A DNA stretch of 64,000 bases, taken from assembly GCA_947626395.1 (NCBI GenBank), contig CANQRU010000006.1, positions 1-64,000 on the forward strand, written 5' to 3'. Made by a program: the position numbers and the translations under genes. The notes below the pieces were generated by a model that had not been told where the DNA came from, made no database searches, and saw only the letters and a list, made by a program, of their open reading frames with translations. Position 1 is the stretch's first letter; every line of letters begins with the position of its first letter. Below are positions 1 to 64,000 of the stretch, one piece after another. Source of the DNA: an uncultured Lachnospiraceae bacterium (lineage in GTDB: Bacteria > Bacillota > Clostridia > Lachnospirales > Lachnospiraceae).

Positions 1-2
1 TG

Positions 3-1118
3 GATTTGTTCCACAGGTATCTGTCTGACAACGGAGTGGATGACGGAAATATTATTCATATGAATCTGGAATCTCTGCGTTATCGTGACATTACTAATTA
101 CCTTGCATTCTATGATTATGTCAGTGAACGCATTCCGAAGAACGGAAAGGCCTATTTACTATTTGATGAGCTTCAGGCTGTGGAACATTGGGAAAAGGCA
201 ATCGAGTCATTTCGTCTCGATTTCGATGTGGATATCTATATCACCGGTTCCAATGCGTACCTGCTTTCCGCAGAATTTTCCACTCTGCTTTCCGGCAGAT
301 ATGTAGAAATCCGTATGCTGCCGCTGTCATTTAAGGAATTCCTGACCTTTTATAAGTTTGATCCTTCTGTTACGGTGGAAGAAAAATTTCAAAGATATCT
401 GCAGTTTGGCGGTATGCCGATTCTGCGGGAATACCGCTTCAACGAAGCGAGAAGCAACCAGGCTCTTGAAGGGATTTATTCTACCGTAGTGCTTCGGGAT
501 ATTCTGCAGCGTAACAATCAGGCGGATCAGGGAACACTGCAGAAGATTATGCTGTTCCTTTGTTCCAATATCGGCAGTATCGTTTCACCTAACAGCATCG
601 GAAATGTTTTGTCCAGCGAAGGGGATATTCTGATTGGTAAAAGAAAAAATATAGCTGGCAAAACGGTAGAGAAATATATCTCCATGTTACGCAGCGCATT
701 TATTATTTATTCTGTTGAAAGATACGACGTGAAAGGCAGGAAGCTATTGAAAACTCTGGGGAAAAATTATGTTTCGGATCTGGGCTTTCGGAATATGCTG
801 CTTGGATATCGCGGCGATGATCGGGGACATGTTCTCGAAAATATCGTATTTCTGGAACTGATTCGCCGCGACTACCGGGTATATATTGGAAAGGTCGGGG
901 AAACAGAAGTTGACTTTGTGGCGGAAAAACCCAACGATAAATTATATATCCAGGTAACGGAAAGCATGCAGTCGCCGGAGACACGCGAGAGGGAACTTAA
1001 GCCTCTGCGAATGATTCCGGACAATTACGAAAAGATCGTATTATCAATGGACAGAAACTATATTAATTCCTACGACGGGATCAAATCCCTTTTTCTGATC
1101 GACTGGCTGCTGTCTTAA
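3..1118 (+). CDS. AAA-family ATPase with DUF4143 C-terminus, 5' end outside window
   Basis: The frame is already open at the left edge, so the N-terminus with the Walker A loop is missing. Visible are a Walker B-like strand (LLFDELQ) and a sensor-like ITGSN segment, followed by the LSGRY...LPLSF stretch typical of AAA_14/DUF4143 proteins. The C-terminal half ends in a nuclease-like GETEVDFV segment that is common in DUF4143 domains. These ATPases are widespread in bacteria and archaea, often in variable regions, and their role is poorly defined. The family call rests on the overall pattern; the function is not inferred. Confidence 0.85.
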   Translation, partial: DLFHRYLSDNGVDDGNIIHMNLESLRYRDITNYLAFYDYVSERIPKNGKAYLLFDELQAVEHWEKAIESFRLDFDVDIYITGSNAYLLSAEFSTLLSGRYVEIRMLPLSFKEFLTFYKFDPSVTVEEKFQRYLQFGGMPILREYRFNEARSNQALEGIYSTVVLRDILQRNNQADQGTLQKIMLFLCSNIGSIVSPNSIGNVLSSEGDILIGKRKNIAGKTVEKYISMLRSAFIIYSVERYDVKGRKLLKTLGKNYVSDLGFRNMLLGYRGDDRGHVLENIVFLELIRRDYRVYIGKVGETEVDFVAEKPNDKLYIQVTESMQSPETRERELKPLRMIPDNYEKIVLSMDRNYINSYDGIKSLFLIDWLLS

Positions 1119-1160
1119 ACGTATAGTCATGGACAGCCTGAAGATTCATTCGAGGGGAAA

Positions 1161-1565
1161 ATGAATATGATTATTGATTTAATGATGGCAATCAGAAAAG
1201 GACGTCCGGTTTATTATCACAAGGATACAAATCAATTTGATTATTGGCCCTATTCTGAATTGGAATTAGGAAAATTAAAAGAGAATAAGCTGATTCCTTA
1301 TGAAAATGCGAATGATATCAAGCTCCCAACCTATGAGGAGATTGATCATAAGGATATTATGCGGTTTTATGTGAGAGAGTTTGTAGAAGATAAGACAATA
1401 CGGAAACAATTATTTGATATATTGAGGCGGGATGATTATATAGACGCTTATCTCGAAAAGCTGCGGGAATTGGATCTGTTCAACGATTTTATAGATGCCT
1501 GCGGGGATATCTATGTTCAGATTTTTGAAAAGTGGCGTAAAAAAAAAGAATTGGAATTTAAATGA
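1161..1565 (+). CDS. UPF0158-like hypothetical protein
   Basis: A 134-residue acidic, largely helical protein with no signal peptide or membrane segment. The middle (IPYENANDIKLPTYEEIDHKD) followed by a charged helical C-terminus resembles UPF0158 proteins, whose function is unknown. GAGGGG lies 3 bases before the first ATG and about 9 before a second in-frame ATG at 1167, so the start is probably 1167 (132 residues). It follows the DUF4143 ATPase by 42 bases and may be co-transcribed. The A+T-rich codon use differs from the GC-richer core genes and suggests accessory origin. Confidence 0.65.
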   Translation: MNMIIDLMMAIRKGRPVYYHKDTNQFDYWPYSELELGKLKENKLIPYENANDIKLPTYEEIDHKDIMRFYVREFVEDKTIRKQLFDILRRDDYIDAYLEKLRELDLFNDFIDACGDIYVQIFEKWRKKKELEFK

Positions 1566-1755
1566 CAGAACGGACAAATTCACCTGTTTTGGGGCATACC
1601 TCTTGACATTTCTTAGCTGGACTTTGTATCAGTACCGGAAATGTACGGTCAGCAAGACGGTATGAATTAATTCGAGGAGAGCGCGAAATCATTGCGGAAA
1701 AGAAGAATAGATTTCTTTTTAAAATAAAAGAGTCATAGTTGCCCTTTCATCAATG

Positions 1756-1764
1756 TGATATACT
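1756..1764 (+). promoter_or_regulatory. possible extended -10 promoter
   Basis: TGATATACT fits an extended -10 (TGnTATACT) and lies 55 bases before the kinase start at 1820. No good -35 hexamer sits 16-18 bases upstream. The rest of the 254-base gap (1566-1819) holds no convincing gene. Confidence 0.35.
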
Positions 1765-1819
1765 GAATATGCGGCAATAAGAGAAGCCGGCTATCGCATT
1801 TGTAAAGGGGAGAAGAACC

Positions 1820-2938
1820 ATGGCGGATAGTACGGAAATGTTCCATGGAGATGAAAATTCTCCGGCAGGGGCAGATATGTTCCATGGAGGTGTAAATTTT
1901 CCGGCAGGGGCAGATATTCCTCAGCGTTCGGATATTCTCACAGAGTTAAACGCATTTGATATTCGGACCTTCGAAACCGTACAGCTTATCGATTCCACGC
2001 ATGATAGCTCAGACATCCGTCTGAATTATATCATTGACCGTAAATGGGTACTCAGATTCTGCAACGCGCCGGGAATGACAGAAAAGCGAATGAACGATCT
2101 GTACAGACTGATTGAGCGTTACCATGCTCTGGGTATCCAGTGTCCGCAGTTCCTTGCTGATTCCGAAGGCAGATTTCTACATCCATGGAAACAGATGATC
2201 TGTTATCTGTCTGAATATATTGACCGGCCGCTTGCGGGAGATAAAAAGCTGGCGGATGGGGAACGGCTGGTTCATGAGGTTCAGGAAAGCGTGGCAGGAT
2301 TTGCGGCAGAATACAGAGGCGTAGACTTGTCGGAAACGATGGGCATGTACAGCCTGTTTGAACTCAGCCCGTTTGATATTCCAAACGGGATCGATGAAAA
2401 AGAAGACAACTTCAATCAGCTGATCGCTTTGCTGCGGGCCGAAAAGGAAGACTGTCTCGCTGAAAGGCTCAGCAAAAGGCATGTGCAGGTTCGGAAGAAG
2501 CTGAAAGCGGTATACAGGAACTTACCGAGGTGTGTATTTCAGGGAGATGAAAACTTCTCGAATGTTCTGATCGATGAAAATGAGCGTTTTATTGGGTTTA
2601 TTGATTTCAATCTGGCGGGTACGGAAGTGATCGTCAACCAGCTTGTAAATCTGGCGGGATTTGACTACGACGAAAAGCATATGGAGCCGGAAGGCGCTCA
2701 GACCCGTCTGGCATTTGCGGTCAGCGGTTTCAAAAAGGACATGAACCGAATGCTACGAATCTACCATGCCACGGAGAGTGAAATGCAGGCGGCGCGCTGG
2801 TACGCCTGGATCGTCATGACGGCGAAATGGCCTGCGTTGTGCTATTTCCGCGAATGCATGAAAGGTGCGCTGAGAAATGAAATCCTCGAAATGCTTTCAT
2901 TGATTGCCGCAATTCCGGAAGAGCAGTTGTTTGTTTGA
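1820..2938 (+). CDS. APH-family phosphotransferase (choline/aminoglycoside kinase fold)
   Basis: A 372-residue cytoplasmic kinase-like protein. The catalytic loop reads QGDENFSN: the usual leading His is Gln, but the catalytic Asp and downstream metal-binding Asn are kept. The second metal motif is GFIDFNLAG. These are the hallmarks of the APH fold, which phosphorylates small hydroxylated molecules; the substrate cannot be read from sequence, and similar genes are often over-annotated as resistance genes. A GGGGAGAA ribosome site precedes the ATG. The first 32 residues carry a duplicated 13-residue unit (1838-1915) outside the conserved domain. A strong promoter for thrS starts just downstream. 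Confidence 0.8.
   Translation: MADSTEMFHGDENSPAGADMFHGGVNFPAGADIPQRSDILTELNAFDIRTFETVQLIDSTHDSSDIRLNYIIDRKWVLRFCNAPGMTEKRMNDLYRLIERYHALGIQCPQFLADSEGRFLHPWKQMICYLSEYIDRPLAGDKKLADGERLVHEVQESVAGFAAEYRGVDLSETMGMYSLFELSPFDIPNGIDEKEDNFNQLIALLRAEKEDCLAERLSKRHVQVRKKLKAVYRNLPRCVFQGDENFSNVLIDENERFIGFIDFNLAGTEVIVNQLVNLAGFDYDEKHMEPEGAQTRLAFAVSGFKKDMNRMLRIYHATESEMQAARWYAWIVMTAKWPALCYFRECMKGALRNEILEMLSLIAAIPEEQLFV
1838..1915 (+). repeat. tandem 39-base duplication at the start of the kinase gene
   Basis: Two consecutive 39-base units (1838-1876 and 1877-1915) differ at only a few positions. They encode MFHGDENSPAGAD and MFHGGVNFPAGAD. Both units begin with an in-frame ATG, but the strong ribosome site lies before the ATG at 1820. 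The unit length keeps the frame, so copy-number change would only lengthen or shorten the leader. Confidence 0.9.
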
Positions 2939-2969
2939 TCCGCATTTGATCCGCATTTGCGGAAACTCC

Positions 2970-2998
2970 TTGACAAACCCGCCGCCTGCGCATATAAT
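2970..2998 (+). promoter_or_regulatory. sigma-A promoter of the thrS T-box leader
   Basis: TTGACA (2970-2975), a 17-base spacer and TATAAT (2993-2998) form a consensus vegetative promoter. Transcription should start near 3005, at the head of the T-box leader. Confidence 0.9.
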
Positions 2999-3003
2999 CG
3001 TTA

Positions 3004-3255
3004 ATGATAAGAAAACGCGCTGACGGGAACAGTAGCGGAGAGCGAACGGCCAGAGAGGGACGCATACGGTGGAAGCGTCCTGCGGGAGATTTCCGTGAAG
3101 ACCATCCCCGAGCGGCCCTTAATCGGGTCCGGTGAATCCGTTATCTTCACGAATGAAGTGGTCTGAGCGGCATGTCCGCTCACTCAATAAGGGTGGAACC
3201 GCGATTTGAAAATCGTCCCTTCTTGCAGCAGTTGCAGGAAGGGATTTCTTTGTAT
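3004..3255 (+). promoter_or_regulatory. T-box leader controlling thrS
   Basis: The leader has the conserved T-box bulge sequence AAGGGTGGAACCGCG at 3189-3203, preceded by a long structured Stem I region and followed by a terminator hairpin. T-boxes bind a specific tRNA and sense its charging through the free CCA end pairing with the T-box bulge. Position before thrS predicts threonine specificity. A GAAGACCATC context at 3097-3106 contains ACC (Thr) and is a reasonable specifier candidate. When uncharged tRNA-Thr binds, antitermination should switch thrS on. Confidence 0.93.
3216..3251 (+). terminator. T-box-regulated intrinsic terminator
   Basis: TCCCTTC...GGAAGGGA with an inner TGCA/TGCA pair forms a hairpin followed by ATTTCTTT. 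Its left arm directly follows the T-box sequence, the normal arrangement for exclusive terminator and antiterminator folds. Confidence 0.85.
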
Positions 3256-3341
3256 CTGCGTGCAGGAAAGACGCTTGCGACGCGATTCCTGTAATTTTCT
3301 CTTTCTGCGGAGCGGAGTACATTTTTATAAGAGAGGAGTTT

Positions 3342-5279
3342 ATGAACATGAAAGTAACCTTGAAAGACGGAAGCTTCAAAGAATACGCCCAGCCCATGCC
3401 GGTCATCGACATCGCGGCTGACATCAGCGCCGGGCTGGCCCGTGTGGCGTGCCTGGGCGAGATCGACGGCGAGGGCGCGGATCTGCGCACCGTGGTGGAT
3501 CACGACTGCACCCTGAATATTCTGACCGCCAAAGACGAAAAGGGACTGGCTGCCCTGCGCCATACGGCGAGCCATGTGATGGCTCAGGCGATCAAGCGCC
3601 TGTATCCGGGCGCGAAGCTGGCCATCGGTCCGTCTATCGCTGACGGCTTCTACTATGATATCGATTTCGAGGAGCCGATCACCGCGGAGGATCTGGAGAA
3701 GATCGAGGCGGAGATGAAGAAGATCGTGAAGGAGGCCCTGCCCCTTAAGCGCTACACCCTGCCCAGGGAGGAGGCCATCGCCTTCATGCAGAAGAAGGAA
3801 GAACCCTACAAGGTGGAACTGATCCAGGATCTGCCGGAGGACGCGGAGATCAGCTTCTATGAGCAGGGCGAGTTCACCGACCTGTGCGCCGGCCCCCACC
3901 TGATGAACACGAAGGATGTGGGCAAGGCCTACAAGCTGACCAGCATCGCAGGCGCTTACTGGCGCGGCGACGAGCATAATAAAATGCTGACCAGGATCTA
4001 TGCGACCGCCTTCGGCAAGAAAGAGGAGCTGGACGCTTATCTGACCATGCTTGAGGAAGCGAAGAAGCGCGACCACCGCAAGCTGGGCAAGGAACTGGGC
4101 CTGTTCATGCTGGCGGACGAAGGTCCCGGCTTCCCGTTCTTCCTGCCGAAGGGCATGGTGCTTAAGAACACGCTGCTGGAATACTGGCGCGAGGTTCATA
4201 AGCGGTACGGCTACATGGAGATCTCCACGCCGATCCTTTTGAACCGCGAGCTCTGGGAGCGCTCCGGACATTGGGAGCATTACAAACAGAATATGTATAC
4301 GACCGTGATCGATGAAATCCCCTTCGGCATTAAGCCGATGAACTGCCCAGGCGGAATGCTGGTCTATAAGAGCGAGCCCCATTCCTACCGCGAACTGCCG
4401 ATGCGCGTCGGCGAGCTGGGCCTTGTCCACCGCCATGAGAAATCCGGTACGCTTCACGGCCTGTTCCGTGTGCGCTGCTTCACCCAGGACGACGCCCATG
4501 TCTTCATGACGAGGGAGCAGATGGAGGACGTGATCCAGGAGACGGTCCGGCTTTTTGACGAGGTCTATTCCACGTTCGGCCTGCATTATGAGATCGAGCT
4601 TTCCACGATGCCGGAAGATCACATCGGCACGCTGGAGGAGTGGGAATACAATCAGAACGTCCTGAAAAATGCCATCACCGGCATGGGCAAGACCTTCACG
4701 ATCAATGAAGGCGACGGCGCGTTCTACGGCCCGAAGCTGGATTTCCATCTTTCCGACTGCCTCGGACGCACCTGGCAGTGCGGTACGATCCAGCTTGACA
4801 GTCAGCTCCCGGAGCGGTTTGAACTGGAGTACCAGGGTGCGGACGGACAGAAGCACCGTCCGGTGATGATCCACCGCGTGGTGTTCGGATCCATCGAGCG
4901 CTTCATCGGCGTGATCACGGAGCATTTCGCGGGCGCGTTCCCGACCTGGCTGGCGCCGGTGCAGGTGAAGGTGCTTCCGATCTCCGACAAATACGAGGAG
5001 TACGCCGCGCAGGTGGCGAAGCAGTTTGACAACGCCGGAATCCGCGTCGAGGCAGATTACCGTTCGGAGAAGATCGGCTACAAGATCCGCGAGGCGCAGC
5101 TTCAGAAGGTGCCCTATATGATCGTGGTCGGCCAGAAGGAAGCGGAGAACGGCGTGATCGCCGTCCGCAGCCGTTTCGCGGGAGACGAAGGCCAGAAGGA
5201 GATCGGAGCCTTTATCGCCGAACTGAAGGAAGAGATCGCTTCGAGAGTGATGCGGGAGGCGAAGGCGCAGGAAGCGTAA
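3342..5279 (+). CDS. thrS: threonyl-tRNA synthetase
   Basis: Charges tRNA-Thr in the cytoplasm. The 645 residues show the full bacterial layout: an N-terminal TGS domain (about 1-60), an editing domain with HTASH (H74, H78) and LCAGPH (C182, H186), a class II catalytic core with KPMNCPGGM and zinc ligands C335, H386 and H511, and a C-terminal anticodon-binding domain. All editing and zinc residues are present, so the enzyme should be active and able to clear Ser-tRNA-Thr. GAGAGGAG precedes two nearby ATGs (3342 and 3348); the second has the better spacing. Expression is controlled by the T-box leader at 3004-3255. Confidence 0.98.
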   Translation: MNMKVTLKDGSFKEYAQPMPVIDIAADISAGLARVACLGEIDGEGADLRTVVDHDCTLNILTAKDEKGLAALRHTASHVMAQAIKRLYPGAKLAIGPSIADGFYYDIDFEEPITAEDLEKIEAEMKKIVKEALPLKRYTLPREEAIAFMQKKEEPYKVELIQDLPEDAEISFYEQGEFTDLCAGPHLMNTKDVGKAYKLTSIAGAYWRGDEHNKMLTRIYATAFGKKEELDAYLTMLEEAKKRDHRKLGKELGLFMLADEGPGFPFFLPKGMVLKNTLLEYWREVHKRYGYMEISTPILLNRELWERSGHWEHYKQNMYTTVIDEIPFGIKPMNCPGGMLVYKSEPHSYRELPMRVGELGLVHRHEKSGTLHGLFRVRCFTQDDAHVFMTREQMEDVIQETVRLFDEVYSTFGLHYEIELSTMPEDHIGTLEEWEYNQNVLKNAITGMGKTFTINEGDGAFYGPKLDFHLSDCLGRTWQCGTIQLDSQLPERFELEYQGADGQKHRPVMIHRVVFGSIERFIGVITEHFAGAFPTWLAPVQVKVLPISDKYEEYAAQVAKQFDNAGIRVEADYRSEKIGYKIREAQLQKVPYMIVVGQKEAENGVIAVRSRFAGDEGQKEIGAFIAELKEEIASRVMREAKAQEA

Positions 5280-5432
5280 ATGCTCGGACTGTGGCAGTGG
5301 CATTTCCGGTGAATATTCGGGCAATAATGTTGCAGTTTATTCACATAAGAAAGAAACGTTACGGATATGCTTCTGCATATTGACGTGATACAGTAAGCAT
5401 ATTAGTAATCGCAGGAAAAGTTAACTGAAAAT

Positions 5433-5472
5433 GCGTCGGAATCGCGGCAAAAACGGTTCCGGCGCGTTTTAT
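5433..5472 (+). terminator. intrinsic terminator downstream of thrS
   Basis: A GCGTCGGAATCG / CGGTTCCGGCGC stem (pairing allowing G-U) is followed by GTTTTAT. It lies about 155 bases after the thrS stop and before tldD. The rest of this 290-base gap shows no gene. Confidence 0.75.
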
Positions 5473-5569
5473 CTGCTTGCCAGAATCATTTCTATACGGT
5501 ATACTTTTCCTATAAGCTTTTTCGAACATTTATGATTGATTAGCCAAATTTAAATATAAGGAGGCATCT

Positions 5570-7000
5570 ATGAAAGTAAAACCAAGTCCCTACATCCAGT
5601 CTGTCAGACCGCTTCTGAAGGAGCTGCTGGCAGAGCTTGAGAAGAGTTACCCCTACGCGTCGATCCTTGCGGCGGACAGCAGGGAGAAATCATACAGCGT
5701 GAACCGCCGTCTGTCATCCATAAGCGGCAGCGGCATGATGTCCGCCAGAGGATTTGTGGTAAAGGCATTTGACGGAAAGCACTGGTCGGAGCATTCCTTT
5801 AATGAGATCACAGAGGAAACGATCCCGGATATTCTCGCACAGATCCGTGAAACAGTTGCCATGTCGGCGGCGGCCATGCCGGCGGGGATCAAGGAGAACG
5901 AATACACGGCGCCGGAAGAGGAAGAGACGGTTTTCTCCGACAGTACTTCCTGTCAGAATGATCCGGAGGAGCTTGGCGACGACGTGATCCTGGAGAAAAT
6001 GAAAGCGGTCCGCGACCGCGGCCTGGCCGTAAACGGGCAGATCCTTGACTGCGTCGTCCGGATCAACTGGAACCGCACATCCAAATTATTCCTGTCGCCG
6101 AAGAAGGATCTGGAGCAGAATGTCCTCTGGACCACCGGAATGGCCGGGACGATCGCCGCGAAAGGGCAGGAGATCAAGAGCAGTTTCCGGTCCGTCTCGG
6201 CGCTGGGCGGAATGGAGCTTCTGGATCAGCTCGGCGCGGATGTGGAAGAAGCGGCGAAGACGACGATCGAACTTCTGGACAGCCTGCCTATGGTCGCGGG
6301 CGAATACGACTGCGTCTGCTCGCCGGAGGTCACCGGTATGATCGTCCATGAGGCTTTCGGCCACGGCGTCGAGATGGATATGTTCGTGAAGAAGCGCGCC
6401 CAGGCGGAGAAATTCATCGGTCAGTACGTGGCGTCGCCCCTTGTGACCATGCATGACGGCGCAGCCGCCTATGAGCAGACCGGAAGCTATTTCTTTGACG
6501 ACGAGGGAACCATGGCCCATGATACGGTGGTGATCGACAAGGGCGTCCTTAAGACCGGCATCAGCGATTATCAGTCTGCACGGATCCTCGGTACGGAACC
6601 GACAGGCAACGGCCGCCGGGAGAGCTACCGCCGCAAGGCCTATACCCGCATGACCAACACCTGGTTTGAGGGCGGCACGGACAGCGTGGAGGACATGATC
6701 GCATCCATCGATTACGGCTTCCTGCTGGAACAGCCCAGAAGCGGCATGGAAGATCCGAAGAACTGGGGCATCCAGTGCATGGTCAGTATCGCCAGGGAGA
6801 TCAAAGACGGCAAGCTTACCGGCAAAATCTTCTCGCCAATCGTGCTGACCGGCTATGTGCCGGATCTTCTGAAATCCATCAGCATGATGTCGCCGTCGCC
6901 GGAGCTGTCCGGAAGCGGATTCTGCGGCAAAGGCTACAAAGAGTGGGTCAAGGTGTCCGACGGCGGTCCTTATATGAAGGCGCGGATCCGGCTGGGATGA
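5570..7000 (+). CDS. tldD: TldD/PmbA-family metalloprotease, TldD subunit
   Basis: The 476-residue catalytic subunit of a TldD-TldE protease. The HExxxH zinc motif is HEAFGH (H260, E261, H265), and a late cysteine at C452 (SGFCGK) matches the usual third zinc ligand. In E. coli TldD/E degrades unfolded peptides and matures microcin B17 and CcdA. An AAGGAGG ribosome site sits 6 bases before the ATG. The partner tldE follows 28 bases later, so the two are almost certainly one operon. No RiPP precursor or maturation enzyme lies nearby, so a general peptide-degrading role is more likely than toxin processing. Confidence 0.93.
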   Translation: MKVKPSPYIQSVRPLLKELLAELEKSYPYASILAADSREKSYSVNRRLSSISGSGMMSARGFVVKAFDGKHWSEHSFNEITEETIPDILAQIRETVAMSAAAMPAGIKENEYTAPEEEETVFSDSTSCQNDPEELGDDVILEKMKAVRDRGLAVNGQILDCVVRINWNRTSKLFLSPKKDLEQNVLWTTGMAGTIAAKGQEIKSSFRSVSALGGMELLDQLGADVEEAAKTTIELLDSLPMVAGEYDCVCSPEVTGMIVHEAFGHGVEMDMFVKKRAQAEKFIGQYVASPLVTMHDGAAAYEQTGSYFFDDEGTMAHDTVVIDKGVLKTGISDYQSARILGTEPTGNGRRESYRRKAYTRMTNTWFEGGTDSVEDMIASIDYGFLLEQPRSGMEDPKNWGIQCMVSIAREIKDGKLTGKIFSPIVLTGYVPDLLKSISMMSPSPELSGSGFCGKGYKEWVKVSDGGPYMKARIRLG

Positions 7001-7028
7001 TGAATGAAAATATCAGAAGGAGAAAACT

Positions 7029-8315
7029 ATGATCAATAAAATTTTATCAGCCCTCAAAGAGCTGGATATCAACACATACAGCATTACAGAGACCCGCTCC
7101 TGGTCTGCGGAGGCGTTTTTCATCCGCAGAACCATGGATCTGAAGCGGCGCACTACGTTAAAAGACTATATGGTCAGCGTCTATGTGGAGTCGGAAGAAA
7201 ACGGACAGAAATTCGTCGGCGATTCCGTCGTGCCGGTCTATCCGGGAATGGACGACGCGGAGCTGAAGGAAACGCTTCGCTCCGCGCATCATGCCGCGTC
7301 TTTCGTCCGTAATCCCTATTATCCGCTCTTTGACAGCGGGAAGAGGGAAATGGTCCCGTCGAAGAGCGCATTCGCGGGAAAGACGCTGGAGGAAGCGATC
7401 CAGTTCATGGCGGAAGCTTTATTTTCCTGCGATACGGAAGAGGACGCCTTCGTCAATTCCGCGGAGTTCTTCGCGGTAAAGAAGATCATGCGCGTGGTGA
7501 ATTCCGCGGGCACGGACGTGAGCTGGGAGACCTTTAATGTCAACGGCGAGTATGTGATCCAGTGCCTGGCGCCGGAGGATGTGGAGACGCATCATATCTT
7601 TAATTTCGGGGAGCCGGACATCAGGACGTTCCGCGCCGACGTGGAACACGCCATGAAGCAGACCAGGGACCGCGCCCACGCGAAGGAAGCGGCACCGGCC
7701 GGAAAGTATACGGTGATCCTGTCCGGCGATTCGCTGCGCACGGTTATGAGCTACTATGTGGACCGGGCGGACGCCGGTATGATCTACCAGCATTATTCGG
7801 ATTACGCAGTCGGCAGGAACGTGCAGGGAGAGCAGGTTGAAGGCGACCCGATGACGATCATCCTGAAGGCGGCCGAGCCCTACGACCGGCAGGGAATCCC
7901 GCTGCGCGACCGGACGCTTATGGAGAACGGCGTCATAAAGACGATTCCCGGCAGCGCCCGCATGGCTTATTATCTGGGGATTGAGCCGACCGGCGTCTAC
8001 CGCTGGATTCAGGTGCCGACCGGATCGGTGCCGTTTGAGGAAATGAAGAAGCAGCCGTATCTTCACATTGTGCTGTTCTCCGATTTCCAGATGGACTCCA
8101 TGACAGGTCATTTCGGGGGAGAGATCCGGCTTGCGTATCTGTATGACGGAGAGAACGTGAAGCTTGTCACCGGCGGTTCCATGAACGGAAGCATCCTGGA
8201 CGCGCAGCAGCACATGGTATTTTCGACTGACCGGTATCAGTCGGCGCTCTACGACGGTCCGTTCGCGGTGGCGATCAAAGACGTGACGGTGGCCGGGATC
8301 GGCGCGGAAGCGTAA
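7029..8315 (+). CDS. tldE: TldD/PmbA-family protein, non-catalytic TldE/PmbA subunit
   Basis: A 428-residue member of the same fold as the preceding gene but without an HExxxH motif, as expected for the TldE (PmbA) half of the heterodimer. The C-terminal region with FGGEIRLAYLYDGENVKLVTGGS matches PmbA-type beta-rich ends. In known complexes TldE shapes the central cavity while TldD holds the zinc site. An AGAAGGAGAA ribosome site precedes the start. Spacing to tldD indicates one transcript and a stoichiometric complex. Confidence 0.9.
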   Translation: MINKILSALKELDINTYSITETRSWSAEAFFIRRTMDLKRRTTLKDYMVSVYVESEENGQKFVGDSVVPVYPGMDDAELKETLRSAHHAASFVRNPYYPLFDSGKREMVPSKSAFAGKTLEEAIQFMAEALFSCDTEEDAFVNSAEFFAVKKIMRVVNSAGTDVSWETFNVNGEYVIQCLAPEDVETHHIFNFGEPDIRTFRADVEHAMKQTRDRAHAKEAAPAGKYTVILSGDSLRTVMSYYVDRADAGMIYQHYSDYAVGRNVQGEQVEGDPMTIILKAAEPYDRQGIPLRDRTLMENGVIKTIPGSARMAYYLGIEPTGVYRWIQVPTGSVPFEEMKKQPYLHIVLFSDFQMDSMTGHFGGEIRLAYLYDGENVKLVTGGSMNGSILDAQQHMVFSTDRYQSALYDGPFAVAIKDVTVAGIGAEA

Positions 8316-8388
8316 AGAAGTGAAAGTGGAAATGCGGTACTCTGGGCAGACAGCCTTATCGGAGTACAATTGAAATGGAGGCGACAGG

Positions 8389-8913
8389 ATGGCGGAGGGG
8401 AAATTAAGCGAGATCTATCTGGCTGGCGGCTGCTTCTGGGGTACGCAGCGGTATTTTGACTGCCTGGATGGAGTCGTGAAGACGGAGGTGGGCTATGCCA
8501 ACGGCAATACGGCGAATCCGACCTACGAGCAGGTGAAATACGAGCATACCGGCCATGCGGAGACCGTTCATGTCACGTACGATCCGGAGCGGATCACGCT
8601 GAAAGAACTGCTGGAGCAGTATTTCAAGGTCATCGATCCGACGCTTGTGAACCGCCAGGGCGGCGATGTGGGCGTACAGTACCGGACAGGAATCTATTAT
8701 ACGGATCCGTCGGACCGGACGGTGATCGATGCGGCGCTGAAAGAACTGCAGAAACAGTACGATAAGCCGCTGGCGGTCGAGGCACTGCCGCTCGCGAATT
8801 TCTATACGGCGGAGGAATACCACCAGAAGTATCTGGAGAAGAATCCGAACGGATACTGTCATATTTCTCCGGCTATGTTTTCGGCGGCAAGAGAGTGGAA
8901 GAGAGAAAGGTAA
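8389..8913 (+). CDS. msrA: peptide-methionine (S)-S-oxide reductase
   Basis: Reduces the S-epimer of methionine sulfoxide in proteins using thioredoxin-type reductant. The 174 residues carry the active-site motif GGCFWGTQ with catalytic C15, the GYANG segment and the QYRTGIYY...EEYHQKYL blocks that define MsrA. No MsrB domain is fused and no msrB lies next to it. A GGAGGCGACAGG ribosome site precedes the ATG. It follows tldE by 73 bases with no obvious terminator, so it could be read with that operon. Cytoplasmic. Confidence 0.97.
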   Translation: MAEGKLSEIYLAGGCFWGTQRYFDCLDGVVKTEVGYANGNTANPTYEQVKYEHTGHAETVHVTYDPERITLKELLEQYFKVIDPTLVNRQGGDVGVQYRTGIYYTDPSDRTVIDAALKELQKQYDKPLAVEALPLANFYTAEEYHQKYLEKNPNGYCHISPAMFSAAREWKRER

Positions 8914-8955
8914 CCGGATGGCCGCGGTATGCGGCGCCATTCAAATGAACGATTT

Positions 8956-9020
8956 GGACGCATAGCTGCTGCCAAGATGTATATGAGATGGACGCATAGC
9001 TGCCAAGTGTATAAGAAATC
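8956..9020 (+). repeat. imperfect tandem repeat between msrA and the next gene
   Basis: Two copies, 8956-8989 and 8990-9020, share GGACGCATAGCTGC followed by CCAAG-TGTATA-GA-AT. The second lacks three bases. It lies in the 139-base intergenic region; no function is assigned. Confidence 0.85.
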
Positions 9021-9052
9021 AAGCAGAATAAAGTACTGGGGAGTACGCATTT

Positions 9053-10060
9053 ATGGATAACAAACAACACTGGAAGATCTTTCTGCAGGCGGCGAAGATC
9101 GGTTTCGGAAGCGCCCTTGCCATGTACCTCGCCCATCTGTTCGGGCTGGAATTCGCGTCGTCGGCCGGTTCCATCACGCTGCTGACGATCCTGACGACGA
9201 AATGGGAGACGGTGAAGCTGTCGCTGTTCCGTATCCTCACCTTCATAGCGGCTGTGTTCGTCGCCTGGGGGACGCTTACGCTGTTCCACAGCGACTGGTT
9301 CGCCTACGGGTGTTTCCTGATGATCATGACGCTTCTGTGCGACTATATCGGATGGCGGTCTGCGCTGTCGGTCAACGCGGTCATTGGAATGCATTTTCTT
9401 GACACGCTGGATTTCAGCGCCCACGCCGTCGCCAATGAACTGTATCTGCTTCTGATCGGCATTACGATCGCCCTGGTACTGAACCAGTTCACGAATAACC
9501 GCCACCGCAGGCAGGATATTATAAACTGGATGAAGGATACGGAGCGGCGGCTGCAGATCATCGTCATGCATCTGGCGGCCTATTTCTACGGGAAGGAACT
9601 GGAAGCGGATGTCTGGGGCGAGCTGCGGGAGCTGGAGAAGCTGCTCATCCATTACATAAACGAAGCCAATGAATATCAGGGCAATACGTTCCAGTCCCAC
9701 CCGGGATATTATATCGATTATTTTGAGATGCGGCGCAACCAGTGCTCGGTCTTAAGCAACCTCCATACGGAGATCACCCGCATCCGAACGATGCCGCAGG
9801 AATCGCGCCATATCGCGGAGTATATGGTGGAGATGGCAAATTATGTGGTGGAGAAAAATGTGCCCACAGGGCAGCTGGAACAGCTGGAACAGCTGGTCGA
9901 ATACATGCGGTCCGGGGATCCGATCACATCCGCGGATGAATTTGAGAACCGGGCGCTGATCTTTCATATTTTGATCGATCTGAGGGAATTCTTAGAGTAT
10001 AAGATCAATTTTGTGGAGAATCTGGACGAGGAGCAGAGGCGCAGATACTGGAACGCTTAA
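9053..10060 (+). CDS. aromatic acid exporter-like / FUSC-type membrane protein (DUF939-like)
   Basis: 335 residues. The N-terminal half (about 1-145) contains about four to five hydrophobic segments, and the C-terminal half is a charged helical cytoplasmic domain. The opening AAKIGFGSALAMYLAHLFGL and the following SAGSITLLTILTTK block match the ArAE_1 (DUF939, YqjA/YgaE-like) family. That family is named after aromatic acid exporters, but the substrate of the Firmicutes members is unknown. It stands between msrA and a small DUF896 gene. ATG preceded by a modest purine-rich GGGGAG site. Confidence 0.85.
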   Translation: MDNKQHWKIFLQAAKIGFGSALAMYLAHLFGLEFASSAGSITLLTILTTKWETVKLSLFRILTFIAAVFVAWGTLTLFHSDWFAYGCFLMIMTLLCDYIGWRSALSVNAVIGMHFLDTLDFSAHAVANELYLLLIGITIALVLNQFTNNRHRRQDIINWMKDTERRLQIIVMHLAAYFYGKELEADVWGELRELEKLLIHYINEANEYQGNTFQSHPGYYIDYFEMRRNQCSVLSNLHTEITRIRTMPQESRHIAEYMVEMANYVVEKNVPTGQLEQLEQLVEYMRSGDPITSADEFENRALIFHILIDLREFLEYKINFVENLDEEQRRRYWNA

Positions 10061-10155
10061 AGGCCGGCGCGGCAGACGATTTCCGACCGCCTCGTCTGAA
10101 TTCGTGTATGCGGCCGCGCGAACCGCATAGCGGAAAAATAAGGAGATGTGTCAAT

Positions 10156-10380
10156 ATGATAACCCAGGAAATGATCGACCGGATCAATACTTTATACCAT
10201 AAATCCCAGGCGGTCGGCCTTACGGAAGAGGAAAAGAAGGAACAGGCGGATCTGCGCCGGAAGTATATCGAGGCCATCCGCGCCAATATGCGGGGGACGC
10301 TGAACAGTATTTCGATCCAGGAAGCGGACGGAACGATCACGGATCTCGGTAAGAAATACGGCGGCGTTCAAAGCGAGTAA
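10156..10380 (+). CDS. DUF896 (YnzC-like) small protein
   Basis: 74 residues, almost entirely helical and charged. [36 protein letters not shown] fits the DUF896/UPF0291 pattern of a two-helix N-terminal bundle plus a tail. In Bacillus subtilis the homologue YnzC lies in the SOS-induced yneA operon, but its biochemical role is unknown. The start is set by AAGGAGATG about 8 bases before the ATG at 10156; an upstream in-frame ATG at 10108 lacks such a site. Cytoplasmic. Confidence 0.9.
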
Positions 10381-10495
10381 CCGGAATCGCCGGCAGTATA
10401 ACAAACCTTATAGTGAATCAGCGGTATATTATAGTGGGCAGATATACGAATCGTATGTCAAGCAGATTATAATCAAACAAGGGAGAAGTCATATT

Positions 10496-11740
10496 ATGGA
10501 GTTAACGGAAATCGGCCGGCGCGCCCGCGAGGTATCGCACGCCTTGAATAATCTTGGCTCAGATCAGAAGAATAAAGGCCTTTACGCGGCTTCTGAGGCG
10601 ATTTTAAGCGGCAGTGCGGAGATTCTTAAGGCGAACGCGGAAGACCTGGCAGCGGCCCGCAAAAAGGGCATGAACAGCGGCCTGATCGACAGGCTGGCGC
10701 TGACGGAGGAAAGGATCGCCGCAATGGCGGACGGGATCCGCCAGGTGGCCGCGCTTGATGATCCGGTCGGCGAATTCATTTCCATGAAACCCAGGCCCAA
10801 CGGCCTTCTGATCGGCCAGAAGCGGGTGCCGCTGGGCGTGATCGGCATCATCTATGAGGCCCGGCCCAATGTGACCGCGGACGCCTTCGCGCTCTGCTTT
10901 AAAGCTGGCAACGCTGTGATCCTGAAAGGCGGCAGCGACGCGCTCCTGTCCAACAAAGCGATCGTAGCTCTGATCCGGAAGGGGCTTGAAAGCGCCGGTC
11001 TTCCTTCCGACGCGGTGCAGCTGATCGAAAGCACCGACCGGGAGACGACGCAGCAATTCATGCGGATGAACGGCTATCTGGATGTACTGATCCCCAGAGG
11101 GGGCGCCGGACTGATCCGCGCCGTTGTGGAGAACAGCACGGTTCCGGTCATCGAGACGGGAACCGGAAACTGCCACATCTATGTAGATGAATCGGCGGAT
11201 TTCGACATGGCGCTGGATATCATTTTCAACGCCAAGACCCAGCGGATCGGCGTATGCAATGCCTGCGAGTCTCTGGTGGTGCACAGGGCCATCGCGCCGC
11301 GATTTCTGCCGCTTCTGAAGATACGGCTGGACGAGAAGAATGTGGAGATCCGGGCCGACGAGGCGGCCTGCGCCATGGTTGACGGCTTCGTACCGGCCAC
11401 GGAGGCAGACTGGGGGACGGAATATCTGGATTATATCGTGTCTCTGAAACTGGTGGACAGCGTGGACGAGGCCATTGCCCATATCAACCGTTATAATACG
11501 AAACATTCGGAGGCGATCATTACCTCAGACTATGCCAACGCGCAGAAATTCCTGAATGAGATCGACGCGGCGGCGGTCTATGTGAATGCGTCCACGCGGT
11601 TCACGGACGGCAATGAATTCGGCTTCGGCGCGGAGATCGGCATCAGTACGCAGAAGCTGCATGCGCGAGGACCTATGGGACTTAAGGAACTGACCACGAC
11701 AAAATATGTGATCTACGGAAACGGCCAGATCCGCGGATAA
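10496..11740 (+). CDS. proA: glutamate-5-semialdehyde dehydrogenase
   Basis: Second step of proline synthesis: NADPH-dependent reduction of gamma-glutamyl phosphate to glutamate-5-semialdehyde. The 414 residues match the family length. [16 protein letters not shown] and the catalytic-Cys segment [12 protein letters not shown] (C254) are clear aldehyde-dehydrogenase landmarks. A GGGAGAAG ribosome site precedes the ATG, and a TATAAT element at 10468-10473 may be its -10, though no good -35 is seen. Unusually, proB (glutamate 5-kinase) is not adjacent and does not occur in this window. A lipoprotein gene follows after 19 bases. Confidence 0.97.
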
Positions 11741-11759
11741 TCGGAAGGGGGATTCAGAC

Positions 11760-14030
11760 ATGAAAAGAAGAACAACAACGATTTCATTGGTGGTAATACT
11801 GCTGGCGGCCATGGTGCTGTCTGCCTGCGGCGCGCCCGGCGGAAAGAGCGGTGATCCGCAGCCGGATGTTCAGACTTCGGGAACGTCCGCAGGGAATCCG
11901 GCAGGCGCAGCGGATACGGATGACGGCGGCAATCCGGAGGGCACTGCGGATGCGCAGTCAGAACAGCCATCCGGCGCGGCACAGCCGGGAACTTCCGCGG
12001 AAGAGATTACCGAAGAGGACCTGCCGGCGGTCCGCCGCAGCCCGCTGAAGGCGGAGACCACTTCCGTTACAGTCGACGTGAAGCCCAATGCGGCCCCCTA
12101 TGCAGTCGCAGAGGATTTAAGCAATGTGGTAAATCTCGGACAGTATTATCTGCAGGACGAAGTAAAGGAGCTTCTGGTGAAGAACGGCTTCTCCGTCGAC
12201 GGTTCCGCGGGCAATGAGTTTTTTGAGATTTATGAGAATAACCGTTACCAGTACATGGCGAACTTTGTAACGGTGGATTCCCTGATGCATACGTATCATC
12301 TTTATTACAGCTATCTGATGAAGAATCTGGAGAAGAATTATCTGTCTGACTGCATCCTTCAGCTGAGCCGGCGGATGACGGATACCGCCGCGGAATATTA
12401 TGAAGAGCTGAAAGGCACCGGCTGGGAGGAAGCGGCCAGACGGGATCTGCTTCTCTTCAGCGTCGGCCTGAAGCTTCTTGACGACAGCGCGCAGCTGAAT
12501 CCCGACGTGCAGGCGGACGCGGAAGCGGAGATCGGACGGATATCCGAAGCCGCATCGACGCTTCCTTCCGGCATTACCGGAAAGCCGGAAGACTATTCAC
12601 AGTATATTCCCCGCGGATATTATGAAGGGGATGAACTGTTAGAGAAATATTTCCGGGCCATGATGCTCTATGGACGCGCGCATTTTGTACAGGGCGATGA
12701 CGGTCTGGATCAGAGCGCGATCCTGATCACGAAAATGTTTGCCGACGACGAGGAGGCTTACCGCCTCTGGCAGTCCGTGTACGATGTGACCGCGTTCTTC
12801 GTGGGGGCCAGCGATGATCTGGGAGTCGATCAGTATCTGCCGATCCTTGAGAAGGTCTATGGCGATGGGGATACGGTCAAAGATCTGGCTGCAGACGAGG
12901 ATGGATTTAAGCAGTTTCAGAGTCTTGCGTCCAGATTTGCTACGCCTGCCATCAATTCCGTTCCGGCCGATGACAGCGGCGACAGCGCGACGCTGGGAGT
13001 CCGGTTTATGGGACAGCGCTTTACCATCGACGCTGCGATCATGCAGCTTCTGGTGCATGACAGCGTAAAGGGCCGTATGCTCCCGGATGTGCTTGACGTT
13101 CCGGCCGCTCTTGGAAGCGAAACGGCGCTGACGGTTCTTGACGAGACCGGCGCCTCCGATTATGAAGGCTATGACGAGAAGATGAGCGGACTGCAGGATT
13201 ATCTGTCCAAAGAGAATACCGAACTGTGGTCGGCAAGTCTCTATGCAGGCTGGCTGGATACGCTGCGGCCTCTTCTGGAGAAGAAGGGCGAGGGGTATCC
13301 GATGTTTATGCAGAATGAGGAGTGGCGGAAGAAGGATCTGGAGTGTTTTGCCGGAAGCTTTACGGAACTGAAGCATGATACCGTTCTTTATACCAAACAG
13401 GTGATCGCGGAAATGGGAGGCGGCTTCGATGAAATGGACGACAGAGGCTATGTGGAGCCGGAACCGTCCGTTTACGCCCGCTTTGCCGCTCTGGCCGAAC
13501 GGACGGCCGAAGGCCTTAAGGAGTACGGTATGCTCAGCGAGGATAACAGGGAAGATCTCGACAGGCTGACGCAGATCGCGGAAACCCTGCTGGAGATCTC
13601 CGTTAAGGAACTTCAGGATGAGGCTCTGACGGACGACGAATATGATTTTATCCGGAATTACGGCGGAACGCTGGAGCATTTCTGGATCGAGTCGGTCAGC
13701 GGCGTGGAAGGAGGTATTTCCACCCAGGAGAGTCCGGCGGCCCTGGTAGTGGATGTAGCGACCGGAGAAGGCAGCGTGCTCGAGATGGCGACCGATACGC
13801 CGTCGCTTCTGCGTGTGATCGTAAATGTGGACGGACAGCTTAAGATCGCCACGGGCAGCGTCTATTCGTTCTATCAGTTTGAATGGCCGGCGGACGACCG
13901 GCTGACAGACAGCAAATGGCGGCAGATGAGAGGACTGGCGATCGATGAGTCCGGTTTTATGAGCAGGGATACGTCCATTAAGAAGCCGTCATGGACGCTG
14001 AGTTACCGGTATTTGTATGGATGGGAATAA
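11760..14030 (+). CDS. DUF3160 lipoprotein
   Basis: 756 residues, exported and lipid-anchored: a signal peptide ends in the lipobox LSAC (cysteine about residue 22). A low-complexity Gly/Ala/Pro/Asp linker (about 25-100) then leads into a long mostly helical domain. The NRYQYMANFVTVDSLMHTYHLYYSYL block and the later YIPRGYYEGDELLEKYFRAMMLYGRAHF segment are characteristic of DUF3160, a large surface-protein family with no established function. GGGGGATT precedes the ATG. It overlaps the next membrane-anchored gene by 14 bases, suggesting a coupled pair. Extracellular face of the membrane. Confidence 0.88.
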   Translation: MKRRTTTISLVVILLAAMVLSACGAPGGKSGDPQPDVQTSGTSAGNPAGAADTDDGGNPEGTADAQSEQPSGAAQPGTSAEEITEEDLPAVRRSPLKAETTSVTVDVKPNAAPYAVAEDLSNVVNLGQYYLQDEVKELLVKNGFSVDGSAGNEFFEIYENNRYQYMANFVTVDSLMHTYHLYYSYLMKNLEKNYLSDCILQLSRRMTDTAAEYYEELKGTGWEEAARRDLLLFSVGLKLLDDSAQLNPDVQADAEAEIGRISEAASTLPSGITGKPEDYSQYIPRGYYEGDELLEKYFRAMMLYGRAHFVQGDDGLDQSAILITKMFADDEEAYRLWQSVYDVTAFFVGASDDLGVDQYLPILEKVYGDGDTVKDLAADEDGFKQFQSLASRFATPAINSVPADDSGDSATLGVRFMGQRFTIDAAIMQLLVHDSVKGRMLPDVLDVPAALGSETALTVLDETGASDYEGYDEKMSGLQDYLSKENTELWSASLYAGWLDTLRPLLEKKGEGYPMFMQNEEWRKKDLECFAGSFTELKHDTVLYTKQVIAEMGGGFDEMDDRGYVEPEPSVYARFAALAERTAEGLKEYGMLSEDNREDLDRLTQIAETLLEISVKELQDEALTDDEYDFIRNYGGTLEHFWIESVSGVEGGISTQESPAALVVDVATGEGSVLEMATDTPSLLRVIVNVDGQLKIATGSVYSFYQFEWPADDRLTDSKWRQMRGLAIDESGFMSRDTSIKKPSWTLSYRYLYGWE

Positions 14031-14724
14031 GGTGCGCCGCAGGAGAATCTTTCTGTACTGCGTTATTTGCATAGCGGCAGTCATTGTACTGGCTGCCGTT
14101 CTGCTTTACGGACGGAATGCCGGGTGGTTTCTTCCGGGGTGGATCGAATGGGAAAGCGGGGACCGAATCGCGCAGGAGAACAGTCCGATCGGTGTCCGGA
14201 TCGATCACCGGAAGGCGGCTGTGTACTTGCAGGATGCGTATGCGCAGGATGAGAACACACAGGACGCGCAGAAAATATGGTCTTCGCCGGAGGATATTCT
14301 GGTCCAGGACGCTTTGGCTTGTGATATTGACGGGGACGAAGCGCTAGAGATTCTCCTGCTCTGCTGGAAGAAAGGGCATTTTGGAGCGAGCAGACCGTTC
14401 TGGGTGAAAGAGGATGAGAATAATTGGTCACAGCATCTGTTTGTCTATGAATATGGTCCGGACGGCGTCACGCCGCAGTGGATGTCGTCCTATATGGGAA
14501 TGGACGTGGCGGAGATGACGGTCAGCGGTATGCCTATATTCCGTTCGGCAGGAAGCGCGGATGATTCCGGCCTTGGAAATGCTTCAGTCAATATCCCTTC
14601 AAGCGCTTTGAGCCATCCGTCCGCGCCGAAAGACGAGCCGGTTCTTCGGTTCAGGAGTCCGGACGGTTCCGTCAGCGGCTGGTTCTGGGATTCCTGGGGA
14701 TTTACAAAGTATGAAACAAAGTAA
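14017..14724 (+). CDS. single-pass membrane protein, partner of the DUF3160 lipoprotein
   Basis: 235 residues: a basic N-terminus, one membrane segment (about 11-30) and an extracellular domain. The domain has a calcium-loop-like DIDGDEALEILLLCWKKG stretch resembling FG-GAP/VCBS blade motifs, and Trp-rich segments towards the end. I do not recognise a named family. The 14-base overlap with the DUF3160 gene argues for translational coupling and a shared envelope role. The ATG at 14017 is followed by basic residues (DGNKVRRRR), as expected before an N-terminal anchor. Confidence 0.7.
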   Translation: MDGNKVRRRRIFLYCVICIAAVIVLAAVLLYGRNAGWFLPGWIEWESGDRIAQENSPIGVRIDHRKAAVYLQDAYAQDENTQDAQKIWSSPEDILVQDALACDIDGDEALEILLLCWKKGHFGASRPFWVKEDENNWSQHLFVYEYGPDGVTPQWMSSYMGMDVAEMTVSGMPIFRSAGSADDSGLGNASVNIPSSALSHPSAPKDEPVLRFRSPDGSVSGWFWDSWGFTKYETK

Positions 14725-14732
14725 TTTTCGTA

Positions 14733-14761
14733 TTGGCAAATTCTTTCGAATCATGTAAAAT
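14733..14761 (+). promoter_or_regulatory. sigma-A promoter upstream of miaB
   Basis: TTGGCA (14733-14738), 17 bases, TAAAAT (14756-14761). It would start transcription near 14768, leaving a leader of about 180 bases before miaB. Confidence 0.7.
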
Positions 14762-14767
14762 AGAAGA

Positions 14768-14946
14768 GGCGGCAAGTCCAGTGGGCGCCCTGGGGTGTCC
14801 ACTGATTTGCATGTGATGGACTGCGTTTTTCTTCCGAGAAAATGCCGTGGGTTTCGAGGCTGATTTGGAATCGGCTTTCCTGTGGCAGGAGTAAAGCGGT
14901 TTAGTCGGAAAAGATTAATGATATATTTGGAAAGGCTAAAGGAAAT
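14768..14946 (+). other. structured 5' leader of miaB
   Basis: Three hairpins can be drawn in order: GCAAGTCCAGTGG / CCACTGATTTGC (14772-14810), GCGTTTTT / GAAAATGC, and GCTGATT / AATCGGC, followed by CCTG/CAGG. None is followed by a clean T-run, so a simple terminator is not evident. It matches no riboswitch consensus I know. It may be a stable leader, an attenuator or a separate small RNA. Confidence 0.45.
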
Positions 14947-16527
14947 ATGGTTAAAGATATAGATTTCGATTCAATAGATCTGCAGCTTCCCCCGCCGGAG
15001 AATGAGCCGGACCGGCAGTATTATTTTACGGCCAGGGCAAGGCGGTACGCTGCGGCGGAGAGCGCCCGCCTGGGGCGGCCGCTTATGTGCTGTATCCAGA
15101 CGTTCGGCTGCCAGATGAACAGCCGCGACTCGGAGAAGCTCCTGGGGATCCTTAAGCAGATCGGCTATGAGGAAACGGACGACGAGAGAGCGGATTTCGT
15201 GCTTTACAATACATGCACGGTCCGGGAGAACGCCAACAAGCGGGTCTACGGACGGCTCGGCTATCTGAATACGGTCAAAAAGAAGAATCCGGACATGATC
15301 ATCGCTCTCTGCGGCTGTATGATGCAGGAAGCGCAGGTGGTGGAGAAGATCCGGACAAGCTACCGATTCGTGGATATCATTTTCGGAACGCATAACATCT
15401 TTAAGCTGGCGGAGCTTCTGTGCAGGCGTTATGAATTACGCGGGATAACTGCTTTTTCAGAAATCTGTCAAAACCGTCAAAATACGGGAGCGGAGGCCGG
15501 CGGCCCGATTCCGGCGTCATTATCCCAACCGACGAAGTCCGGTACCGGAACGGCGGCCAGTTCTAAGAACAGTATGGTGATAGACGTCTGGGAAGGCACC
15601 GACCGGATCGTGGAAGATCTTCCGGCAGAGCGCAAATATCCGTTCAAATCCGGCGTCAACATCATGTTCGGCTGCAATAATTTCTGTAGCTACTGCATCG
15701 TGCCTTATGTGCGCGGCCGGGAGCGGAGCCGCAGGCCGGAGGATATTATTGCGGAGATTCGCGGGCTGGTCGCCGACGGCGTCGTGGAAGTGATGCTTCT
15801 GGGGCAGAATGTGAATTCCTACGGAAAAACTCTGGATACGCCGGTCACATTTGCGGAACTTTTGCGGCAGGTGGATCAGATCGAGGGGCTTGAGCGGATC
15901 CGATTTATGACGTCCCATCCGAAGGATCTGTCGGACGAGCTGATCGAGACTATGGCCTCCTCGAAAAAGGTCTGCCATCACCTGCATCTGCCAATCCAGT
16001 CCGGAAGCAGCCGGATCCTAAAGGAAATGAACCGGCGCTACACGAAGGAGCAGTATCTGGAACTGGTGGATAAGATCCGCAGGGCGATTCCGGATATATC
16101 GCTGACGACGGACATCATCGTGGGTTTCCCGGGAGAGACGGAAGAAGATTTTCTGGAGACCATGGACGTGGTGGAGCGGGTACGATATGACAGCGCGTTT
16201 ACATTTATCTATTCGAAACGGACCGGGACGCCGGCCGCGAAGATGGAGAATCAGGTTCCGGACGATGTGGTGAAGGACCGGTTCGACCGGCTGCTTAAGC
16301 GCGTGCAGGAGATCTCCGCTGAGGTCTGCGGAAGAGACATTCATACGGTACAGAAGGTTCTGGCGGAAGAGCCGGACGACCATCTGGACGGATATCTGAC
16401 GGGGCGCATGGACAACAATACGGTCGTGCATTTCCCCGGCGACGCGTCGTTGATCGGAAAGATCGTGGACGTGTATCTGGAAGAGAGCAAGGGATTCTAT
16501 TACATGGGGAAGATGACAGAGTCCTGA
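14947..16527 (+). CDS. miaB: tRNA-2-methylthio-N6-dimethylallyladenosine synthase
   Basis: Radical-SAM methylthiotransferase that converts i6A37 to ms2i6A37 in tRNAs. The N-terminal MTTase domain supplies one Fe-S cluster through QTFGC55, NTC90 and CGC124; the radical-SAM cluster uses C243-NNF-C247-SY-C250, followed by IVPYVRGRERSR. A C-terminal TRAM domain ends the protein. An extra linker of about 40 residues (roughly 165-210, Ser/Thr/Gly-rich) between the first two domains makes it long at 526 residues. MiaA, which makes its substrate, is encoded at 44360. A leader with its own promoter precedes it. Confidence 0.97.
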   Translation: MVKDIDFDSIDLQLPPPENEPDRQYYFTARARRYAAAESARLGRPLMCCIQTFGCQMNSRDSEKLLGILKQIGYEETDDERADFVLYNTCTVRENANKRVYGRLGYLNTVKKKNPDMIIALCGCMMQEAQVVEKIRTSYRFVDIIFGTHNIFKLAELLCRRYELRGITAFSEICQNRQNTGAEAGGPIPASLSQPTKSGTGTAASSKNSMVIDVWEGTDRIVEDLPAERKYPFKSGVNIMFGCNNFCSYCIVPYVRGRERSRRPEDIIAEIRGLVADGVVEVMLLGQNVNSYGKTLDTPVTFAELLRQVDQIEGLERIRFMTSHPKDLSDELIETMASSKKVCHHLHLPIQSGSSRILKEMNRRYTKEQYLELVDKIRRAIPDISLTTDIIVGFPGETEEDFLETMDVVERVRYDSAFTFIYSKRTGTPAAKMENQVPDDVVKDRFDRLLKRVQEISAEVCGRDIHTVQKVLAEEPDDHLDGYLTGRMDNNTVVHFPGDASLIGKIVDVYLEESKGFYYMGKMTES

Positions 16528-16599
16528 TTTTTGAACGATTGAAAATAATTGATTTGCAGAAGCCGCATATTGTGGTTTTGAGAAAGAGAGGAAATAAAC

Positions 16600-19263
16600 G
16601 TGGCCGGATTATCTCCGATGATGGTTCACTATATGGAAACAAAGAAGCAGTACCCGGACTGCATCCTGTTCTACCGTCTGGGCGACTTCTACGAGATGTT
16701 CTTTGAGGACGCGCTGACGGCGTCGAAGGTGCTGGACATCACGCTGACCGGCAAGGAATGCGGCCTCGAGGAGCGGGCGCCCATGTGCGGCGTGCCGTAC
16801 CACGCGGTAGATTCTTACCTCTATAAGCTGGTACAGAACGGCTACAAGGTGGCGATCGCCGAGCAGATGGAGGATCCGAAGCTGGCCAAGGGACTGGTGA
16901 AACGGGAGGTCATCCGCGTGGTGACGCCGGGAACCATCACGGCCAGCCAGGCGCTGGATGAGACGAAGAACAACTACCTGATGGGCGTGGTCTGCGTGGG
17001 CGACGTCTATGGAATTTCCATCTGTGACATTACCACCGGGGACTATCTGGTCAGCGAGGTGACAGGCCAGAGGAATCTCTTGGATGAGATCAATAAATTT
17101 TCCCCTTCGGAGATCATCTGCAACGAAGCGTTCGTCATGTCGGGCGTCGATCTTGACGATCTGCGGAATCGCTATCAGATGGCAATTTCCGCGCTGGAGA
17201 GCCGGTATTTCGCGGACGACGCCTGCAGGCGGGTGCTGCGGGAGCATTTCCATGTGCAGAATCTGGACGGTTTGGGACTGGGCGACTACGACGCGGGCGT
17301 GATCGCGGCCGGCGCGGTCATGGAATATCTGTATGAGACGCAGAAGAATTCCCTGGACCATATCACGACGATCCTGCCTTATACGACCGGCGAGTATATG
17401 ATCATCGACACATCCACGAGGCGGAACCTGGAACTTCTGGAGACACTTCGGGAGAAACAGCGCCGCGGTTCGCTTCTGTGGGTATTGGATAAGACGAAGA
17501 CGGCCATGGGTGCGCGGCTGATGCGGACGTTTATCGAACAGCCGCTGATCCATCGGGATGAGATCCTGCGGCGGCAGGAGGCCATTGAGGAACTGAACCT
17601 CAGCTACATATCCCGGGAGGAGATCCGGGAGTATCTGAACCCGGTGTACGATCTGGAGCGGCTTCTGGGCCGGATCAGCTACAAATCGGCCAATCCCAGG
17701 GATCTGATCGCGTTTAAGAATTCTCTGCAGATGCTGCCGTTTATCCGGGACCTGCTGAAAGATTTCCACAGTCCGCTGCTTATGAATATCATGAATGATC
17801 TGGATCCGCTGGAGGATCTGTTCGCGCTGATCGACGCGGCTATCGAGGAGGATCCGCCGCTCACGACCAGAGAGGGCGGCATCATCAAGGACGGTTACAG
17901 CGAGGAGGCGGACAGGCTGCGCCACGCCAAGACGGAAGGCAAGGGGTGGCTGGCCGATCTGGAGGCGCGGGAGCGGGACAAGACCGGGATCAAGAACCTG
18001 CGTGTCAAATACAATAAAGTGTTCGGATATTATTTCGAAGTGACCAATTCCTTCAAGAGCATGGTGCCGGATTATTTCATCCGCAAGCAGACGCTGACCA
18101 ATGCGGAGCGGTACACGACGGACGAGCTGAAGGAGATGGAAAGCACGATCCTCGGGGCGGAGGACCGGCTGTTCTCGCTGGAATACGATCTCTTCTGCGA
18201 GGTGCGGGACCGGATCGGCGCGGAGGTGAACCGGATCCAGAAGACGGCCAAAGCCCTGGCGGGGCTGGATGTGTTCTGTTCGCTGTCGCTGGTAGCGACC
18301 CGCAACGATTATGTGAAGCCGTCGATCAATGAGAAGGGAACGATCAGGATCAAGAACGGCCGCCATCCGGTGGTGGAGCTGATGCTGAAGGACGAGCTGT
18401 TCGTGGCCAACGATACCTATCTGGACAACGGAAAGAACCGGATCTCGATCATCACAGGTCCGAATATGGCCGGCAAATCCACCTATATGCGGCAGACGGC
18501 GCTGATCGTGCTGATGGCCCAGATGGGGTCGTTTGTACCGGCTGAAGAAGCGGATATCGGCATCTGCGATCGGATCTTCACCCGCGTGGGCGCGTCGGAC
18601 GACCTGGCTTCGGGGCAGAGCACCTTTATGGTGGAAATGACGGAGGTAGCCAATATTCTCCGGAACGCGACGAGGAGCAGTCTGATCATTCTGGATGAGA
18701 TTGGGAGGGGGACCAGTACCTTCGACGGACTGAGCATCGCATGGGCGGTGGTGGAGCATATCAGCAATACGAAGCTCCTGGGGGCGAAGACGCTGTTCGC
18801 GACTCATTATCATGAGCTGACGGAGCTGGAAGGGACCATGAGTGGGGTGAACAACTACTGTATCGCGGTGAAGGAGCAGGGGGATGATATTGTATTCCTG
18901 CGGAAGATTGTGAAGGGCGGCGCGGATAAGAGCTATGGAATTCAGGTGGCTCGGCTGGCCGGCGTGCCGGAGCAGGTGACGAACCGGGCGAAGGAGCTGG
19001 TGGAGGAGCTGAGCAGCGCGGATATCGCGACGAAGGCGAGAGAGATCGCGGAGGCGGGAGCAAATGTGACGGCGAAGCCGGCTCATAAGGCGGTGACGAA
19101 GCCGGATGAGGTGGATCTGAATCAGATGACTTTGTTTGCGACGGCGCAGAGTGAAGATATCGTGCGGGAGATCGAGCAGGTGCAGATTAATGAGATTACG
19201 CCGGTGGAGGCGTTGAATATACTTAGCAGATTGCAGAGTAAGGTGAGGAACCGGTGGCAGTGA
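16600..19263 (+). CDS. mutS: DNA mismatch repair ATPase MutS
   Basis: Recognises mismatches and loops and then signals to MutL. The 887 residues have the N-terminal mismatch-binding motif GDFYE (F30, E32), connector, lever and clamp regions, and a C-terminal ABC-type ATPase with Walker A GPNMAGKST (about 620-628), a LASGQSTFM signature-like stretch, DEIGRGTSTFDG (Walker B) and ATHYHEL. Start is GTG, chosen because AGAGAGGA lies 8 bases upstream and the conserved LSPMM...YPDCILFYRLGDFYE follows directly. It is 72 bases after miaB. mutL follows after a 412-base gap holding a large palindrome. Confidence 0.98.
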   Translation: MAGLSPMMVHYMETKKQYPDCILFYRLGDFYEMFFEDALTASKVLDITLTGKECGLEERAPMCGVPYHAVDSYLYKLVQNGYKVAIAEQMEDPKLAKGLVKREVIRVVTPGTITASQALDETKNNYLMGVVCVGDVYGISICDITTGDYLVSEVTGQRNLLDEINKFSPSEIICNEAFVMSGVDLDDLRNRYQMAISALESRYFADDACRRVLREHFHVQNLDGLGLGDYDAGVIAAGAVMEYLYETQKNSLDHITTILPYTTGEYMIIDTSTRRNLELLETLREKQRRGSLLWVLDKTKTAMGARLMRTFIEQPLIHRDEILRRQEAIEELNLSYISREEIREYLNPVYDLERLLGRISYKSANPRDLIAFKNSLQMLPFIRDLLKDFHSPLLMNIMNDLDPLEDLFALIDAAIEEDPPLTTREGGIIKDGYSEEADRLRHAKTEGKGWLADLEARERDKTGIKNLRVKYNKVFGYYFEVTNSFKSMVPDYFIRKQTLTNAERYTTDELKEMESTILGAEDRLFSLEYDLFCEVRDRIGAEVNRIQKTAKALAGLDVFCSLSLVATRNDYVKPSINEKGTIRIKNGRHPVVELMLKDELFVANDTYLDNGKNRISIITGPNMAGKSTYMRQTALIVLMAQMGSFVPAEEADIGICDRIFTRVGASDDLASGQSTFMVEMTEVANILRNATRSSLIILDEIGRGTSTFDGLSIAWAVVEHISNTKLLGAKTLFATHYHELTELEGTMSGVNNYCIAVKEQGDDIVFLRKIVKGGADKSYGIQVARLAGVPEQVTNRAKELVEELSSADIATKAREIAEAGANVTAKPAHKAVTKPDEVDLNQMTLFATAQSEDIVREIEQVQINEITPVEALNILSRLQSKVRNRWQ

Positions 19264-19294
19264 ACTTGCCTGGGAAATGAGTTCCGGGGGGTAC

Positions 19295-19498
19295 GCTCCG
19301 TGGCCTCTGTCTGTTCGGGGCTCAGGTTTCCGAATGGAAGAAATTCTAAGTTCGCAGCAATTTGCTAAAGGCATCACGAAAAATGGACAACTCGCTTCGC
19401 TCAAACAAGTCCATTTTTCGTGATAACGCAAATTATTGCTCACTAAGAATTTCTAACCATTCGTAAAATTCGCCCCGGACAGACAGAGGTCACGGAGC
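19295..19498 (+). repeat. 204-base imperfect palindrome between mutS and mutL
   Basis: The ends are GCTCCGTG (19295-19302) and CACGGAGC (19491-19498). The arms stay complementary inwards through CCTCTGTCTGT/ACAGACAGAGG, CCGAATGG/CCATTCG and GAAATTCT/AGAATTTC, to a perfect 16-base core, ATCACGAAAAATGGAC (19373-19388) and GTCCATTTTTCGTGAT (19409-19424). The loop of 20 bases contains CGCTTCGC. The whole could form one cruciform or a long RNA hairpin. No reading frame of note lies inside. The remaining gap to mutL (19499-19675) holds nothing recognisable. Confidence 0.92.
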
Positions 19499-19675
19499 TG
19501 GTTGGTCGCGATTTTACGTAGATTGACGGATTGGCGGGTAATTAAGGTGGCTGAAGCACGGATAATGGGCAGTATACGATATGGCTCATAATGTATTTTT
19601 GAAAATTGCGGATTAATAAAATCGCAGACAATTTGAACTGAAGTAAGCAATCTTGAATTAGTGGAGGGAATTGGT

Positions 19676-21853
19676 ATGCCGCATATTACGGTGCTGGATC
19701 AGAGTACGATCGACAAGATCGCGGCGGGGGAAGTGATCGAGAGGCCGGCTTCGGTGGTGAAGGAGCTGCTGGAGAACGCGATCGACGCGAAGGCGACGGC
19801 AGTGACGGTGGAGATCCGGGACGGGGGAATTTCGTTTATCCGGGTGACGGACAATGGGTGCGGGATTCCGAAGGATGAGGTGTCGCTGGCGTTTCTGCGG
19901 CATTCGACCAGCAAGATCAAATCGGCGGACGACCTGTTTGTGGTGGCTTCGCTGGGGTTTCGGGGGGAGGCGCTTTCCAGCATCGCGGCGGTGTCGCAGG
20001 TGGAGTTGATCACAAAAACGGCGGAGCAGTTGAGCGGCGTACGGTATGTGATCGAGGGCGGTAAGGAGCGGCAGATGGAGGAGATCGGCGCGCCGGACGG
20101 GACGACGTTTATCGTGAGGAATCTGTTCTACAATACGCCGGCCCGCCAGAAATTCCTTAAGACAGCGCAGACGGAGGGGGCGCATGTGGCGGCGCTGGTG
20201 GAGAAGATCGCCATGTCGCATCCGGATATCTCGATCCGGTTCATTCAGAATAATCAGAATAAGCTGCATACATCGGGCAATCATAACCTGAAGGATATCA
20301 TTTACACGGTATTCGGAAGGGATATCGCGGCAAATCTGCTGGCGGTGGAATTTGAACAGGAGATTCTGCAGGTGAAGGGGTTCGCCGGGAAACCGGTGAT
20401 CGCCAGAAGCAACCGAAATTTTGAAAATTATTATATCAACGGGCGGTATGTGAAGAGCGCGATCGTGGCGAAGGCCATCGAGGAGGCGTACCGGCCGTTT
20501 ATGATGCAGCATAAATACCCGTTTGTGCTTCTGCATATCCGCGTTGAGCCGGAGTATCTGGACGTAAATGTGCATCCGACGAAGATGGAACTCCGCTTCC
20601 GGGATGAGGAGCGGATCTATCAGATGATCTTCCGGGCGGTCAGCGACGCGCTGGCGCACAAGGAACTGATCCCGCAGGTGGCTCTGGATCACACAGGTAC
20701 GCGAAAGGATGCAGCGGCGGCAGATGCTGCGCAGAAGAAGGCGGATGCGGAGAAGGCGAAGGTGGAGAAGCTTTTAGAGCCGCGGCCGGAGCCGTTCGAG
20801 GTGAAGCGGCGGGGGAGCCTGGAAAATGCGGGAAGTTCTGTCACAGGTATTCCTATGACAGCAGATGAACGCTCTGGAATGCCAAACCGTCCGATAGAGA
20901 CACAGCAAAGCCTCAAGGACAAATCGGTATCCGAGAGACAAAGCGTACAGAACAGCAGCTTTGCTCCATCAGGAGAATACAGCAATCGCACGGTGTACCA
21001 GAGCGTTGCTGAAAAACAAGTGGAATACGATAGTGAAGAGGCGCGCAAGGCCTGGCAGGAGAGGATATCCAAGCAGCTGGAGGCAGGTTCAATTGGAGCC
21101 GCTCATTCGCCGAAACCGGTCAGCCTGGCGCAGATTGCCGGAAAACCGGAGACGCCGCAGAGCGTGCTGCAGAATTCAAAAGGAACTTCTGCGGATACAA
21201 TAGACGCAACAGCCGCGGACGAGAAGCCAAAGCAGCTTGACCTCTTTGAAGAAAAGCTCCTGACGCCGCAGAGCCGTCTGCGTCACAAGCTGATCGGCCA
21301 GTTGTTCGACACTTACTGGCTGGTGGAATTTGACGATCATCTCTATATCATCGACCAGCACGCGGCCCATGAAAAGGTCCTTTATGAGCGCACAATGAAG
21401 ACATTAAAGAGCCGCGAATATACCTCCCAGATGGTGAACCCGCCGATCATTCTGACGTTGAGCAGCGAAGAGCAGATCCTGCTCAACAAATATATGAAGT
21501 ATTTTACGGAGATCGGATTCGAGATCGAGCCCTTCGGTGGCAAGGAGTACGCGGTGCGGGCCGTACCGGACAATCTGTTCTCCATTGCCAAGAAGGAACT
21601 GCTGATGGAGATGCTGGACGATCTGTCCGACGATATCCTAAAGGGCGGCGTGGAATCCGTCTACGACCGGGTGGCGACCATGTCCTGCAAGGCGGCGGTA
21701 AAGGGAAATCACCGTCTCTCGCCGGCGGAAGCGGATCATCTGATCGACGAACTGCTTACGCTGAATAACCCATATGCATGTCCACACGGGAGGCCAACGA
21801 TCATTTCCATGAGTAAATATGAACTGGAGAAGAAATTCAAGCGGATCGTATGA
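19676..21853 (+). CDS. mutL: DNA mismatch repair protein MutL
   Basis: Works downstream of MutS. The N-terminal GHKL ATPase has IAAGEVIERPASVVKELLENAIDA, DNGCGI and LGFRGEALSSI. The C-terminal dimerisation domain carries the metal-binding endonuclease motif DQHAAHE (560-566) and CPHGRP (702-707), so this MutL should nick DNA itself, as in organisms without MutH. A low-complexity linker of about 170 residues separates the domains; 725 residues in all. The start is the ATG at 19676, 7 bases after GGAGGGA; the in-frame GTG at 19661 lies ahead of the ribosome site. Confidence 0.97.
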   Translation: MPHITVLDQSTIDKIAAGEVIERPASVVKELLENAIDAKATAVTVEIRDGGISFIRVTDNGCGIPKDEVSLAFLRHSTSKIKSADDLFVVASLGFRGEALSSIAAVSQVELITKTAEQLSGVRYVIEGGKERQMEEIGAPDGTTFIVRNLFYNTPARQKFLKTAQTEGAHVAALVEKIAMSHPDISIRFIQNNQNKLHTSGNHNLKDIIYTVFGRDIAANLLAVEFEQEILQVKGFAGKPVIARSNRNFENYYINGRYVKSAIVAKAIEEAYRPFMMQHKYPFVLLHIRVEPEYLDVNVHPTKMELRFRDEERIYQMIFRAVSDALAHKELIPQVALDHTGTRKDAAAADAAQKKADAEKAKVEKLLEPRPEPFEVKRRGSLENAGSSVTGIPMTADERSGMPNRPIETQQSLKDKSVSERQSVQNSSFAPSGEYSNRTVYQSVAEKQVEYDSEEARKAWQERISKQLEAGSIGAAHSPKPVSLAQIAGKPETPQSVLQNSKGTSADTIDATAADEKPKQLDLFEEKLLTPQSRLRHKLIGQLFDTYWLVEFDDHLYIIDQHAAHEKVLYERTMKTLKSREYTSQMVNPPIILTLSSEEQILLNKYMKYFTEIGFEIEPFGGKEYAVRAVPDNLFSIAKKELLMEMLDDLSDDILKGGVESVYDRVATMSCKAAVKGNHRLSPAEADHLIDELLTLNNPYACPHGRPTIISMSKYELEKKFKRIV

Positions 21854-21886
21854 TGCACTGCTGAAAGTTCTTTGAGGTGGAAGAAT

Positions 21887-22699
21887 ATGTTTCTGAATAG
21901 ACAGAAGAAAAATCAGAAAAATACAGGCGTAAGCCGCGATCTGCTTCTGGCCGTGCAGGAGTATGTCCGCAGAAACTATGAAGAAGCGGATGGAAACAAC
22001 GGCGCAGACGGTCTGGCGTCATACCAGATGCAGATGCCGATGATGTCTGAGAAAACGATGCAGATATCAACGCCGTCTGAAGCGACGTTGCCGGCGTCGG
22101 AATCGGCTGATGACGCTGCACCTGCGCAAAAGAACGTTTTACGCGCAGCTTCTCCGAAGAAGGCCGTAAAGCCAGAGAGATCGGAATTGCCGAAGAAATG
22201 TGCGGAACCGAATATTCCGGCCTTTCCGAATAAAGCTGGGATGCCAGATGCGCCAGGTACTTCTGGGAGATTTGCAGGGACAATGGCTGGCACAGCTGGG
22301 AAACCTTTCGCCCAGGCGCAGGCATCCTCCCGCAAACTGGACGATCTCCTGAAACAGATGGACGAGACATTTTCCCAGATGCTTCTGCGCCTGATCGACG
22401 AGCGTGGTCTGAAGGATTCCGAGGTCTATCACAGGGCGAACATCGACCGGCGGCTCTTTTCCAAGATCCGCAACGACGTCAACTACACGCCGACAAAGAA
22501 AACAGTGCTGGCATTTGCCGTCGCCCTGGAACTGTCAATGGACGAGACGAGGGATCTGCTTCTGAAAGCAGGCTACGCGCTGTCCAACAGTTCCCGATTC
22601 GACGTGATCGTTTCCTTTTTCTTTGAAACGCGGCGATACAATTTGTTTGAGATCAATGAGGTGCTGATGGACTACGGCGAGCCGCTCTTATGCGATTAG
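21887..22699 (+). CDS. protein with Pro/Ala-rich linker and C-terminal HTH-like domain
   Basis: 270 residues. The N-terminus is short and basic; residues about 40-150 form a low-complexity Met/Pro/Ala/Lys linker; the last 105 or so make a helical domain (LLRLIDERGLKDSEVYHRANIDRR...FSKIRNDV...KKTVLAFAVALELSMDETRDLLLKAGYALS) that looks like an XRE-type helix-turn-helix. Similar tails occur on various Clostridia proteins, so this could be a regulator or an adaptor. Start at 21887 follows GAGGTGG by 6 bases. It lies 33 bases after mutL and before a VWA protein with which it may act. Confidence 0.7.
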   Translation: MFLNRQKKNQKNTGVSRDLLLAVQEYVRRNYEEADGNNGADGLASYQMQMPMMSEKTMQISTPSEATLPASESADDAAPAQKNVLRAASPKKAVKPERSELPKKCAEPNIPAFPNKAGMPDAPGTSGRFAGTMAGTAGKPFAQAQASSRKLDDLLKQMDETFSQMLLRLIDERGLKDSEVYHRANIDRRLFSKIRNDVNYTPTKKTVLAFAVALELSMDETRDLLLKAGYALSNSSRFDVIVSFFFETRRYNLFEINEVLMDYGEPLLCD

Positions 22700-22861
22700 A
22701 GATGTACCTGGCTCCAGCTGGAACAGCTTAGACAAAGTCCGGGCCAAGGTCCAGATGGCAACAAAATGAAATGTCGCTTCCCATGCGACCATTTATCTCC
22801 TTTTATCTGCTATAGTTGGTTCATAACAAAGAAACCACACAGATGAAAGGAGATTTTTATT

Positions 22862-23599
22862 ATGAAAAAAGGACTTACAGAGCTGGTATTCATTCTGGAC
22901 CGGAGCGGCTCCATGAGAGGGCTGGAGAAGGACACCATCGGGGGATTCAACAGCATGCTGGAACGGCAGAAAAAGCAGGCGGAGGAAGAGGCCGGGCAGG
23001 TCGAGGTGACGACGGTGCTGTTCGACGATCAGTACGAGATGATCCACGACCGTTTCCCGATGCAGGCGGTAAAGCCCCTGACGGAAAAGGAGTACTATGT
23101 GAGAGGCTGCACAGCGCTTCTGGATTCAGTGGGCAGAACCATCAGCCGGATCAAAAACATTCAGGAGAATCTGCCGGAAGAGTACCGGGCGGAGAAGACG
23201 ATCTTCGTGATCACCACGGACGGCATGGAGAACGCCAGCCGTGAATATTCTTACAGCCGCCTGAAATCCATGATTGAACAGCAGAAGGAACTGGGGTGGG
23301 ATTTTCTCTTCCTGGGAGCGAATATCGACGCGGTGACGGAAGCCGGAAAGTTCGGCATCGGCGCAGACCGGGCAGTGACCTATCAGAATGACAGCCAGGG
23401 CGTGCAGCTGAATTTTAAGGTGGTAGGCGAGACCCTTACGCAGATGCGCATGGCGCCGAGCTGCGCTTCTGTAGGGGCCGACTGGAAAGCGGAGATCGAA
23501 AATGATATGCAAAAGCGCGGCGGCAAAGGTGTGCAGAAGAAAGAAAAGGGACTGGGGCATGTTCATTTTGGCAAATTGAAAGTAACCGATAAAAAGTGA
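22862..23599 (+). CDS. VWA-domain protein
   Basis: 245 residues, a nearly complete von Willebrand type A domain. The metal-ion-dependent adhesion site is intact: DRSGSM (D13, S15, S17), a threonine in GCTALLDSVG and TTDGMEN. No signal peptide or membrane segment is present, so it is cytoplasmic, where VWA proteins usually act as metal-dependent binding scaffolds in chaperone or stress complexes. The Lys/Gly-rich C-terminus is variable. AAAGGAG precedes the ATG. The upstream neighbour carries the HTH-like tail; no MoxR-type ATPase partner is nearby. Confidence 0.9.
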   Translation: MKKGLTELVFILDRSGSMRGLEKDTIGGFNSMLERQKKQAEEEAGQVEVTTVLFDDQYEMIHDRFPMQAVKPLTEKEYYVRGCTALLDSVGRTISRIKNIQENLPEEYRAEKTIFVITTDGMENASREYSYSRLKSMIEQQKELGWDFLFLGANIDAVTEAGKFGIGADRAVTYQNDSQGVQLNFKVVGETLTQMRMAPSCASVGADWKAEIENDMQKRGGKGVQKKEKGLGHVHFGKLKVTDKK

Positions 23600-23627
23600 T
23601 GAATAGAATCGAAATCGGCAGATGATA

Positions 23628-23687
23628 TTGACAAAATAACGATACATCGGTATAATTTGATTAAATTTACCGATGTATCGTTATTTT
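23628..23687 (+). promoter_or_regulatory. promoter inside a 20-base inverted repeat, operator of the HipBA-like pair
   Basis: TTGACA (23628-23633), 17 bases, TATAAT (23651-23656). A perfect inverted repeat covers it: AAAATAACGATACATCGGTA (23633-23652) and TACCGATGTATCGTTATTTT (23668-23687), 15 bases apart. This is the expected layout for autorepression by the XRE protein encoded next. Confidence 0.92.
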
Positions 23688-23698
23688 GTGGAGAAATC

Positions 23699-24130
23699 AT
23701 GCTGAAACAATATATTAAAGAGCAGGACTTAAGCCTTGCGGAATTGTCCAGAAAAACCGGGATCCCGTACAGCACGCTGAACGATATGGTCAATAATAAG
23801 ATCGCCATAGACAACTGCAAGGCCGGCTATGTGCGTCAGCTGGCCGGTGCGCTCGATATCCCGATGGAGACGCTGATGGATCTGAACACGATGGAAGATT
23901 CTTTCATTGAGTTTCTGAGTAACGATATCAGTGCGAAACTCTTTGTGCGTCTGAAATCCTATCATGTATCATTCCGGTATCAGGACCGGGACATTGATCT
24001 GGAACTTGGACCGGTCAATAAAGCGACGACTTACTATGCGAGGGAAATGGCCCGGTGGGCTGTCGAGGATTATATCGCGGAAGCAGAATGGAGGGAACGG
24101 CGTGCGTTACATTCTGATGCGCAGGAATGA
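23699..24130 (+). CDS. XRE-family antitoxin/regulator, HipB-like
   Basis: 143 residues. The first 60 are a Cro/C1-type helix-turn-helix (LSLAELSRKTGIPYSTLNDMVN, then a recognition and packing segment). The rest is an acidic C-terminal extension ending in a helical tail. Start is the ATG at 23699 after GTGGAGAA; the longer frame from 23657 runs through the operator and lacks a ribosome site. The following kinase gene overlaps it by 29 bases, typical of antitoxin-toxin coupling. Likely binds the 20-base palindrome upstream and neutralises the HipA-like protein. Partner assignment is inference from gene order. Confidence 0.85.
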   Translation: MLKQYIKEQDLSLAELSRKTGIPYSTLNDMVNNKIAIDNCKAGYVRQLAGALDIPMETLMDLNTMEDSFIEFLSNDISAKLFVRLKSYHVSFRYQDRDIDLELGPVNKATTYYAREMARWAVEDYIAEAEWRERRALHSDAQE

Positions 24131-25361
24131 TCCTGTCACGATGGCGGAGATCGGTGAAGACGGAAGCATGATCCGATTTTCTGAAAATATGATGAACCCT
24201 CATCTTGCGCCGCTGCAGGATAAGGCGCGCCCGGACTGGCTGAAGCGCTGGTGGGACAGGCGGGCGATTCCGATCCGGCAGGGGAATGTCAGGGCATATC
24301 TGAAAGACCACGGATTCCTGATGGCCGGTCAGTACCTGACAGAGAATCTGGGCCTGAGTCTGACGGATTATTATTGGATAAAACCGATCGAATCCGCCTT
24401 GACGTGGAGGGACGTGAATCTGTTTGAAAATGATTTCCACGAGAATCTGCTGATTGCCGGCACGAAGAGTCATGTAAGAGAGAAAGCTTCACGTCCTGAG
24501 GAAAATGAGATTGGCGCAGCCTTGTACGGTTCCGGGGAAGGAGAACCAGTCGCATCATCCGGCGCTTTGCCGGAGGAGAAAAACTCGTTTTCCCCCAACG
24601 CGTCCCTGCAGGGCGACCTCGAGAAAACCTGGATGCTCCGCGACGAAAAGCGAATTCTGGTCAAGGGGAATCGGGGTCACCTGTCAGCGGAAAGTATTAA
24701 CGAAGTGATCGCTTCGAAACTTCATGAACTGCAGGGGTACGATAATTTTGTGCCTTACAGTCTGGTACGGATCAAAGGCAAAGATTACGATTACGGCTGC
24801 TGCTGCAGGGCGTTTACAGATCTTAGAAAGGAACTGATACCGGCCTCAGCCGTCATTTCATCGGAACCGAAGGCTGCCGATGTATCCGGCTATGAGCATT
24901 TCATCCGTGTCTGCGGTCATCACGGCATGGATACGGACAGGCTTCGCGCCGATCTGGATTACCAGATCATGACGGATTTCATTCTGTCGGGCGTCGACCG
25001 GAATCCGGGGAATATCGGCATTCTGCGGGACGCGGACACGCTCCGTTTCCGGCGAATGGCCCCGATTTATGACAGCGGCCGCTGCCTATTCGCGGCCGGA
25101 AGCGTTCCGACGAACGATAAAGAACTTCTGTCCATTCAGACCAACAGCTTTGCCGGAACGGAGACAGCGCTTCTGGAGTACGTGACGGATCGGTCTCTGG
25201 TGGATGTGACGAAACTGCCAGCTCCGGAATTTATCCGTAAAATGTATCAGATGGACAGCCGTATGGACCCAAAACGGGTCGAACGGATTTGCGAGACGTA
25301 CGCGAGAAAAATCGAGTTGTTCCGTATGTTCCAGCTCGGAAGACGACCGGATAATTTGTGA
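24102..25361 (+). CDS. HipA-like kinase, putative toxin
   Basis: 419 residues. The catalytic region reads GVDRNPGNIG (D299, N304) followed by APIYDSG (D324), the Asp-Asn and DFG-equivalent pair of HipA-type Ser/Thr kinases. Upstream VKGNRGHLSAESINEVIASKL fits the nucleotide-binding part. An acidic, low-complexity insert lies at about residues 125-170. HipA kinases phosphorylate aminoacyl-tRNA synthetases or similar targets and cause dormancy. The start is taken as GTG at 24102 behind GGAGGGAACG, overlapping the antitoxin; ATG at 24117 is an alternative. Not confirmed as toxic; a housekeeping regulatory kinase is possible. Confidence 0.85.
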   Translation: MRYILMRRNDPVTMAEIGEDGSMIRFSENMMNPHLAPLQDKARPDWLKRWWDRRAIPIRQGNVRAYLKDHGFLMAGQYLTENLGLSLTDYYWIKPIESALTWRDVNLFENDFHENLLIAGTKSHVREKASRPEENEIGAALYGSGEGEPVASSGALPEEKNSFSPNASLQGDLEKTWMLRDEKRILVKGNRGHLSAESINEVIASKLHELQGYDNFVPYSLVRIKGKDYDYGCCCRAFTDLRKELIPASAVISSEPKAADVSGYEHFIRVCGHHGMDTDRLRADLDYQIMTDFILSGVDRNPGNIGILRDADTLRFRRMAPIYDSGRCLFAAGSVPTNDKELLSIQTNSFAGTETALLEYVTDRSLVDVTKLPAPEFIRKMYQMDSRMDPKRVERICETYARKIELFRMFQLGRRPDNL

Positions 25362-25495
25362 TTTCTTTTCATAATGAGTATCTATGCAATCAACTAACCG
25401 AGCTGTAATGCCTGAAAATGGCCGTCACTATTGAAAGAGTGATGTATTGGAAATTAACTGCCAACTATTAGAAGGAGCCGAATTGGAGATCAATC

Positions 25496-26242
25496 ATGAA
25501 GAACATCCTGCTCATCGATGATGACATTCCTATTAACAATTTGATTGAAGAAGCATTAAGCCGCGAAGGCTACCATGTTTCCCACGCCTATTCCGGCACC
25601 GAAGCGCTGCTTTTTTTGGCGCAGACAAAACCGGACCTGATCCTGCTCGATCTGATGCTGCCGGGACTTTCCGGGGAGGAAGTGCTGCCGCGGATCAAAG
25701 GGATACCGGTGATTGTTGTGAGTGCGAAGGCGGACGTGGACGACAAGGTGAAGCTGCTGTACGGCGGTGCGGTCGACTACATCACGAAACCATTTCAGAT
25801 CAAAGAGCTCCTGGCCAGGATCTCCGTGCATCTGCGGGAACCGGTAAGCGACGTGCCTTCCGAACTGCAGTATGCGGATCTTCAGCTGAACACAGACACG
25901 CGCCGCGCGGCGGCCGGCGGACATGAAGTGAAGCTGACCAGAACGGAATACGCGATCCTAAAACTCTTGATGCAGAACCCCGCGCAGGTTATTCCGAAGT
26001 CCCGCCTTCTGGACCGGATCAGCGAAGACACGCCGGACTGCACGGAGAACTCGCTGAAAATGCACATCAGCAACCTGAGAAAAAAAGCTGCGCGAAGCGA
26101 GCGGAACCGATTATATCGAATCCGTGTGGGGAATCGGATTCAAACTGCGGCAGGAATAATCTTTACCTTTTCTTTACCGTTTCCTTTACCGCTTTCTTTA
26201 CGGCTGCCTGATATCCTGTTGCCATCAACGAAAGGGAGGTAA
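25496..26242 (+). CDS. OmpR-family response regulator with a frameshifted C-terminus
   Basis: Two-component regulator: receiver domain (acidic D8/D9/D10, phospho-acceptor D52, K98) and a winged-helix output domain. The frame is conserved up to MHISNLRKK and then runs into unrelated sequence to 26242. Removing one A from the run of seven at 26080-26086 restores the family ending (TDYIESVWGIGFKLRQE) with a stop at 26159, giving 220 residues, the usual length. So the gene has a one-base insertion in a homopolymer, or an assembly error. As read, the winged-helix wing is lost. It heads an ABC transporter-kinase module. Confidence 0.9.
   Translation: MKNILLIDDDIPINNLIEEALSREGYHVSHAYSGTEALLFLAQTKPDLILLDLMLPGLSGEEVLPRIKGIPVIVVSAKADVDDKVKLLYGGAVDYITKPFQIKELLARISVHLREPVSDVPSELQYADLQLNTDTRRAAAGGHEVKLTRTEYAILKLLMQNPAQVIPKSRLLDRISEDTPDCTENSLKMHISNLRKKAARSERNRLYRIRVGNRIQTAAGIIFTFSLPFPLPLSLRLPDILLPSTKGR
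26161..26202 (+). promoter_or_regulatory. four CTTTACC direct repeats, probable response-regulator site
   Basis: CTTTACC occurs at 26161, 26172 and 26184, with CTTTACG at 26196: spacing 11, 12 and 12 bases, about one helical turn. OmpR-family regulators bind such direct repeats. They lie directly between the regulator and the ABC ATPase gene, so regulation of the transporter is the simplest reading. Confidence 0.7.
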
Positions 26243-26248
26243 GCCTTT

Positions 26249-27163
26249 ATGGACTATGTTCTCAGGACAAATGCTTTGGCGAAGAGCTATAAAGGATCCA
26301 GGGCGCTTGATGGTCTCACGATGAATGTTCCCAAGGGAGCGATCTACGGATTCGTGGGGAAAAACGGCGCCGGCAAGACGACTCTGATCCGCCTGATCTG
26401 CGGCCTGCAGGAGCCGGATTCGGGAGATTACACGCTGTACGGCAGAAAAAACACCGAAAAGGACATTACGAAATCCCGCCGGAGGATGGGTGCGGTTGTG
26501 GAATCGCCCGCCATTTATCTGGATCTGTCGGCGGAAGAGAATTTGAAGACCCAGTACCGAATTCTGGGGATGCCCTCGTTTGACGGGATTTCCGATATCC
26601 TGAAGCTGGTCGGACTGGATCATACGGGGAAAAAGAAAGCGAAAAACTTTTCCCTGGGGATGCGGCAGAGGCTTGGGATCGCCGTCGCGCTCGCCGGTGA
26701 CCCGGATTTCCTGGTTCTGGACGAGCCTGCGAACGGGCTTGACCCGCAGGGAATCATCGAGATCCGCGAACTGATCCTGGATCTGAACCGCAGACAGCAG
26801 ATCACAGTTCTCATTTCCAGCCATATTCTGGACGAATTGTCGAAATTCGCGACCCATTACGGCTTCATCGACGGCGGACGCATGGTAAAGGAACTCAGCG
26901 CGGAAGAACTGGAAGCCGCCTGCCGGAAATGCGTCCGTATGGAGGTCAGCAGCGCGAAGGCCCTTGCCCGCGTCCTGGACGGAATGAAGATTGATTATAA
27001 GGTCTTAAGCGGCACGACTGCCGACGTCTACGCGAAAGTGAATATTTCCCGCTTAAGCAGCGCGCTTGCGGCGGAAAACTGCGAGCTGATCTCGGCGCAG
27101 GAGAGGGATGAAAGTCTGGAAAGCTATTATGTGAGTCTGGTAGGAGGCGGAAAGAATGAATAA
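26249..27163 (+). CDS. ABC transporter ATP-binding protein, bacitracin/lantibiotic-resistance type
   Basis: 304 residues. Walker A GKNGAGKTT, Q-loop, signature LSLGMRQRLG, Walker B FLVLDEP followed by ANGLDP, and a switch-histidine segment SSHILDEL are all present. The roughly 80-residue C-terminal extension is typical of the BcrA/SalX-like subfamily that powers two-component-controlled exporters of peptide antibiotics. An 8-base overlap couples it to the permease, and flanking regulator and kinase genes complete a four-gene module. AAGGGAGG precedes the ATG. Cytoplasmic face of the membrane. Confidence 0.93.
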   Translation: MDYVLRTNALAKSYKGSRALDGLTMNVPKGAIYGFVGKNGAGKTTLIRLICGLQEPDSGDYTLYGRKNTEKDITKSRRRMGAVVESPAIYLDLSAEENLKTQYRILGMPSFDGISDILKLVGLDHTGKKKAKNFSLGMRQRLGIAVALAGDPDFLVLDEPANGLDPQGIIEIRELILDLNRRQQITVLISSHILDELSKFATHYGFIDGGRMVKELSAEELEAACRKCVRMEVSSAKALARVLDGMKIDYKVLSGTTADVYAKVNISRLSSALAAENCELISAQERDESLESYYVSLVGGGKNE

Positions 27164-27986
27164 ACTGCTGCGGTCTTATTTTTCAAGGCTTTGGAAGGAT
27201 AAACTGTTCTGGCTCTGTATGGGAGCCATGCTTGTATATGCGGTCGCGTTTATGTTAAATGGATGCAGGCAGGCGACCGTGGATATGTCGGAATATCAAT
27301 ATTCCATCGATAAGTATTATTTCCACTTCGCGTTATCGATCGGGCTGTTCTGCTCGGTGTGCAGCAGCATGTTTTTCGGGACAGAATACAATGACGGAAC
27401 GATCCGGAATAAGATCATCGTCGGACACACGAGAACGGACATCTATCTTGCAAGCCTGATCACCACATTCGCGGCGACGCTTATGATCATGTCGGTATGG
27501 CTCATCGGCGCGCTTGTCGCGGTTCCCGCGCTCGGCTTCTGGAAAATTGGCGTTTGGCGGCTGCTTAGTTACCTGCTGATCGCCGTCATGTTCGTTATGG
27601 CTTTGTCCGCGATCTGTACGGTGATCAATATGCTTTCATCCGGCAAGGCCAATACATTCCTCGTTTCGATCCTGTTGTTCATTGGCCTGCTGCTTTTGGC
27701 GAGCATGATCTACAATGGCCTCAGCGAGCCGGAGATGATAAGCGGCGTTCAGATCACCCAGAATGGGCTCGATATGACGGAACCTTCCCCGAATCCGAAC
27801 TATGTTACCGGGATGAGGCGGGAGATCTATGATTTTATCGTTGACTTCCTGCCGACAGGACAGGGACTGCGGATGTGGCAGCTTGAGATCACGCATCCGG
27901 CCCGGATGATCGTTTCTTCGCTGTTTATTACGGTTGTTGCGACGGCGGGCGGGATATTGGCGTTCAGAAGGAAGAATATACAGTGA
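27156..27986 (+). CDS. ABC-2 type permease of the same transporter
   Basis: 276 residues with about six hydrophobic segments: one near residues 18-35, then a hydrophilic extracellular stretch, and five more to the C-terminus. It fits the ABC-2/BcrB-like permease that dimerises with the preceding ATPase. The loop around residues 190-225 is long and Pro/Asn-rich. It overlaps the ATPase gene by 8 bases and is followed after 16 bases by the histidine kinase. The substrate is unknown; peptide antibiotic export or self-protection is the usual role of this gene order. Confidence 0.88.
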   Translation: MNKLLRSYFSRLWKDKLFWLCMGAMLVYAVAFMLNGCRQATVDMSEYQYSIDKYYFHFALSIGLFCSVCSSMFFGTEYNDGTIRNKIIVGHTRTDIYLASLITTFAATLMIMSVWLIGALVAVPALGFWKIGVWRLLSYLLIAVMFVMALSAICTVINMLSSGKANTFLVSILLFIGLLLLASMIYNGLSEPEMISGVQITQNGLDMTEPSPNPNYVTGMRREIYDFIVDFLPTGQGLRMWQLEITHPARMIVSSLFITVVATAGGILAFRRKNIQ

Positions 27987-28002
27987 TGAAAAGGAGCTTG
28001 TA

Positions 28003-28926
28003 ATGAGAATGTGGTCATGGACGCCTGGCGGCATTTTGGCTGTCGCTATTATAATTGCCAGCATTATGGCAGCTGTCATTATTTTGCTGCTTCTCAAGAT
28101 CCATGCCCTGCGAACTGCCGCAAAGGAAATCGAAACCGCCTTTGCCGACAGGCTCATGACCGATACCAATACATTGATCGATATCTCTTCCGCGGACCGG
28201 AATATGCGCCGTCTGGCCAACAGCATAAACAGAGAGCTTAGGAAGCTGCGGGAAGCAAGACGCCGCTTTGAACAGGGAGACCTGGAACTGAAGAACGCGG
28301 TCACAAACATTTCCCATGATCTGCGGACTCCGCTGACGGCCATCTGCGGCTATCTGGATCTGCTTGAAACGGAAGAGAAGAATGAGCGGGTCGAACAGTA
28401 TCTTCGTATTATCCGGAACAGGGCGGAGCTTTTAACGCAGCTGACGGAAGAACTGTTCCGGTATTCAGTGATCATTTCCGCGGAAAACAGCGGGACACGC
28501 GAGCCGGTAAATGTGGGAGGCGTGCTGGAAGAGAGCGTCGCCTCCTTCTATACCGCGCTGAGAAAGCGGAATATCGTGCCTGAGATCCGGATCCCCGAAA
28601 CGAAGGTGATCCGGACGCTCGACCGTTCCGCTCTGGTCCGCGTATTCTCCAATCTTCTGAACAACGCGGTCAAATACAGTGACGGCGATCTGGATATTAC
28701 GTTATCGGAAAATGGAACCGTTGTCTTCTCGAATACAGCGTCCGGCTTAAATGAGGTGCAGGTGGGGAGACTGTTTGACCGTTTTTACACGGTGGAAGCC
28801 GCGAGAAAATCGACCGGCCTTGGCCTGGCGATCGCCAGAACGCTGGTGGAGCAGATGAACGGGACAATTTCGGCCGGGTACGAGAATGGCCGGCTGAGCA
28901 TCACGATCGAACTTCCCTCCGAATAG
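28003..28926 (+). CDS. sensor histidine kinase
   Basis: 307 residues: one strong membrane segment (about 10-32), a short helical linker, a dimerisation/phospho-acceptor domain with NISHDLRTPL (H105), and an ATPase domain with NLLNNAVKYS (N-box) and STGLGLAIARTL (G-box). There is almost no extracellular sensor, so the signal is probably detected in the membrane or through the ABC transporter, as in Bce-like systems. Start at 28003 follows AAAGGAG. Its cognate regulator should be the frameshifted gene at 25496. Confidence 0.93.
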   Translation: MRMWSWTPGGILAVAIIIASIMAAVIILLLLKIHALRTAAKEIETAFADRLMTDTNTLIDISSADRNMRRLANSINRELRKLREARRRFEQGDLELKNAVTNISHDLRTPLTAICGYLDLLETEEKNERVEQYLRIIRNRAELLTQLTEELFRYSVIISAENSGTREPVNVGGVLEESVASFYTALRKRNIVPEIRIPETKVIRTLDRSALVRVFSNLLNNAVKYSDGDLDITLSENGTVVFSNTASGLNEVQVGRLFDRFYTVEAARKSTGLGLAIARTLVEQMNGTISAGYENGRLSITIELPSE

Positions 28927-28996
28927 ATCATTTTAATTCCAAAGTGTAAGCAAATTATGCATCAAAATGAAATAAGCAATGCCTTTAATAATTATT

Positions 28997-29025
28997 TTTC
29001 TCAGACTATGTATTTCTCAGACTAT
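28997..29025 (+). repeat. 13-base direct repeats upstream of the sigma-factor operon
   Basis: TTTCTCAGACTAT occurs at 28997-29009 and again at 29013-29025, 16 bases apart. They lie 22 bases upstream of a TATACT element (29047-29052) that has no good -35. This could be an activator site for the operon starting at 29141. Confidence 0.6.
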
Positions 29026-29140
29026 CTTTTTCCAGTTCAACTGCGTTATACTCAGTAGAAAGTGCTTTCGATTTTAGAGCAATCGGCGTTCCGGCCGCTA
29101 ACCGGGATGCGGAAAAACATTACGGAGGTCTGAACGCGGT

Positions 29141-29797
29141 ATGGACCCGGATTTCCTTCTGGTCATGCGAATGAAAGACGGAGACGACGAGGCGATCGAA
29201 GAATTTGTCCGGAAATATTATCCGGCGGTTCTTCGGTATTGTATGCTGCGCATCGACGACGCGGGATACGCGCTGGACGCGGTCCAGGAGACCTTCGAGC
29301 GGTTCTTCCGGAATTTTGCCAGGTACCGGCATTATGGGAAGGCCGCCAATTATCTGTATGTGATTGCGGGGAACGTCTGCCGGGACTATTACCGGAACCG
29401 GAGGGAGGTGGCTGCGGGTGACGCAGAAGAAGTGCTGCTGTTTCGAAGACGTAACAGCGATGTCGGTGCTCGCGGGTACTACGAAGAAGAGGGTTCTGTA
29501 TCGCCCGGAACAGCTGACAGCAGGCTGCAGACGAAAGCAGTGCAGGAAACGCCTGTGGAAATAAGTTCTCCGGGCTCGGATTTCCGCATGGATCTGCACA
29601 CAGATCTCCGCATGGATCTCCGCAGCGCCTTCGCCGCACTGCCACCGGAGCTTCGGGAAACGGCGATTCTGTTCTTCTGTCAGGAGTTAAAGCAGTGGGA
29701 GATCGCGAAGATCCTTGGGATCGGGCTTCCGCTCGTAAAATACCGGATACGAAAAGCCCGTGAACAATTGCAGGAAATGTTGAAGGAGGTGCGGTGA
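29141..29797 (+). CDS. ECF-type sigma factor
   Basis: 218 residues. Region 2 (about 1-90) has DEAIEEFVRKYYPAVLRYCMLRI and DAVQETFERFFRNF; region 4 (about 160-218) has LPPELRETAILFFCQELKQWEIAKILGIGLPLVKYRIRKAREQL. Between them lies an unusually long low-complexity linker of about 65 residues containing a near-duplicate FRMDLHTDLRMDL. It overlaps the following membrane-protein gene by 4 bases, the classic sigma/anti-sigma arrangement, and an ABC transporter follows. It likely directs its own operon. Confidence 0.9.
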   Translation: MDPDFLLVMRMKDGDDEAIEEFVRKYYPAVLRYCMLRIDDAGYALDAVQETFERFFRNFARYRHYGKAANYLYVIAGNVCRDYYRNRREVAAGDAEEVLLFRRRNSDVGARGYYEEEGSVSPGTADSRLQTKAVQETPVEISSPGSDFRMDLHTDLRMDLRSAFAALPPELRETAILFFCQELKQWEIAKILGIGLPLVKYRIRKAREQLQEMLKEVR

Positions 29798-30717
29798 TGA
29801 CGCAGCAGAGCAGGTTATATCGAGACAAGATACGTCATTGTGAAACGAAGTACCGCAAGACGCATCTGGGTAAAACGCCCCAAGACGAACTGACGCGGGT
29901 TTTGCGTGAAGAAGCGGACGCGCTTATTTCCAGGGGCCTCATGAACGCTGGTCAAAATGAAGATCCGATAATCGCTGAAAGTAAACCGGCCGTCGTTCTG
30001 GCGCCGCATACCCCTGCGTACTCCGACCATCTGGAACAGACGATCCGCGCCGCGAAATCCGCCTACTGCGAAGCCGAATCAGCCCGGTCGCTGACCCGGT
30101 TTGAGTTTTTGATGGAACAGAGCCGCTATATCCGCAAACGCTGGTGGATCCTGCAGGGAATTCTTCTGGCTGTGCTGGGTTTAACGCTGATCCGCGCGGA
30201 CAGCAGCTTCTACACCGCCCGCAGTATGGGGATCGCCGGTTCCGCCTTCGCAGTGCTGATCCTGCCGGAACTTTGGAAGAACCGAAGCTGCGGCGCTACG
30301 GAAGTTGAGGGGGCGGCCTATTATTCCCTGCGGCAGATCTACGCAGCCAGGCTGACCTTGTTCGCCATAACGGATCTTCTGCTGATCACGGCCTTTGGCG
30401 GGCTGGCGGTAACGGCCGGCGGCGTTCCGGTGACGGATCTGGCGACGCAGTTCCTGCTGCCGTTCAATGTGACCTGCTGCATCTGTTTTCAGACCCTTTA
30501 CAGCCGCCGGATGCAGTCGGAGATCTTTTCCGTTTTCTTGTGCGGGTGCTGGATCGCCGTCTGGGTCGAGATCGTCCTCGGGAAGCTTTACGACCGGATC
30601 ACGCTTCCCGTCTGGTGCGGGCTTCTGGCGCTGTCCGCGGTGTATCTGGTATTCTGCGTCACATGCGGACAGAGAAATTTACACAAATTATTGGAGGCAG
30701 AACCGATATGGAATTGA
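29794..30717 (+). CDS. membrane protein, probable anti-sigma partner
   Basis: 307 residues: a charged cytoplasmic N-terminal half (about 1-115) and about six hydrophobic segments after residue 118. No zinc-binding anti-sigma HxxxCxxC motif is visible and I do not recognise a named family. The 4-base overlap with the sigma gene and the cytoplasmic N-terminus make it the best candidate to bind the sigma factor. The ABC ATPase gene begins 10 bases before this one ends. Confidence 0.65.
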   Translation: MMTQQSRLYRDKIRHCETKYRKTHLGKTPQDELTRVLREEADALISRGLMNAGQNEDPIIAESKPAVVLAPHTPAYSDHLEQTIRAAKSAYCEAESARSLTRFEFLMEQSRYIRKRWWILQGILLAVLGLTLIRADSSFYTARSMGIAGSAFAVLILPELWKNRSCGATEVEGAAYYSLRQIYAARLTLFAITDLLLITAFGGLAVTAGGVPVTDLATQFLLPFNVTCCICFQTLYSRRMQSEIFSVFLCGCWIAVWVEIVLGKLYDRITLPVWCGLLALSAVYLVFCVTCGQRNLHKLLEAEPIWN

Positions 30718-31730
30718 AAATAACGGACCTTACGAAACAGTTTAAGGAGGTCGCCGCAGTAGACGGCGTCAGCTGCACGATGACCGGCGGCGTCTACGGA
30801 CTTCTGGGCGTCAACGGCGCGGGCAAGACGACGCTGATGCGGATGCTCTGTACGTTAAATACGCCCACCTCCGGGCAGATCACCTGGGACGGCCAGGACA
30901 TTTTCTCCATGGCGGAGGCGTACCGGCGGATCCTGGGATATCTGCCCCAGGAGTTCGGGTATTATCCGGATTTTACGGTGGAGGATTACCTGCTCTACAT
31001 CGCGTCCATCAAGGGCCTTCGGCCCGTGGTGGCAAAGCGGCGCACAGCGGAGCTGATCCGGCAGGTGGGTCTCAGCAAAGCCTCCGGCCGAAAAATGAAG
31101 AAGCTGTCCGGCGGCATGAAGCGGCGCGCAGGGATCGCCCAGGCGATGCTCAACGACCCGCAGATCCTGATCCTGGACGAGCCGACGGCTGGGCTGGACC
31201 CGACGGAGCGGATCCGTTTCCGGAACCTGATCAGCGAACTGTCGGAGGAACGGATCGTGCTTCTGTCCACGCACATCGTGTCGGACGTGGAATATATCGC
31301 GAAAGAAATATTGCTTATGAAAGACGGAAGATTTGTCTGCCGCGGCACGGCGGATGAGATGATCGCATCCATGCCGGAGAAGGTTTGGAGCCTGACGGTG
31401 CCAAAGAAGGATGTGGAAGCCTACCTGCGCCGGTATAAGGTATCGAATGTGAAGGCGGTTCCGAATGGAGCGGAACTAAGGATACTGTCCGCAGAACCGC
31501 CGGCAGCTGCGCGGTCAGACGCAGGAAGAGGGCCGGCTCCGGCAGAAATTCAGAGCTGGCAGGCAATGGCTGGGAGCGTAAACCGCCCGGTGGTAGCAGA
31601 AAACGGCAGTGTCACGACTGGTGCCGCTGTCATCCGTCCGCAGACCGCCCAGCTGCAGGAAACCACCCTGGAGGACGTTTTCCTCTATCATTTCGGAGAA
31701 AGGTCAGGTGACGGCAATGGTGAAGTATGA
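30708..31730 (+). CDS. ABC transporter ATP-binding protein
   Basis: 340 residues. Walker A GVNGAGKTTL, signature KLSGGMKRRAG, Walker B LILDEPTAGLDP and STHIVSDVE are intact. After the core it carries a C-terminal domain with a Pro/Ala/Arg-rich insert (about 262-300) before a final LEDVFLYHFGE helix. Start at 30708 is preceded by TTGGAGG and overlaps the upstream gene by 10 bases. It forms an operon with the sigma factor, membrane protein and permease, so the transporter is probably the output of this sigma factor. Confidence 0.92.
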   Translation: MELKITDLTKQFKEVAAVDGVSCTMTGGVYGLLGVNGAGKTTLMRMLCTLNTPTSGQITWDGQDIFSMAEAYRRILGYLPQEFGYYPDFTVEDYLLYIASIKGLRPVVAKRRTAELIRQVGLSKASGRKMKKLSGGMKRRAGIAQAMLNDPQILILDEPTAGLDPTERIRFRNLISELSEERIVLLSTHIVSDVEYIAKEILLMKDGRFVCRGTADEMIASMPEKVWSLTVPKKDVEAYLRRYKVSNVKAVPNGAELRILSAEPPAAARSDAGRGPAPAEIQSWQAMAGSVNRPVVAENGSVTTGAAVIRPQTAQLQETTLEDVFLYHFGERSGDGNGEV

Positions 31731-32961
31731 GATCAGGAAGGTATTTGCAAGAAAAGGCGGCGTGATCGCGCTTCTGATCATGCTGGTCCTGACCGCCTAC
31801 ACCTGCTGGTTCGCCACAAACAGCAGCAGCGAGTGGGTCAATGAAAACGGAGATACGGAGAGAGGCTACCATGCGATGGTGAAAAAACGGGAGGCTCAGC
31901 GGGCGTGGTCCGGCATTCTGGACGAGGAAAAGATCCGCCGGGTGATAGAGGAAAATCTCCGCATCACCTCCACGCCGGAGTATAATTCAAAGGATGTGAG
32001 GCTGAGCAACATCGCCTTCGGCTGGGGGCAGGGAATCCATGAGATCCGGGGCCTTCTGAATCATTATTTTGCGGAAGATTTCCAGACGTCGGATTACTAC
32101 CGGGCCAACAGCCTGACTCCGGATATGGCGGGCGATTTCTATCCGAACCGCGTAAAGCTTTTGAAGGAATTTCTGGCGGATGAAACCAATGGCTCGTACT
32201 ACCGGTTCTCCGACGCGGAAAAGGACTGGATGATCCGGCAGTATGAGGCACTGGAAACACCATTTTATGTCGATTACATGCAGGGCTGGGATAATGTTCT
32301 GACGTATTACCCGACGATCAGTATGATCCTGATCATGGTGCTTGGGTACCTGATGGCCGGGATCTTCTCCAACGAATTCCAGTGGAAATCGGACTCGATC
32401 TTTTTCGCGTCTACCTATGGCCGGAACAGCGCCATCCGCGCCAAGCTGGCGGCGGGGTTCCTGATCGTAACGGCCATCTACTGGGCGGCGATCCTCGTCT
32501 ATTCGCTGACCGTGCTGGGCTATCTTGGCTTCTACGGAGCGTCCTGCCCGCTGCAGGCCTCTAACAGATGGAAGAGCTTCTACAACCTGACCAACGCCCA
32601 GGCCTACCTGATCGTGATCCTTGGCGGCTATGTCGGATGCGTTTTCATCGCCTTTCTGACCATGCTCGTCTCGGCGTGGAGCCGTTCGACGGTATTAGGC
32701 GTGATGACCCCGATCATCGTCATTTTCCTGCCGAATTTCATACAGAATATGAGCTTCGACGCCGTGATCATCGATAAGATCCTGGCCCTGCTACCGGCCC
32801 GGCTTTTGGAGCTGAATATGGAGCTCGTGTACTTCGACCTGTTCGACTTCGGAGGGATCGTGACCGGGGCGCTGCCGGTTGTGATCGCACTCTATGTGAT
32901 CCTGTCGGCCGCGCTGCCGCCGGTGATCTACCGGGAGTACAGGAGGAAGGAGATTATGTGA
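31717..32961 (+). CDS. ABC transporter permease
   Basis: 414 residues. One N-terminal membrane segment (about 15-32) is followed by a large extracellular region of about 170 residues, then five to six membrane segments. This is an ABC-2-like permease layout. The start at 31717 is inside the end of the ATPase gene (14-base overlap). Substrate unknown. It ends the sigma-anti-sigma-ABC operon; the hairpin at 33000-33041 follows. Confidence 0.85.
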   Translation: MVKYEIRKVFARKGGVIALLIMLVLTAYTCWFATNSSSEWVNENGDTERGYHAMVKKREAQRAWSGILDEEKIRRVIEENLRITSTPEYNSKDVRLSNIAFGWGQGIHEIRGLLNHYFAEDFQTSDYYRANSLTPDMAGDFYPNRVKLLKEFLADETNGSYYRFSDAEKDWMIRQYEALETPFYVDYMQGWDNVLTYYPTISMILIMVLGYLMAGIFSNEFQWKSDSIFFASTYGRNSAIRAKLAAGFLIVTAIYWAAILVYSLTVLGYLGFYGASCPLQASNRWKSFYNLTNAQAYLIVILGGYVGCVFIAFLTMLVSAWSRSTVLGVMTPIIVIFLPNFIQNMSFDAVIIDKILALLPARLLELNMELVYFDLFDFGGIVTGALPVVIALYVILSAALPPVIYREYRRKEIM

Positions 32962-32999
32962 GAGCGTTGGTTGTGTGATAAAGAAAACCATTTAATTTG

Positions 33000-33054
33000 T
33001 ACCCGCGCATTGCAACTATTCATGGTTGCGGTGTGCGGGTATGTCATGTATAAT
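33000..33054 (+). promoter_or_regulatory. hairpin overlapped by a sigma-A promoter before hicB
   Basis: TACCCGCGCATTGCAAC (33000-33016) pairs with GTTGCGGTGTGCGGGTA (33025-33041), allowing G-U. TTGCGG (33026-33031), 17 bases and TATAAT (33049-33054) form a promoter whose -35 is inside the right arm. The hairpin lacks a T-run, so it is more likely an operator or cruciform than a terminator. Confidence 0.6.
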
Positions 33055-33119
33055 GAGAACGAAGTGGAGATGATATGGGCAGAAGGATGTGCATAATTTT
33101 TTGAGCAGGAGGGTCTCAT

Positions 33120-33359
33120 ATGAATAATACGATCCAATATAAAGGGTATATCGGGAGCGTTGAGTTTTCTGAAAAAGATGGAATTTTCTATGGAAAAGTC
33201 ATGGGTATTCGGTCTTTGATTTCATATGAAGGAGAGAACGCGAGGGATCTTCTTGCTGATTTCCATGGTGCGATAGACGATTATCTGGAATCCTGCAAAG
33301 CGGAAGGCAAAGAGCCGGAAACAGATGTCCTTAAACCGCTATGTGGAGGGAACTCTTGA
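33120..33359 (+). CDS. HicB-like antitoxin, orphan
   Basis: 79 residues with the HicB partial RNase-H-like fold: YKGYIGSVEFSEKDGIFYGKVMGIRSLISYEGENARDLLADFHGAIDDYLESC. It lacks an obvious C-terminal DNA-binding domain. No hicA (about 60 residues, dsRBD-like) is found on either side, so it is a solitary antitoxin-like gene, perhaps a relic. GCAGGAGGG precedes the ATG. The next gene (GNAT) starts 46 bases later and is functionally unrelated as far as can be seen. Confidence 0.82.
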   Translation: MNNTIQYKGYIGSVEFSEKDGIFYGKVMGIRSLISYEGENARDLLADFHGAIDDYLESCKAEGKEPETDVLKPLCGGNS

Positions 33360-33405
33360 GAATTCAACGGCGGCAAAAATTAGTATTTGAACGAGGTAGG
33401 TCATC

Positions 33406-34191
33406 ATGCATTTTACCAACGAAGATATCCTGCGGATTGCCATGCAGCAGTCCGCAATTGACGCAAACTGTCGCGCGGATGATTTTATGAAGACAGAAAA
33501 TGTCGTTGTTACATCCGTGTCCAATCCGAACGCGAGGAAATATCTGGCGCTTCCGCTTGCCTGCAACCTTATTTCCTACGGAAACAATATTGTCGCGTCC
33601 GTCGAAGAAAAATACCGCGGCGTTGTGACGGATTACATCAGCCGATTCCCGGTGCATCATTGTTTCGAGACGCCCAATCTGCATGTCCTTAACGATGAAC
33701 TGCAGAAAGATGGCCTGCGTATCTGCTTCATGGCAGAATACTTTCTGCCGGATCTGCGGGAACTGAAAGTTCAGGATATTCCTTACACAACAAAGCTGCT
33801 GCACCCGGAGGACTTCGCGCCGCTTTACACTCCGCAGTGGGACAGCGCGTTGTGCGCAGACCGCCGGCATCTGGATGTATTAGGCGTCGGCGCGTACGAC
33901 GGCGAAACGCTGATTGGCCTTGCGGCCTGTTCCGCCGACTGCGAGGATATGTGGCAGATCGGTGTCGATGTGCTGCCGGCTTACCGCAGGCAGGGCGTCG
34001 CATCAGCGCTGACAGTCCGTCTGACCATGGAGATACTAAAGCGCGATAAGGTTCCGTTCTACTGTGCTACATGGTCGAATATCAGGTCCGTGCGAAACGC
34101 CATGCGGAGCGGATTTCGCCCCGCATGGGTCGAAATGACGGCAAAGAGCGCGGACTTTGTCGAGAAAATGAATGGAGGGAAACCGATATGA
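33406..34191 (+). CDS. GNAT-family N-acetyltransferase
   Basis: 261 residues. The C-terminal 110 or so hold a GNAT core with the acetyl-CoA loop VDVLPAYRRQGVASAL (Q/RxxGxA) and the downstream NIRSVRNAMRSGFRPAW element. The N-terminal half is not conserved with a family I know. Substrate unknown. Its stop overlaps the start of the following VOC-fold gene by 4 bases (ATGA), so the two are translationally coupled. Cytoplasmic. Confidence 0.88.
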   Translation: MHFTNEDILRIAMQQSAIDANCRADDFMKTENVVVTSVSNPNARKYLALPLACNLISYGNNIVASVEEKYRGVVTDYISRFPVHHCFETPNLHVLNDELQKDGLRICFMAEYFLPDLRELKVQDIPYTTKLLHPEDFAPLYTPQWDSALCADRRHLDVLGVGAYDGETLIGLAACSADCEDMWQIGVDVLPAYRRQGVASALTVRLTMEILKRDKVPFYCATWSNIRSVRNAMRSGFRPAWVEMTAKSADFVEKMNGGKPI

Positions 34192-34586
34192 AGTGCTATC
34201 CACAGGTGTATGTAATGAACAGCCTAGAGGCGGTAGAAACGTACTGCAAAGCCTTCGGTGCGGAGGTGACGTTCGCGATAAAGAACGCGGCCGGGACCGC
34301 CTACGAACACTGCGAGCTTTCGGTTGACGGCGAACCCATACTTGCCGCGGCAGAGGCGGCGGAGCCCTACGCGAAGCCCTACGACGTCAGCGTGATCCAT
34401 CGGTTGAAGTGGCAGACGATGACGTTCAACGCGTTTGAGCTCGGAAGCAGGGAAGCGGTGAAAAACGCGCTCGACGTTCTGAGCGACGGCGGCGTGGTTC
34501 TGGAACCCATCTATGAGCTCCCCTGGAACAGCTGCTGCGCCACCGTCATCGACCGCTATGGCGTGTGCTGGTGGATAGGAATTTAA
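34188..34586 (+). CDS. VOC-superfamily protein (PhnB/glyoxalase-like)
   Basis: 132 residues; PQVYVMNSLEAVETYCKAFGAEVTFAIKN and the closing SCCATVIDRYGVCWWIGI fit PhnB-type vicinal oxygen chelate proteins, which bind small molecules or metals. No clear metal-ligand triad can be assigned. Start at 34188 is supported by GGAGGGAA 7 bases upstream and by the 4-base overlap with the GNAT gene. Confidence 0.82.
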   Translation: MKCYPQVYVMNSLEAVETYCKAFGAEVTFAIKNAAGTAYEHCELSVDGEPILAAAEAAEPYAKPYDVSVIHRLKWQTMTFNAFELGSREAVKNALDVLSDGGVVLEPIYELPWNSCCATVIDRYGVCWWIGI

Positions 34587-34626
34587 GGGACTGCAAGGGC
34601 ATTACACGGAAGATGCCAAAAAATGA

Positions 34627-34654
34627 TTGACTATTTGAACAGATATGGTAAAAT
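34627..34654 (+). promoter_or_regulatory. promoter of a short RNA
   Basis: TTGACT (34627-34632), 16 bases, TAAAAT (34649-34654). An intrinsic terminator follows only about 70 bases downstream, so it serves a transcript of about 100 bases. Confidence 0.75.
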
Positions 34655-34660
34655 ACTATT

Positions 34661-34759
34661 GAAGGAGAGTCCTGCCGATAAGTGGACATTCAAAAAGCGA
34701 TGGTGCCGCCGAGGTGGCATCACATTGCAGGGCTATGGGGACATAGTCCTGCAATTTTT
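34661..34759 (+). ncRNA. short structured RNA, candidate type III antitoxin
   Basis: About 100 bases between a sigma-A promoter and a strong terminator. It contains a stable stem GGTGCCGC-CGAG-GTGGCATC (34702-34721) before the terminator hairpin. Immediately downstream lies a ToxN/AbiQ-like toxin remnant. Type III systems encode an RNA antitoxin, then a terminator, then the toxin, so position and size fit. Clear tandem repeats, usual for ToxI, are not visible, so the antitoxin identity is inference. Confidence 0.55.
34723..34759 (+). terminator. intrinsic terminator of the short RNA
   Basis: ATTGCAGG-CTATG / CATAG-CCTGCAAT with a GGGGA-type loop, followed by TTTTT. In type III toxin-antitoxin loci a leaky terminator in this position sets the RNA-to-toxin ratio. 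Confidence 0.9.
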
Positions 34760-35079
34760 ACGGGGGAATCGCATGGCGCAATCACAATTGGAAGTCTACC
34801 GATGAGCGCCCTTTTCTGGGAGTAATCATTGTCTGCAATACACATAAATATTGTGTTCCACTGTCTAAGCCAAAGAAAAAGCATGAGAAAATGCGGGATA
34901 AGATAGATTTCAAAAAGATAATCTATGATGATACGCTTATAGGTGTTTTAAATTTTAATCTCATGATACCTGTCGAGGATGCACAAATACAACGAATTGA
35001 TACGGAAATACGACAAGATTATTTTAACGGCTCTCGGCTTGATATTTACCGAATCACACCGCAGGATCACACAGAATAA
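34747..35079 (+). pseudogene. ToxN/AbiQ-family type III toxin remnant
   Basis: One frame is open from 34747 to a stop at 35079. From 34807 it reads RPFLGVIIVCNTHKYCVPLSKP, then KKKHEKMRDKIDFKKI, then GVLNFNLMIPVEDAQI. This order (RPF-G, Y-PLS-PK-KH, G-LNF-MIPV) is that of ToxN/AbiQ endoribonucleases. The first 25-30 residues are missing: no ATG, GTG or TTG occurs before 34891, and the upstream bases are the terminator. The C-terminus is also short, and a second frame (34979-35161) may hold part of it after a frameshift. The toxin is therefore almost certainly inactive. Confidence 0.75.
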
Positions 35080-35088
35080 TGAAAATGC

Positions 35089-35123
35089 TTTACTTTTTCG
35101 TTACAATAGCATATACTATATGC
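35089..35123 (+). promoter_or_regulatory. promoter and palindromic operator of the RelB-YoeB pair
   Basis: TTTACT (35089-35094), 17 bases, TATACT (35112-35117). The palindrome GCATAT-ACT-ATATGC (35109-35123) covers the -10, suited to autorepression by the RelB-type antitoxin. Confidence 0.8.
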
Positions 35124-35139
35124 GAAAGGAGTGTTTCCT

Positions 35140-35409
35140 ATGGCACAGACAGTTAATGTGAATTTTCGCATGGATGCGGATTTGAAGAAAAGCATGGAGC
35201 AGACCTGCTCTGATCTGGGGATGTCCATGAGTACGGCATTTACCATTTTCGCAAAAAAGGTAAGCCGGGAGAAGCGTATTCCGTTCGAAGTATCGGCGGA
35301 TCCCTTCTATTCGGAAAGCAATATTCGCTATCTGGAACGGAAAAAGAGGGAAATAGACGAGGGCAAAGCGCATATTGCGGAGCATAGCTTGATAGAGGTG
35401 GATGACTAA
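35140..35409 (+). CDS. RelB/DinJ-family antitoxin
   Basis: 89 residues with the ribbon-helix-helix start typical of the family: MAQTVNVNFRMDADLKKSMEQ, then LGMSMSTAFTIFAKKV. The C-terminal helix (IRYLERKKREIDEGKAHIAEH) should wrap the toxin. Start at 35140 is 9 bases after GAAAGGA; the in-frame GTG at 35131 sits on the ribosome site. It overlaps the toxin gene by one base (TAATG). It probably represses its own promoter through the 35109-35123 palindrome. Confidence 0.93.
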   Translation: MAQTVNVNFRMDADLKKSMEQTCSDLGMSMSTAFTIFAKKVSREKRIPFEVSADPFYSESNIRYLERKKREIDEGKAHIAEHSLIEVDD

Positions 35410-35669
35410 TGCGGTTATCGTGGGAGGATGAGGCCTGGGCGGATTACCTTTATTGGCAGGGAGAGGATAAAAAGACCTTAAAGCGCATTAATATGCTGAT
35501 AAAAGATATACAGAGAAATCCATATGAGGGTTTAGGAAAGCCGGAGCCGCTAAAGGAAAACCTAAGCGGGATGTGGAGCAGACGCATAGATGAGGCCAAC
35601 AGGATAGTCTATTATGAGAAATACGGCGGCATTATTATCGTATCATGCCGGGGCCATTACGATGATTAA
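35409..35669 (+). CDS. yoeB: Txe/YoeB-family mRNA interferase toxin
   Basis: 86 residues of RelE-superfamily fold: MRLSWEDEAWADYLYWQ, NPYEGLGKPEPLK, MWSRRIDEANRIVYY and the C-terminal CRGHY. The conserved Glu (GKPEPLK), Arg (SRRI) and His (RGHY) expected for the YoeB ribosome-dependent cleavage site are all present, so it looks intact. YoeB is classically paired with YefM; here it follows a RelB/DinJ-type antitoxin, a combination also common in Firmicutes. A terminator follows. Confidence 0.93.
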   Translation: MRLSWEDEAWADYLYWQGEDKKTLKRINMLIKDIQRNPYEGLGKPEPLKENLSGMWSRRIDEANRIVYYEKYGGIIIVSCRGHYDD

Positions 35670-35707
35670 ATGAATTACGGTGACCGTCTTCGGACAACAC
35701 CTTGAGG

Positions 35708-35735
35708 GAACCCGATGCGTCGGGTTCTTTTCTTT
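35708..35735 (+). terminator. intrinsic terminator after yoeB
   Basis: AACCCGA-tgcg-TCGGGTT followed by CTTTTCTTT. Confidence 0.85.
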
Positions 35736-35789
35736 CTGCTGATGGCGGCGTTCGCACTGGGCTTTTTTGCCGAATGGAAAGCAAAATGA
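35715..35789 (+). CDS. possible 24-residue hydrophobic peptide
   Basis: ATG at 35715 begins MRRVLFFLLMAAFALGFF and then AEWKAK, a basic start, one membrane-length hydrophobic run and a charged tail. GAGGGA lies upstream. The start codon sits in the loop of the terminator at 35708-35735, which argues against it being a real gene unless transcription comes from elsewhere. It is listed because small membrane peptides are easily missed next to toxin genes. Confidence 0.2.
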   Translation: MRRVLFFLLMAAFALGFFAEWKAK

Positions 35790-35848
35790 ATGCCAGGTCG
35801 GAAGTGGAAAATACAGCACAGATCAAATAACACAGAAAGAGGTGCAGC

Positions 35849-36403
35849 ATGATTCTATATATTAATGCGTGTGTGAGAACAGAATCCAGAACAGACCGAT
35901 TGGCAAAAGCGTTATTAAATAAACTTGGAGCGTTTGAAGAAGTCCGATTGACCGATATGGAGCTAATGCCTTTGAATGAAGAAAGACTGGATTATCGAAC
36001 CTCTCAGCTTGATAAGCAAAATTACAGCGATCGTATTTTCGAGCTGTCCAGGCAGTTTGCGGAAGCAGACCGGATCGTGGTATCCGCCCCATATTGGGAC
36101 GGCCAGTTCCCTGCCATTTTGAAAATATATCTTGAGAATATTTATTCGATAGGTATTGTATCAGAATATGATGAAAACGGATGTCCGCACGGATTGTGTA
36201 AAGCAAAGAAACTATATTATGTTACGACGGCCGGCGGAAACTATGATCAAAGATTCAGTTTCGATTATATCGACTATTTGGCGAAGAATGTGTTCGGCAT
36301 CAGGGAAACGGAACTGATCTATGCAGAATATCTGGATATTAATGGAAATGATGCGGAAGGGATATTATCTGAGGTGATCAATAATATTAATAAACTGCAT
36401 TAA
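35849..36403 (+). CDS. NAD(P)H-dependent flavin oxidoreductase (flavodoxin-2 fold)
   Basis: 184 residues. The opening MILYINACVRTESRTDRLAKALL matches the FMN-binding strand-loop of flavodoxin-like quinone and azo reductases. ADRIVVSAPYWDGQFPAILKIYLENIY and YYVTTAGGNYD are the second and third FMN loops. It most resembles AzoR/MdaB-type NAD(P)H oxidoreductases. The natural substrate is unknown; detoxification of quinones is typical. AGAGGTGC precedes the ATG. No operon partner. Confidence 0.88.
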   Translation: MILYINACVRTESRTDRLAKALLNKLGAFEEVRLTDMELMPLNEERLDYRTSQLDKQNYSDRIFELSRQFAEADRIVVSAPYWDGQFPAILKIYLENIYSIGIVSEYDENGCPHGLCKAKKLYYVTTAGGNYDQRFSFDYIDYLAKNVFGIRETELIYAEYLDINGNDAEGILSEVINNINKLH

Positions 36404-36575
36404 CTACCAATGTAAATATCATAACCTATGCTGATGAAATGGCAGGAAATATCTGATTGAACGACAGTAAAATAAAATTCCTGTTATTTAACCCGCATTC
36501 AATAGACGATTGTTCTCCCATCAGCTATACTATACACAGAATCGATTCAAAAACTGTGTAAGGAGACAACTGAAC

Positions 36576-37637
36576 ATGACAATCGGGGATGTTATCAAAA
36601 AATACAGGAAGAATTTAGGGATAACGCAGGAGGAGATGGCAGCGCGGCTCGGCGTAACCGCTCCCGCAGTAAATAAATGGGAAAAAGGCAGTTCGTTTCC
36701 GGATGTTGCGCTGCTTGCTCCGATCGCGCGGCTGCTTGGCATTACCACGAATGAGCTTCTGTCTTTTCGGGACGAGCTGACCGACGAAGAGATCAACCGG
36801 TATCTTAAGCAGGTTCAAAAGGACCTGGAGAACAAAGACTTCCATGACGTATTCTGTTCCGTAAAGGAAAAGATCCAGGAGTATCCGAATTGCGAAAAAC
36901 TGATCTGGCAGGCGGCCGTCATTCTGGACGCGGGACGAATGACGGCAGAACTCCCGGATAAAGAAGACTATGATAGTGCGATATTCGGCTGGTACGAAAG
37001 ATGTCTGCTCTCAAGGGACGAACGGATCCGCAATCAGGCGGCGGATTCGCTGTTCCACGCGTATTTCCGGAAAGAGGATTATGAGAAAGCCGCGCGATAT
37101 CTGGATTATTTCTCGCTGGAGAATCCGGAACGCAAGCGTAAGGAAGCGCTTGTGAACAGCAGGACAGGGAAGCGGGCAGAGGCTTATCGCGCATACGAGG
37201 AATTGATCTTCATCGGCTATCAGCATCTGCAGATGACGTTAAATGACCTGCGCGCTCTTTATATGGAGGACGGTGATCATGAGATGGCGAGAAAGCTGGT
37301 TGAGGTCTCGTCCTCTGCCGCTTCCGTATTTGAAATGGGCGGGTATAACGAAGTCTGTTACGGACTTGAGGTCGCAGCATGGGAAAAGAATACAGAATGG
37401 ACGGCACAGATTATGCGGGAGATACTGGACCGGATCGATACGATCGGCGATTTTACAAAGTCCAGGCTCTATCAGCATATGACGTTCAAAACGACCGATC
37501 CTGATTTTACGGTCGGATTAAAGCAAAAGCTTTTGGAATCTCTTGGAGATGAAACGTTTGATTACATGCAGGGGAATGAAGATTGGGAAAAATTGTCCCA
37601 TAAAAATGTGAATGCCATGCGTATCATTAATAGATAA
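36576..37637 (+). CDS. XRE-family regulator with TPR-like C-terminus
   Basis: 353 residues. The N-terminal 60 or so are a canonical Cro/C1 helix-turn-helix (LGITQEEMAARLGVTAPAVNKWEKGSS). The remainder is a run of helices in TPR-like pairs, a layout shared with quorum-peptide and stress regulators of Firmicutes. AAGGAGA lies 9 bases before the ATG at 36576; the longer frame from 36510 has no ribosome site. It precedes a small lipoprotein by 46 bases and could control it. The effector is unknown. Confidence 0.87.
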   Translation: MTIGDVIKKYRKNLGITQEEMAARLGVTAPAVNKWEKGSSFPDVALLAPIARLLGITTNELLSFRDELTDEEINRYLKQVQKDLENKDFHDVFCSVKEKIQEYPNCEKLIWQAAVILDAGRMTAELPDKEDYDSAIFGWYERCLLSRDERIRNQAADSLFHAYFRKEDYEKAARYLDYFSLENPERKRKEALVNSRTGKRAEAYRAYEELIFIGYQHLQMTLNDLRALYMEDGDHEMARKLVEVSSSAASVFEMGGYNEVCYGLEVAAWEKNTEWTAQIMREILDRIDTIGDFTKSRLYQHMTFKTTDPDFTVGLKQKLLESLGDETFDYMQGNEDWEKLSHKNVNAMRIINR

Positions 37638-37683
37638 CGGAGTCAACGAAAACAAGCATGCATCGAGAAGGGGGAGATTCCTG

Positions 37684-38322
37684 TTGAAGAAGAATCGCTT
37701 TTACATTGCGGCGCTGACGTGCATGGCACTGCTGACGGCGTGTAGTACTCATATTGACAATGAGACCGTGGATACAACTGCCGGTCTTTCCGTCGGTGAC
37801 TCGGCTGCATCTGCGCTGACAGAAACGGAAATAGTGTCGGCAGCCGATATCGTTTCAGAAACAAAAACATCTTCAGAGGCAGATACTGTGTCGGAAATGG
37901 AAGCAGCGCCAACCGGCTTTTCCGCCGAAGACAGTTTCGTATCCGAGCCGGTCACGTTCGTATGGGAAGAAGTCGGGTTTGGCGGCGACTTCGTCGTTAC
38001 TCTGGAACCGTTTAACACGTTCCAGATGTGCGAAGGACCGCTGAGCAGTACAATCTACAGAGGCTATTTTGACGTGGACGGAGATATTGTTACGCTGAGA
38101 GATTCCGCGACATCGGAGGGATTTAAGAATTTCCGGTTTCAGATCAATGACGACAGGACCGAACTGACTTTTATCGCGGACGGTTCAGACAGTCTGCCGT
38201 TCTGCCAGCTTGAGGACGGCGCCCTTTTCAGTACAGAGTTCCATCATGATATCAGTGAATACTGGGAATCGGAACCGAAGCGTGATGACAGCGGAGAAAC
38301 GGACGAGACGGCACCGAAGTAA
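37684..38322 (+). CDS. small lipoprotein with Ser/Thr-rich stalk
   Basis: 212 residues starting with TTG, chosen because GGGGGAG lies 6 bases upstream and a complete lipoprotein signal follows: LKKNRF, a hydrophobic run and lipobox LTAC. Residues about 30-80 form a repetitive Ser/Thr/Glu/Ala stalk (ETEIVSAADIVSETKTSSEAD). The C-terminal 120 or so make a compact beta-rich domain of unknown family. Anchored to the outer face of the membrane. It follows the XRE regulator and ends before a clear terminator. Confidence 0.75.
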   Translation: MKKNRFYIAALTCMALLTACSTHIDNETVDTTAGLSVGDSAASALTETEIVSAADIVSETKTSSEADTVSEMEAAPTGFSAEDSFVSEPVTFVWEEVGFGGDFVVTLEPFNTFQMCEGPLSSTIYRGYFDVDGDIVTLRDSATSEGFKNFRFQINDDRTELTFIADGSDSLPFCQLEDGALFSTEFHHDISEYWESEPKRDDSGETDETAPK

Positions 38323-38365
38323 CAGAAGCAGCAGATACAGGGTAATAAGAATAAAGCTGTTAAGT

Positions 38366-38405
38366 CAGGGACAGTTCAGGGTCAAGGATTGTCCCTGCTT
38401 TTATT
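38366..38405 (+). terminator. intrinsic terminator after the lipoprotein gene
   Basis: CAGGGACA (38366-38373) pairs with TGTCCCTG (38390-38397), followed by CTTTTATTT. The rest of the 302-base gap to the sigma factor holds one inverted copy of the 39-base repeat family and no gene. Confidence 0.85.
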
Positions 38406-38438
38406 TCCATGCAAGCAGGGCGCCAGTGACGCCGTGCT
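38402..38438 (-). repeat. 39-base repeat family, inverted copy
   Basis: Read on the minus strand: AAGCACGGCGTCACTGGCG, then CCCTGCTTGCATGGAAAT. It matches the tandem units at 39419-39535, especially GCGTCAC-GGCGC-CTGC--GCATGGAAAT. It can also form a hairpin. Confidence 0.75.
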
Positions 38439-38624
38439 TGTATGCTCTGGCATATTTTTTCTTTACTATGAGATTTTGGGGTAAATTTTTCCGTCTAATA
38501 GATGTATACGGTACAGTGAACGTTCACGAAAGAAAATGCAGCATAGTAAGACACAGGAACAGCGGCACGGAAAGTTATATCTGCCGTACGGCAAATCAGA
38601 CAGAAAGGCACAGGAAAAGAGCCT

Positions 38625-39164
38625 ATGGAGACAGCAGAGATTCACCCGAATACAGAGAAGAGCGGCCCCGAATGTCAGCTCGTTGCCCGCGCAAAAAGCC
38701 GTGATCCTGACGCGTTCGTCAGCCTGATACAGCTTCATGCGAAGAGAATGTACCGGGTTGCGCTGGCGATCCTCTTAAATGACGAGGACGCGGCCGACGC
38801 GATCCAGGACACGATCCTGACCTGCTGGGAGAAGATGCATTCGCTTCGGGATGACCGGTATTTCGGCACATGGATGACCCGGATCCTGATCCGTAAATGC
38901 TATGATCTGCGGGATGAGAGACGTCGCTATGCGGATATTGAGGAGATACCGGAGCCAGCGGAGGAAGTTCATTACAATCTGGAACTCAAGGAAGCGTTGG
39001 CGGCTCTCGATGAGAAATACCGCGTTATTATGATTCTCTTCTACGCGGAGGGCTATCGGACCGACGAGATCGCCCAGATCCTGCGGATCCCGAAAAGTAC
39101 GGTCCAGACACGGCTTCAGCGCGGTCGGGAGAAGCTGGCGGGATATTACCGGAACGGGGAGTAA
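38625..39164 (+). CDS. ECF-type sigma factor
   Basis: 179 residues. Region 2 contains DPDAFVSLIQLHAKRMYRVALAIL and DAADAIQDTILTCWEKMHSLRDDRYFGTWMTRILIRKC; region 4 contains LDEKYRVIMILFYAEGYRTDEIAQILRIPKSTVQTRLQRGREKL. This is the standard compact ECF layout and unlike the first sigma factor (29141) has no long linker. AAAAGAG precedes the ATG. The next gene is a single-pass membrane protein typical of DUF4179-like anti-sigma factors. The two-gene module is bracketed by copies of the 39-base repeat. Confidence 0.93.
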   Translation: METAEIHPNTEKSGPECQLVARAKSRDPDAFVSLIQLHAKRMYRVALAILLNDEDAADAIQDTILTCWEKMHSLRDDRYFGTWMTRILIRKCYDLRDERRRYADIEEIPEPAEEVHYNLELKEALAALDEKYRVIMILFYAEGYRTDEIAQILRIPKSTVQTRLQRGREKLAGYYRNGE

Positions 39165-39271
39165 CCGGAGAAATATTGCCAGACCGGAGAATAATTTAAG
39201 CTATGAAACGGTCAGTTTCATCTGACCATTGGGCATCTGACCGACACAATCTTACGAAGAGGAGATACAGG

Positions 39272-40588
39272 ATGAAAAACAGAGAATTCTATGTGTTCAG
39301 AGAAGAAACAGAACTGCCGGACGTGGTAAATGAGAAAATGAACGCGGCATTCCGGCAGATCCAGGAGACATCCGTGCAGCGGACAGGCAAAATTTACGGT
39401 TTGAGGACGCGGCAATACAGGAAGCGTGCCACTGGCACACTTCCCGCATGGAAATACAGGAAGCGTATCACTGGCACACTTCCTGCATGGAAATACGAGC
39501 AGAGCGTCACCGGCGCTCTGCCAGCATGGAAATACCGGTGTACCGCGGCTGCCGCGGTGTGCGCGGCGCTTCTGGCGGCAGGAGTGATCACGGCGGCCGC
39601 CGCGGCTTACACCTACTGGGGCCGCGGAATGAGCGGTGCTCTGAAGGCATCGCCTGAGCGGCAGAAAGAACTGACGGAGCAGGGAATGGCTGTTGTGTTC
39701 TCCGAAAGCGCCGCGGCCGAAACCGTTTCTGACACAACAGAAGAAAATTCGGCAATACAGAAGATCGCGCCGGTCACGGTAAACGGTGTCACCATCGCGC
39801 CGCATACAACCGTCGCTGCCGGCGACTGCGTGTGGATTTCCTTCACGGTGGACGGATTCGCGCTTCCGGATGGAGCGGATCCGGGATTTGATAACGTGGA
39901 TTTTCACGGATTCGGCGACGACCTGCGCGGACGGACCAGCTGGTTCAACGCCTGTCACAGCTTCTACGACGGAATCGTCTCCGACGGCAGCGGACATCCG
40001 GTCTACGAGGACGGGACGGTTCCGGACGGCCAATTAGTGCCGCGGTATACGGATGAAAACGGTACAATGGAGTATATTTTACAGATATCGGCAGATACGG
40101 ACGACAGCTTTCTGGGCCGGGAACTCCATATCACATTTCACGATCTGGGAACCTTCGATCGGGGTACATTCCGTAAGCTTACGGAGGGAAGCTGGGATTT
40201 TACCATCCCGCTCTCCGGCAGCGACGCCTATCGGACATTTGCCGCCGCGGATCCCATCGGAGAAACCGGGATTATAGTAAAGGAACTGGAGATATCGCCG
40301 GTATCGGTCCGGGCGCTGCTGTCCGTTCCGGCCGGAACCGATCCGGAATTTGTCTCGGAACTGACCTATCCCTGCGGCCTTCGGTTTAAGGACGGAACCA
40401 TGCTGCCGTTTCTTTCGGACGGCGGTGGCGGCTCCTTTACGGATGATACGAAGACGGAATACCGGATCATGCATCCATTCGAACGGATCATCGATCTGGC
40501 GCAGGTGGACGCGCTGGTCCTGCAGAATCCGGATGAAGCGGGGAAGCCGCGGGGAGAGAACAGTTATTATATCATTCCTCTGAAATAA
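39272..40588 (+). CDS. DUF4179-like anti-sigma factor with internal 13-residue repeats
   Basis: 438 residues. A short acidic cytoplasmic N-terminus (LPDVVNEKMNAAFRQIQE) fits sigma-binding ends; next come three tandem 13-residue repeats (RKRATGTLPAWKY-like, residues about 50-88), one membrane segment (about 91-112) and an extracellular beta-rich domain. Gene order after an ECF sigma factor and this topology support an anti-sigma role. The repeats lie in the cytoplasmic linker and belong to a repeat family also found outside the gene. GAAGAGGAGA precedes the ATG at 39272. Confidence 0.8.
   Translation: MKNREFYVFREETELPDVVNEKMNAAFRQIQETSVQRTGKIYGLRTRQYRKRATGTLPAWKYRKRITGTLPAWKYEQSVTGALPAWKYRCTAAAAVCAALLAAGVITAAAAAYTYWGRGMSGALKASPERQKELTEQGMAVVFSESAAAETVSDTTEENSAIQKIAPVTVNGVTIAPHTTVAAGDCVWISFTVDGFALPDGADPGFDNVDFHGFGDDLRGRTSWFNACHSFYDGIVSDGSGHPVYEDGTVPDGQLVPRYTDENGTMEYILQISADTDDSFLGRELHITFHDLGTFDRGTFRKLTEGSWDFTIPLSGSDAYRTFAAADPIGETGIIVKELEISPVSVRALLSVPAGTDPEFVSELTYPCGLRFKDGTMLPFLSDGGGGSFTDDTKTEYRIMHPFERIIDLAQVDALVLQNPDEAGKPRGENSYYIIPLK
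39419..39535 (+). repeat. three tandem 39-base repeats inside the anti-sigma gene
   Basis: Units 39419-39457, 39458-39496 and 39497-39535 share AGCGT--CACTGGCACACTT--GCATGGAAATAC. The third contains a perfect GCAGAGCG-TCACCGG-CGCTCTGC palindrome. Length 39 keeps the frame (13 residues). Confidence 0.95.
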
Positions 40589-40622
40589 AGAGCGTCACTG
40601 GCACCCTGCCTGCATGAAAACA
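40586..40622 (+). repeat. 39-base repeat family, copy after the anti-sigma stop codon
   Basis: AAAGAGCGTCACTGGCACCC, then TGCCTGCATGAAAACAT. Same orientation as the tandem units; it begins at the stop codon of the anti-sigma gene. Confidence 0.85.
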
Positions 40623-40629
40623 TAAATGC

Positions 40630-40673
40630 GCCGCTGCGAAGCAGATCCCATGTCAGCTGAGCAGCGGCTTTCT
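40630..40673 (+). terminator. intrinsic terminator of the sigma/anti-sigma module
   Basis: GCCGCTGC (40630-40637) pairs with GCAGCGGC (40661-40668), followed by TTTCT. The loop is 23 bases. Confidence 0.7.
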
Positions 40674-40785
40674 GTATGGTTTGTCTGTTACGGATTCATC
40701 ATCGACAGCCGGGCAAAAGAACAGCCAGTTATAAGTCCGCTGAGTACCAATATCTTTGACATGGCAGGTAAGAACAAAAGAGTCA

Positions 40786-40814
40786 TTGACATTGTCTATA
40801 GCATGTGTTATATT
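40786..40814 (+). promoter_or_regulatory. sigma-A promoter of sdpR-sdpI
   Basis: TTGACA (40786-40791), 17 bases, TATATT (40809-40814). The operator palindrome starts at the next base. Confidence 0.88.
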
Positions 40815-40845
40815 ATATTTAACATTTAGGCTAAATGTTAAATAT
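40815..40845 (+). promoter_or_regulatory. palindromic ArsR-type operator
   Basis: Perfect 14-base arms ATATTTAACATTTA and TAAATGTTAAATAT separated by GGC, from just after the -10 to the ribosome site. Binding here would block transcription of the regulator and the gene after it. Confidence 0.9.
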
Positions 40846-40859
40846 GGAGGCGGATTTTC

Positions 40860-41162
40860 ATGGGAATGCAGGACACATTAAGGGCGCTGGCGGATCCGAC
40901 CCGGCGCGAGATCTTAAATCTCCTGAAACCGGGCCGGATGTCCGCGGGTGAGATCGCGGAACATTTCCCGGTCAGCGGCGCATCCATTTCCAAGCATCTG
41001 TCGGTCTTAAAGGACGCGGATCTGATCCGGGACCAACGGGAGGGAAAGTACATTTTCTATGAACTGAACGTATCGGTTCTGGAGGAGATCATGCTCTGGA
41101 TCACGGATCTGACGGAAGAGAGCGGCTGCGTTATGAAGCTTGGTACTGCAAAGGAGGAATAA
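40860..41162 (+). CDS. ArsR-family repressor, SdpR-like
   Basis: 100 residues, a winged helix with MQDTLRALADPTRREILNLLKPGRMSAGEIAEHFPVSGASISKHLSVLKDADLI, matching SdpR-type autorepressors without metal-binding cysteines in the recognition helix. It should bind the palindrome at 40815-40845. In Bacillus SdpR is held at the membrane by SdpI when the toxin SdpC is present, which relieves repression. The SdpI-like gene follows with no gap. TGGAGGCGG precedes the ATG. Confidence 0.93.
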   Translation: MGMQDTLRALADPTRREILNLLKPGRMSAGEIAEHFPVSGASISKHLSVLKDADLIRDQREGKYIFYELNVSVLEEIMLWITDLTEESGCVMKLGTAKEE

Positions 41163-42353
41163 ATGCGTCGCCCGGATGAGGATTTCTCACTTATCATGAA
41201 GCAGTATAAATGGCAGATCATTCTGTCGACGATCCTGGTGCTCCTGCCTGCCGCTGCCGGGTTCTTCCTGCTGGCCGCCGGCGTGGGAAGCACGTCGTCT
41301 GAGGCCGGAGGAATCGCTTCCTCGGTCGCGGGCGGACGCCTGAAAGCAATGATCGTTATGTCGCTGTTCTGTCTGCCGAACCATTTTCTCGCGGTCTGGC
41401 TTACGCTGCGCGATCCTAAGAACCGGGAGCGGAACCGGCAGATGATAAGCTTTATCTTCTGGATCTGTCCGATCATATCGATCTTCAGCTGCGGCAGCAT
41501 GTACCGGATCTATACCGGCGCCCGCGCGGATCAGGGCATGGGCATATCCGTATGTATGGGGCTGATGTTTATCGCTTTGGGAAATTATCTGCCCAAGACC
41601 GGCCAGAATCACACGGTGGGAATCCGCGTGCCGTGGACGCTTGCGGATGAAGAGAACTGGAACGCGACGCATCGGTTCGGCGGCAGAGTCTGGGTCGCCG
41701 GCGGATTCATGACGATGATCGGAAGTTTCCTTCCCGGGACGCTGGGACACAGGATCGTGCCGGCGGCGCTTCTCGCGGTTGCTTTGGCTCCGATTATCTA
41801 TTCTTATCTGTATTATCGAAAACAGAAGGAAATGGGAAAAACGTCCGAGATTCAGACATCGCGAACCGCTCAGACAGATCCGGAACAAACTGATTCAAGT
41901 CAAACGAATGTAAGAACCGTTAATACACCTCTTGCACGTAAAAAGAGCATATATACTACATCTGCAGTTTCTCTTGGAATCCTCGCTGCAATTCTCATCG
42001 GAACGGCGGTGCTTATGTTCACCGGCAATATCCGCTACGAGTTTGCGGACGATACATTCACGATCAAAGCCTTTTACTGGGACGATCTGACGGTCGCCTA
42101 CGATGAGATCGACAGCATGGAACTGCGGGAGTACGGCGTTCCTGGCTATCGAAGCTTCGGCTTCGGAAATGCGCGGCTGGGAATGGGAACATTCGAAAAT
42201 GAAGAGTTCGGTTCGTACACGCGCTATACCTATGTGGGCAGCCACCCCTGTCTGGTGATTGAAGCAGGCAGCGAAACATTGGTCTTAAACGGAAAGAACG
42301 AAGCGGAGACACTGACAATCTATGAGCGACTGAAAGCTAAGATTTCGAATTGA
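41163..42353 (+). CDS. SdpI-family immunity membrane protein with C-terminal PH-like domain
   Basis: 396 residues. The N-terminal part (about 1-215) has six or so membrane segments including the family signature GNYLPKTGQNHTVGIRVPWTL and NWNATHRFGGRVW. After a Thr/Gln linker and one more membrane segment (about 264-284), the last 100 residues resemble a bacterial PH-like domain. SdpI protects against the SdpC killing factor and signals to SdpR. No sdpC or its maturation genes are here, so the system may respond to a foreign toxin. Confidence 0.88.
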   Translation: MRRPDEDFSLIMKQYKWQIILSTILVLLPAAAGFFLLAAGVGSTSSEAGGIASSVAGGRLKAMIVMSLFCLPNHFLAVWLTLRDPKNRERNRQMISFIFWICPIISIFSCGSMYRIYTGARADQGMGISVCMGLMFIALGNYLPKTGQNHTVGIRVPWTLADEENWNATHRFGGRVWVAGGFMTMIGSFLPGTLGHRIVPAALLAVALAPIIYSYLYYRKQKEMGKTSEIQTSRTAQTDPEQTDSSQTNVRTVNTPLARKKSIYTTSAVSLGILAAILIGTAVLMFTGNIRYEFADDTFTIKAFYWDDLTVAYDEIDSMELREYGVPGYRSFGFGNARLGMGTFENEEFGSYTRYTYVGSHPCLVIEAGSETLVLNGKNEAETLTIYERLKAKISN

Positions 42354-42492
42354 CTGAAAGAATGTGTGTTCACGAGTGAATGAAGCTGTGCCGGCATCCG
42401 ATCTTAAGACGGCTGGTAACGGAGGACTGACTGACAGACATTTTAGGAAAGCAAATTACAAAGCAATGAATATAAGGAGGGAATGAAGAATT

Positions 42493-43281
42493 ATGGAATG
42501 GGGAACGGTTTCAATGGCCAGCATGGCCGGAATGGTATTTTCGCTGATCGTATCGATGGGACTGCCGGTCGTACTTGCGGTCCTGTTCAGCAGAAAATTC
42601 AAAGGGCAGCTGATAACCATCTTTGTCGGCGCGGGTACATTTATCTTTTTCGCAATGATCCTGGAACAGCTGCTGCACGCGGTAGTTCTGTCCGCCGTAG
42701 GAACGGCGCTGACATCCAATCTATTTCTTTACGCGCTGTACGGCGGACTGGCCGCGGCGCTGTTCGAGGAGACGGGACGCTATATTGCCATGCGTTTCTT
42801 CATGAAGAATAATCTGAATCGTCCGAATGCCCTGATGTACGGCGTAGGCCATGGCGGCGTCGAAGCGATCATGCTGATGGGCATGGTCTCTGTCAATAAT
42901 CTTGTCACATCGACAATGATCAACAGTGGCAGCATCACGGATGCGATGGCCCGGCTGGACGCGGCGACGGCCCAGCTGACTTACGAGCAGCTGACGGCGT
43001 TTTGGCAGACTCCGGCATTTATGTTCTACATGGGCGGGGTGGAGCGCGTATCCGCTCTGTTATTGCAGATCGGGCTTTCGCTCTTTATGTTCCGCGCGGT
43101 GAAGAACGGCCGCCGAAACTGCCTGCTCCTGGCGTTCGGGGTACATTTCCTGGTGGATTTCCTGACGGTGATCGCTTCGGATTTCCTTCCCACGCTGGCG
43201 GTGGAACTGGCGCTTGTCGTGATTTCCGCGGCGGTGATCTGGTACGCGGTCCGGATTTGCTGGGAAGAGAAACAGGCATAA
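42493..43281 (+). CDS. YhfC-family intramembrane glutamic protease
   Basis: 262 residues with about seven membrane segments. The conserved FEETGRYIAMRF and GHGGVEA blocks are the Glu and His motifs of YhfC (DUF2324) proteins, distant relatives of the CPBP/CAAX proteases. A third element, FGVHFLVDFL, supplies another His/Asp. The substrate is unknown. AAGGAGG lies 12 bases before the ATG, slightly long. The 139 bases upstream show no operator; a terminator follows. Confidence 0.87.
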   Translation: MEWGTVSMASMAGMVFSLIVSMGLPVVLAVLFSRKFKGQLITIFVGAGTFIFFAMILEQLLHAVVLSAVGTALTSNLFLYALYGGLAAALFEETGRYIAMRFFMKNNLNRPNALMYGVGHGGVEAIMLMGMVSVNNLVTSTMINSGSITDAMARLDAATAQLTYEQLTAFWQTPAFMFYMGGVERVSALLLQIGLSLFMFRAVKNGRRNCLLLAFGVHFLVDFLTVIASDFLPTLAVELALVVISAAVIWYAVRICWEEKQA

Positions 43282-43354
43282 AAAACCGGCATATTCCAAT
43301 GGCTAAAATTTCACTTCTTTCTTGATTTTACCAGAAGAATAAGGTATTGTATGT

Positions 43355-43384
43355 AGTGGAGTTGCGGAAGCGGCTCCACTTTTC
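43355..43384 (+). terminator. intrinsic terminator after the YhfC-like gene
   Basis: AGTGGAG (43355-43361) pairs with CTCCACT (43374-43380), with an inner GC/GC closing pair, followed by TTTCC. The rest of the 237-base gap contains no other signal that I see. Confidence 0.7.
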
Positions 43385-43518
43385 CACGCGATGTATACCG
43401 CGCTGCTGTGCACGTTATCTCGGCATGCTGCGGGAAACGGATTCCTGCGACGGCAGAAACGGAACGAATACCGTAAATAAACGCATCGCACACTTACAGA
43501 GAAAGCGAGGGATAGCAA

Positions 43519-44322
43519 TTGAAGATCACTCTTTTGGGAACCGGCAACGCTGCCGTGACAGAATGCTATAATACCTGCTTCGTATTAGAGGACGCAGGAC
43601 AGTACCTGCTGGTGGACGGTGGCGGCGGCAACGAAGTGCTGCACCGGCTGAAAGCCGCGGGATATGACTGGAAGGATATGCGGCATATTTTCGTAACCCA
43701 CAAGCACATCGACCATCTGCTGGGCATCGTATGGATGATCCGCCTGATCACCCAGAACATGCACCGGGGCAAATACGATGGCGAGGCCTGGATCTACGCC
43801 CACGACGAGGTGGTCGATATCCTGACGAAGATCGCGGAGATGGTTCTGGAGAAGAAAACGCTGCATTTTATCGGCGAGCGGCTGCATTTCGTGACGCTTA
43901 CGGACGGCGATGAATTCGAGGCCATGGGACACAGCTTCCGGGTATTTGATATCCAGTCCACGAAGGCGAAACAGTACGGTTTTTCAGTGAAATACGGCGA
44001 CGGGAAGAAGCTGACCTGCTGCGGCGACGAGCCTTACTGCGACTACGAGGAGCCCTACGCCGCCGGCAGCGACTGGTTGCTGCACGAGGCGTTCTGCCTC
44101 TATTCCCAGGCAGATATTTTCGATCCGTACAAGAAGAATCACTCCACGGTCAAGGACGCCTGCGAGCTGGCGGAGCGGCTGGGCGTAAAGAATCTGATCC
44201 TTTACCATACGGAAGATAAGAATATCAAGAACCGCAAGGAGCTTTATACGGCGGAAGGGAAACAGTATTATCACGGGAATCTTTTCGTGCCGGACGATAT
44301 GGAAGTCATTTCGCTTGACTGA
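43519..44322 (+). CDS. MBL-fold hydrolase, RNase Z-like
   Basis: 267 residues. It opens with MKITLLGTGNAAVTECYNTCFVLED, then VDGGGGNEV, and the metal motif THKHIDHLLG (HxHxDH with the first His replaced by the usual T-H spacing). Later His residues (LLHEAFC, LYHTED) complete a two-metal site. It resembles RNase Z but lacks the long flexible arm, so a phosphodiesterase-like role is possible. The start codon is TTG, supported by GCGAGGGA 7 bases upstream. It precedes miaA by 37 bases and may share its transcript. Confidence 0.85.
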   Translation: MKITLLGTGNAAVTECYNTCFVLEDAGQYLLVDGGGGNEVLHRLKAAGYDWKDMRHIFVTHKHIDHLLGIVWMIRLITQNMHRGKYDGEAWIYAHDEVVDILTKIAEMVLEKKTLHFIGERLHFVTLTDGDEFEAMGHSFRVFDIQSTKAKQYGFSVKYGDGKKLTCCGDEPYCDYEEPYAAGSDWLLHEAFCLYSQADIFDPYKKNHSTVKDACELAERLGVKNLILYHTEDKNIKNRKELYTAEGKQYYHGNLFVPDDMEVISLD

Positions 44323-44359
44323 ATGAGAGACACATCACAGAGAGGAGCTGGCACCGCAT

Positions 44360-45325
44360 ATGAACAACCGACCGCCGCTTGTCATCCTTACCGGCCCCAC
44401 GGCCGTTGGAAAGACAGAACTTTCGATCCGCCTGGCGAAAGCCATTGGCGGAGAGATCGTCAGCGCCGATTCCATGCAGGTCTATCGCCATATGGATATC
44501 GGCTCCGCCAAAGTGACGCCGGAAGAAATGGACGGCGTCCCGCACCATCTGATCGATGTGCTGGATCCGACGGAGGATTTCAATGTAGTCACCTTCCAGA
44601 CGATGGCGAAGGAAGCGCTGAGCGGTATTTATGACCGGGGACATATCCCGGTCGTAGCCGGCGGAACCGGATTCTATATCCAGGCGCTTCTCTATGATAT
44701 TGATTTTACGGAACACGACAGCGATACGGCTCTGCGGCAGGAACTGGAAATGCTGGCGGCCGAACGCGGCCCGGAATATCTCCACGCGATGCTTCGGGAG
44801 ATCGATCCGGTATCCGCCGAAGCGATCCATTCCAACAATATCAAGCGGACGATCCGCGCCATCGAATTCTACCGCCAGACCGGGGAACCCATTTCCGCCC
44901 ACAATGAAGAACAGCGGGAAAAGGAGTCCCCGTATCATTTTCTCTACTATGTTCTGAATACCGACCGGGCTGCGCTCTACGAGCGGATCGACCGCCGGGT
45001 GGACCAAATGGTTGAGCAGGGGCTGGAAGAAGAAGTCCGGCGTCTGGCCGCCATGGGATGCACCCGCCGGATGGTCTCCATGCAGGGGCTCGGCTATAAG
45101 GAGATCCTGGCCTATCGGGAAGGAGAATATCCCCTGGAAGAAGCGATCCGCATTATCAAGCGTGACACCCGTCATTTTGCCAAGCGGCAGATCACCTGGT
45201 TTAAGCGGGAGAGGGATGTGCGGTGGCTGAACCTGCCGGATTTTGACAATGACCGGACGAAAGTCCTGGAATTCATCCTGAAGGAAATGAAAGAGAAGCA
45301 GATGACAGAACCCCAGAGCGTTTAA
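44360..45325 (+). CDS. miaA: tRNA dimethylallyltransferase
   Basis: Adds the isopentenyl group to A37 of tRNAs reading UNN codons, giving i6A37, the substrate of MiaB (14947). The 321 residues include the P-loop TGPTAVGKTELSIRLA, the catalytic-Asp/DSMQVY segment (SADSMQVYRHMDIGSAK), PHHLIDV and VAGGTGFYIQALL. GAGAGGAG precedes the ATG. It is 37 bases after the MBL gene and 68 before the aluminium-resistance family gene, an arrangement common in Lachnospiraceae. Confidence 0.98.
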   Translation: MNNRPPLVILTGPTAVGKTELSIRLAKAIGGEIVSADSMQVYRHMDIGSAKVTPEEMDGVPHHLIDVLDPTEDFNVVTFQTMAKEALSGIYDRGHIPVVAGGTGFYIQALLYDIDFTEHDSDTALRQELEMLAAERGPEYLHAMLREIDPVSAEAIHSNNIKRTIRAIEFYRQTGEPISAHNEEQREKESPYHFLYYVLNTDRAALYERIDRRVDQMVEQGLEEEVRRLAAMGCTRRMVSMQGLGYKEILAYREGEYPLEEAIRIIKRDTRHFAKRQITWFKRERDVRWLNLPDFDNDRTKVLEFILKEMKEKQMTEPQSV

Positions 45326-45393
45326 ACGTTAGACAGATACTGTCAGACATAGAAATAACAGATATGAGCACACAACAAGGAGATCATGGAACC

Positions 45394-46680
45394 ATGCAGT
45401 CAGAATTTAATCAGATGTATCAGTCGCTCGGAATCAGCGAATCCGTGCTGAACTTCGCCTCATCGGTAGAGACCGGCTTAAAGCCGCGTTTTGAGACCAT
45501 CGACGCCCGTGCCGAGTATAACCAGATGAAAGTCCTCAAGGCCATGCAGGACAACCGTGTCAGCGACATCCATTTCGCGGCGACCACCGGCTATGGCTAT
45601 AACGATATCGGCCGTGACACCCTGGAACAGGTCTACGCCTCCTGCTTCCATACCGAAGCGGCCCTGGTACGCCCCCAGCTTATGAGCGGCACCCACGCGC
45701 TCCATATCGCGCTTTCCGGCAATCTGCGTCCGGGAGACGAGCTTCTGTCCCCGGCGGGCGGCCCCTACGATACGCTGGAAGAGGTCATCGGCATCCGCCC
45801 GTCCGTCGGTTCCCTGGCCGAGTACGGCGTTTCCTACCGGCAGGTGGATCTGCTGCCGGACGGCACCTTCGATTATGAAAATATCGCGAAAGCGGTCAAT
45901 GATAAGACGAAGCTGGTCACGATCCAGCGTTCCAAAGGCTACGCGACCCGGCCAACCTTTTCGGTGGAACAGATCGGCCGGCTGATCGCGTTTGTGAAGA
46001 AGATCAAACCGGATGTGATCTGCATGGTTGACAACTGCTACGGGGAGTTCGTCGAGACGATCGAGCCCACCGACGTGGGAGCGGACATGATCGTCGGCTC
46101 CCTGATCAAGAATCCGGGCGGCGGCCTGGCGCCCATCGGCGGCTACATTGCGGGACGGCAGGATTGCATCGACCGCGCTTCCTACCGTTTGAGCGCGCCG
46201 GGGCTGGGGAGAGAGGTCGGCGCAAGCCTGGGCCTCAACCAGTCCCTGTATCAGGGGTTTTTCCTGGCGCCTACCGTAGTGGCGGGGGCTCTGAAGGGAG
46301 CCATTTTCGCCGCGAATGTCTATGAAAAACTGGGATTTTCCGTCCATCCGAACGGAACGGAAGAACGCCATGACATCATCCAGGCTGTTACATTCGGAAA
46401 GCCGGAGGCGGTTATCGCGTTCTGTGAAGGCATCCAGGCGGCGGCCCCGGTAGACAGCTATGTGAAGCCGGAGCCGTGGGATATGCCCGGATATGATTCG
46501 CCGGTGATCATGGCTGCTGGAGCCTTTGTACAGGGCTCGTCCATCGAGCTGAGCGCCGACGCGCCGATACGGCCGCCGTATACGGTGTTTTTCCAGGGCG
46601 GACTGACCTGGTACCACGCGAAGCTGGGGATCTTAAAGTCGCTGCAGGCGCTGTGCGATGCGGGAATCGTGAATTTGTAA
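45394..46680 (+). CDS. methionine gamma-lyase family / aluminium resistance protein
   Basis: A PLP-dependent fold type I enzyme of 428 residues. The active-site region SLIKNPGGGLAPIGGYIAG holds the Schiff-base lysine; TTGYGYNDIGRDTLEQVY and MSGTHALHIALSG match the family often called aluminium-resistance or YnbB-like. The reaction in this branch is not established. The start at 45394 is 8 bases after AAGGAGATC; an upstream in-frame ATG at 45364 sits before that ribosome site. Probably transcribed with miaA. Confidence 0.9.
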   Translation: MQSEFNQMYQSLGISESVLNFASSVETGLKPRFETIDARAEYNQMKVLKAMQDNRVSDIHFAATTGYGYNDIGRDTLEQVYASCFHTEAALVRPQLMSGTHALHIALSGNLRPGDELLSPAGGPYDTLEEVIGIRPSVGSLAEYGVSYRQVDLLPDGTFDYENIAKAVNDKTKLVTIQRSKGYATRPTFSVEQIGRLIAFVKKIKPDVICMVDNCYGEFVETIEPTDVGADMIVGSLIKNPGGGLAPIGGYIAGRQDCIDRASYRLSAPGLGREVGASLGLNQSLYQGFFLAPTVVAGALKGAIFAANVYEKLGFSVHPNGTEERHDIIQAVTFGKPEAVIAFCEGIQAAAPVDSYVKPEPWDMPGYDSPVIMAAGAFVQGSSIELSADAPIRPPYTVFFQGGLTWYHAKLGILKSLQALCDAGIVNL

Positions 46681-46821
46681 CCGCGTTTCCTGCCGGCTGA
46701 ACTTTTACATTTTCATTACTTTTTGGCAAACTCTGTATACAATGATACCAGTTTATGGTAAACTATAACAGATATGTCCATTTCCGCCATCGCGCCTGGA
46801 GAGCTGCGGACCGGAGGTTTT

Positions 46822-47520
46822 ATGGACAAAAGGAAGATGAAAGACATCCCTGCGGATGACCGTCCCTACGAGAAGTGCGTGCGTATGGGACCGGAAGCCT
46901 TAAGTGACGAAGAGCTGCTTTCCATCATAATACGGACCGGCAGCCGCGGACAGAATTCCCTGGAGACAGCCAGGCAGATCCTGGAGCTCAGCTATCCGGA
47001 GGACGGCATCCTCGGCCTCAGCCATCTGTCCCTGCAGGATCTTACCGGCGTGGAAGGCATCGGTACCGTCAAGGGGATCCAGCTGCTCTGCATCGGCGAG
47101 CTTTCCAGACGGATCAGCAAGCGGTTCGCCATTTCCCGGATCCGGGTTTTCAATCTGCCGGAAGAAGTGGTGAATTACTATATGGAAGATATGCGCCATA
47201 TGGAGCAGGAGCAGCTGTATGCCATGTATCTGGATATGAAGCACCGTCTGATCAAGGACATGCTCATTTCCAAGGGGACCGTGAGCGCAACGATCATCTC
47301 TCCGAGGGAGATCTTTATCGAAGCGGTGCGCTGCCGTGCGACGGGAGTGATCCTGGTGCATAATCATCCAAGCGGCGACCCGACGCCGAGCCGTCAGGAC
47401 TGCCTGCTGACGAAGCGTGTACAGGAGGCGGGGAATCTCCTGGGGATCCAGCTTCTGGATCATGTGGTGATCGGCGACCAGACCTACTGCAGTTTTAAAA
47501 GAGAAGGACAACTAGAATGA
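46822..47520 (+). CDS. radC: RadC-like JAB-domain protein
   Basis: 232 residues: an N-terminal helix-hairpin-helix region (ALSDEELLSIIIRTG, VEGIGTVKGIQLLCIGELSRR) and a C-terminal JAB/MPN metal site VHNHPSGDPTPSRQD. Despite the name, a repair function is not established for RadC proteins, and the domain may be a metalloprotease or nuclease. The start at 46822 follows GGAGG; the upstream ATG at 46774 has no ribosome site. Its stop overlaps mreC by 4 bases, the usual radC-mreC order in Firmicutes. Confidence 0.95.
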   Translation: MDKRKMKDIPADDRPYEKCVRMGPEALSDEELLSIIIRTGSRGQNSLETARQILELSYPEDGILGLSHLSLQDLTGVEGIGTVKGIQLLCIGELSRRISKRFAISRIRVFNLPEEVVNYYMEDMRHMEQEQLYAMYLDMKHRLIKDMLISKGTVSATIISPREIFIEAVRCRATGVILVHNHPSGDPTPSRQDCLLTKRVQEAGNLLGIQLLDHVVIGDQTYCSFKREGQLE

Positions 47521-48362
47521 ACTCCAAATATAACCGCTATATTCTGATCGGACTGACCGTATGCTGCCTGGCCCTGATCGTTGTGACTACGTTCACGGAT
47601 CAGTGGCTGGCGCCGCTGCGCACCGCGGTAGGCTATCTGGTGATCCCGATCCAGACCGGCGTCAACCGTGTGGGCGTCACGATCTACGATGAAATGGCCG
47701 ATTATACGAAACTGAAGTCCGCCCTTTCCGAGAATGAAAAGCTGCGCAGCCAGATCGCGGAACTGACAGAGGAGAACAACCGCCTGACCTCGGAGGTATT
47801 TGAGCTTGACCGCCTCAGGGAGCTCTATGATCTGGATCAGGAGTATATGCAGTACGAGAAGACCGCGGCGCGGGTCATCGCCAACGATTCCGGCGACTGG
47901 TTTCAGGTCTTCCGCGTAGACAAAGGATCCGCGGACGGGATCCAGGAGGGGAATAATGTCCTGGCCGGCGGCGGGCTTGTCGGTATCGTGACCGACGTGG
48001 GGGCCCACTATGCCACGGTCCGCTCCATTATCGACGATTCCAGCCGTGTCAGCGCCATGGCGCTCCAGTCCGGCGATACCTGTATCGTAGGAGGCGACCT
48101 GACCCTCTACCGCGAGGGACGGCTCACGATCTCCAATATCCAGAAAGACGGCGATGTGAAGGACGGCGACCGAATCGTTACGTCCAATATCAGCTCCAGC
48201 TATCTTCCCGGGATCCTGATCGGTTACGCCAAGGACATCACGCTGGATAACAACCAGCTGACAAGCTCCGGGTATCTGGTGCCGGTGGCGGAATTCCATA
48301 ATCTCCGGGAGGTCCTGATCATCACCGATGTGAAGGAAACCGAAGATCCGGAGGTGGACTGA
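47517..48362 (+). CDS. mreC: cell-shape protein MreC
   Basis: 281 residues: N-terminal membrane anchor (about 9-27), coiled coil (about 60-105) and a pair of beta-barrel domains (NVLAGGGLVGIVTDVG, VSAMALQSGDTCIVGGDL). MreC links the cytoplasmic elongation machinery to PBP2 and RodA outside. It overlaps radC by 4 bases and mreD by 1 base. MreB is not in the window. Extracellular domain on the outer membrane face. Confidence 0.97.
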   Translation: MNSKYNRYILIGLTVCCLALIVVTTFTDQWLAPLRTAVGYLVIPIQTGVNRVGVTIYDEMADYTKLKSALSENEKLRSQIAELTEENNRLTSEVFELDRLRELYDLDQEYMQYEKTAARVIANDSGDWFQVFRVDKGSADGIQEGNNVLAGGGLVGIVTDVGAHYATVRSIIDDSSRVSAMALQSGDTCIVGGDLTLYREGRLTISNIQKDGDVKDGDRIVTSNISSSYLPGILIGYAKDITLDNNQLTSSGYLVPVAEFHNLREVLIITDVKETEDPEVD

Positions 48363-48880
48363 TGAGGCGGGCGCTCGTGAACCTGGCTCTGATCATCGTG
48401 GCGTTCACGATTCAGAACAGTCTGTTTCCGCTGATCCCTGTGCTCGTATCGACGCCGAACCTGCTTCTGATCCTGACGTTCTCCTTTGCCTTCATGGACG
48501 GGCGGAAGATGGGCATGCTTTACGGCGTTCTGGCCGGCCTTATGCTGGATCTGTTTTACAGCGGTCCGTTCGGCTTCTACACGTTATTTTATGTGTACGT
48601 GGGTTATATCAACGGACTGTGTACGAAGTATTTTTACGAAGATTACGTGACCATTCCCCTGATCTTAAGCGTTGCCAACGAACTGGCTTACAACCTTTAT
48701 GTGTATGTGTTCCGGTTCCTGATCCGGGGGCGGCTTGATTTTATGTATTATTTCCGTGAGATCATGGTGCCGGAGACGATCTTTACCATTGTCACGACCC
48801 TGTTCCTTTACCGGCTGCTTCTGTTTATCAACCGGAAGCTTAAGGACTATGAAAGCGGGAGGGATACCACCCTTGTTTAA
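48362..48880 (+). CDS. mreD: cell-shape protein MreD
   Basis: 172 residues with about five membrane segments and the MreD hallmark LLLILTFSFAFMDGRKMGMLYGVLAGLMLDLFYSGPFG. It acts with MreC to activate PBP2/RodA. It overlaps mreC by one base, and the PBP2 gene begins inside its 3' end, so the three are one translational unit. Confidence 0.96.
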   Translation: MRRALVNLALIIVAFTIQNSLFPLIPVLVSTPNLLLILTFSFAFMDGRKMGMLYGVLAGLMLDLFYSGPFGFYTLFYVYVGYINGLCTKYFYEDYVTIPLILSVANELAYNLYVYVFRFLIRGRLDFMYYFREIMVPETIFTIVTTLFLYRLLLFINRKLKDYESGRDTTLV

Positions 48881-51758
48881 AGAGATTCTGGAGATTATCT
48901 TAGAGCTTCTGAAACGCCTGGTCACATCCAGGCTTTTTCTGCTGTTTGTAATCTTTACCGGCATGTTCATGGTGCTGGTCGGGCGTCTTTTTAACCTGCA
49001 GATCATTAACGGCGAACAGTATCTGGACGATTATGTGACTACCACGTACCGGACTATGACCACCCCCGGAACCAGGGGCAATATCTACGACGCCGACGGC
49101 AATCTCCTGGCGTACAATGAACTGGCTTATTCCGTGACGCTGCGCGATACCGGGGCTTATAAGAACAATCAGTCCATGAACCTGATGCTTTATCAGCTGA
49201 TCCGTATCCTGGACAAGCATGGCGAGACAGTGGCGTCCAAACTGGAGATCGGCTTTGACGCAGACGGCAATCTCGTCTATACATCCGCGTCTGAGGCGGC
49301 AAGGAAGCGTTTCCTGCGCGATTATTACGGTCTGACTTCCGTGGATAAGCTGGACGACGCCGACGGCAGATATCCGTCGAACATCACGGCGGCGGAGCTC
49401 CTTGCGCAGCTGCGTTCAAAGAGCCGTTACGATCTGGACAGCTTGAAAGACAAGAAGGGCAACGCTATCGTCCTTACCGACCGGGAAGCCCTTCAGATCG
49501 CCCATCTGCGCTACGCCCTGTCTCTGATCGCTTACCGAAAGTACGTAACGGTCAATGTGGCGGATCATGTTTCCCAGGAGACCGTGGCGGATATTCTGGA
49601 ACACACGGCGGATATGGACGGGGTAGAGATCGCGGAATCCACGGTGCGGGTCTATAACGACGCGGTCTATTTCGCGCCGATCATCGGCTATACAGGCAAG
49701 GTCCAGACGGAACAGCTTGAACAGCTGCAGGAGCAGGATCCCAGCTACGACGCCAACGACATCGTCGGGCGAACCGGAGTGGAGGCGTCCATGGAGAGCG
49801 TGCTTCACGGACAGAAGGGCGTTACCAATATGTACGTGGACAGCTACGGACAGATCCTGAAGGTAGAAGACGATTCCACGGAAGCCAGCGCCGGCGACGA
49901 TATCTATCTGACCATAAGGAGCGATCTGCAGAAGGGAATCTACCATCTTCTGGAGCAGCAGCTGGCCGGCGTACTGGTGTCCCATCTTGTGAACCGCGAC
50001 GTTACGGAAGAGGAGAACCGCGACTCCAGCAAGATCAAGATTTCGATCAAGGACGCGTACTATCAGCTTGTCAATAACAACGTTCTTTCTCTGAGCCATA
50101 TGGAAGGAGAGGACGCGTCGCCCGTCGAGCGCCAGATCTATGAGAAATATGTATCGTCCCGTGAACAGATCCTTCGGAATATCGAAGCGCAGCTTGACGA
50201 CCCGGCCGCGCCCCCGCTGTCGGAGCTTCCGGAGGATATGCGTTCTTATATGAACTATATCTACACCTACCTGGCCAGCGATACCGTGGGGATCATCCGC
50301 CGCGAGCTGATCGATTCGGAAAATGAACAGACGATCGCCTGGAACGAGGGGAGCATAAGCCTGCGCGATTATCTTTACGCAGGTATTTCCGGAAGCTGGG
50401 TGGATACGACGAAGCTGGAGACGGAACACAAGTATTCCAGCGCGGACAACAGCTTCCAGACGCTTAAGGAATATATCATCTCGTCGATCCGGGATGACGC
50501 CGCGTTTACGAAGCGCATTTACCGCTATCTTGTCAATCAGGACGTAGTGACCGGAAGGGAACTGTGCCTTGCTCTCTATTACCAGGGAGTTCTTCCCTAT
50601 GAGGAAGAGCAGATCCGGCTGCTGACGGAAGGCGGAGCGGATTACGCGTTTGATTTCCTGATCGATAAACTCACCAAGCTGGAGATCACGCCGGCCCAGC
50701 TGGCGCTTGACCCGTGTACCGCCGGCTGTACTGTCGTTGATATCAAGACCGGCAAGGTGCTTGCCGTGGTTACTTATCCAAGTTACGACAACAACCGGAT
50801 GAGCGGGAGCGTGGACGCGGTCTATTTTAACCAGCTGAACAACGACCTGTCCCGGCCGTTTTACAATAACGCGACCCAGGCCCTGAAGGCGCCCGGATCC
50901 ACATTTAAGCCGATCACGGCGATCGCGGCCCTGGAGGAGCACGCGGTCACCATCGATGAGGAGATCGAGTGCACGGGACGGTACACAGAGATCACGAATC
51001 CGATCCGCTGCTGGATCTATCCAGGCAAACACGGCAAGCTGACCATCGCGGAAGGAATCCAGGAATCCTGCAACTACTTCTTCGCGGAACTGGCCCACCG
51101 GCTGTCCACGGATGAGAACGGCGTATATTCCACGGATACCGGCCTTAAGATCATCCAGAGATATGCGGCCATGTTCGGTCTGGATCATACCTCCGGGATC
51201 GAGATCGAAGAGAATTCGCCGAGCCTTTCGGACATGGATCCGGAGCGTTCCGCCATGGGACAGGGCACGCACGCCTATACGAATGTCCAGCTGTCGCGCT
51301 ATGTGACCGCTTTGGCCAACCGGGGCAATGTATTCGAACTGAGCCTGATCGACCATATCACAAGTCCGGACGGCAGTCTGGTACAGGAGTATGTGCCGGA
51401 GATATCCAATCACATTAACGTCGCGGAATCCACCTGGGATACGGTTCAGAAGGGCATGAGAAATGTGATCGCCCTCGGTTCCGTAAAGTCGATCTTCAAG
51501 GATCTGGAAGTGGATATCGCCGGGAAGACCGGTACGGCCCAGGAGAACGCCCGCGGCAACCACGCGTTCTTTATTTCCTACGGCCCGTACGCCAATCCTG
51601 AGATCAGCGTGACCGTCAATATTCCCTACGGCTACAGTTCCGCGGAAGCGGCGGCCGTGGCAAAGAACGTATACCGGCTCTATTACGGCTATACGGATCT
51701 GGATTACATTATGAATACCGGCGCACTCGATGCTACCAACATCGTCGTCGGCGACTAA
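48873..51758 (+). CDS. elongation-specific penicillin-binding protein 2
   Basis: Class B transpeptidase that cross-links peptidoglycan during elongation. Counting from TTG 48873: one membrane anchor (about 15-37), a dimerisation region, and a transpeptidase domain with S676-TFK, S732-CN and K885-TG, the three active-site motifs. About 250 residues between the dimerisation and catalytic parts make it 962 long, well above the 630-720 of E. coli and B. subtilis, a length I associate with Lachnospiraceae. The TTG start follows GGGAGGGA; the ATG at 48849 is the alternative. Co-expressed with mreCD. Confidence 0.95.
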   Translation: MFKEILEIILELLKRLVTSRLFLLFVIFTGMFMVLVGRLFNLQIINGEQYLDDYVTTTYRTMTTPGTRGNIYDADGNLLAYNELAYSVTLRDTGAYKNNQSMNLMLYQLIRILDKHGETVASKLEIGFDADGNLVYTSASEAARKRFLRDYYGLTSVDKLDDADGRYPSNITAAELLAQLRSKSRYDLDSLKDKKGNAIVLTDREALQIAHLRYALSLIAYRKYVTVNVADHVSQETVADILEHTADMDGVEIAESTVRVYNDAVYFAPIIGYTGKVQTEQLEQLQEQDPSYDANDIVGRTGVEASMESVLHGQKGVTNMYVDSYGQILKVEDDSTEASAGDDIYLTIRSDLQKGIYHLLEQQLAGVLVSHLVNRDVTEEENRDSSKIKISIKDAYYQLVNNNVLSLSHMEGEDASPVERQIYEKYVSSREQILRNIEAQLDDPAAPPLSELPEDMRSYMNYIYTYLASDTVGIIRRELIDSENEQTIAWNEGSISLRDYLYAGISGSWVDTTKLETEHKYSSADNSFQTLKEYIISSIRDDAAFTKRIYRYLVNQDVVTGRELCLALYYQGVLPYEEEQIRLLTEGGADYAFDFLIDKLTKLEITPAQLALDPCTAGCTVVDIKTGKVLAVVTYPSYDNNRMSGSVDAVYFNQLNNDLSRPFYNNATQALKAPGSTFKPITAIAALEEHAVTIDEEIECTGRYTEITNPIRCWIYPGKHGKLTIAEGIQESCNYFFAELAHRLSTDENGVYSTDTGLKIIQRYAAMFGLDHTSGIEIEENSPSLSDMDPERSAMGQGTHAYTNVQLSRYVTALANRGNVFELSLIDHITSPDGSLVQEYVPEISNHINVAESTWDTVQKGMRNVIALGSVKSIFKDLEVDIAGKTGTAQENARGNHAFFISYGPYANPEISVTVNIPYGYSSAEAAAVAKNVYRLYYGYTDLDYIMNTGALDATNIVVGD

Positions 51759-51795
51759 GCAGTGAGCGGGCAATTATCGAGCAAGGAGGGATACC

Positions 51796-52446
51796 ATGAA
51801 GAATTCAGTAGTGATCAAAAGCAACCGTTCCGGTATGACGGTGATCCTGGATCCTGAGCTGCCTTTTGAACAGCTCCTTCAGGACGTTGCCGTCAAATTC
51901 GGAGAGAGCGCCAAGTTCTGGGGATCGGTGCAGATGGCCCTCACACTCGCCGGCCGGGATCTGTCCCCGGAGGAAGAGTTTGAACTGGTCAATGTGATCA
52001 CCGGCAATTCCGATATCGAGATCCTGTGCCTGTTGGATCAGGATCTGGAGCGCACGAGGAAGTGTGAGAAAGCGCTTAACGAGAAGCTGATGGAGATCTC
52101 CGCCGCCAGCGGCCAGTTCTACCGCGGCACGCTGAAAGAGGGAGAGAGCATTGACGCGGAAACCAGCATCGTCGTTATCGGCGACGTGGAGAAAGGCGCG
52201 AGGATCATTTCCAAGGGCCATGTGGTAGTGATCGGCGATCTGCGCGGTTCGGTCGTGGCGGGCCTTTCCGGCAATTCCGACGCGGTCGTAGCCGCCATGG
52301 AGATGGCGCCGAGCGCGCTTCGGATCGCGGATTATGAAGTACCCTGTTCCGCGAAAGGCAAACGGCTCGCGAAAGGCCCGGTGATCGTGAGCATCGTGGA
52401 CGGGCAGGTCAGTATCAAGAGCATGCGCAAAGGTCTGTTTGGCTGA
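51796..52446 (+). CDS. minC: septum site-determining protein MinC
   Basis: Inhibits FtsZ near the poles. 216 residues: an N-terminal FtsZ-binding domain (VIKSNRSGMTVILDPELPFEQLLQDV) and a C-terminal beta-helix (SIVVIGDVEKGARIISKGHVVVIGDLRGSVVAGL) that binds MinD. AAGGAGGGAT precedes the ATG. It is the first gene of minC-minD-minE-rodA and follows the PBP2 gene by 37 bases. Confidence 0.97.
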   Translation: MKNSVVIKSNRSGMTVILDPELPFEQLLQDVAVKFGESAKFWGSVQMALTLAGRDLSPEEEFELVNVITGNSDIEILCLLDQDLERTRKCEKALNEKLMEISAASGQFYRGTLKEGESIDAETSIVVIGDVEKGARIISKGHVVVIGDLRGSVVAGLSGNSDAVVAAMEMAPSALRIADYEVPCSAKGKRLAKGPVIVSIVDGQVSIKSMRKGLFG

Positions 52447-52449
52447 GAC

Positions 52450-52476
52450 GTTTGGCTGAGATAACCAAATTTTTTT
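52450..52476 (+). terminator. weak intrinsic terminator after minC
   Basis: TTTGG (52451-52455) pairs with CCAAA (52465-52469), followed by seven T. The stem is only five to six pairs. GTTTGGCTGAGA is duplicated here, the first copy carrying the minC stop. Partial read-through to minD is likely. Confidence 0.45.
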
Positions 52477-52563
52477 AGCAAAAAATATATAAAATACTAC
52501 TGGAAATCTCCATAAAGATAGGGTAGAATATCTGTGACAGTCAATTTTTTGGAGGAATCAGAC

Positions 52564-53355
52564 ATGAGCGAAGTCATCGTTGTTACCTCCGGAAAAGGCG
52601 GGGTGGGTAAGACCACAACCTCTGCCAACATTGGGACAGGCCTGGCGATCTTAGGCAAGCGCACCGTGATGATCGATACGGACATCGGACTGCGCAACCT
52701 GGACGTCGTCATGGGGCTGGAGAACCGGATCGTTTATAATCTGGTCGATGTGGTAGAGGGGAACTGCAGAATGAAGCAGGCCCTGATTAGAGACAAGAGA
52801 TACCCGAACCTGTATTTACTCCCTTCGGCACAGACCAGGGACAAATCGGCGGTCAACCCGGAACAGATGATGAAGCTGGTGGAGGATCTGCAGGACGATT
52901 TCGATTACATACTGCTTGACTGCCCGGCCGGGATCGAGCAGGGCTTCAAAAACGCCGTGGCGGGCGCCGACCGGGCTCTGGTGGTAACGACGCCGGAAGT
53001 ATCCGCCATACGCGACGCCGACCGCATCATCGGCCTTCTTGATGCAGGACAGATGCGCAGTATCCATCTGATCGTTAACCGTGTGCGTCACGATATGGTG
53101 CGCCGGGGAGATATGATGTCGGTGGACGACGTCATGGATATCCTGGCCGTGCCGCTCATCGGAGCCGTTCCTGACGATGAAGCGATCGTGATCTCCACGA
53201 ATCAGGGGGAACCGCTGGCCGGTACGGATACCGCGGCCGGACAGGCTTTCCTGGATATCTGCCGGCGTCTGCTGGGAGAAGACGTACCGCTGACTCTTCC
53301 GAACGTGTCGTACGGTCTTTTGGGCCGTCTGGCCGGACTTCTTAAGAGGGCGTAG
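52564..53355 (+). CDS. minD: septum site-determining ATPase MinD
   Basis: 263 residues with a deviant Walker A (KGGVGKTTT, residues 11-19), DTDIGLRNLDVVMGLENR and DCPAGIEQGF. The C-terminal amphipathic membrane-targeting helix (GLLGRLAGLLKRA) is present. It recruits MinC to the membrane and is stimulated by MinE. GGAGGAA lies 7 bases before the ATG at 52564. A TAGAAT element near 52524 may be an internal promoter. Confidence 0.98.
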   Translation: MSEVIVVTSGKGGVGKTTTSANIGTGLAILGKRTVMIDTDIGLRNLDVVMGLENRIVYNLVDVVEGNCRMKQALIRDKRYPNLYLLPSAQTRDKSAVNPEQMMKLVEDLQDDFDYILLDCPAGIEQGFKNAVAGADRALVVTTPEVSAIRDADRIIGLLDAGQMRSIHLIVNRVRHDMVRRGDMMSVDDVMDILAVPLIGAVPDDEAIVISTNQGEPLAGTDTAAGQAFLDICRRLLGEDVPLTLPNVSYGLLGRLAGLLKRA

Positions 53356-53365
53356 GAGGTGCGTC

Positions 53366-53665
53366 ATGAGAGGCAGACGTACCGCCGTACTCAGGAAGAA
53401 GCGGTCGGGAGCGATCGCCGCCAGGCGTCTGAAATTCCTGCTTACAGCGGATCAGACCGGAATTCCGCCTGAAGTGCTGGCGATGCTCCGCGGCGATATC
53501 TGCCGCGTCATATCCAGATATGTGGATGTCGACGCATCGGGGATGGAACTCCGCGTCAGATGCAGTCACGGTGAATCACCCGGAGAGGAAACCGCGGACA
53601 GTCCTGCGGTGCTATATACCGCGATACCGGTAAGGAACCTCAGACTTAAGGGGACCATTACATGA
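53366..53665 (+). CDS. minE: cell division topological specificity factor MinE
   Basis: 99 residues. The N-terminal anti-MinCD part is basic (RKKRSGAIAARRLKFLL); the C-terminal topological domain (PEVLAMLRGDICRVISRYVDVDASGMELRV) matches the family. MinE presence means a Min oscillator of the Gram-negative/Clostridia type rather than the DivIVA-only arrangement of Bacillus. TAGGAGGTG overlaps the minD stop; its own stop overlaps rodA by 4 bases. Confidence 0.95.
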   Translation: MRGRRTAVLRKKRSGAIAARRLKFLLTADQTGIPPEVLAMLRGDICRVISRYVDVDASGMELRVRCSHGESPGEETADSPAVLYTAIPVRNLRLKGTIT

Positions 53666-54786
53666 CATTTTTGGATTATAATTTTCGAAGATACAATTTC
53701 CGTCTGCTTCTGTATATGATCGTACTGAGCGTGATCGGCCTTATGGCGATCTACAGTGCCACCAACCAGAACCAGGCTACGGTCAATAAACAGCTCATGG
53801 GAATAGGAGTCGGGCTGGCGATCGCGCTTGTGCTGTCGCTGATTGATTATCACTGGATCCTGTCTTTCCATATACTGATCTACCTTGCGTGCGTGGCGTT
53901 TCTGGCCGCTGTGATCCTCTTCGGACGAAGCCGCGGGATCTCGACCCGCTGGCTTCAGCTTCCGGTCATCGGACAGATCCAGCCGTCGGAGTTCGTCAAG
54001 ATCGGGATCATTCTGTTCTTCTCCTGGTATTTTGAACGATACCGGGAGAAGATGAACCGGATCGCCGTGGTATTCGCAGCCGCAGCCCTGTTCGCGGTTC
54101 CGGCGGTCCTGATCTACAAGCAGCCGAATCTGTCCACGCTGATCGTGATGACGATCGTAGTGGCCGCCATTGTATTCTCAGCGGGGATCAGCTACCGTTG
54201 GATCCTGGGAGTGCTGGCTGTAGCCATACCGGCCGTGTTCCTGCTGTTTTATCTGCTTCAGAAGGGAATGATCCCGTTCCTGGAGCAGTATCAGGCGAAC
54301 CGGATCCTGTCCTGGCAGAATCCGGAGCTCTATTCCGAGACCTATTACCAGCAGGAGAATTCCATTATGGCGATCGGGTCCGGGCAGCTGTGGGGCAAGG
54401 GATGGAACAATACCGGTATCCTTTCCGTCAAGGCCGGCAACTTCCTGGTAGAAGAGCAGAATGATTTTATCTTTGCCATTATCGGGGAAGAGTTTGGATT
54501 TGTTGGATCTCTGGTCGTCATCGGCCTGTATCTTATTTTGGTTTACGAATGCCTGCTTATGGCCATGAGGGCGTCCGATCTTTCGGGCCGCATGATCTGC
54601 GTGGGTATGGCGACTCTGCTTGGTTTCCAGAGCTTCGCCAATATCGCGGTGGCTACGGCCATCTTTCCCAACACAGGTCTGCCGCTTCCGTTTATCAGTT
54701 CCGGTGTAAGCTCTCTTCTGAGTCTGTTCATCGGTATGGGTATCGTTCTCAACGTGGGACTGCAGCGCAAGTACAACAACGAATAA
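53662..54786 (+). CDS. rodA: RodA/FtsW-family glycosyltransferase
   Basis: SEDS-family peptidoglycan polymerase, 374 residues with about ten membrane segments. LPVIGQIQPSEFVKIG, EEQNDFIFAIIGEEFGFVG and FPNTGLPLPFISSGVSSLL are the conserved SEDS blocks, the first two carrying the catalytic Asp/Glu region. Position in the elongation cluster with PBP2 and MreCD favours RodA over FtsW or SpoVE. Four-base overlap with minE. Confidence 0.93.
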   Translation: MTFLDYNFRRYNFRLLLYMIVLSVIGLMAIYSATNQNQATVNKQLMGIGVGLAIALVLSLIDYHWILSFHILIYLACVAFLAAVILFGRSRGISTRWLQLPVIGQIQPSEFVKIGIILFFSWYFERYREKMNRIAVVFAAAALFAVPAVLIYKQPNLSTLIVMTIVVAAIVFSAGISYRWILGVLAVAIPAVFLLFYLLQKGMIPFLEQYQANRILSWQNPELYSETYYQQENSIMAIGSGQLWGKGWNNTGILSVKAGNFLVEEQNDFIFAIIGEEFGFVGSLVVIGLYLILVYECLLMAMRASDLSGRMICVGMATLLGFQSFANIAVATAIFPNTGLPLPFISSGVSSLLSLFIGMGIVLNVGLQRKYNNE

Positions 54787-54799
54787 AGGAGGAGTGTAC

Positions 54800-55195
54800 A
54801 TGAATGTAGGTTTGATCGCACATGATTCCAAGAAGAAACTGATGCAGAACTTCTGTATCGCCTACAGGGGTACCTTAAGCAAACATTCCCTTTACGCCAC
54901 CGGGACTACCGGACGGCTTATCGAGGAAGTGACGAATCTGAACGTTCATAAGTATCTGGCCGGACACCTTGGCGGTGCGGAACAGATGTGTACAGACATT
55001 GAACAGGATCAGCTCGATCTGGTGATCTTCTTCCGTGAACCCGTATCCCCCAAGAGGACGGATCCGGACGGAAGCAGTATCATCCGGATGTGCGACCTTC
55101 ACAATATACCAGTCGCTACCAATCTGGCTACCGGCGAGCTTCTCGTCAAGGCGCTGGAACATGGCGATCTGGAATGGCGGGAGATGTACAAATAA
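54800..55195 (+). CDS. methylglyoxal synthase-like protein with altered active site
   Basis: 131 residues with the MGS fold: GLIAHDSKKKLM, YATGTTGRLIEEVT, IFFREP and NIPVATNLATGELL. Aligned with E. coli MgsA, catalytic Asp71 (GGDQQ) is replaced (GGAEQ here), FFWDP is FFREP, and the His98 position (PHDPD) is Thr (RTDPD). His19 and Asp101 are kept. The protein may be a weak enzyme, use another residue, or have another ligand. Start at 54800 is 6 bases after AAAGGAGGAG; the in-frame GTG at 54794 lies in the ribosome site. Fourteen bases after rodA. Confidence 0.85.
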   Translation: MNVGLIAHDSKKKLMQNFCIAYRGTLSKHSLYATGTTGRLIEEVTNLNVHKYLAGHLGGAEQMCTDIEQDQLDLVIFFREPVSPKRTDPDGSSIIRMCDLHNIPVATNLATGELLVKALEHGDLEWREMYK

Positions 55196-55235
55196 TCCGC
55201 CGGCAACCATTCGCGGCGGTCGGGAGGTCTATTTG

Positions 55236-56249
55236 ATGGATATTCACAGCGGCAGGCGGCATACCGCGATCCGCGCTGTTCTCGTGTGCGCGTTTCTGGT
55301 GGTTCCGCTATCTGTAACCGGCTGCGGAGAGAGGAAATTCGAGGATCCGTATCTGTTTGAAGACAGGAGCATGGAACTGACCGACATACTGCCGGAAGGC
55401 GGTTCCGCGGAGGAAGGTTCCGGATACGGAGAATTATTTGCTTCGGATCTGTGCGTCGTGATGGACGAAGGGGCCTACGACTCCGGCGAGATCACCGCCG
55501 AAGCGGGCGCTGTTTTCGATCTGTCTTCCCGGGAGACGCTTTACAGCAAGAACGCGTTCGAGCGCCTGTATCCGGCCAGCATCACGAAAGTTATGACCGC
55601 GATCCTGGCGATCCGGTACGGCAATCTGTCAGACATGGTAACCGTGACGGAGGACGCGGTGATCACAGAGCCCGGCGCATCCCTTTGCGGGATCAGACCG
55701 GGTGACCGGCTGACCCTGGAACAGCTCCTGTACGGTCTGATGCTTCCGTCGGGCAATGATGCCGGCGCGGCCATTGCCGTACATATTGCGGGAAGCATCG
55801 AGGCGTTTGCGGATATGATGAACCGGGAAGCCCGCGCGCTCGGCGCGGTGGACACGCATTTCGTGAATCCGCACGGCCTTACGGATGAGAACCATTACAC
55901 GACGGCTTACGATCTGTATCTGATCTATAAGGAAGCGCTGACGCTTCCGGAATTCCGCGAGATCACCGGCACCGTATCGTACGACGCTTCCTATGTGGAC
56001 GCGTCCGGAGCAGCCGTAGAGAAGACATGGAGCGGCACCAACATGTATATGCTTGGAAAGCGCGATACCCCCGGAGGCCTTACTGTTTTTTCCAGCAAGA
56101 CCGGCACTACCCAGGCGGCGGGAAGCTGTCTGATCATGGCGACGCGGGATACGGACGGCGGAGAGTATATTTCCGTGGTTCTGAAGTCCGAAGACAGAAG
56201 CAGTCTCTATGATAACATGACAAAGTTAATTTCCAAGATTGACAATTAG
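55236..56249 (+). CDS. D-alanyl-D-alanine carboxypeptidase, S11 family, lipoprotein form
   Basis: DacF-like, 337 residues. A signal peptide ends in the lipobox VTGC (Cys about residue 30), so the enzyme is probably lipid-anchored rather than held by a C-terminal helix. Active-site motifs: S115-ITK, S172-GN, K288-TG. It trims the terminal D-Ala of peptidoglycan stems. CGGGAGG lies about 9 bases before the ATG at 55236. A new promoter starts the next gene. Confidence 0.92.
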   Translation: MDIHSGRRHTAIRAVLVCAFLVVPLSVTGCGERKFEDPYLFEDRSMELTDILPEGGSAEEGSGYGELFASDLCVVMDEGAYDSGEITAEAGAVFDLSSRETLYSKNAFERLYPASITKVMTAILAIRYGNLSDMVTVTEDAVITEPGASLCGIRPGDRLTLEQLLYGLMLPSGNDAGAAIAVHIAGSIEAFADMMNREARALGAVDTHFVNPHGLTDENHYTTAYDLYLIYKEALTLPEFREITGTVSYDASYVDASGAAVEKTWSGTNMYMLGKRDTPGGLTVFSSKTGTTQAAGSCLIMATRDTDGGEYISVVLKSEDRSSLYDNMTKLISKIDN

Positions 56250-56252
56250 TGA

Positions 56253-56281
56253 TTGCCTTTTCGGACGAGATATACTATAAT
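56253..56281 (+). promoter_or_regulatory. sigma-A promoter of the P-loop protein
   Basis: TTGCCT (56253-56258), 17 bases, TATAAT (56276-56281). Confidence 0.8.
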
Positions 56282-56337
56282 TGAACTGAAAATAAATAAC
56301 TTTTTATACAAACCTATCACTCAAGGAGGACAAACAC

Positions 56338-56757
56338 ATGGTGCAGATTATCGCAGGCGACAAGGGAAAGGGCAAGACCAAGTATCTGCTGGACAAGGCC
56401 AATGCGGCGATCAAGGAAGCGAAAGGCTCCATCGTTTATCTGGATAAAAGTTCCAAGCATATGTATGAGCTGAACAACAAGATCCGTCTGATCAACGTCA
56501 AAGGATTCGATATTAACGACAGTTCGGGGTTCCTCGGATTCGTCAGCGGGATCATCTCTCAGGATCATGATCTGGAGATCATGTTCTTAGACAGCTTTTT
56601 GAAGCTTGCCTGCCTGGAAGGCCAGGATATCACAGAAACCGTGAACGCGCTGGAGCAGATCGGCGAGAAGTTCCATGTAACATTTGTTCTGAGCGTATCC
56701 CGGGACGCGGACGCGCTGCCGGACAGCATGAAAGAGAAGATTACGATCTCCCTGTAG
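56338..56757 (+). CDS. small P-loop protein of unknown function
   Basis: 139 residues. A Walker A-like loop GDKGKGKTKYLLDKAN opens the protein, and IMFLDSFLKLA resembles a Walker B strand. It appears to be a minimal P-loop ATPase-like fold sometimes labelled a twitching-motility protein, a label with no support here. AAGGAGGAC precedes the ATG. It has its own promoter and terminator, so it is a single-gene unit between cell-wall genes. Confidence 0.75.
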   Translation: MVQIIAGDKGKGKTKYLLDKANAAIKEAKGSIVYLDKSSKHMYELNNKIRLINVKGFDINDSSGFLGFVSGIISQDHDLEIMFLDSFLKLACLEGQDITETVNALEQIGEKFHVTFVLSVSRDADALPDSMKEKITISL

Positions 56758-56792
56758 GAGACCGACAGTCATAAGATATTTACATGATACTT

Positions 56793-56819
56793 AAGAGCCT
56801 GCCAAGCCAGGCTCTTTTT
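56793..56819 (+). terminator. intrinsic terminator after the P-loop gene
   Basis: AAGAGCCTG pairs with CAGGCTCTT, followed by TTT; the T-run directly precedes the ribosome site of the next gene. Confidence 0.9.
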
Positions 56820-56835
56820 GAGGAGAACCGGTTCC

Positions 56836-58233
56836 ATGGCGAAGAAGAACAAGAAGATAGTCAAATACCGCCGTCCTTTGCAGATCAATATCGGAATGAT
56901 CATATTTTTCGTTATTTTTCTGTACCTGGCTTTTTATGTCTATCAGTATTGTACCCGGGACAAAGTTCAGCCCTATGAAGTGACGGAAGGGTCGATCGCG
57001 AGCGACCGTAATTTTACCGGCATCGTTCTTCGGGATGAAACAACCGAATACGCGGATCAGAGCGGATACATCAATTATTATATCCGCGAAGGAAAGCGGG
57101 CAGCCGCAGGGACAAGCATCTATTCCATGGATGAAACCGGAGAGGCCGCGAAGCTTATGGAGGAGAACGCCGCCGCGGAACAGCTGTCTGAGGAAGATGT
57201 GATCAGCGTCAAGAAAGCGCTGTCGGCATTCAGCCTGTCCTATTCGGATATGGATTTCAGTCAGGTCTATGATTCCAGGTATTCCCTGGATGCCATGGTC
57301 ATGGAGTACGCGAATTTCAATGCAGCCAACGCGGATGAACAGCTGGCCGAACAGTTAGGGGGCAATTTCTCCCAGATCCATACTCCGGTCAGCGGCGTGA
57401 TCTCTTATTCGATCGACGGTTTCGAGGATCTGGACGCTTCCCAGATCTCGGAAAGCAGCTTTGACCGAAGCCAGTACAGCCGGGCCATCACCCATGCGGG
57501 CGATCTGGTAGAGCAGGGAACGCCGATCTATAAGGTCATCACCGATGATAACTGGTCGCTGGTGTTTCCTCTGTCAGAGACTGATGTGACGGACTTCCGG
57601 GACCTCACTTCGCTCACAGTGCGTTTCCCGGGACACGATCTTACGACCAGCGGCAGTTTCTCCATGATCAGCGGAGCAGACGGCAATCCTTACGGCAAGC
57701 TCGATTTCAACCGATATATGGTGCAGTTCATTTCCGAGCGTTATCTGGATTTTCAGGTGATCATGGAGGTGGCCCAGGGGCTTAAGATCCCTGTCAGTTC
57801 CGTCACCTCGAAGAACTTCTATCTTGTTCCCGTCACCTATCTGACGACAGGCGGCGATACGGATCAGGAAGGCTTTAATAAGGAGATCTACACGGAGAGC
57901 GGTACACTGGTGGATTTTGTGCCGGCGACGATCTACTATTCCACGGATGAATTCTACTATATAGACACCGCGGAAGACGCGGAGATACATGCCGGAGATT
58001 ATCTGGTCAAGCCGAATTCCTCCGACCGCTTCCAGGTGGGACAGACGGCCTCGCTTCAGGGCGTTTACAATATCAACCGCGGATATTCGGTATTCAAGCA
58101 GATCGAGATCCTTGCCCAGAATAACGAATTCTATACGGTTAAGAAGGGAACCAGCTACGGCCTGAGCGTCTACGATCATATTGTTCTGGACGCCTCTACC
58201 GTGGCGGGCGAAGATCAGCTGATCTATCAATAA
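56836..58233 (+). CDS. HlyD-like membrane-anchored adaptor protein
   Basis: 465 residues: basic N-terminus, one membrane segment (about 20-38) and a long extracytoplasmic region with a lipoyl/barrel-sandwich-like start (GIVLRDETTEYADQSGYINYYIREGKRAAAGTSIYSM) and a helical hairpin. It resembles HlyD-type adaptors, but no ABC or RND pump lies beside it; position before yggS-sepF suggests a division-linked envelope role, as in many Clostridia. GAGGAGAA precedes the ATG at 56836. Confidence 0.8.
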   Translation: MAKKNKKIVKYRRPLQINIGMIIFFVIFLYLAFYVYQYCTRDKVQPYEVTEGSIASDRNFTGIVLRDETTEYADQSGYINYYIREGKRAAAGTSIYSMDETGEAAKLMEENAAAEQLSEEDVISVKKALSAFSLSYSDMDFSQVYDSRYSLDAMVMEYANFNAANADEQLAEQLGGNFSQIHTPVSGVISYSIDGFEDLDASQISESSFDRSQYSRAITHAGDLVEQGTPIYKVITDDNWSLVFPLSETDVTDFRDLTSLTVRFPGHDLTTSGSFSMISGADGNPYGKLDFNRYMVQFISERYLDFQVIMEVAQGLKIPVSSVTSKNFYLVPVTYLTTGGDTDQEGFNKEIYTESGTLVDFVPATIYYSTDEFYYIDTAEDAEIHAGDYLVKPNSSDRFQVGQTASLQGVYNINRGYSVFKQIEILAQNNEFYTVKKGTSYGLSVYDHIVLDASTVAGEDQLIYQ

Positions 58234-58246
58234 GGGAGTACAGGAA

Positions 58247-58945
58247 ATGGTTGCGGAACGATATCATGAGATTCAGAAAAGAGTGGAGGCTGCCTGCGCA
58301 AGAGCAGGGCGGAGGACGTCGGATGTTACCCTGATCGCCGTCAGCAAGACGAAGCCTGTCGAGATGCTGAAAGAAGCTTATGCGGCGGGAGCCAGGGATT
58401 TCGGGGAGAATAAGGTTCAGGAAATCCTGGAGAAATCCCCGGCGCTTCCCGAAGATATACGATGGCATATGATCGGTCATCTTCAGACGAATAAGGTACG
58501 TCAGACGGTCGGCAGGGCCTGCCTGATCCACTCTGTCGATTCCGTAAAGCTGGCCCGTGAGATCGAAAAAGAAGCGGCTAAGCACAATATGCAGATGCCA
58601 GTTCTCCTGGAAGTCAATGTGGCCAAAGAAGAAAGCAAATTCGGTTTCTATCTGGAGGATACGGAAGCCGCCCTGCGCGAAATAGCCGCATTTCCCCATG
58701 TGAATATACAGGGACTTATGACGATCGCGCCGTTCGTGGAGAATCCGGAAGAAAACCGGCAAATTTTTCGGGAATTGTATCAATTTTTTATTGACATCAA
58801 AAGCAAAAACGTCGATAATGTTAATATGAATGTTCTCTCCATGGGTATGACCGGAGATTTTGAAGTTGCGATCGAAGAGGGCGCTACCATGGTGAGAGTA
58901 GGCACCGGAATTTTCGGTGAACGACAAATAAGGGAGAATATTTAG
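58247..58945 (+). CDS. PLP homeostasis protein, YggS/PLPBP family
   Basis: 232 residues. The fold type III signature with the PLP lysine is LIAVSKTKPVEMLKEAY; GENKVQEILEK, WHMIGHLQTNKVR and LSMGMTGDFEVAIEEGATMVRVGTGIFGER are typical. It binds PLP and buffers vitamin B6 and amino acid pools; no enzymatic activity is known. GGGAGTACAGG precedes the ATG. Classic placement immediately before sepF. Confidence 0.97.
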   Translation: MVAERYHEIQKRVEAACARAGRRTSDVTLIAVSKTKPVEMLKEAYAAGARDFGENKVQEILEKSPALPEDIRWHMIGHLQTNKVRQTVGRACLIHSVDSVKLAREIEKEAAKHNMQMPVLLEVNVAKEESKFGFYLEDTEAALREIAAFPHVNIQGLMTIAPFVENPEENRQIFRELYQFFIDIKSKNVDNVNMNVLSMGMTGDFEVAIEEGATMVRVGTGIFGERQIRENI

Positions 58946-58947
58946 AG

Positions 58948-59478
58948 ATGGGTGTTTTTGGTAAATTTATGGACAGCATTCGGCTGCGCGACAATGAAGA
59001 TGACGATTATTTTCTGGATGATGACTATGAGGAAGATGAGAAGCCCGCGAAGAAGAGTCTGTTCGGAGGCGGAAGCCGTCAGGATGACGACTACTACGAT
59101 GATATAGAAGAGGAAGAACCGCCCAAGCCCCGTTTCTTAGGAAGCAGCCGGTCCGCCAAGGTAGTTCCGATGAAGCAGCGTTCCATGGAGGTTTCCATGG
59201 TGAAGCCGACGTCCATCGAAGACGCCAAGGAGATCTGCGATTATCTGCTGGCAGGCAAAGCAGTCGTCCTGAATATGGAGGGGCTGCAGACCGAAGTCGC
59301 GCAGAGGATCATCGATTTTACTTCCGGCGCTACCTACTCCATGAACGGCAACCTGCAGAAGATATCCAACTATATTTTCATTGCTACGCCTGAGTCGGTA
59401 GAACTTTCCGGCGATTTTCAGGATCTGTTAGGCAGCGGAAGCAGCATGGATATTTCCGGATTGAATTTCCGGATCTGA
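58948..59478 (+). CDS. sepF: cell division protein SepF
   Basis: 176 residues. The amphipathic membrane-binding N-terminal helix (MGVFGKFMDSIRL) is followed by a very acidic low-complexity linker (about 16-60), then the SepF domain (PTSIEDAKEICDYLLAGKAVVLNMEGLQTEVAQRIIDFTSGATYSMNGNLQKISNYIFIATP). It anchors and bundles FtsZ filaments at the septum. Two bases after yggS, hence co-translated. Its linker is unusually rich in Asp/Glu/Tyr. Confidence 0.97.
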   Translation: MGVFGKFMDSIRLRDNEDDDYFLDDDYEEDEKPAKKSLFGGGSRQDDDYYDDIEEEEPPKPRFLGSSRSAKVVPMKQRSMEVSMVKPTSIEDAKEICDYLLAGKAVVLNMEGLQTEVAQRIIDFTSGATYSMNGNLQKISNYIFIATPESVELSGDFQDLLGSGSSMDISGLNFRI

Positions 59479-59495
59479 TAGGACAGGAATTTATA

Positions 59496-59566
59496 GCAGG
59501 CATTCCCTTGTCTGTGATCCTGCCGCAAGGCAGCAGAACCGATAGGGTGGAGTGTCTGCTTTTTTG
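59496..59566 (+). terminator. large terminator after sepF
   Basis: GCAGGCATTCC (59496-59506) pairs with GGAGTGTCTGC (59549-59559), allowing G-U, then TTTTTTG. An inner hairpin CTGCC-gcaa-GGCAG sits in the loop. Confidence 0.8.
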
Positions 59567-59605
59567 TATCACTGGCAAATAATTACAGGAAGGTATTTTC
59601 ATAAT

Positions 59606-60694
59606 ATGGACAAACGGCTGACAGTACACCGGGACGGCGTTCCGATCTATGATATTGTATTATCCGGTTCTTTCGATGAACTGGCTGATGAAGTGAGCAG
59701 ACTGGACGTCGGATGCCGCCGGCTCTGCATCGTGACCGATTCCAATGTGGCCGCGCTTTATCTGGAAACGGTATCGGACATACTGAAGGATTGCTGCCGC
59801 AGCCTGACTTCGTTTGTATTTCATGCAGGGGAAGAATACAAGAATCTTGACACCGTGCGGGATCTGTACCTGCATCTGATCGGCAGTCAGTTTGACCGGA
59901 AAGATATGCTTGTAGCGCTGGGCGGCGGTGTGGTCGGCGATCTGTGCGGTTACGCCGCGGCCACTTATCTGCGCGGAATCTCCTTTATTCAGATTCCGAC
60001 CACGCTTCTTTCCCAGGTGGACAGTTCCATCGGCGGGAAGACCGGCGTCGATGTGGACGCCTATAAGAACATGGTCGGCGCGTTCCATATGCCGGCTCTG
60101 GTATATACGAATGTAAGTACGTTAAAGACGCTCCCGCCCGTGCAGTACAGTTCCGGGATGGGGGAGATCATCAAGCACGGCCTGATCCGCGATATCGGGT
60201 ACTATGAGTGGCTCGGCGCAAACCGGGATCAGATCCTTCGAAAGGACGAAGCCGCCTGTATGGCGATGATCCGACGCAGCGATGAGATCAAACAACAGAT
60301 CGTGGAAGCTGACCCTACCGAGAAGGGAGAGCGGGCGCTTCTGAATCTTGGACACACGCTGGGGCACGCGATCGAGAAAATGGCGGATTTTACTTTGCCT
60401 CACGGACACTGCGTCGGACTGGGCCTTCTGGCGGCCGCGGAGATCTCGCGGGCGCGCAGATGGATCGGGGAAGAGGATATTATCCGGCTGAAGAACCTTC
60501 TTATGGATTACGACATTCCGGTATCTGTAAGCGGGCAGGATGCGGATGCGGTCCTGGCGGCCACGAAGAACGACAAGAAGATGGACGGCGGAAAGATCCG
60601 TTTTATCCTTCTTAGGTCGGTCGGCGACGCCGTCATCGATAAGACGGTAACGGACGATGAGATGAGAGCGGCGCTGAATACGATATTATTGTAA
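59606..60694 (+). CDS. aroB: 3-dehydroquinate synthase
   Basis: Second step of the shikimate pathway, NAD- and metal-dependent. 362 residues with GGGVVGDLCGYAAATYLRGI, TTLLSQVDSSIGGKTGVD, GMGEIIKHG and LNLGHTLGHAIEK, covering the NAD site and the metal ligands (Glu, two His). Start at 59606 follows AGGAAGGT. No other aromatic-pathway gene is adjacent. lspA and rluD follow closely, so it may lead that operon. Confidence 0.97.
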   Translation: MDKRLTVHRDGVPIYDIVLSGSFDELADEVSRLDVGCRRLCIVTDSNVAALYLETVSDILKDCCRSLTSFVFHAGEEYKNLDTVRDLYLHLIGSQFDRKDMLVALGGGVVGDLCGYAAATYLRGISFIQIPTTLLSQVDSSIGGKTGVDVDAYKNMVGAFHMPALVYTNVSTLKTLPPVQYSSGMGEIIKHGLIRDIGYYEWLGANRDQILRKDEAACMAMIRRSDEIKQQIVEADPTEKGERALLNLGHTLGHAIEKMADFTLPHGHCVGLGLLAAAEISRARRWIGEEDIIRLKNLLMDYDIPVSVSGQDADAVLAATKNDKKMDGGKIRFILLRSVGDAVIDKTVTDDEMRAALNTILL

Positions 60695-60725
60695 ATTTGA
60701 ATTGCATCTGGAGGATATCAATATC

Positions 60726-61244
60726 ATGAATAAGCGGATCCTGCGTCTGGCATTAAGTTTTCTGCTTTTCGGCCTTCTTTACGTTCTGGATCAGTTCACG
60801 AAAGGACTGGCCGTAGAAAGACTGAAAGGCGGCGACCCATTTGTGATCTGGAAGGGCGTTTTCGAGCTGCAGTATTCCGAGAACCAGGGAGCGGCCTTCG
60901 GGCTTCTGCAGGGACAGCAGCTGCTGTTCTTTATCGTCGCGTTTCTCGTATTCGCGGCTGCGCTTTATCTGATATGGACGCTGCCGGAGAAGACGCGTTA
61001 TCTGCCCCTGATCCTCTGTCTGACGGTCATTGCGGCCGGTGCGGCCGGCAATCTGGCGGATCGCGTCACGCAGGGGTATGTGGTGGATTTTCTTTACTTC
61101 AAGCTGATCGATTTCCCGATCTTTAATGTGGCGGACTGTTATGTGACCGGCGCGACCGGACTGCTTTTTGTTCTGCTGTTCTTCGGCTTTTACAGCGAAG
61201 AGGAGATCGCGTCCATGATTCCGGGAAGAAAGGAGACGCAGTGA
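60726..61244 (+). CDS. lspA: lipoprotein signal peptidase (signal peptidase II)
   Basis: 172 residues with four membrane segments. The aspartic protease dyad is in AGNLADRV and FNVADCYV, preceded by YSENQGAAFGLLQG. It cleaves prolipoprotein signal peptides; candidate substrates in this window are the DUF3160 protein, the 37684 lipoprotein and the DacF-like enzyme. GGAGG lies 11 bases before the ATG at 60726. It overlaps rluD by 4 bases, a common lspA-rluD pairing. Confidence 0.97.
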   Translation: MNKRILRLALSFLLFGLLYVLDQFTKGLAVERLKGGDPFVIWKGVFELQYSENQGAAFGLLQGQQLLFFIVAFLVFAAALYLIWTLPEKTRYLPLILCLTVIAAGAAGNLADRVTQGYVVDFLYFKLIDFPIFNVADCYVTGATGLLFVLLFFGFYSEEEIASMIPGRKETQ

Positions 61245-62158
61245 GATATCAGCTCCTGGTTGGGGAAGAAGAGCGCGCCGAAAGGATCGACCGGTACCTG
61301 GCCGGACACTGCGGGGATCTGTCGCGTTCCTATCTGCAGAAGATCCTGAAATCCGAAGGAGTTATGGTGAACGGCTCTCCGGTGAAGACAAATTATAAGA
61401 TAAACGCCGGCGACCGGATCGAATTCGAAACGCCGGACGCGGCGGATGCGGAGATTACCGCGAGGGAAATGGATCTGGATATCATCTATGAAGACGAAGA
61501 CGTTCTGCTGGTCAATAAGCCCAAAGGAATGGTCGTCCATCCGGCCGCGGGGCATACGGACGATACGCTGGTCAACGGACTGATGGCTCACTGCAAAGGG
61601 CAGCTTTCCGGAATCAACGGCGTCATGCGCCCCGGAATCGTGCACCGGATCGACAGGGATACCACGGGGATCCTGATCGTATGTAAGAATGATCTTGCCC
61701 ATAATTCCATCGCGCAGCAGCTGAAGGACCACACGATCACCCGCCGTTATCAGGCCGTTGTCTGCGGCGTTGTGAAGGAAGAGGATGGCACTGTTGACGC
61801 GCCCATCGGCCGCCATCCCACAGACCGGAAGAAGATGGCCGTAAATGTGAAAAACGGGCGGCGGGCGGTGACGCATTACCGGGTATTGGAGCGCTTTGCC
61901 GGATATACCTATATTGAATGCCGCCTGGAGACCGGAAGAACCCACCAGATCCGCGTGCATATGAGTTCGATCCATCATCCGGTGCTTGGCGATACCGTGT
62001 ACGGGCCGGCCAAGTGTCCGTTTGCGCTGGAAGGGCAGACGCTTCATGCAGGAGTGCTGGGTTTTATCCATCCCAGAACCGGCGAATATATGGAATTTCG
62101 CGCGCCGCTGCCGGAATACTTTGCGGATCTGCTTGAAAAGCTGAGAAAATTAACATAA
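61241..62158 (+). CDS. RluA-family pseudouridine synthase (RluD-like)
   Basis: 305 residues: N-terminal S4 RNA-binding domain (ERIDRYLAGHCGDLSRSYLQKILKSEGVMVNG) and a catalytic core with HRIDRDTTG (catalytic D138), NKPKGMVVHPA and RTHQIRVHM. It probably modifies 23S rRNA. The start codon is GTG, supported by AAGGAG and by the GTGA overlap with the lspA stop. Confidence 0.95.
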   Translation: MRYQLLVGEEERAERIDRYLAGHCGDLSRSYLQKILKSEGVMVNGSPVKTNYKINAGDRIEFETPDAADAEITAREMDLDIIYEDEDVLLVNKPKGMVVHPAAGHTDDTLVNGLMAHCKGQLSGINGVMRPGIVHRIDRDTTGILIVCKNDLAHNSIAQQLKDHTITRRYQAVVCGVVKEEDGTVDAPIGRHPTDRKKMAVNVKNGRRAVTHYRVLERFAGYTYIECRLETGRTHQIRVHMSSIHHPVLGDTVYGPAKCPFALEGQTLHAGVLGFIHPRTGEYMEFRAPLPEYFADLLEKLRKLT

Positions 62159-62200
62159 ATTTATACTATACTTTCCGAAATGATTGATGTATAATTTTTT

Positions 62201-62250
62201 CCGTAGGGATCATGTCCGAAGGACATGATTTGATATATTCGTTTCTACGG
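62201..62250 (+). other. nested hairpin before the kinase-like gene
   Basis: CCGTAG (62201-62206) pairs with CTACGG (62245-62250), and an inner ATCATGTCC-gaa-GGACATGAT sits inside. TATAAT at 62190-62195 may be its -10, so it would be a leader element of the next gene. There is no T-run. Confidence 0.5.
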
Positions 62251-62269
62251 ACAGGAAGGAGAGGGGTAT

Positions 62270-62902
62270 ATGGAAGGCAAACTTATATTTACGATCGGAC
62301 GGCAGTGCGGAAGTAAAGGGCGTTCCATCGGTCTGAAACTGGCGGAGACGATGGGGATCAAGTGCTACGACAAAGAGCTTCTGACCGAGGCGGCCAAGAA
62401 CAGCGGCCTCTGCAAGGAAGTATTTGAATCCCACGACGAGAAAGCAGCAGGCAGCTTCCTTTATTCTCTTGTTATGGATACTTACTCGATGGGATATAAT
62501 ACCTCGTCTTATATGAATATGCCGATCAACCACAAGGTCTTTCTGGCTCAGTTCGATACGATCAAGAAACTGGCGGAAGAGGAGTCCTGCGTGTTTGTAG
62601 GGCGCTGCGCGGATTATGCTCTGGCTGAACACGCCAACACCGTTACGATCTTCATAACAGGGAACGAAGAGGACAAGATCCATCATCTGATGGAGCTCCA
62701 TAACGTCAATGAATCGAAGGCCAAAGATATCATGATCAAGACGGATAAGAACCGTTCCAGCTATTATAATTACTATTCCGGCAAGAAGTGGGGCGACGCC
62801 AGGAATTACGATCTGTGCATTAACAGCAGCGAGGTGGGCGTCGACGGCGCAGTCAGTCTGATCTGCGAATTTGCCCGCATCAAATCAGATTACCTTAGAT
62901 AA
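62270..62902 (+). CDS. cytidylate kinase-like family protein
   Basis: 210 residues. P-loop-like start IFTIGRQCGSKGRSIGLKLAETMGIKCYDKELL, a middle FVGRCADYAL and an Arg-rich region resemble the cytidylate-kinase-2 family (AAK6-like), which is common in Clostridia but is not the housekeeping Cmk. Its substrate is unproven. GAAGGAGAGGGG precedes the ATG. It follows rluD by 111 bases holding the nested hairpin. Confidence 0.87.
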   Translation: MEGKLIFTIGRQCGSKGRSIGLKLAETMGIKCYDKELLTEAAKNSGLCKEVFESHDEKAAGSFLYSLVMDTYSMGYNTSSYMNMPINHKVFLAQFDTIKKLAEEESCVFVGRCADYALAEHANTVTIFITGNEEDKIHHLMELHNVNESKAKDIMIKTDKNRSSYYNYYSGKKWGDARNYDLCINSSEVGVDGAVSLICEFARIKSDYLR

Positions 62903-62921
62903 CAGGAGTACCATCGATATT

Positions 62922-64000
62922 ATGAATCATTTTCATATAGATTGGAAAAAAGGATTGGAGATGATCCGGCACAGGGCGTCTGCAGAAATTGCCGCTATGC
63001 TGATCGTCTCCATTTTCTGTTGCTGTGCCGCAGAAAGATATCAGAGGAGCGCGGCTCCATCCGCTCAGGCCGGCCAGGAGCAGGAGGGCGCATCCGTTAT
63101 AGCAACTCTTCCTGCGGTTCCTGAGATGACGGACGCGGCGGGATCCGGGGAGATATCTGATCCGAAGCAGGAAATCAGCGCTTCGCAAGCGCTTGATACG
63201 GAAGAAACAGCCGCTGAAAATTCTGTGGCGGAGGAGACGACGGAGGAAGAGACGACGGCGGAAGAGTCCGCAGCCGCTCCCGGGGAAGAGCAAGCGCAGG
63301 AGCAGGAACCGCTGACAGCGGCGAAACTCATGGCGCAGGCCCCGCCTTCTCCCGACAGGCTTAATATGGTATACGAATTCGCTTCGGATATTCCCGGCGA
63401 ACCGGAGGAAAGCTATGCCGGAACCGCATATTACAGACTGACAGAGAGGGACGAGGAGTGGATCTCCAAGCTGTACGGCAACCGGGCGGTCGCACCCGGA
63501 ATGCTGGCCGTGAGTCTGGGAATCACCGGAAAGAACATCGGCAATTATTCCGACTGGACGAACGTAGGCCTGCTGTTTTATGACGGCGACGGCAATATGA
63601 TCCAGGGATACTCCAACGCCAGAGAGATCCTGGCTATGGCGAGCGTGTATTCCTATTTCCATCCGTTTGAAAATATAGACGAGTTCTATCAATATGCGGA
63701 ACAGTTATGGAAAGATTCCCACAAGTACAGTCTTTCTGTCAGCAATGTGTATTTCTGCGAGGGCGAATGCAAATACGCGGATTCCCATACGAACGAAGAT
63801 GATTCCGATGCGGCCTGGTCAGACCCGGATGGGGTTCTTTCCGCCGGAACATCGTCTGGCGACGGGGATCAGACAGACAGCGGAACGTCTGCGCCGGCGT
63901 CCGGCTCCGGCAATACTCCGCAGGGCCCGTCAGGCCCGCAGACATCTTCGGCAGGCATTCCTTCTGACGAGGAGCCTGTTACTGCGGAACCGGCTGCGGA
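62922..64000 (+). CDS. membrane-anchored secreted protein, 3' end outside window
   Basis: An open frame from the ATG at 62922 runs past the right edge (at least 359 residues). It starts with a short basic segment and one hydrophobic helix (about 23-37), then a Glu/Ala/Thr-rich low-complexity stretch (about 45-145), a folded domain (about 150-290; YRLTERDEEWISKLYGN, VSLGITGKNIGNYSDWTNVG) and another Ser/Gly/Pro-rich region. I do not recognise the family. AGGAGTACC lies about 10 bases before the ATG. It follows the cytidylate-kinase-like gene by 19 bases and probably shares its transcript. The product is envelope-associated. Confidence 0.75.
   Translation, partial: MNHFHIDWKKGLEMIRHRASAEIAAMLIVSIFCCCAAERYQRSAAPSAQAGQEQEGASVIATLPAVPEMTDAAGSGEISDPKQEISASQALDTEETAAENSVAEETTEEETTAEESAAAPGEEQAQEQEPLTAAKLMAQAPPSPDRLNMVYEFASDIPGEPEESYAGTAYYRLTERDEEWISKLYGNRAVAPGMLAVSLGITGKNIGNYSDWTNVGLLFYDGDGNMIQGYSNAREILAMASVYSYFHPFENIDEFYQYAEQLWKDSHKYSLSVSNVYFCEGECKYADSHTNEDDSDAAWSDPDGVLSAGTSSGDGDQTDSGTSAPASGSGNTPQGPSGPQTSSAGIPSDEEPVTAEPAA

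Follow-up and report, generated by a model that had tools for sequence, protein, structure and literature searches.

The window, a stretch of 64,000 nucleotides from the genome of an uncultured Lachnospiraceae bacterium, carries at positions 34627-35079 what sequence comparisons confirmed as a decayed type III toxin-antitoxin locus of the ToxN/AbiQ type, with a putative antitoxin RNA upstream of the broken toxin gene. The original prediction had proposed a promoter, an RNA of about 100 bases and a strong terminator followed by the toxin frame, and this order is present as sequence features:

34627..34654, forward strand: predicted promoter of the antitoxin RNA (TTGACT, 16 nt, TAAAAT), found by promoter scan, at a position that matches aligned relatives
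34661..34759, forward strand: putative antitoxin RNA unit of about 100 nt, its start placed from the promoter and its end from the T tract
34664..34699, forward strand: single ToxI-like pseudoknot unit of 36 nt, from alignment and by-eye register, the pseudoknot being predicted
34664-34665 with 34675-34676 (S1) and 34669-34672 with 34684-34687 (S2), forward strand: predicted pseudoknot helices
within 34664..34699, forward strand: A-rich linker after S2, the putative cutting site of the toxin
34701..34722, forward strand: 9-bp hairpin in place of a second repeat, from folding and covariation
34724..34759, forward strand: intrinsic terminator with a 14-bp stem, a 4-nt loop and a T tract, from sequence and folding
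34773..34805, forward strand: what is left of the toxin gene's 5′ end, with the start codon, ten codons in all and a stop after the frameshift
34803..35011, forward strand: toxin remnant, corresponding to the middle part of ToxN and lying within the open frame 34747-35076, from profile and alignment
35012..35042, forward strand: junction of about 31 nt without counterpart in the sibling-species locus L034, from alignment

The open frame at 34747-35076 matched the Pfam family ToxN_toxin (PF13958; E 2.5e-22, profile positions 26-102 of 159), AbiQ of PADLOC (7.1e-15) and, in the Protein Data Bank, the ToxN chains 2xd0, 7d8o and 4ato (E 8e-7 to 4e-6). These matches concern the surviving middle part of the toxin. 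A search of the Protein Data Bank with E values up to 10 gave no match of the frame to CptN chains, and an NCBIfam search of the locus gave zero matches. The profile and structure matches upheld the predicted kinship with ToxN/AbiQ, and the motifs that had been read in the frame (RPF-G, PLS-PKKKHEKM and LNF-MIPV) are all there.

A promoter scan of positions 34300-35700 returned five sites against 2.4 (sd 1.4) expected, and the site at 34627-34654, in which TG precedes the second hexamer, is therefore unremarkable alone; its support comes from its occurrence at the same place in the aligned relatives. The downstream RNA (34661-34759) scored 121.9 bits with the covariance model R1, among whose building sequences the window sequence is included, and folding gave a minimum free energy of -44.3 kcal/mol (z -5.56), with none of 200 shuffles equally stable. 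Its anatomy appears intact, comprising the 36-nt unit, the covarying hairpin and the 14-bp stem of the terminator, whose arms of 14 nt each lie at 34724-34737 and 34742-34755. On an alignment (A1) of the window with 25 relatives, which together represent 26 of 28 distinct RNAs (L010 and L011 omitted), the drawn structure paired 87.7%, compared with 35-42% for slid versions, and contained 34 doubly changed cells compared with 10.2 in shuffles. Its doubly changed pairs, eight against a shuffled mean of 5.9, were reached in 48 of 500 shuffles, while most other measures beat the shuffles. In the hairpin, five of nine pairs were changed on both sides and 93.6% of the cells were paired.

The pseudoknot gets no covariation support within the clade because its helices hardly vary. 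In the window, S1 can form its two outer pairs and S2 all four of its pairs; a third S1 pair can form in only 4 of the 26 rows of the alignment. RNAalifold recovered the hairpin from A1, but neither the terminator nor the drawn pseudoknot, and plain folding, a method unable to represent pseudoknots, places a nested hairpin in the first 33 nt. An Rfam search with the RNA at E values up to 10 returned three chance-level families, none of them a bacterial antitoxin, and hence no credible match. The sole Rfam family above its gathering score in the window is a T-box leader at 3011-3223.

We found 28 loci encoding relatives of the toxin in our genome collection. The RNA core is present at 25 of them, and the remaining three loci are either truncated by a contig end or begin at one. 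Nine relatives have full toxins of 170-185 aa, each encoded in a single frame downstream of the same RNA and terminator, in agreement with the expectation that intact homologues would follow a similar RNA. Compared with such complete relatives, the window is without about 77 nt of coding region shortly after the toxin start, which shifts the frame, and the alignment also bore out the predicted shortening of the C-terminus. The ten-codon remnant MAQSQLEVYR (34773-34802) lines up with the N-terminus of the intact relatives. The earlier statement that the toxin has no start codon was thus correct in part: the original start survives at 34773-34775, whereas the downstream frame is startless before an internal in-frame ATG at 34891, which opens a 62-aa ORF. 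When compared with six intact relatives, the remnant showed 23-30 synonymous and 7-11 amino-acid-changing codons; between intact copies these values were 13-33 and 4-15. The remnant lies within the intact range, so it was under purifying selection until recently; the death of the toxin is accordingly recent, and it is no surprise that the RNA is still intact. Several toxin relatives (L037, L042, L050, L060 and L061, 60-86% identity) were in Gastranaerophilales, Bacteroidales, Bacteroides or Alistipes bins; these contigs are perhaps mis-binned.

The history of the locus could be followed in other members of the genus. The locus of a sibling species, L034, is 94.6% identical to the window over 1,638 columns and has the N-terminal deletion in common with it. 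L034 keeps the C-terminus of the toxin followed by an FMN reductase gene, both of which the window has lost in a second and larger deletion. As the first deletion is shared and the second is confined to the window, the decay took place in two steps, the first of which either arose in a shared ancestor or was transferred from one lineage to the other. Another species of the genus has an empty site (L078), at which the next gene lies no more than about 40 nt beyond the end of the small-protein gene (window position 34594) and has a product identical to the FMN reductase of L034 at 195 of 213 residues; neither a type III module nor a RelB/YoeB pair is present at that site. In the window, a RelB/YoeB type II toxin-antitoxin pair lies directly downstream of the locus (35140-35669). 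This stretch matches five further loci of the genus (L089-L093) without the rest of the window neighbourhood, and from its distribution the pair looks separately mobile. These comparisons also bear on whether the deletions are assembly artefacts. The window genome is a draft of 87 contigs and the C-terminal deletion was seen in one assembly alone, but L034, which is from another species, has its N-terminal deletion at the same place, making assembly error an extremely improbable explanation.

The remnant proved unusually conserved. Between the window and L034, positions 34803-35011 differ at 2 of 209 sites, both synonymous, whereas the flanks differ at 89 of 1810 (p 0.004); extension to 35023, which includes two differences beside the breakpoint, gave 4 of 221 (p 0.039). 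Such low divergence fits neither plain neutral decay nor selection on the RNA, and recent exchange between the two species is one possibility that could explain it. In L034, a 176-aa frame (1611-2141) runs from inside the RNA hairpin through the terminator into the truncated toxin. Together with the internal ATG at 34891 of the window, this frame and the conservation of the remnant could be taken to mean that the truncated gene still yields a partly active protein from an alternative start. We regard this as very improbable, given that the long frame is cut in the window by a stop in the terminator stem and that the C-terminus is gone.

The original prediction had expected antitoxin repeats in the intact relatives, but these were absent. 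No direct repeat occurs within the window RNA, and the aligned relatives of the clade likewise lack tandem repeats and carry a single unit. By eye, the 36-nt unit is in register with the canonical ToxI repeat, which is in tandem in L014, L019 and L002. The locus has the toxin family, the promoter-RNA-terminator-toxin order and the unit register of the ToxIN/AbiQ family, from which it differs in that the toxin is broken at both ends and one pseudoknot unit plus a hairpin replaces the repeats. A second locus in the same genome (G000:C86:8251-8736; L002, L031) also encodes a member of the ToxN_toxin family in the same layout with a terminator, but its antitoxin units, about three in number, stand in tandem with a period of 34, and its toxin frame is open, with a product 39% identical to the window remnant over the matched part. 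In a tree of 33 selected and labelled toxins and the window remnant, for which the RNA type was assigned by inspection together with a period scan and loci with unclear RNA were omitted, the 22 toxins with single-unit RNA and the 11 with tandem repeats needed only one label change, across a deciding branch that is weak (71/12; present in 72% of bootstrap trees). The type III clade to which the locus belongs has an unusual antitoxin of a single unit.

According to PMC5086642, repeats are a key feature of these antitoxins: the published criterion for type III loci demands a tandem array, ToxI-Pa, ToxI-Bt and antiQ have 5.5, 2.9 and 2.8 repeats, respectively, and antiQ needed at least 1.8 repeats. 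PMC12373285 puts ToxI/antiQ at 2.8-5.5 repeats, and TenpI and CptI at 2.1. An antitoxin that naturally has a single pseudoknot unit falls outside these ranges. One unit can nevertheless suffice, as an engineered single CptI repeat was fully antitoxic according to PMC4627078. The CptIN system described there, from Eubacterium rectale, is likewise a type III system of a gut member of the Clostridia, although its 45-nt unit is made from two genetic repeats. Single-unit antitoxins were not the subject of any title or abstract opening in our literature search, the coverage of which did not extend to the Blower 2012 survey.

We also examined how often the RNA occurs without its toxin. Model R1 was searched in 397 genomes drawn from the family (E up to 1e-6) and found 36 places in 29 genomes; a comparable sample of 397 genomes was searched with the toxin profile, and toxin status was assigned by comparing coordinates. 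The 38 tabulated places consist of 34 of these 36 and four of 14 genus-search places that were unlisted among the 36, the window itself being one of the 14. Nine genus places (28-31 bits), of which G002:C219 lies near a weak toxin match, were dropped as probably due to chance, and of two further family places, G482:C181 and G029:C15, one has an unbroken toxin match and the other a truncated one. Among the 38, the toxin was unbroken at 17 places, broken at eight including the window, and without a profile match at 13. Here a toxin counts as intact if the profile match beside the RNA is unbroken, and some of these matches have a stop near the end; two of the 13 places classed as RNA-only for want of a profile match (G054:C65 and G246:C56) keep a few toxin codons. 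One of the intact places, G371:C68, has tandem repeats.

A promoter matching at least 9 of 12 positions was present at 15 of the 17 intact, all eight broken and 6 of the 13 RNA-only places, compared with 315 of 3800 draws of random same-length stretches from the same loci. Pseudoknots of the tabulated places were judged by eye from the sequences; by this inspection four RNA-only places looked complete in promoter, pseudoknot unit and terminator (G054:C65, G457:C7, G470:C41 and G229:C28). The GG of the first helix is gone from G363:C75 and the terminator from G196:C29, and the remaining seven RNA-only places have lost more or are weak matches. The best RNA-only place is L132 (G054:C65; 119.8 bits), which has 190 nt in common with the window (34609-34798) and whose RNA, 89.3% identical to that of the window, is the closest one from beyond the genus in a comparison of 38 RNAs. 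The toxin frame there ends after eight codons and has no toxin profile match, while the TATAAT second hexamer is kept and, by eye, the terminator stem is kept by paired changes.

Certain related sequences were of other kinds. At L131 (G457:C7), a complete-looking single-unit RNA and its promoter lie just upstream of a non-ToxN gene, the product of which reads by eye like a GNAT acetyltransferase. In the same genus as the window, L065 and L073 have a hairpin and terminator like the 3′ half of the RNA but neither a pseudoknot nor a toxin, and the sequence that follows at L073 looks like a possible group II intron. G009:C19 and G012:C5, also of this genus, resemble the hairpin and terminator only and may be plain terminators.

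The original prediction had suggested that the RNA could serve as an orphan antitoxin, directed against related toxins and among them toxins carried by phages. In its fuller form, selection would keep the RNA as an anti-addiction module against ToxN arriving on mobile elements or phages. The intact look of the promoter, RNA core and terminator in both the window and L034, the toxinless but well preserved RNA of L132 and the excess of promoters at RNA-only places over random draws all point this way. However, the promoter and RNA differ between the window and L034 at 5 of 139 sites, a rate similar to the 89 of 1810 in the flanks (p 0.68), so that this comparison of two genomes, which has little power, gave no sign of retention by selection. 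Moreover, RNA places without a toxin match are expected to recur in the family if the toxin is lost first, which yields the same picture without selection, and the absence of such a promoter from 7 of the 13 RNA-only places, several of which also lack parts of the RNA, is what neutral decay predicts.

The phage and viral scans provided no partner for such an RNA either. The toxin remnant had no match among 50,697 phage records (E 1e-5). In viral contigs, no relative was confirmed among 92 candidate stretches obtained from the remnant or 57 obtained from the toxin alignment; both scans are seeded with short peptide patterns and for the most part recover close relatives. A single RNA pattern sought in viral contigs was nowhere matched exactly. 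Among plasmids, seven records matched, each at under 60% identity. The suggested protective role was thus neither supported nor refuted; in the window its only positive evidence is the integrity of the RNA, and we consider selection for it quite unlikely. A broader proposal, that the clade reduced its antitoxin to one pseudoknot unit and a hairpin, forming a compact, self-sufficient RNA that is able to outlive its toxin, remains as a solitary antitoxin in several genera and protects against incoming toxins of the same clade, we likewise hold to be unlikely.

The reading that we prefer, with a probability of roughly 0.87, is that a type III module was gained, that the toxin died first and that the RNA unit was left without a partner. 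A ToxIN/AbiQ-like module of a Lachnospiraceae clade would have inserted between the small-protein and FMN reductase genes. While the module was alive, one promoter would have produced the short RNA, most transcription ending at the terminator and a minority reading through into toxin mRNA. The toxin, an endoribonuclease, would have trimmed the RNA at the A-rich linker, and the pseudoknot would have held the toxin inactive. The first loss was that of about 77 nt close to the toxin's 5′ end, common to the window and the sibling species; the second deletion, private to the window lineage, removed the C-terminus of the toxin together with the reductase gene. The RNA unit would survive because a lone antitoxin is harmless, and it is probably still transcribed, with no partner at the locus and presumably no present function. 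Counting against this toxin-first reading are the remnant, which is less diverged than its flanks, against the prediction of plain neutral decay, the 176-aa frame of L034, which may be a translated fusion there, and the complete-looking RNA-only loci elsewhere, which leave room for a toxin-free function.

The decay itself is ordinary, being that of a pseudogenised type III locus. The locus leads, however, to a type III clade without the tandem repeats that are normally used for recognition. Repeat-based searches would miss such single-unit systems, and the window RNA lacks a credible match in Rfam. The RNA-only loci provide concrete sequences for asking whether an RNA antitoxin persists alone.
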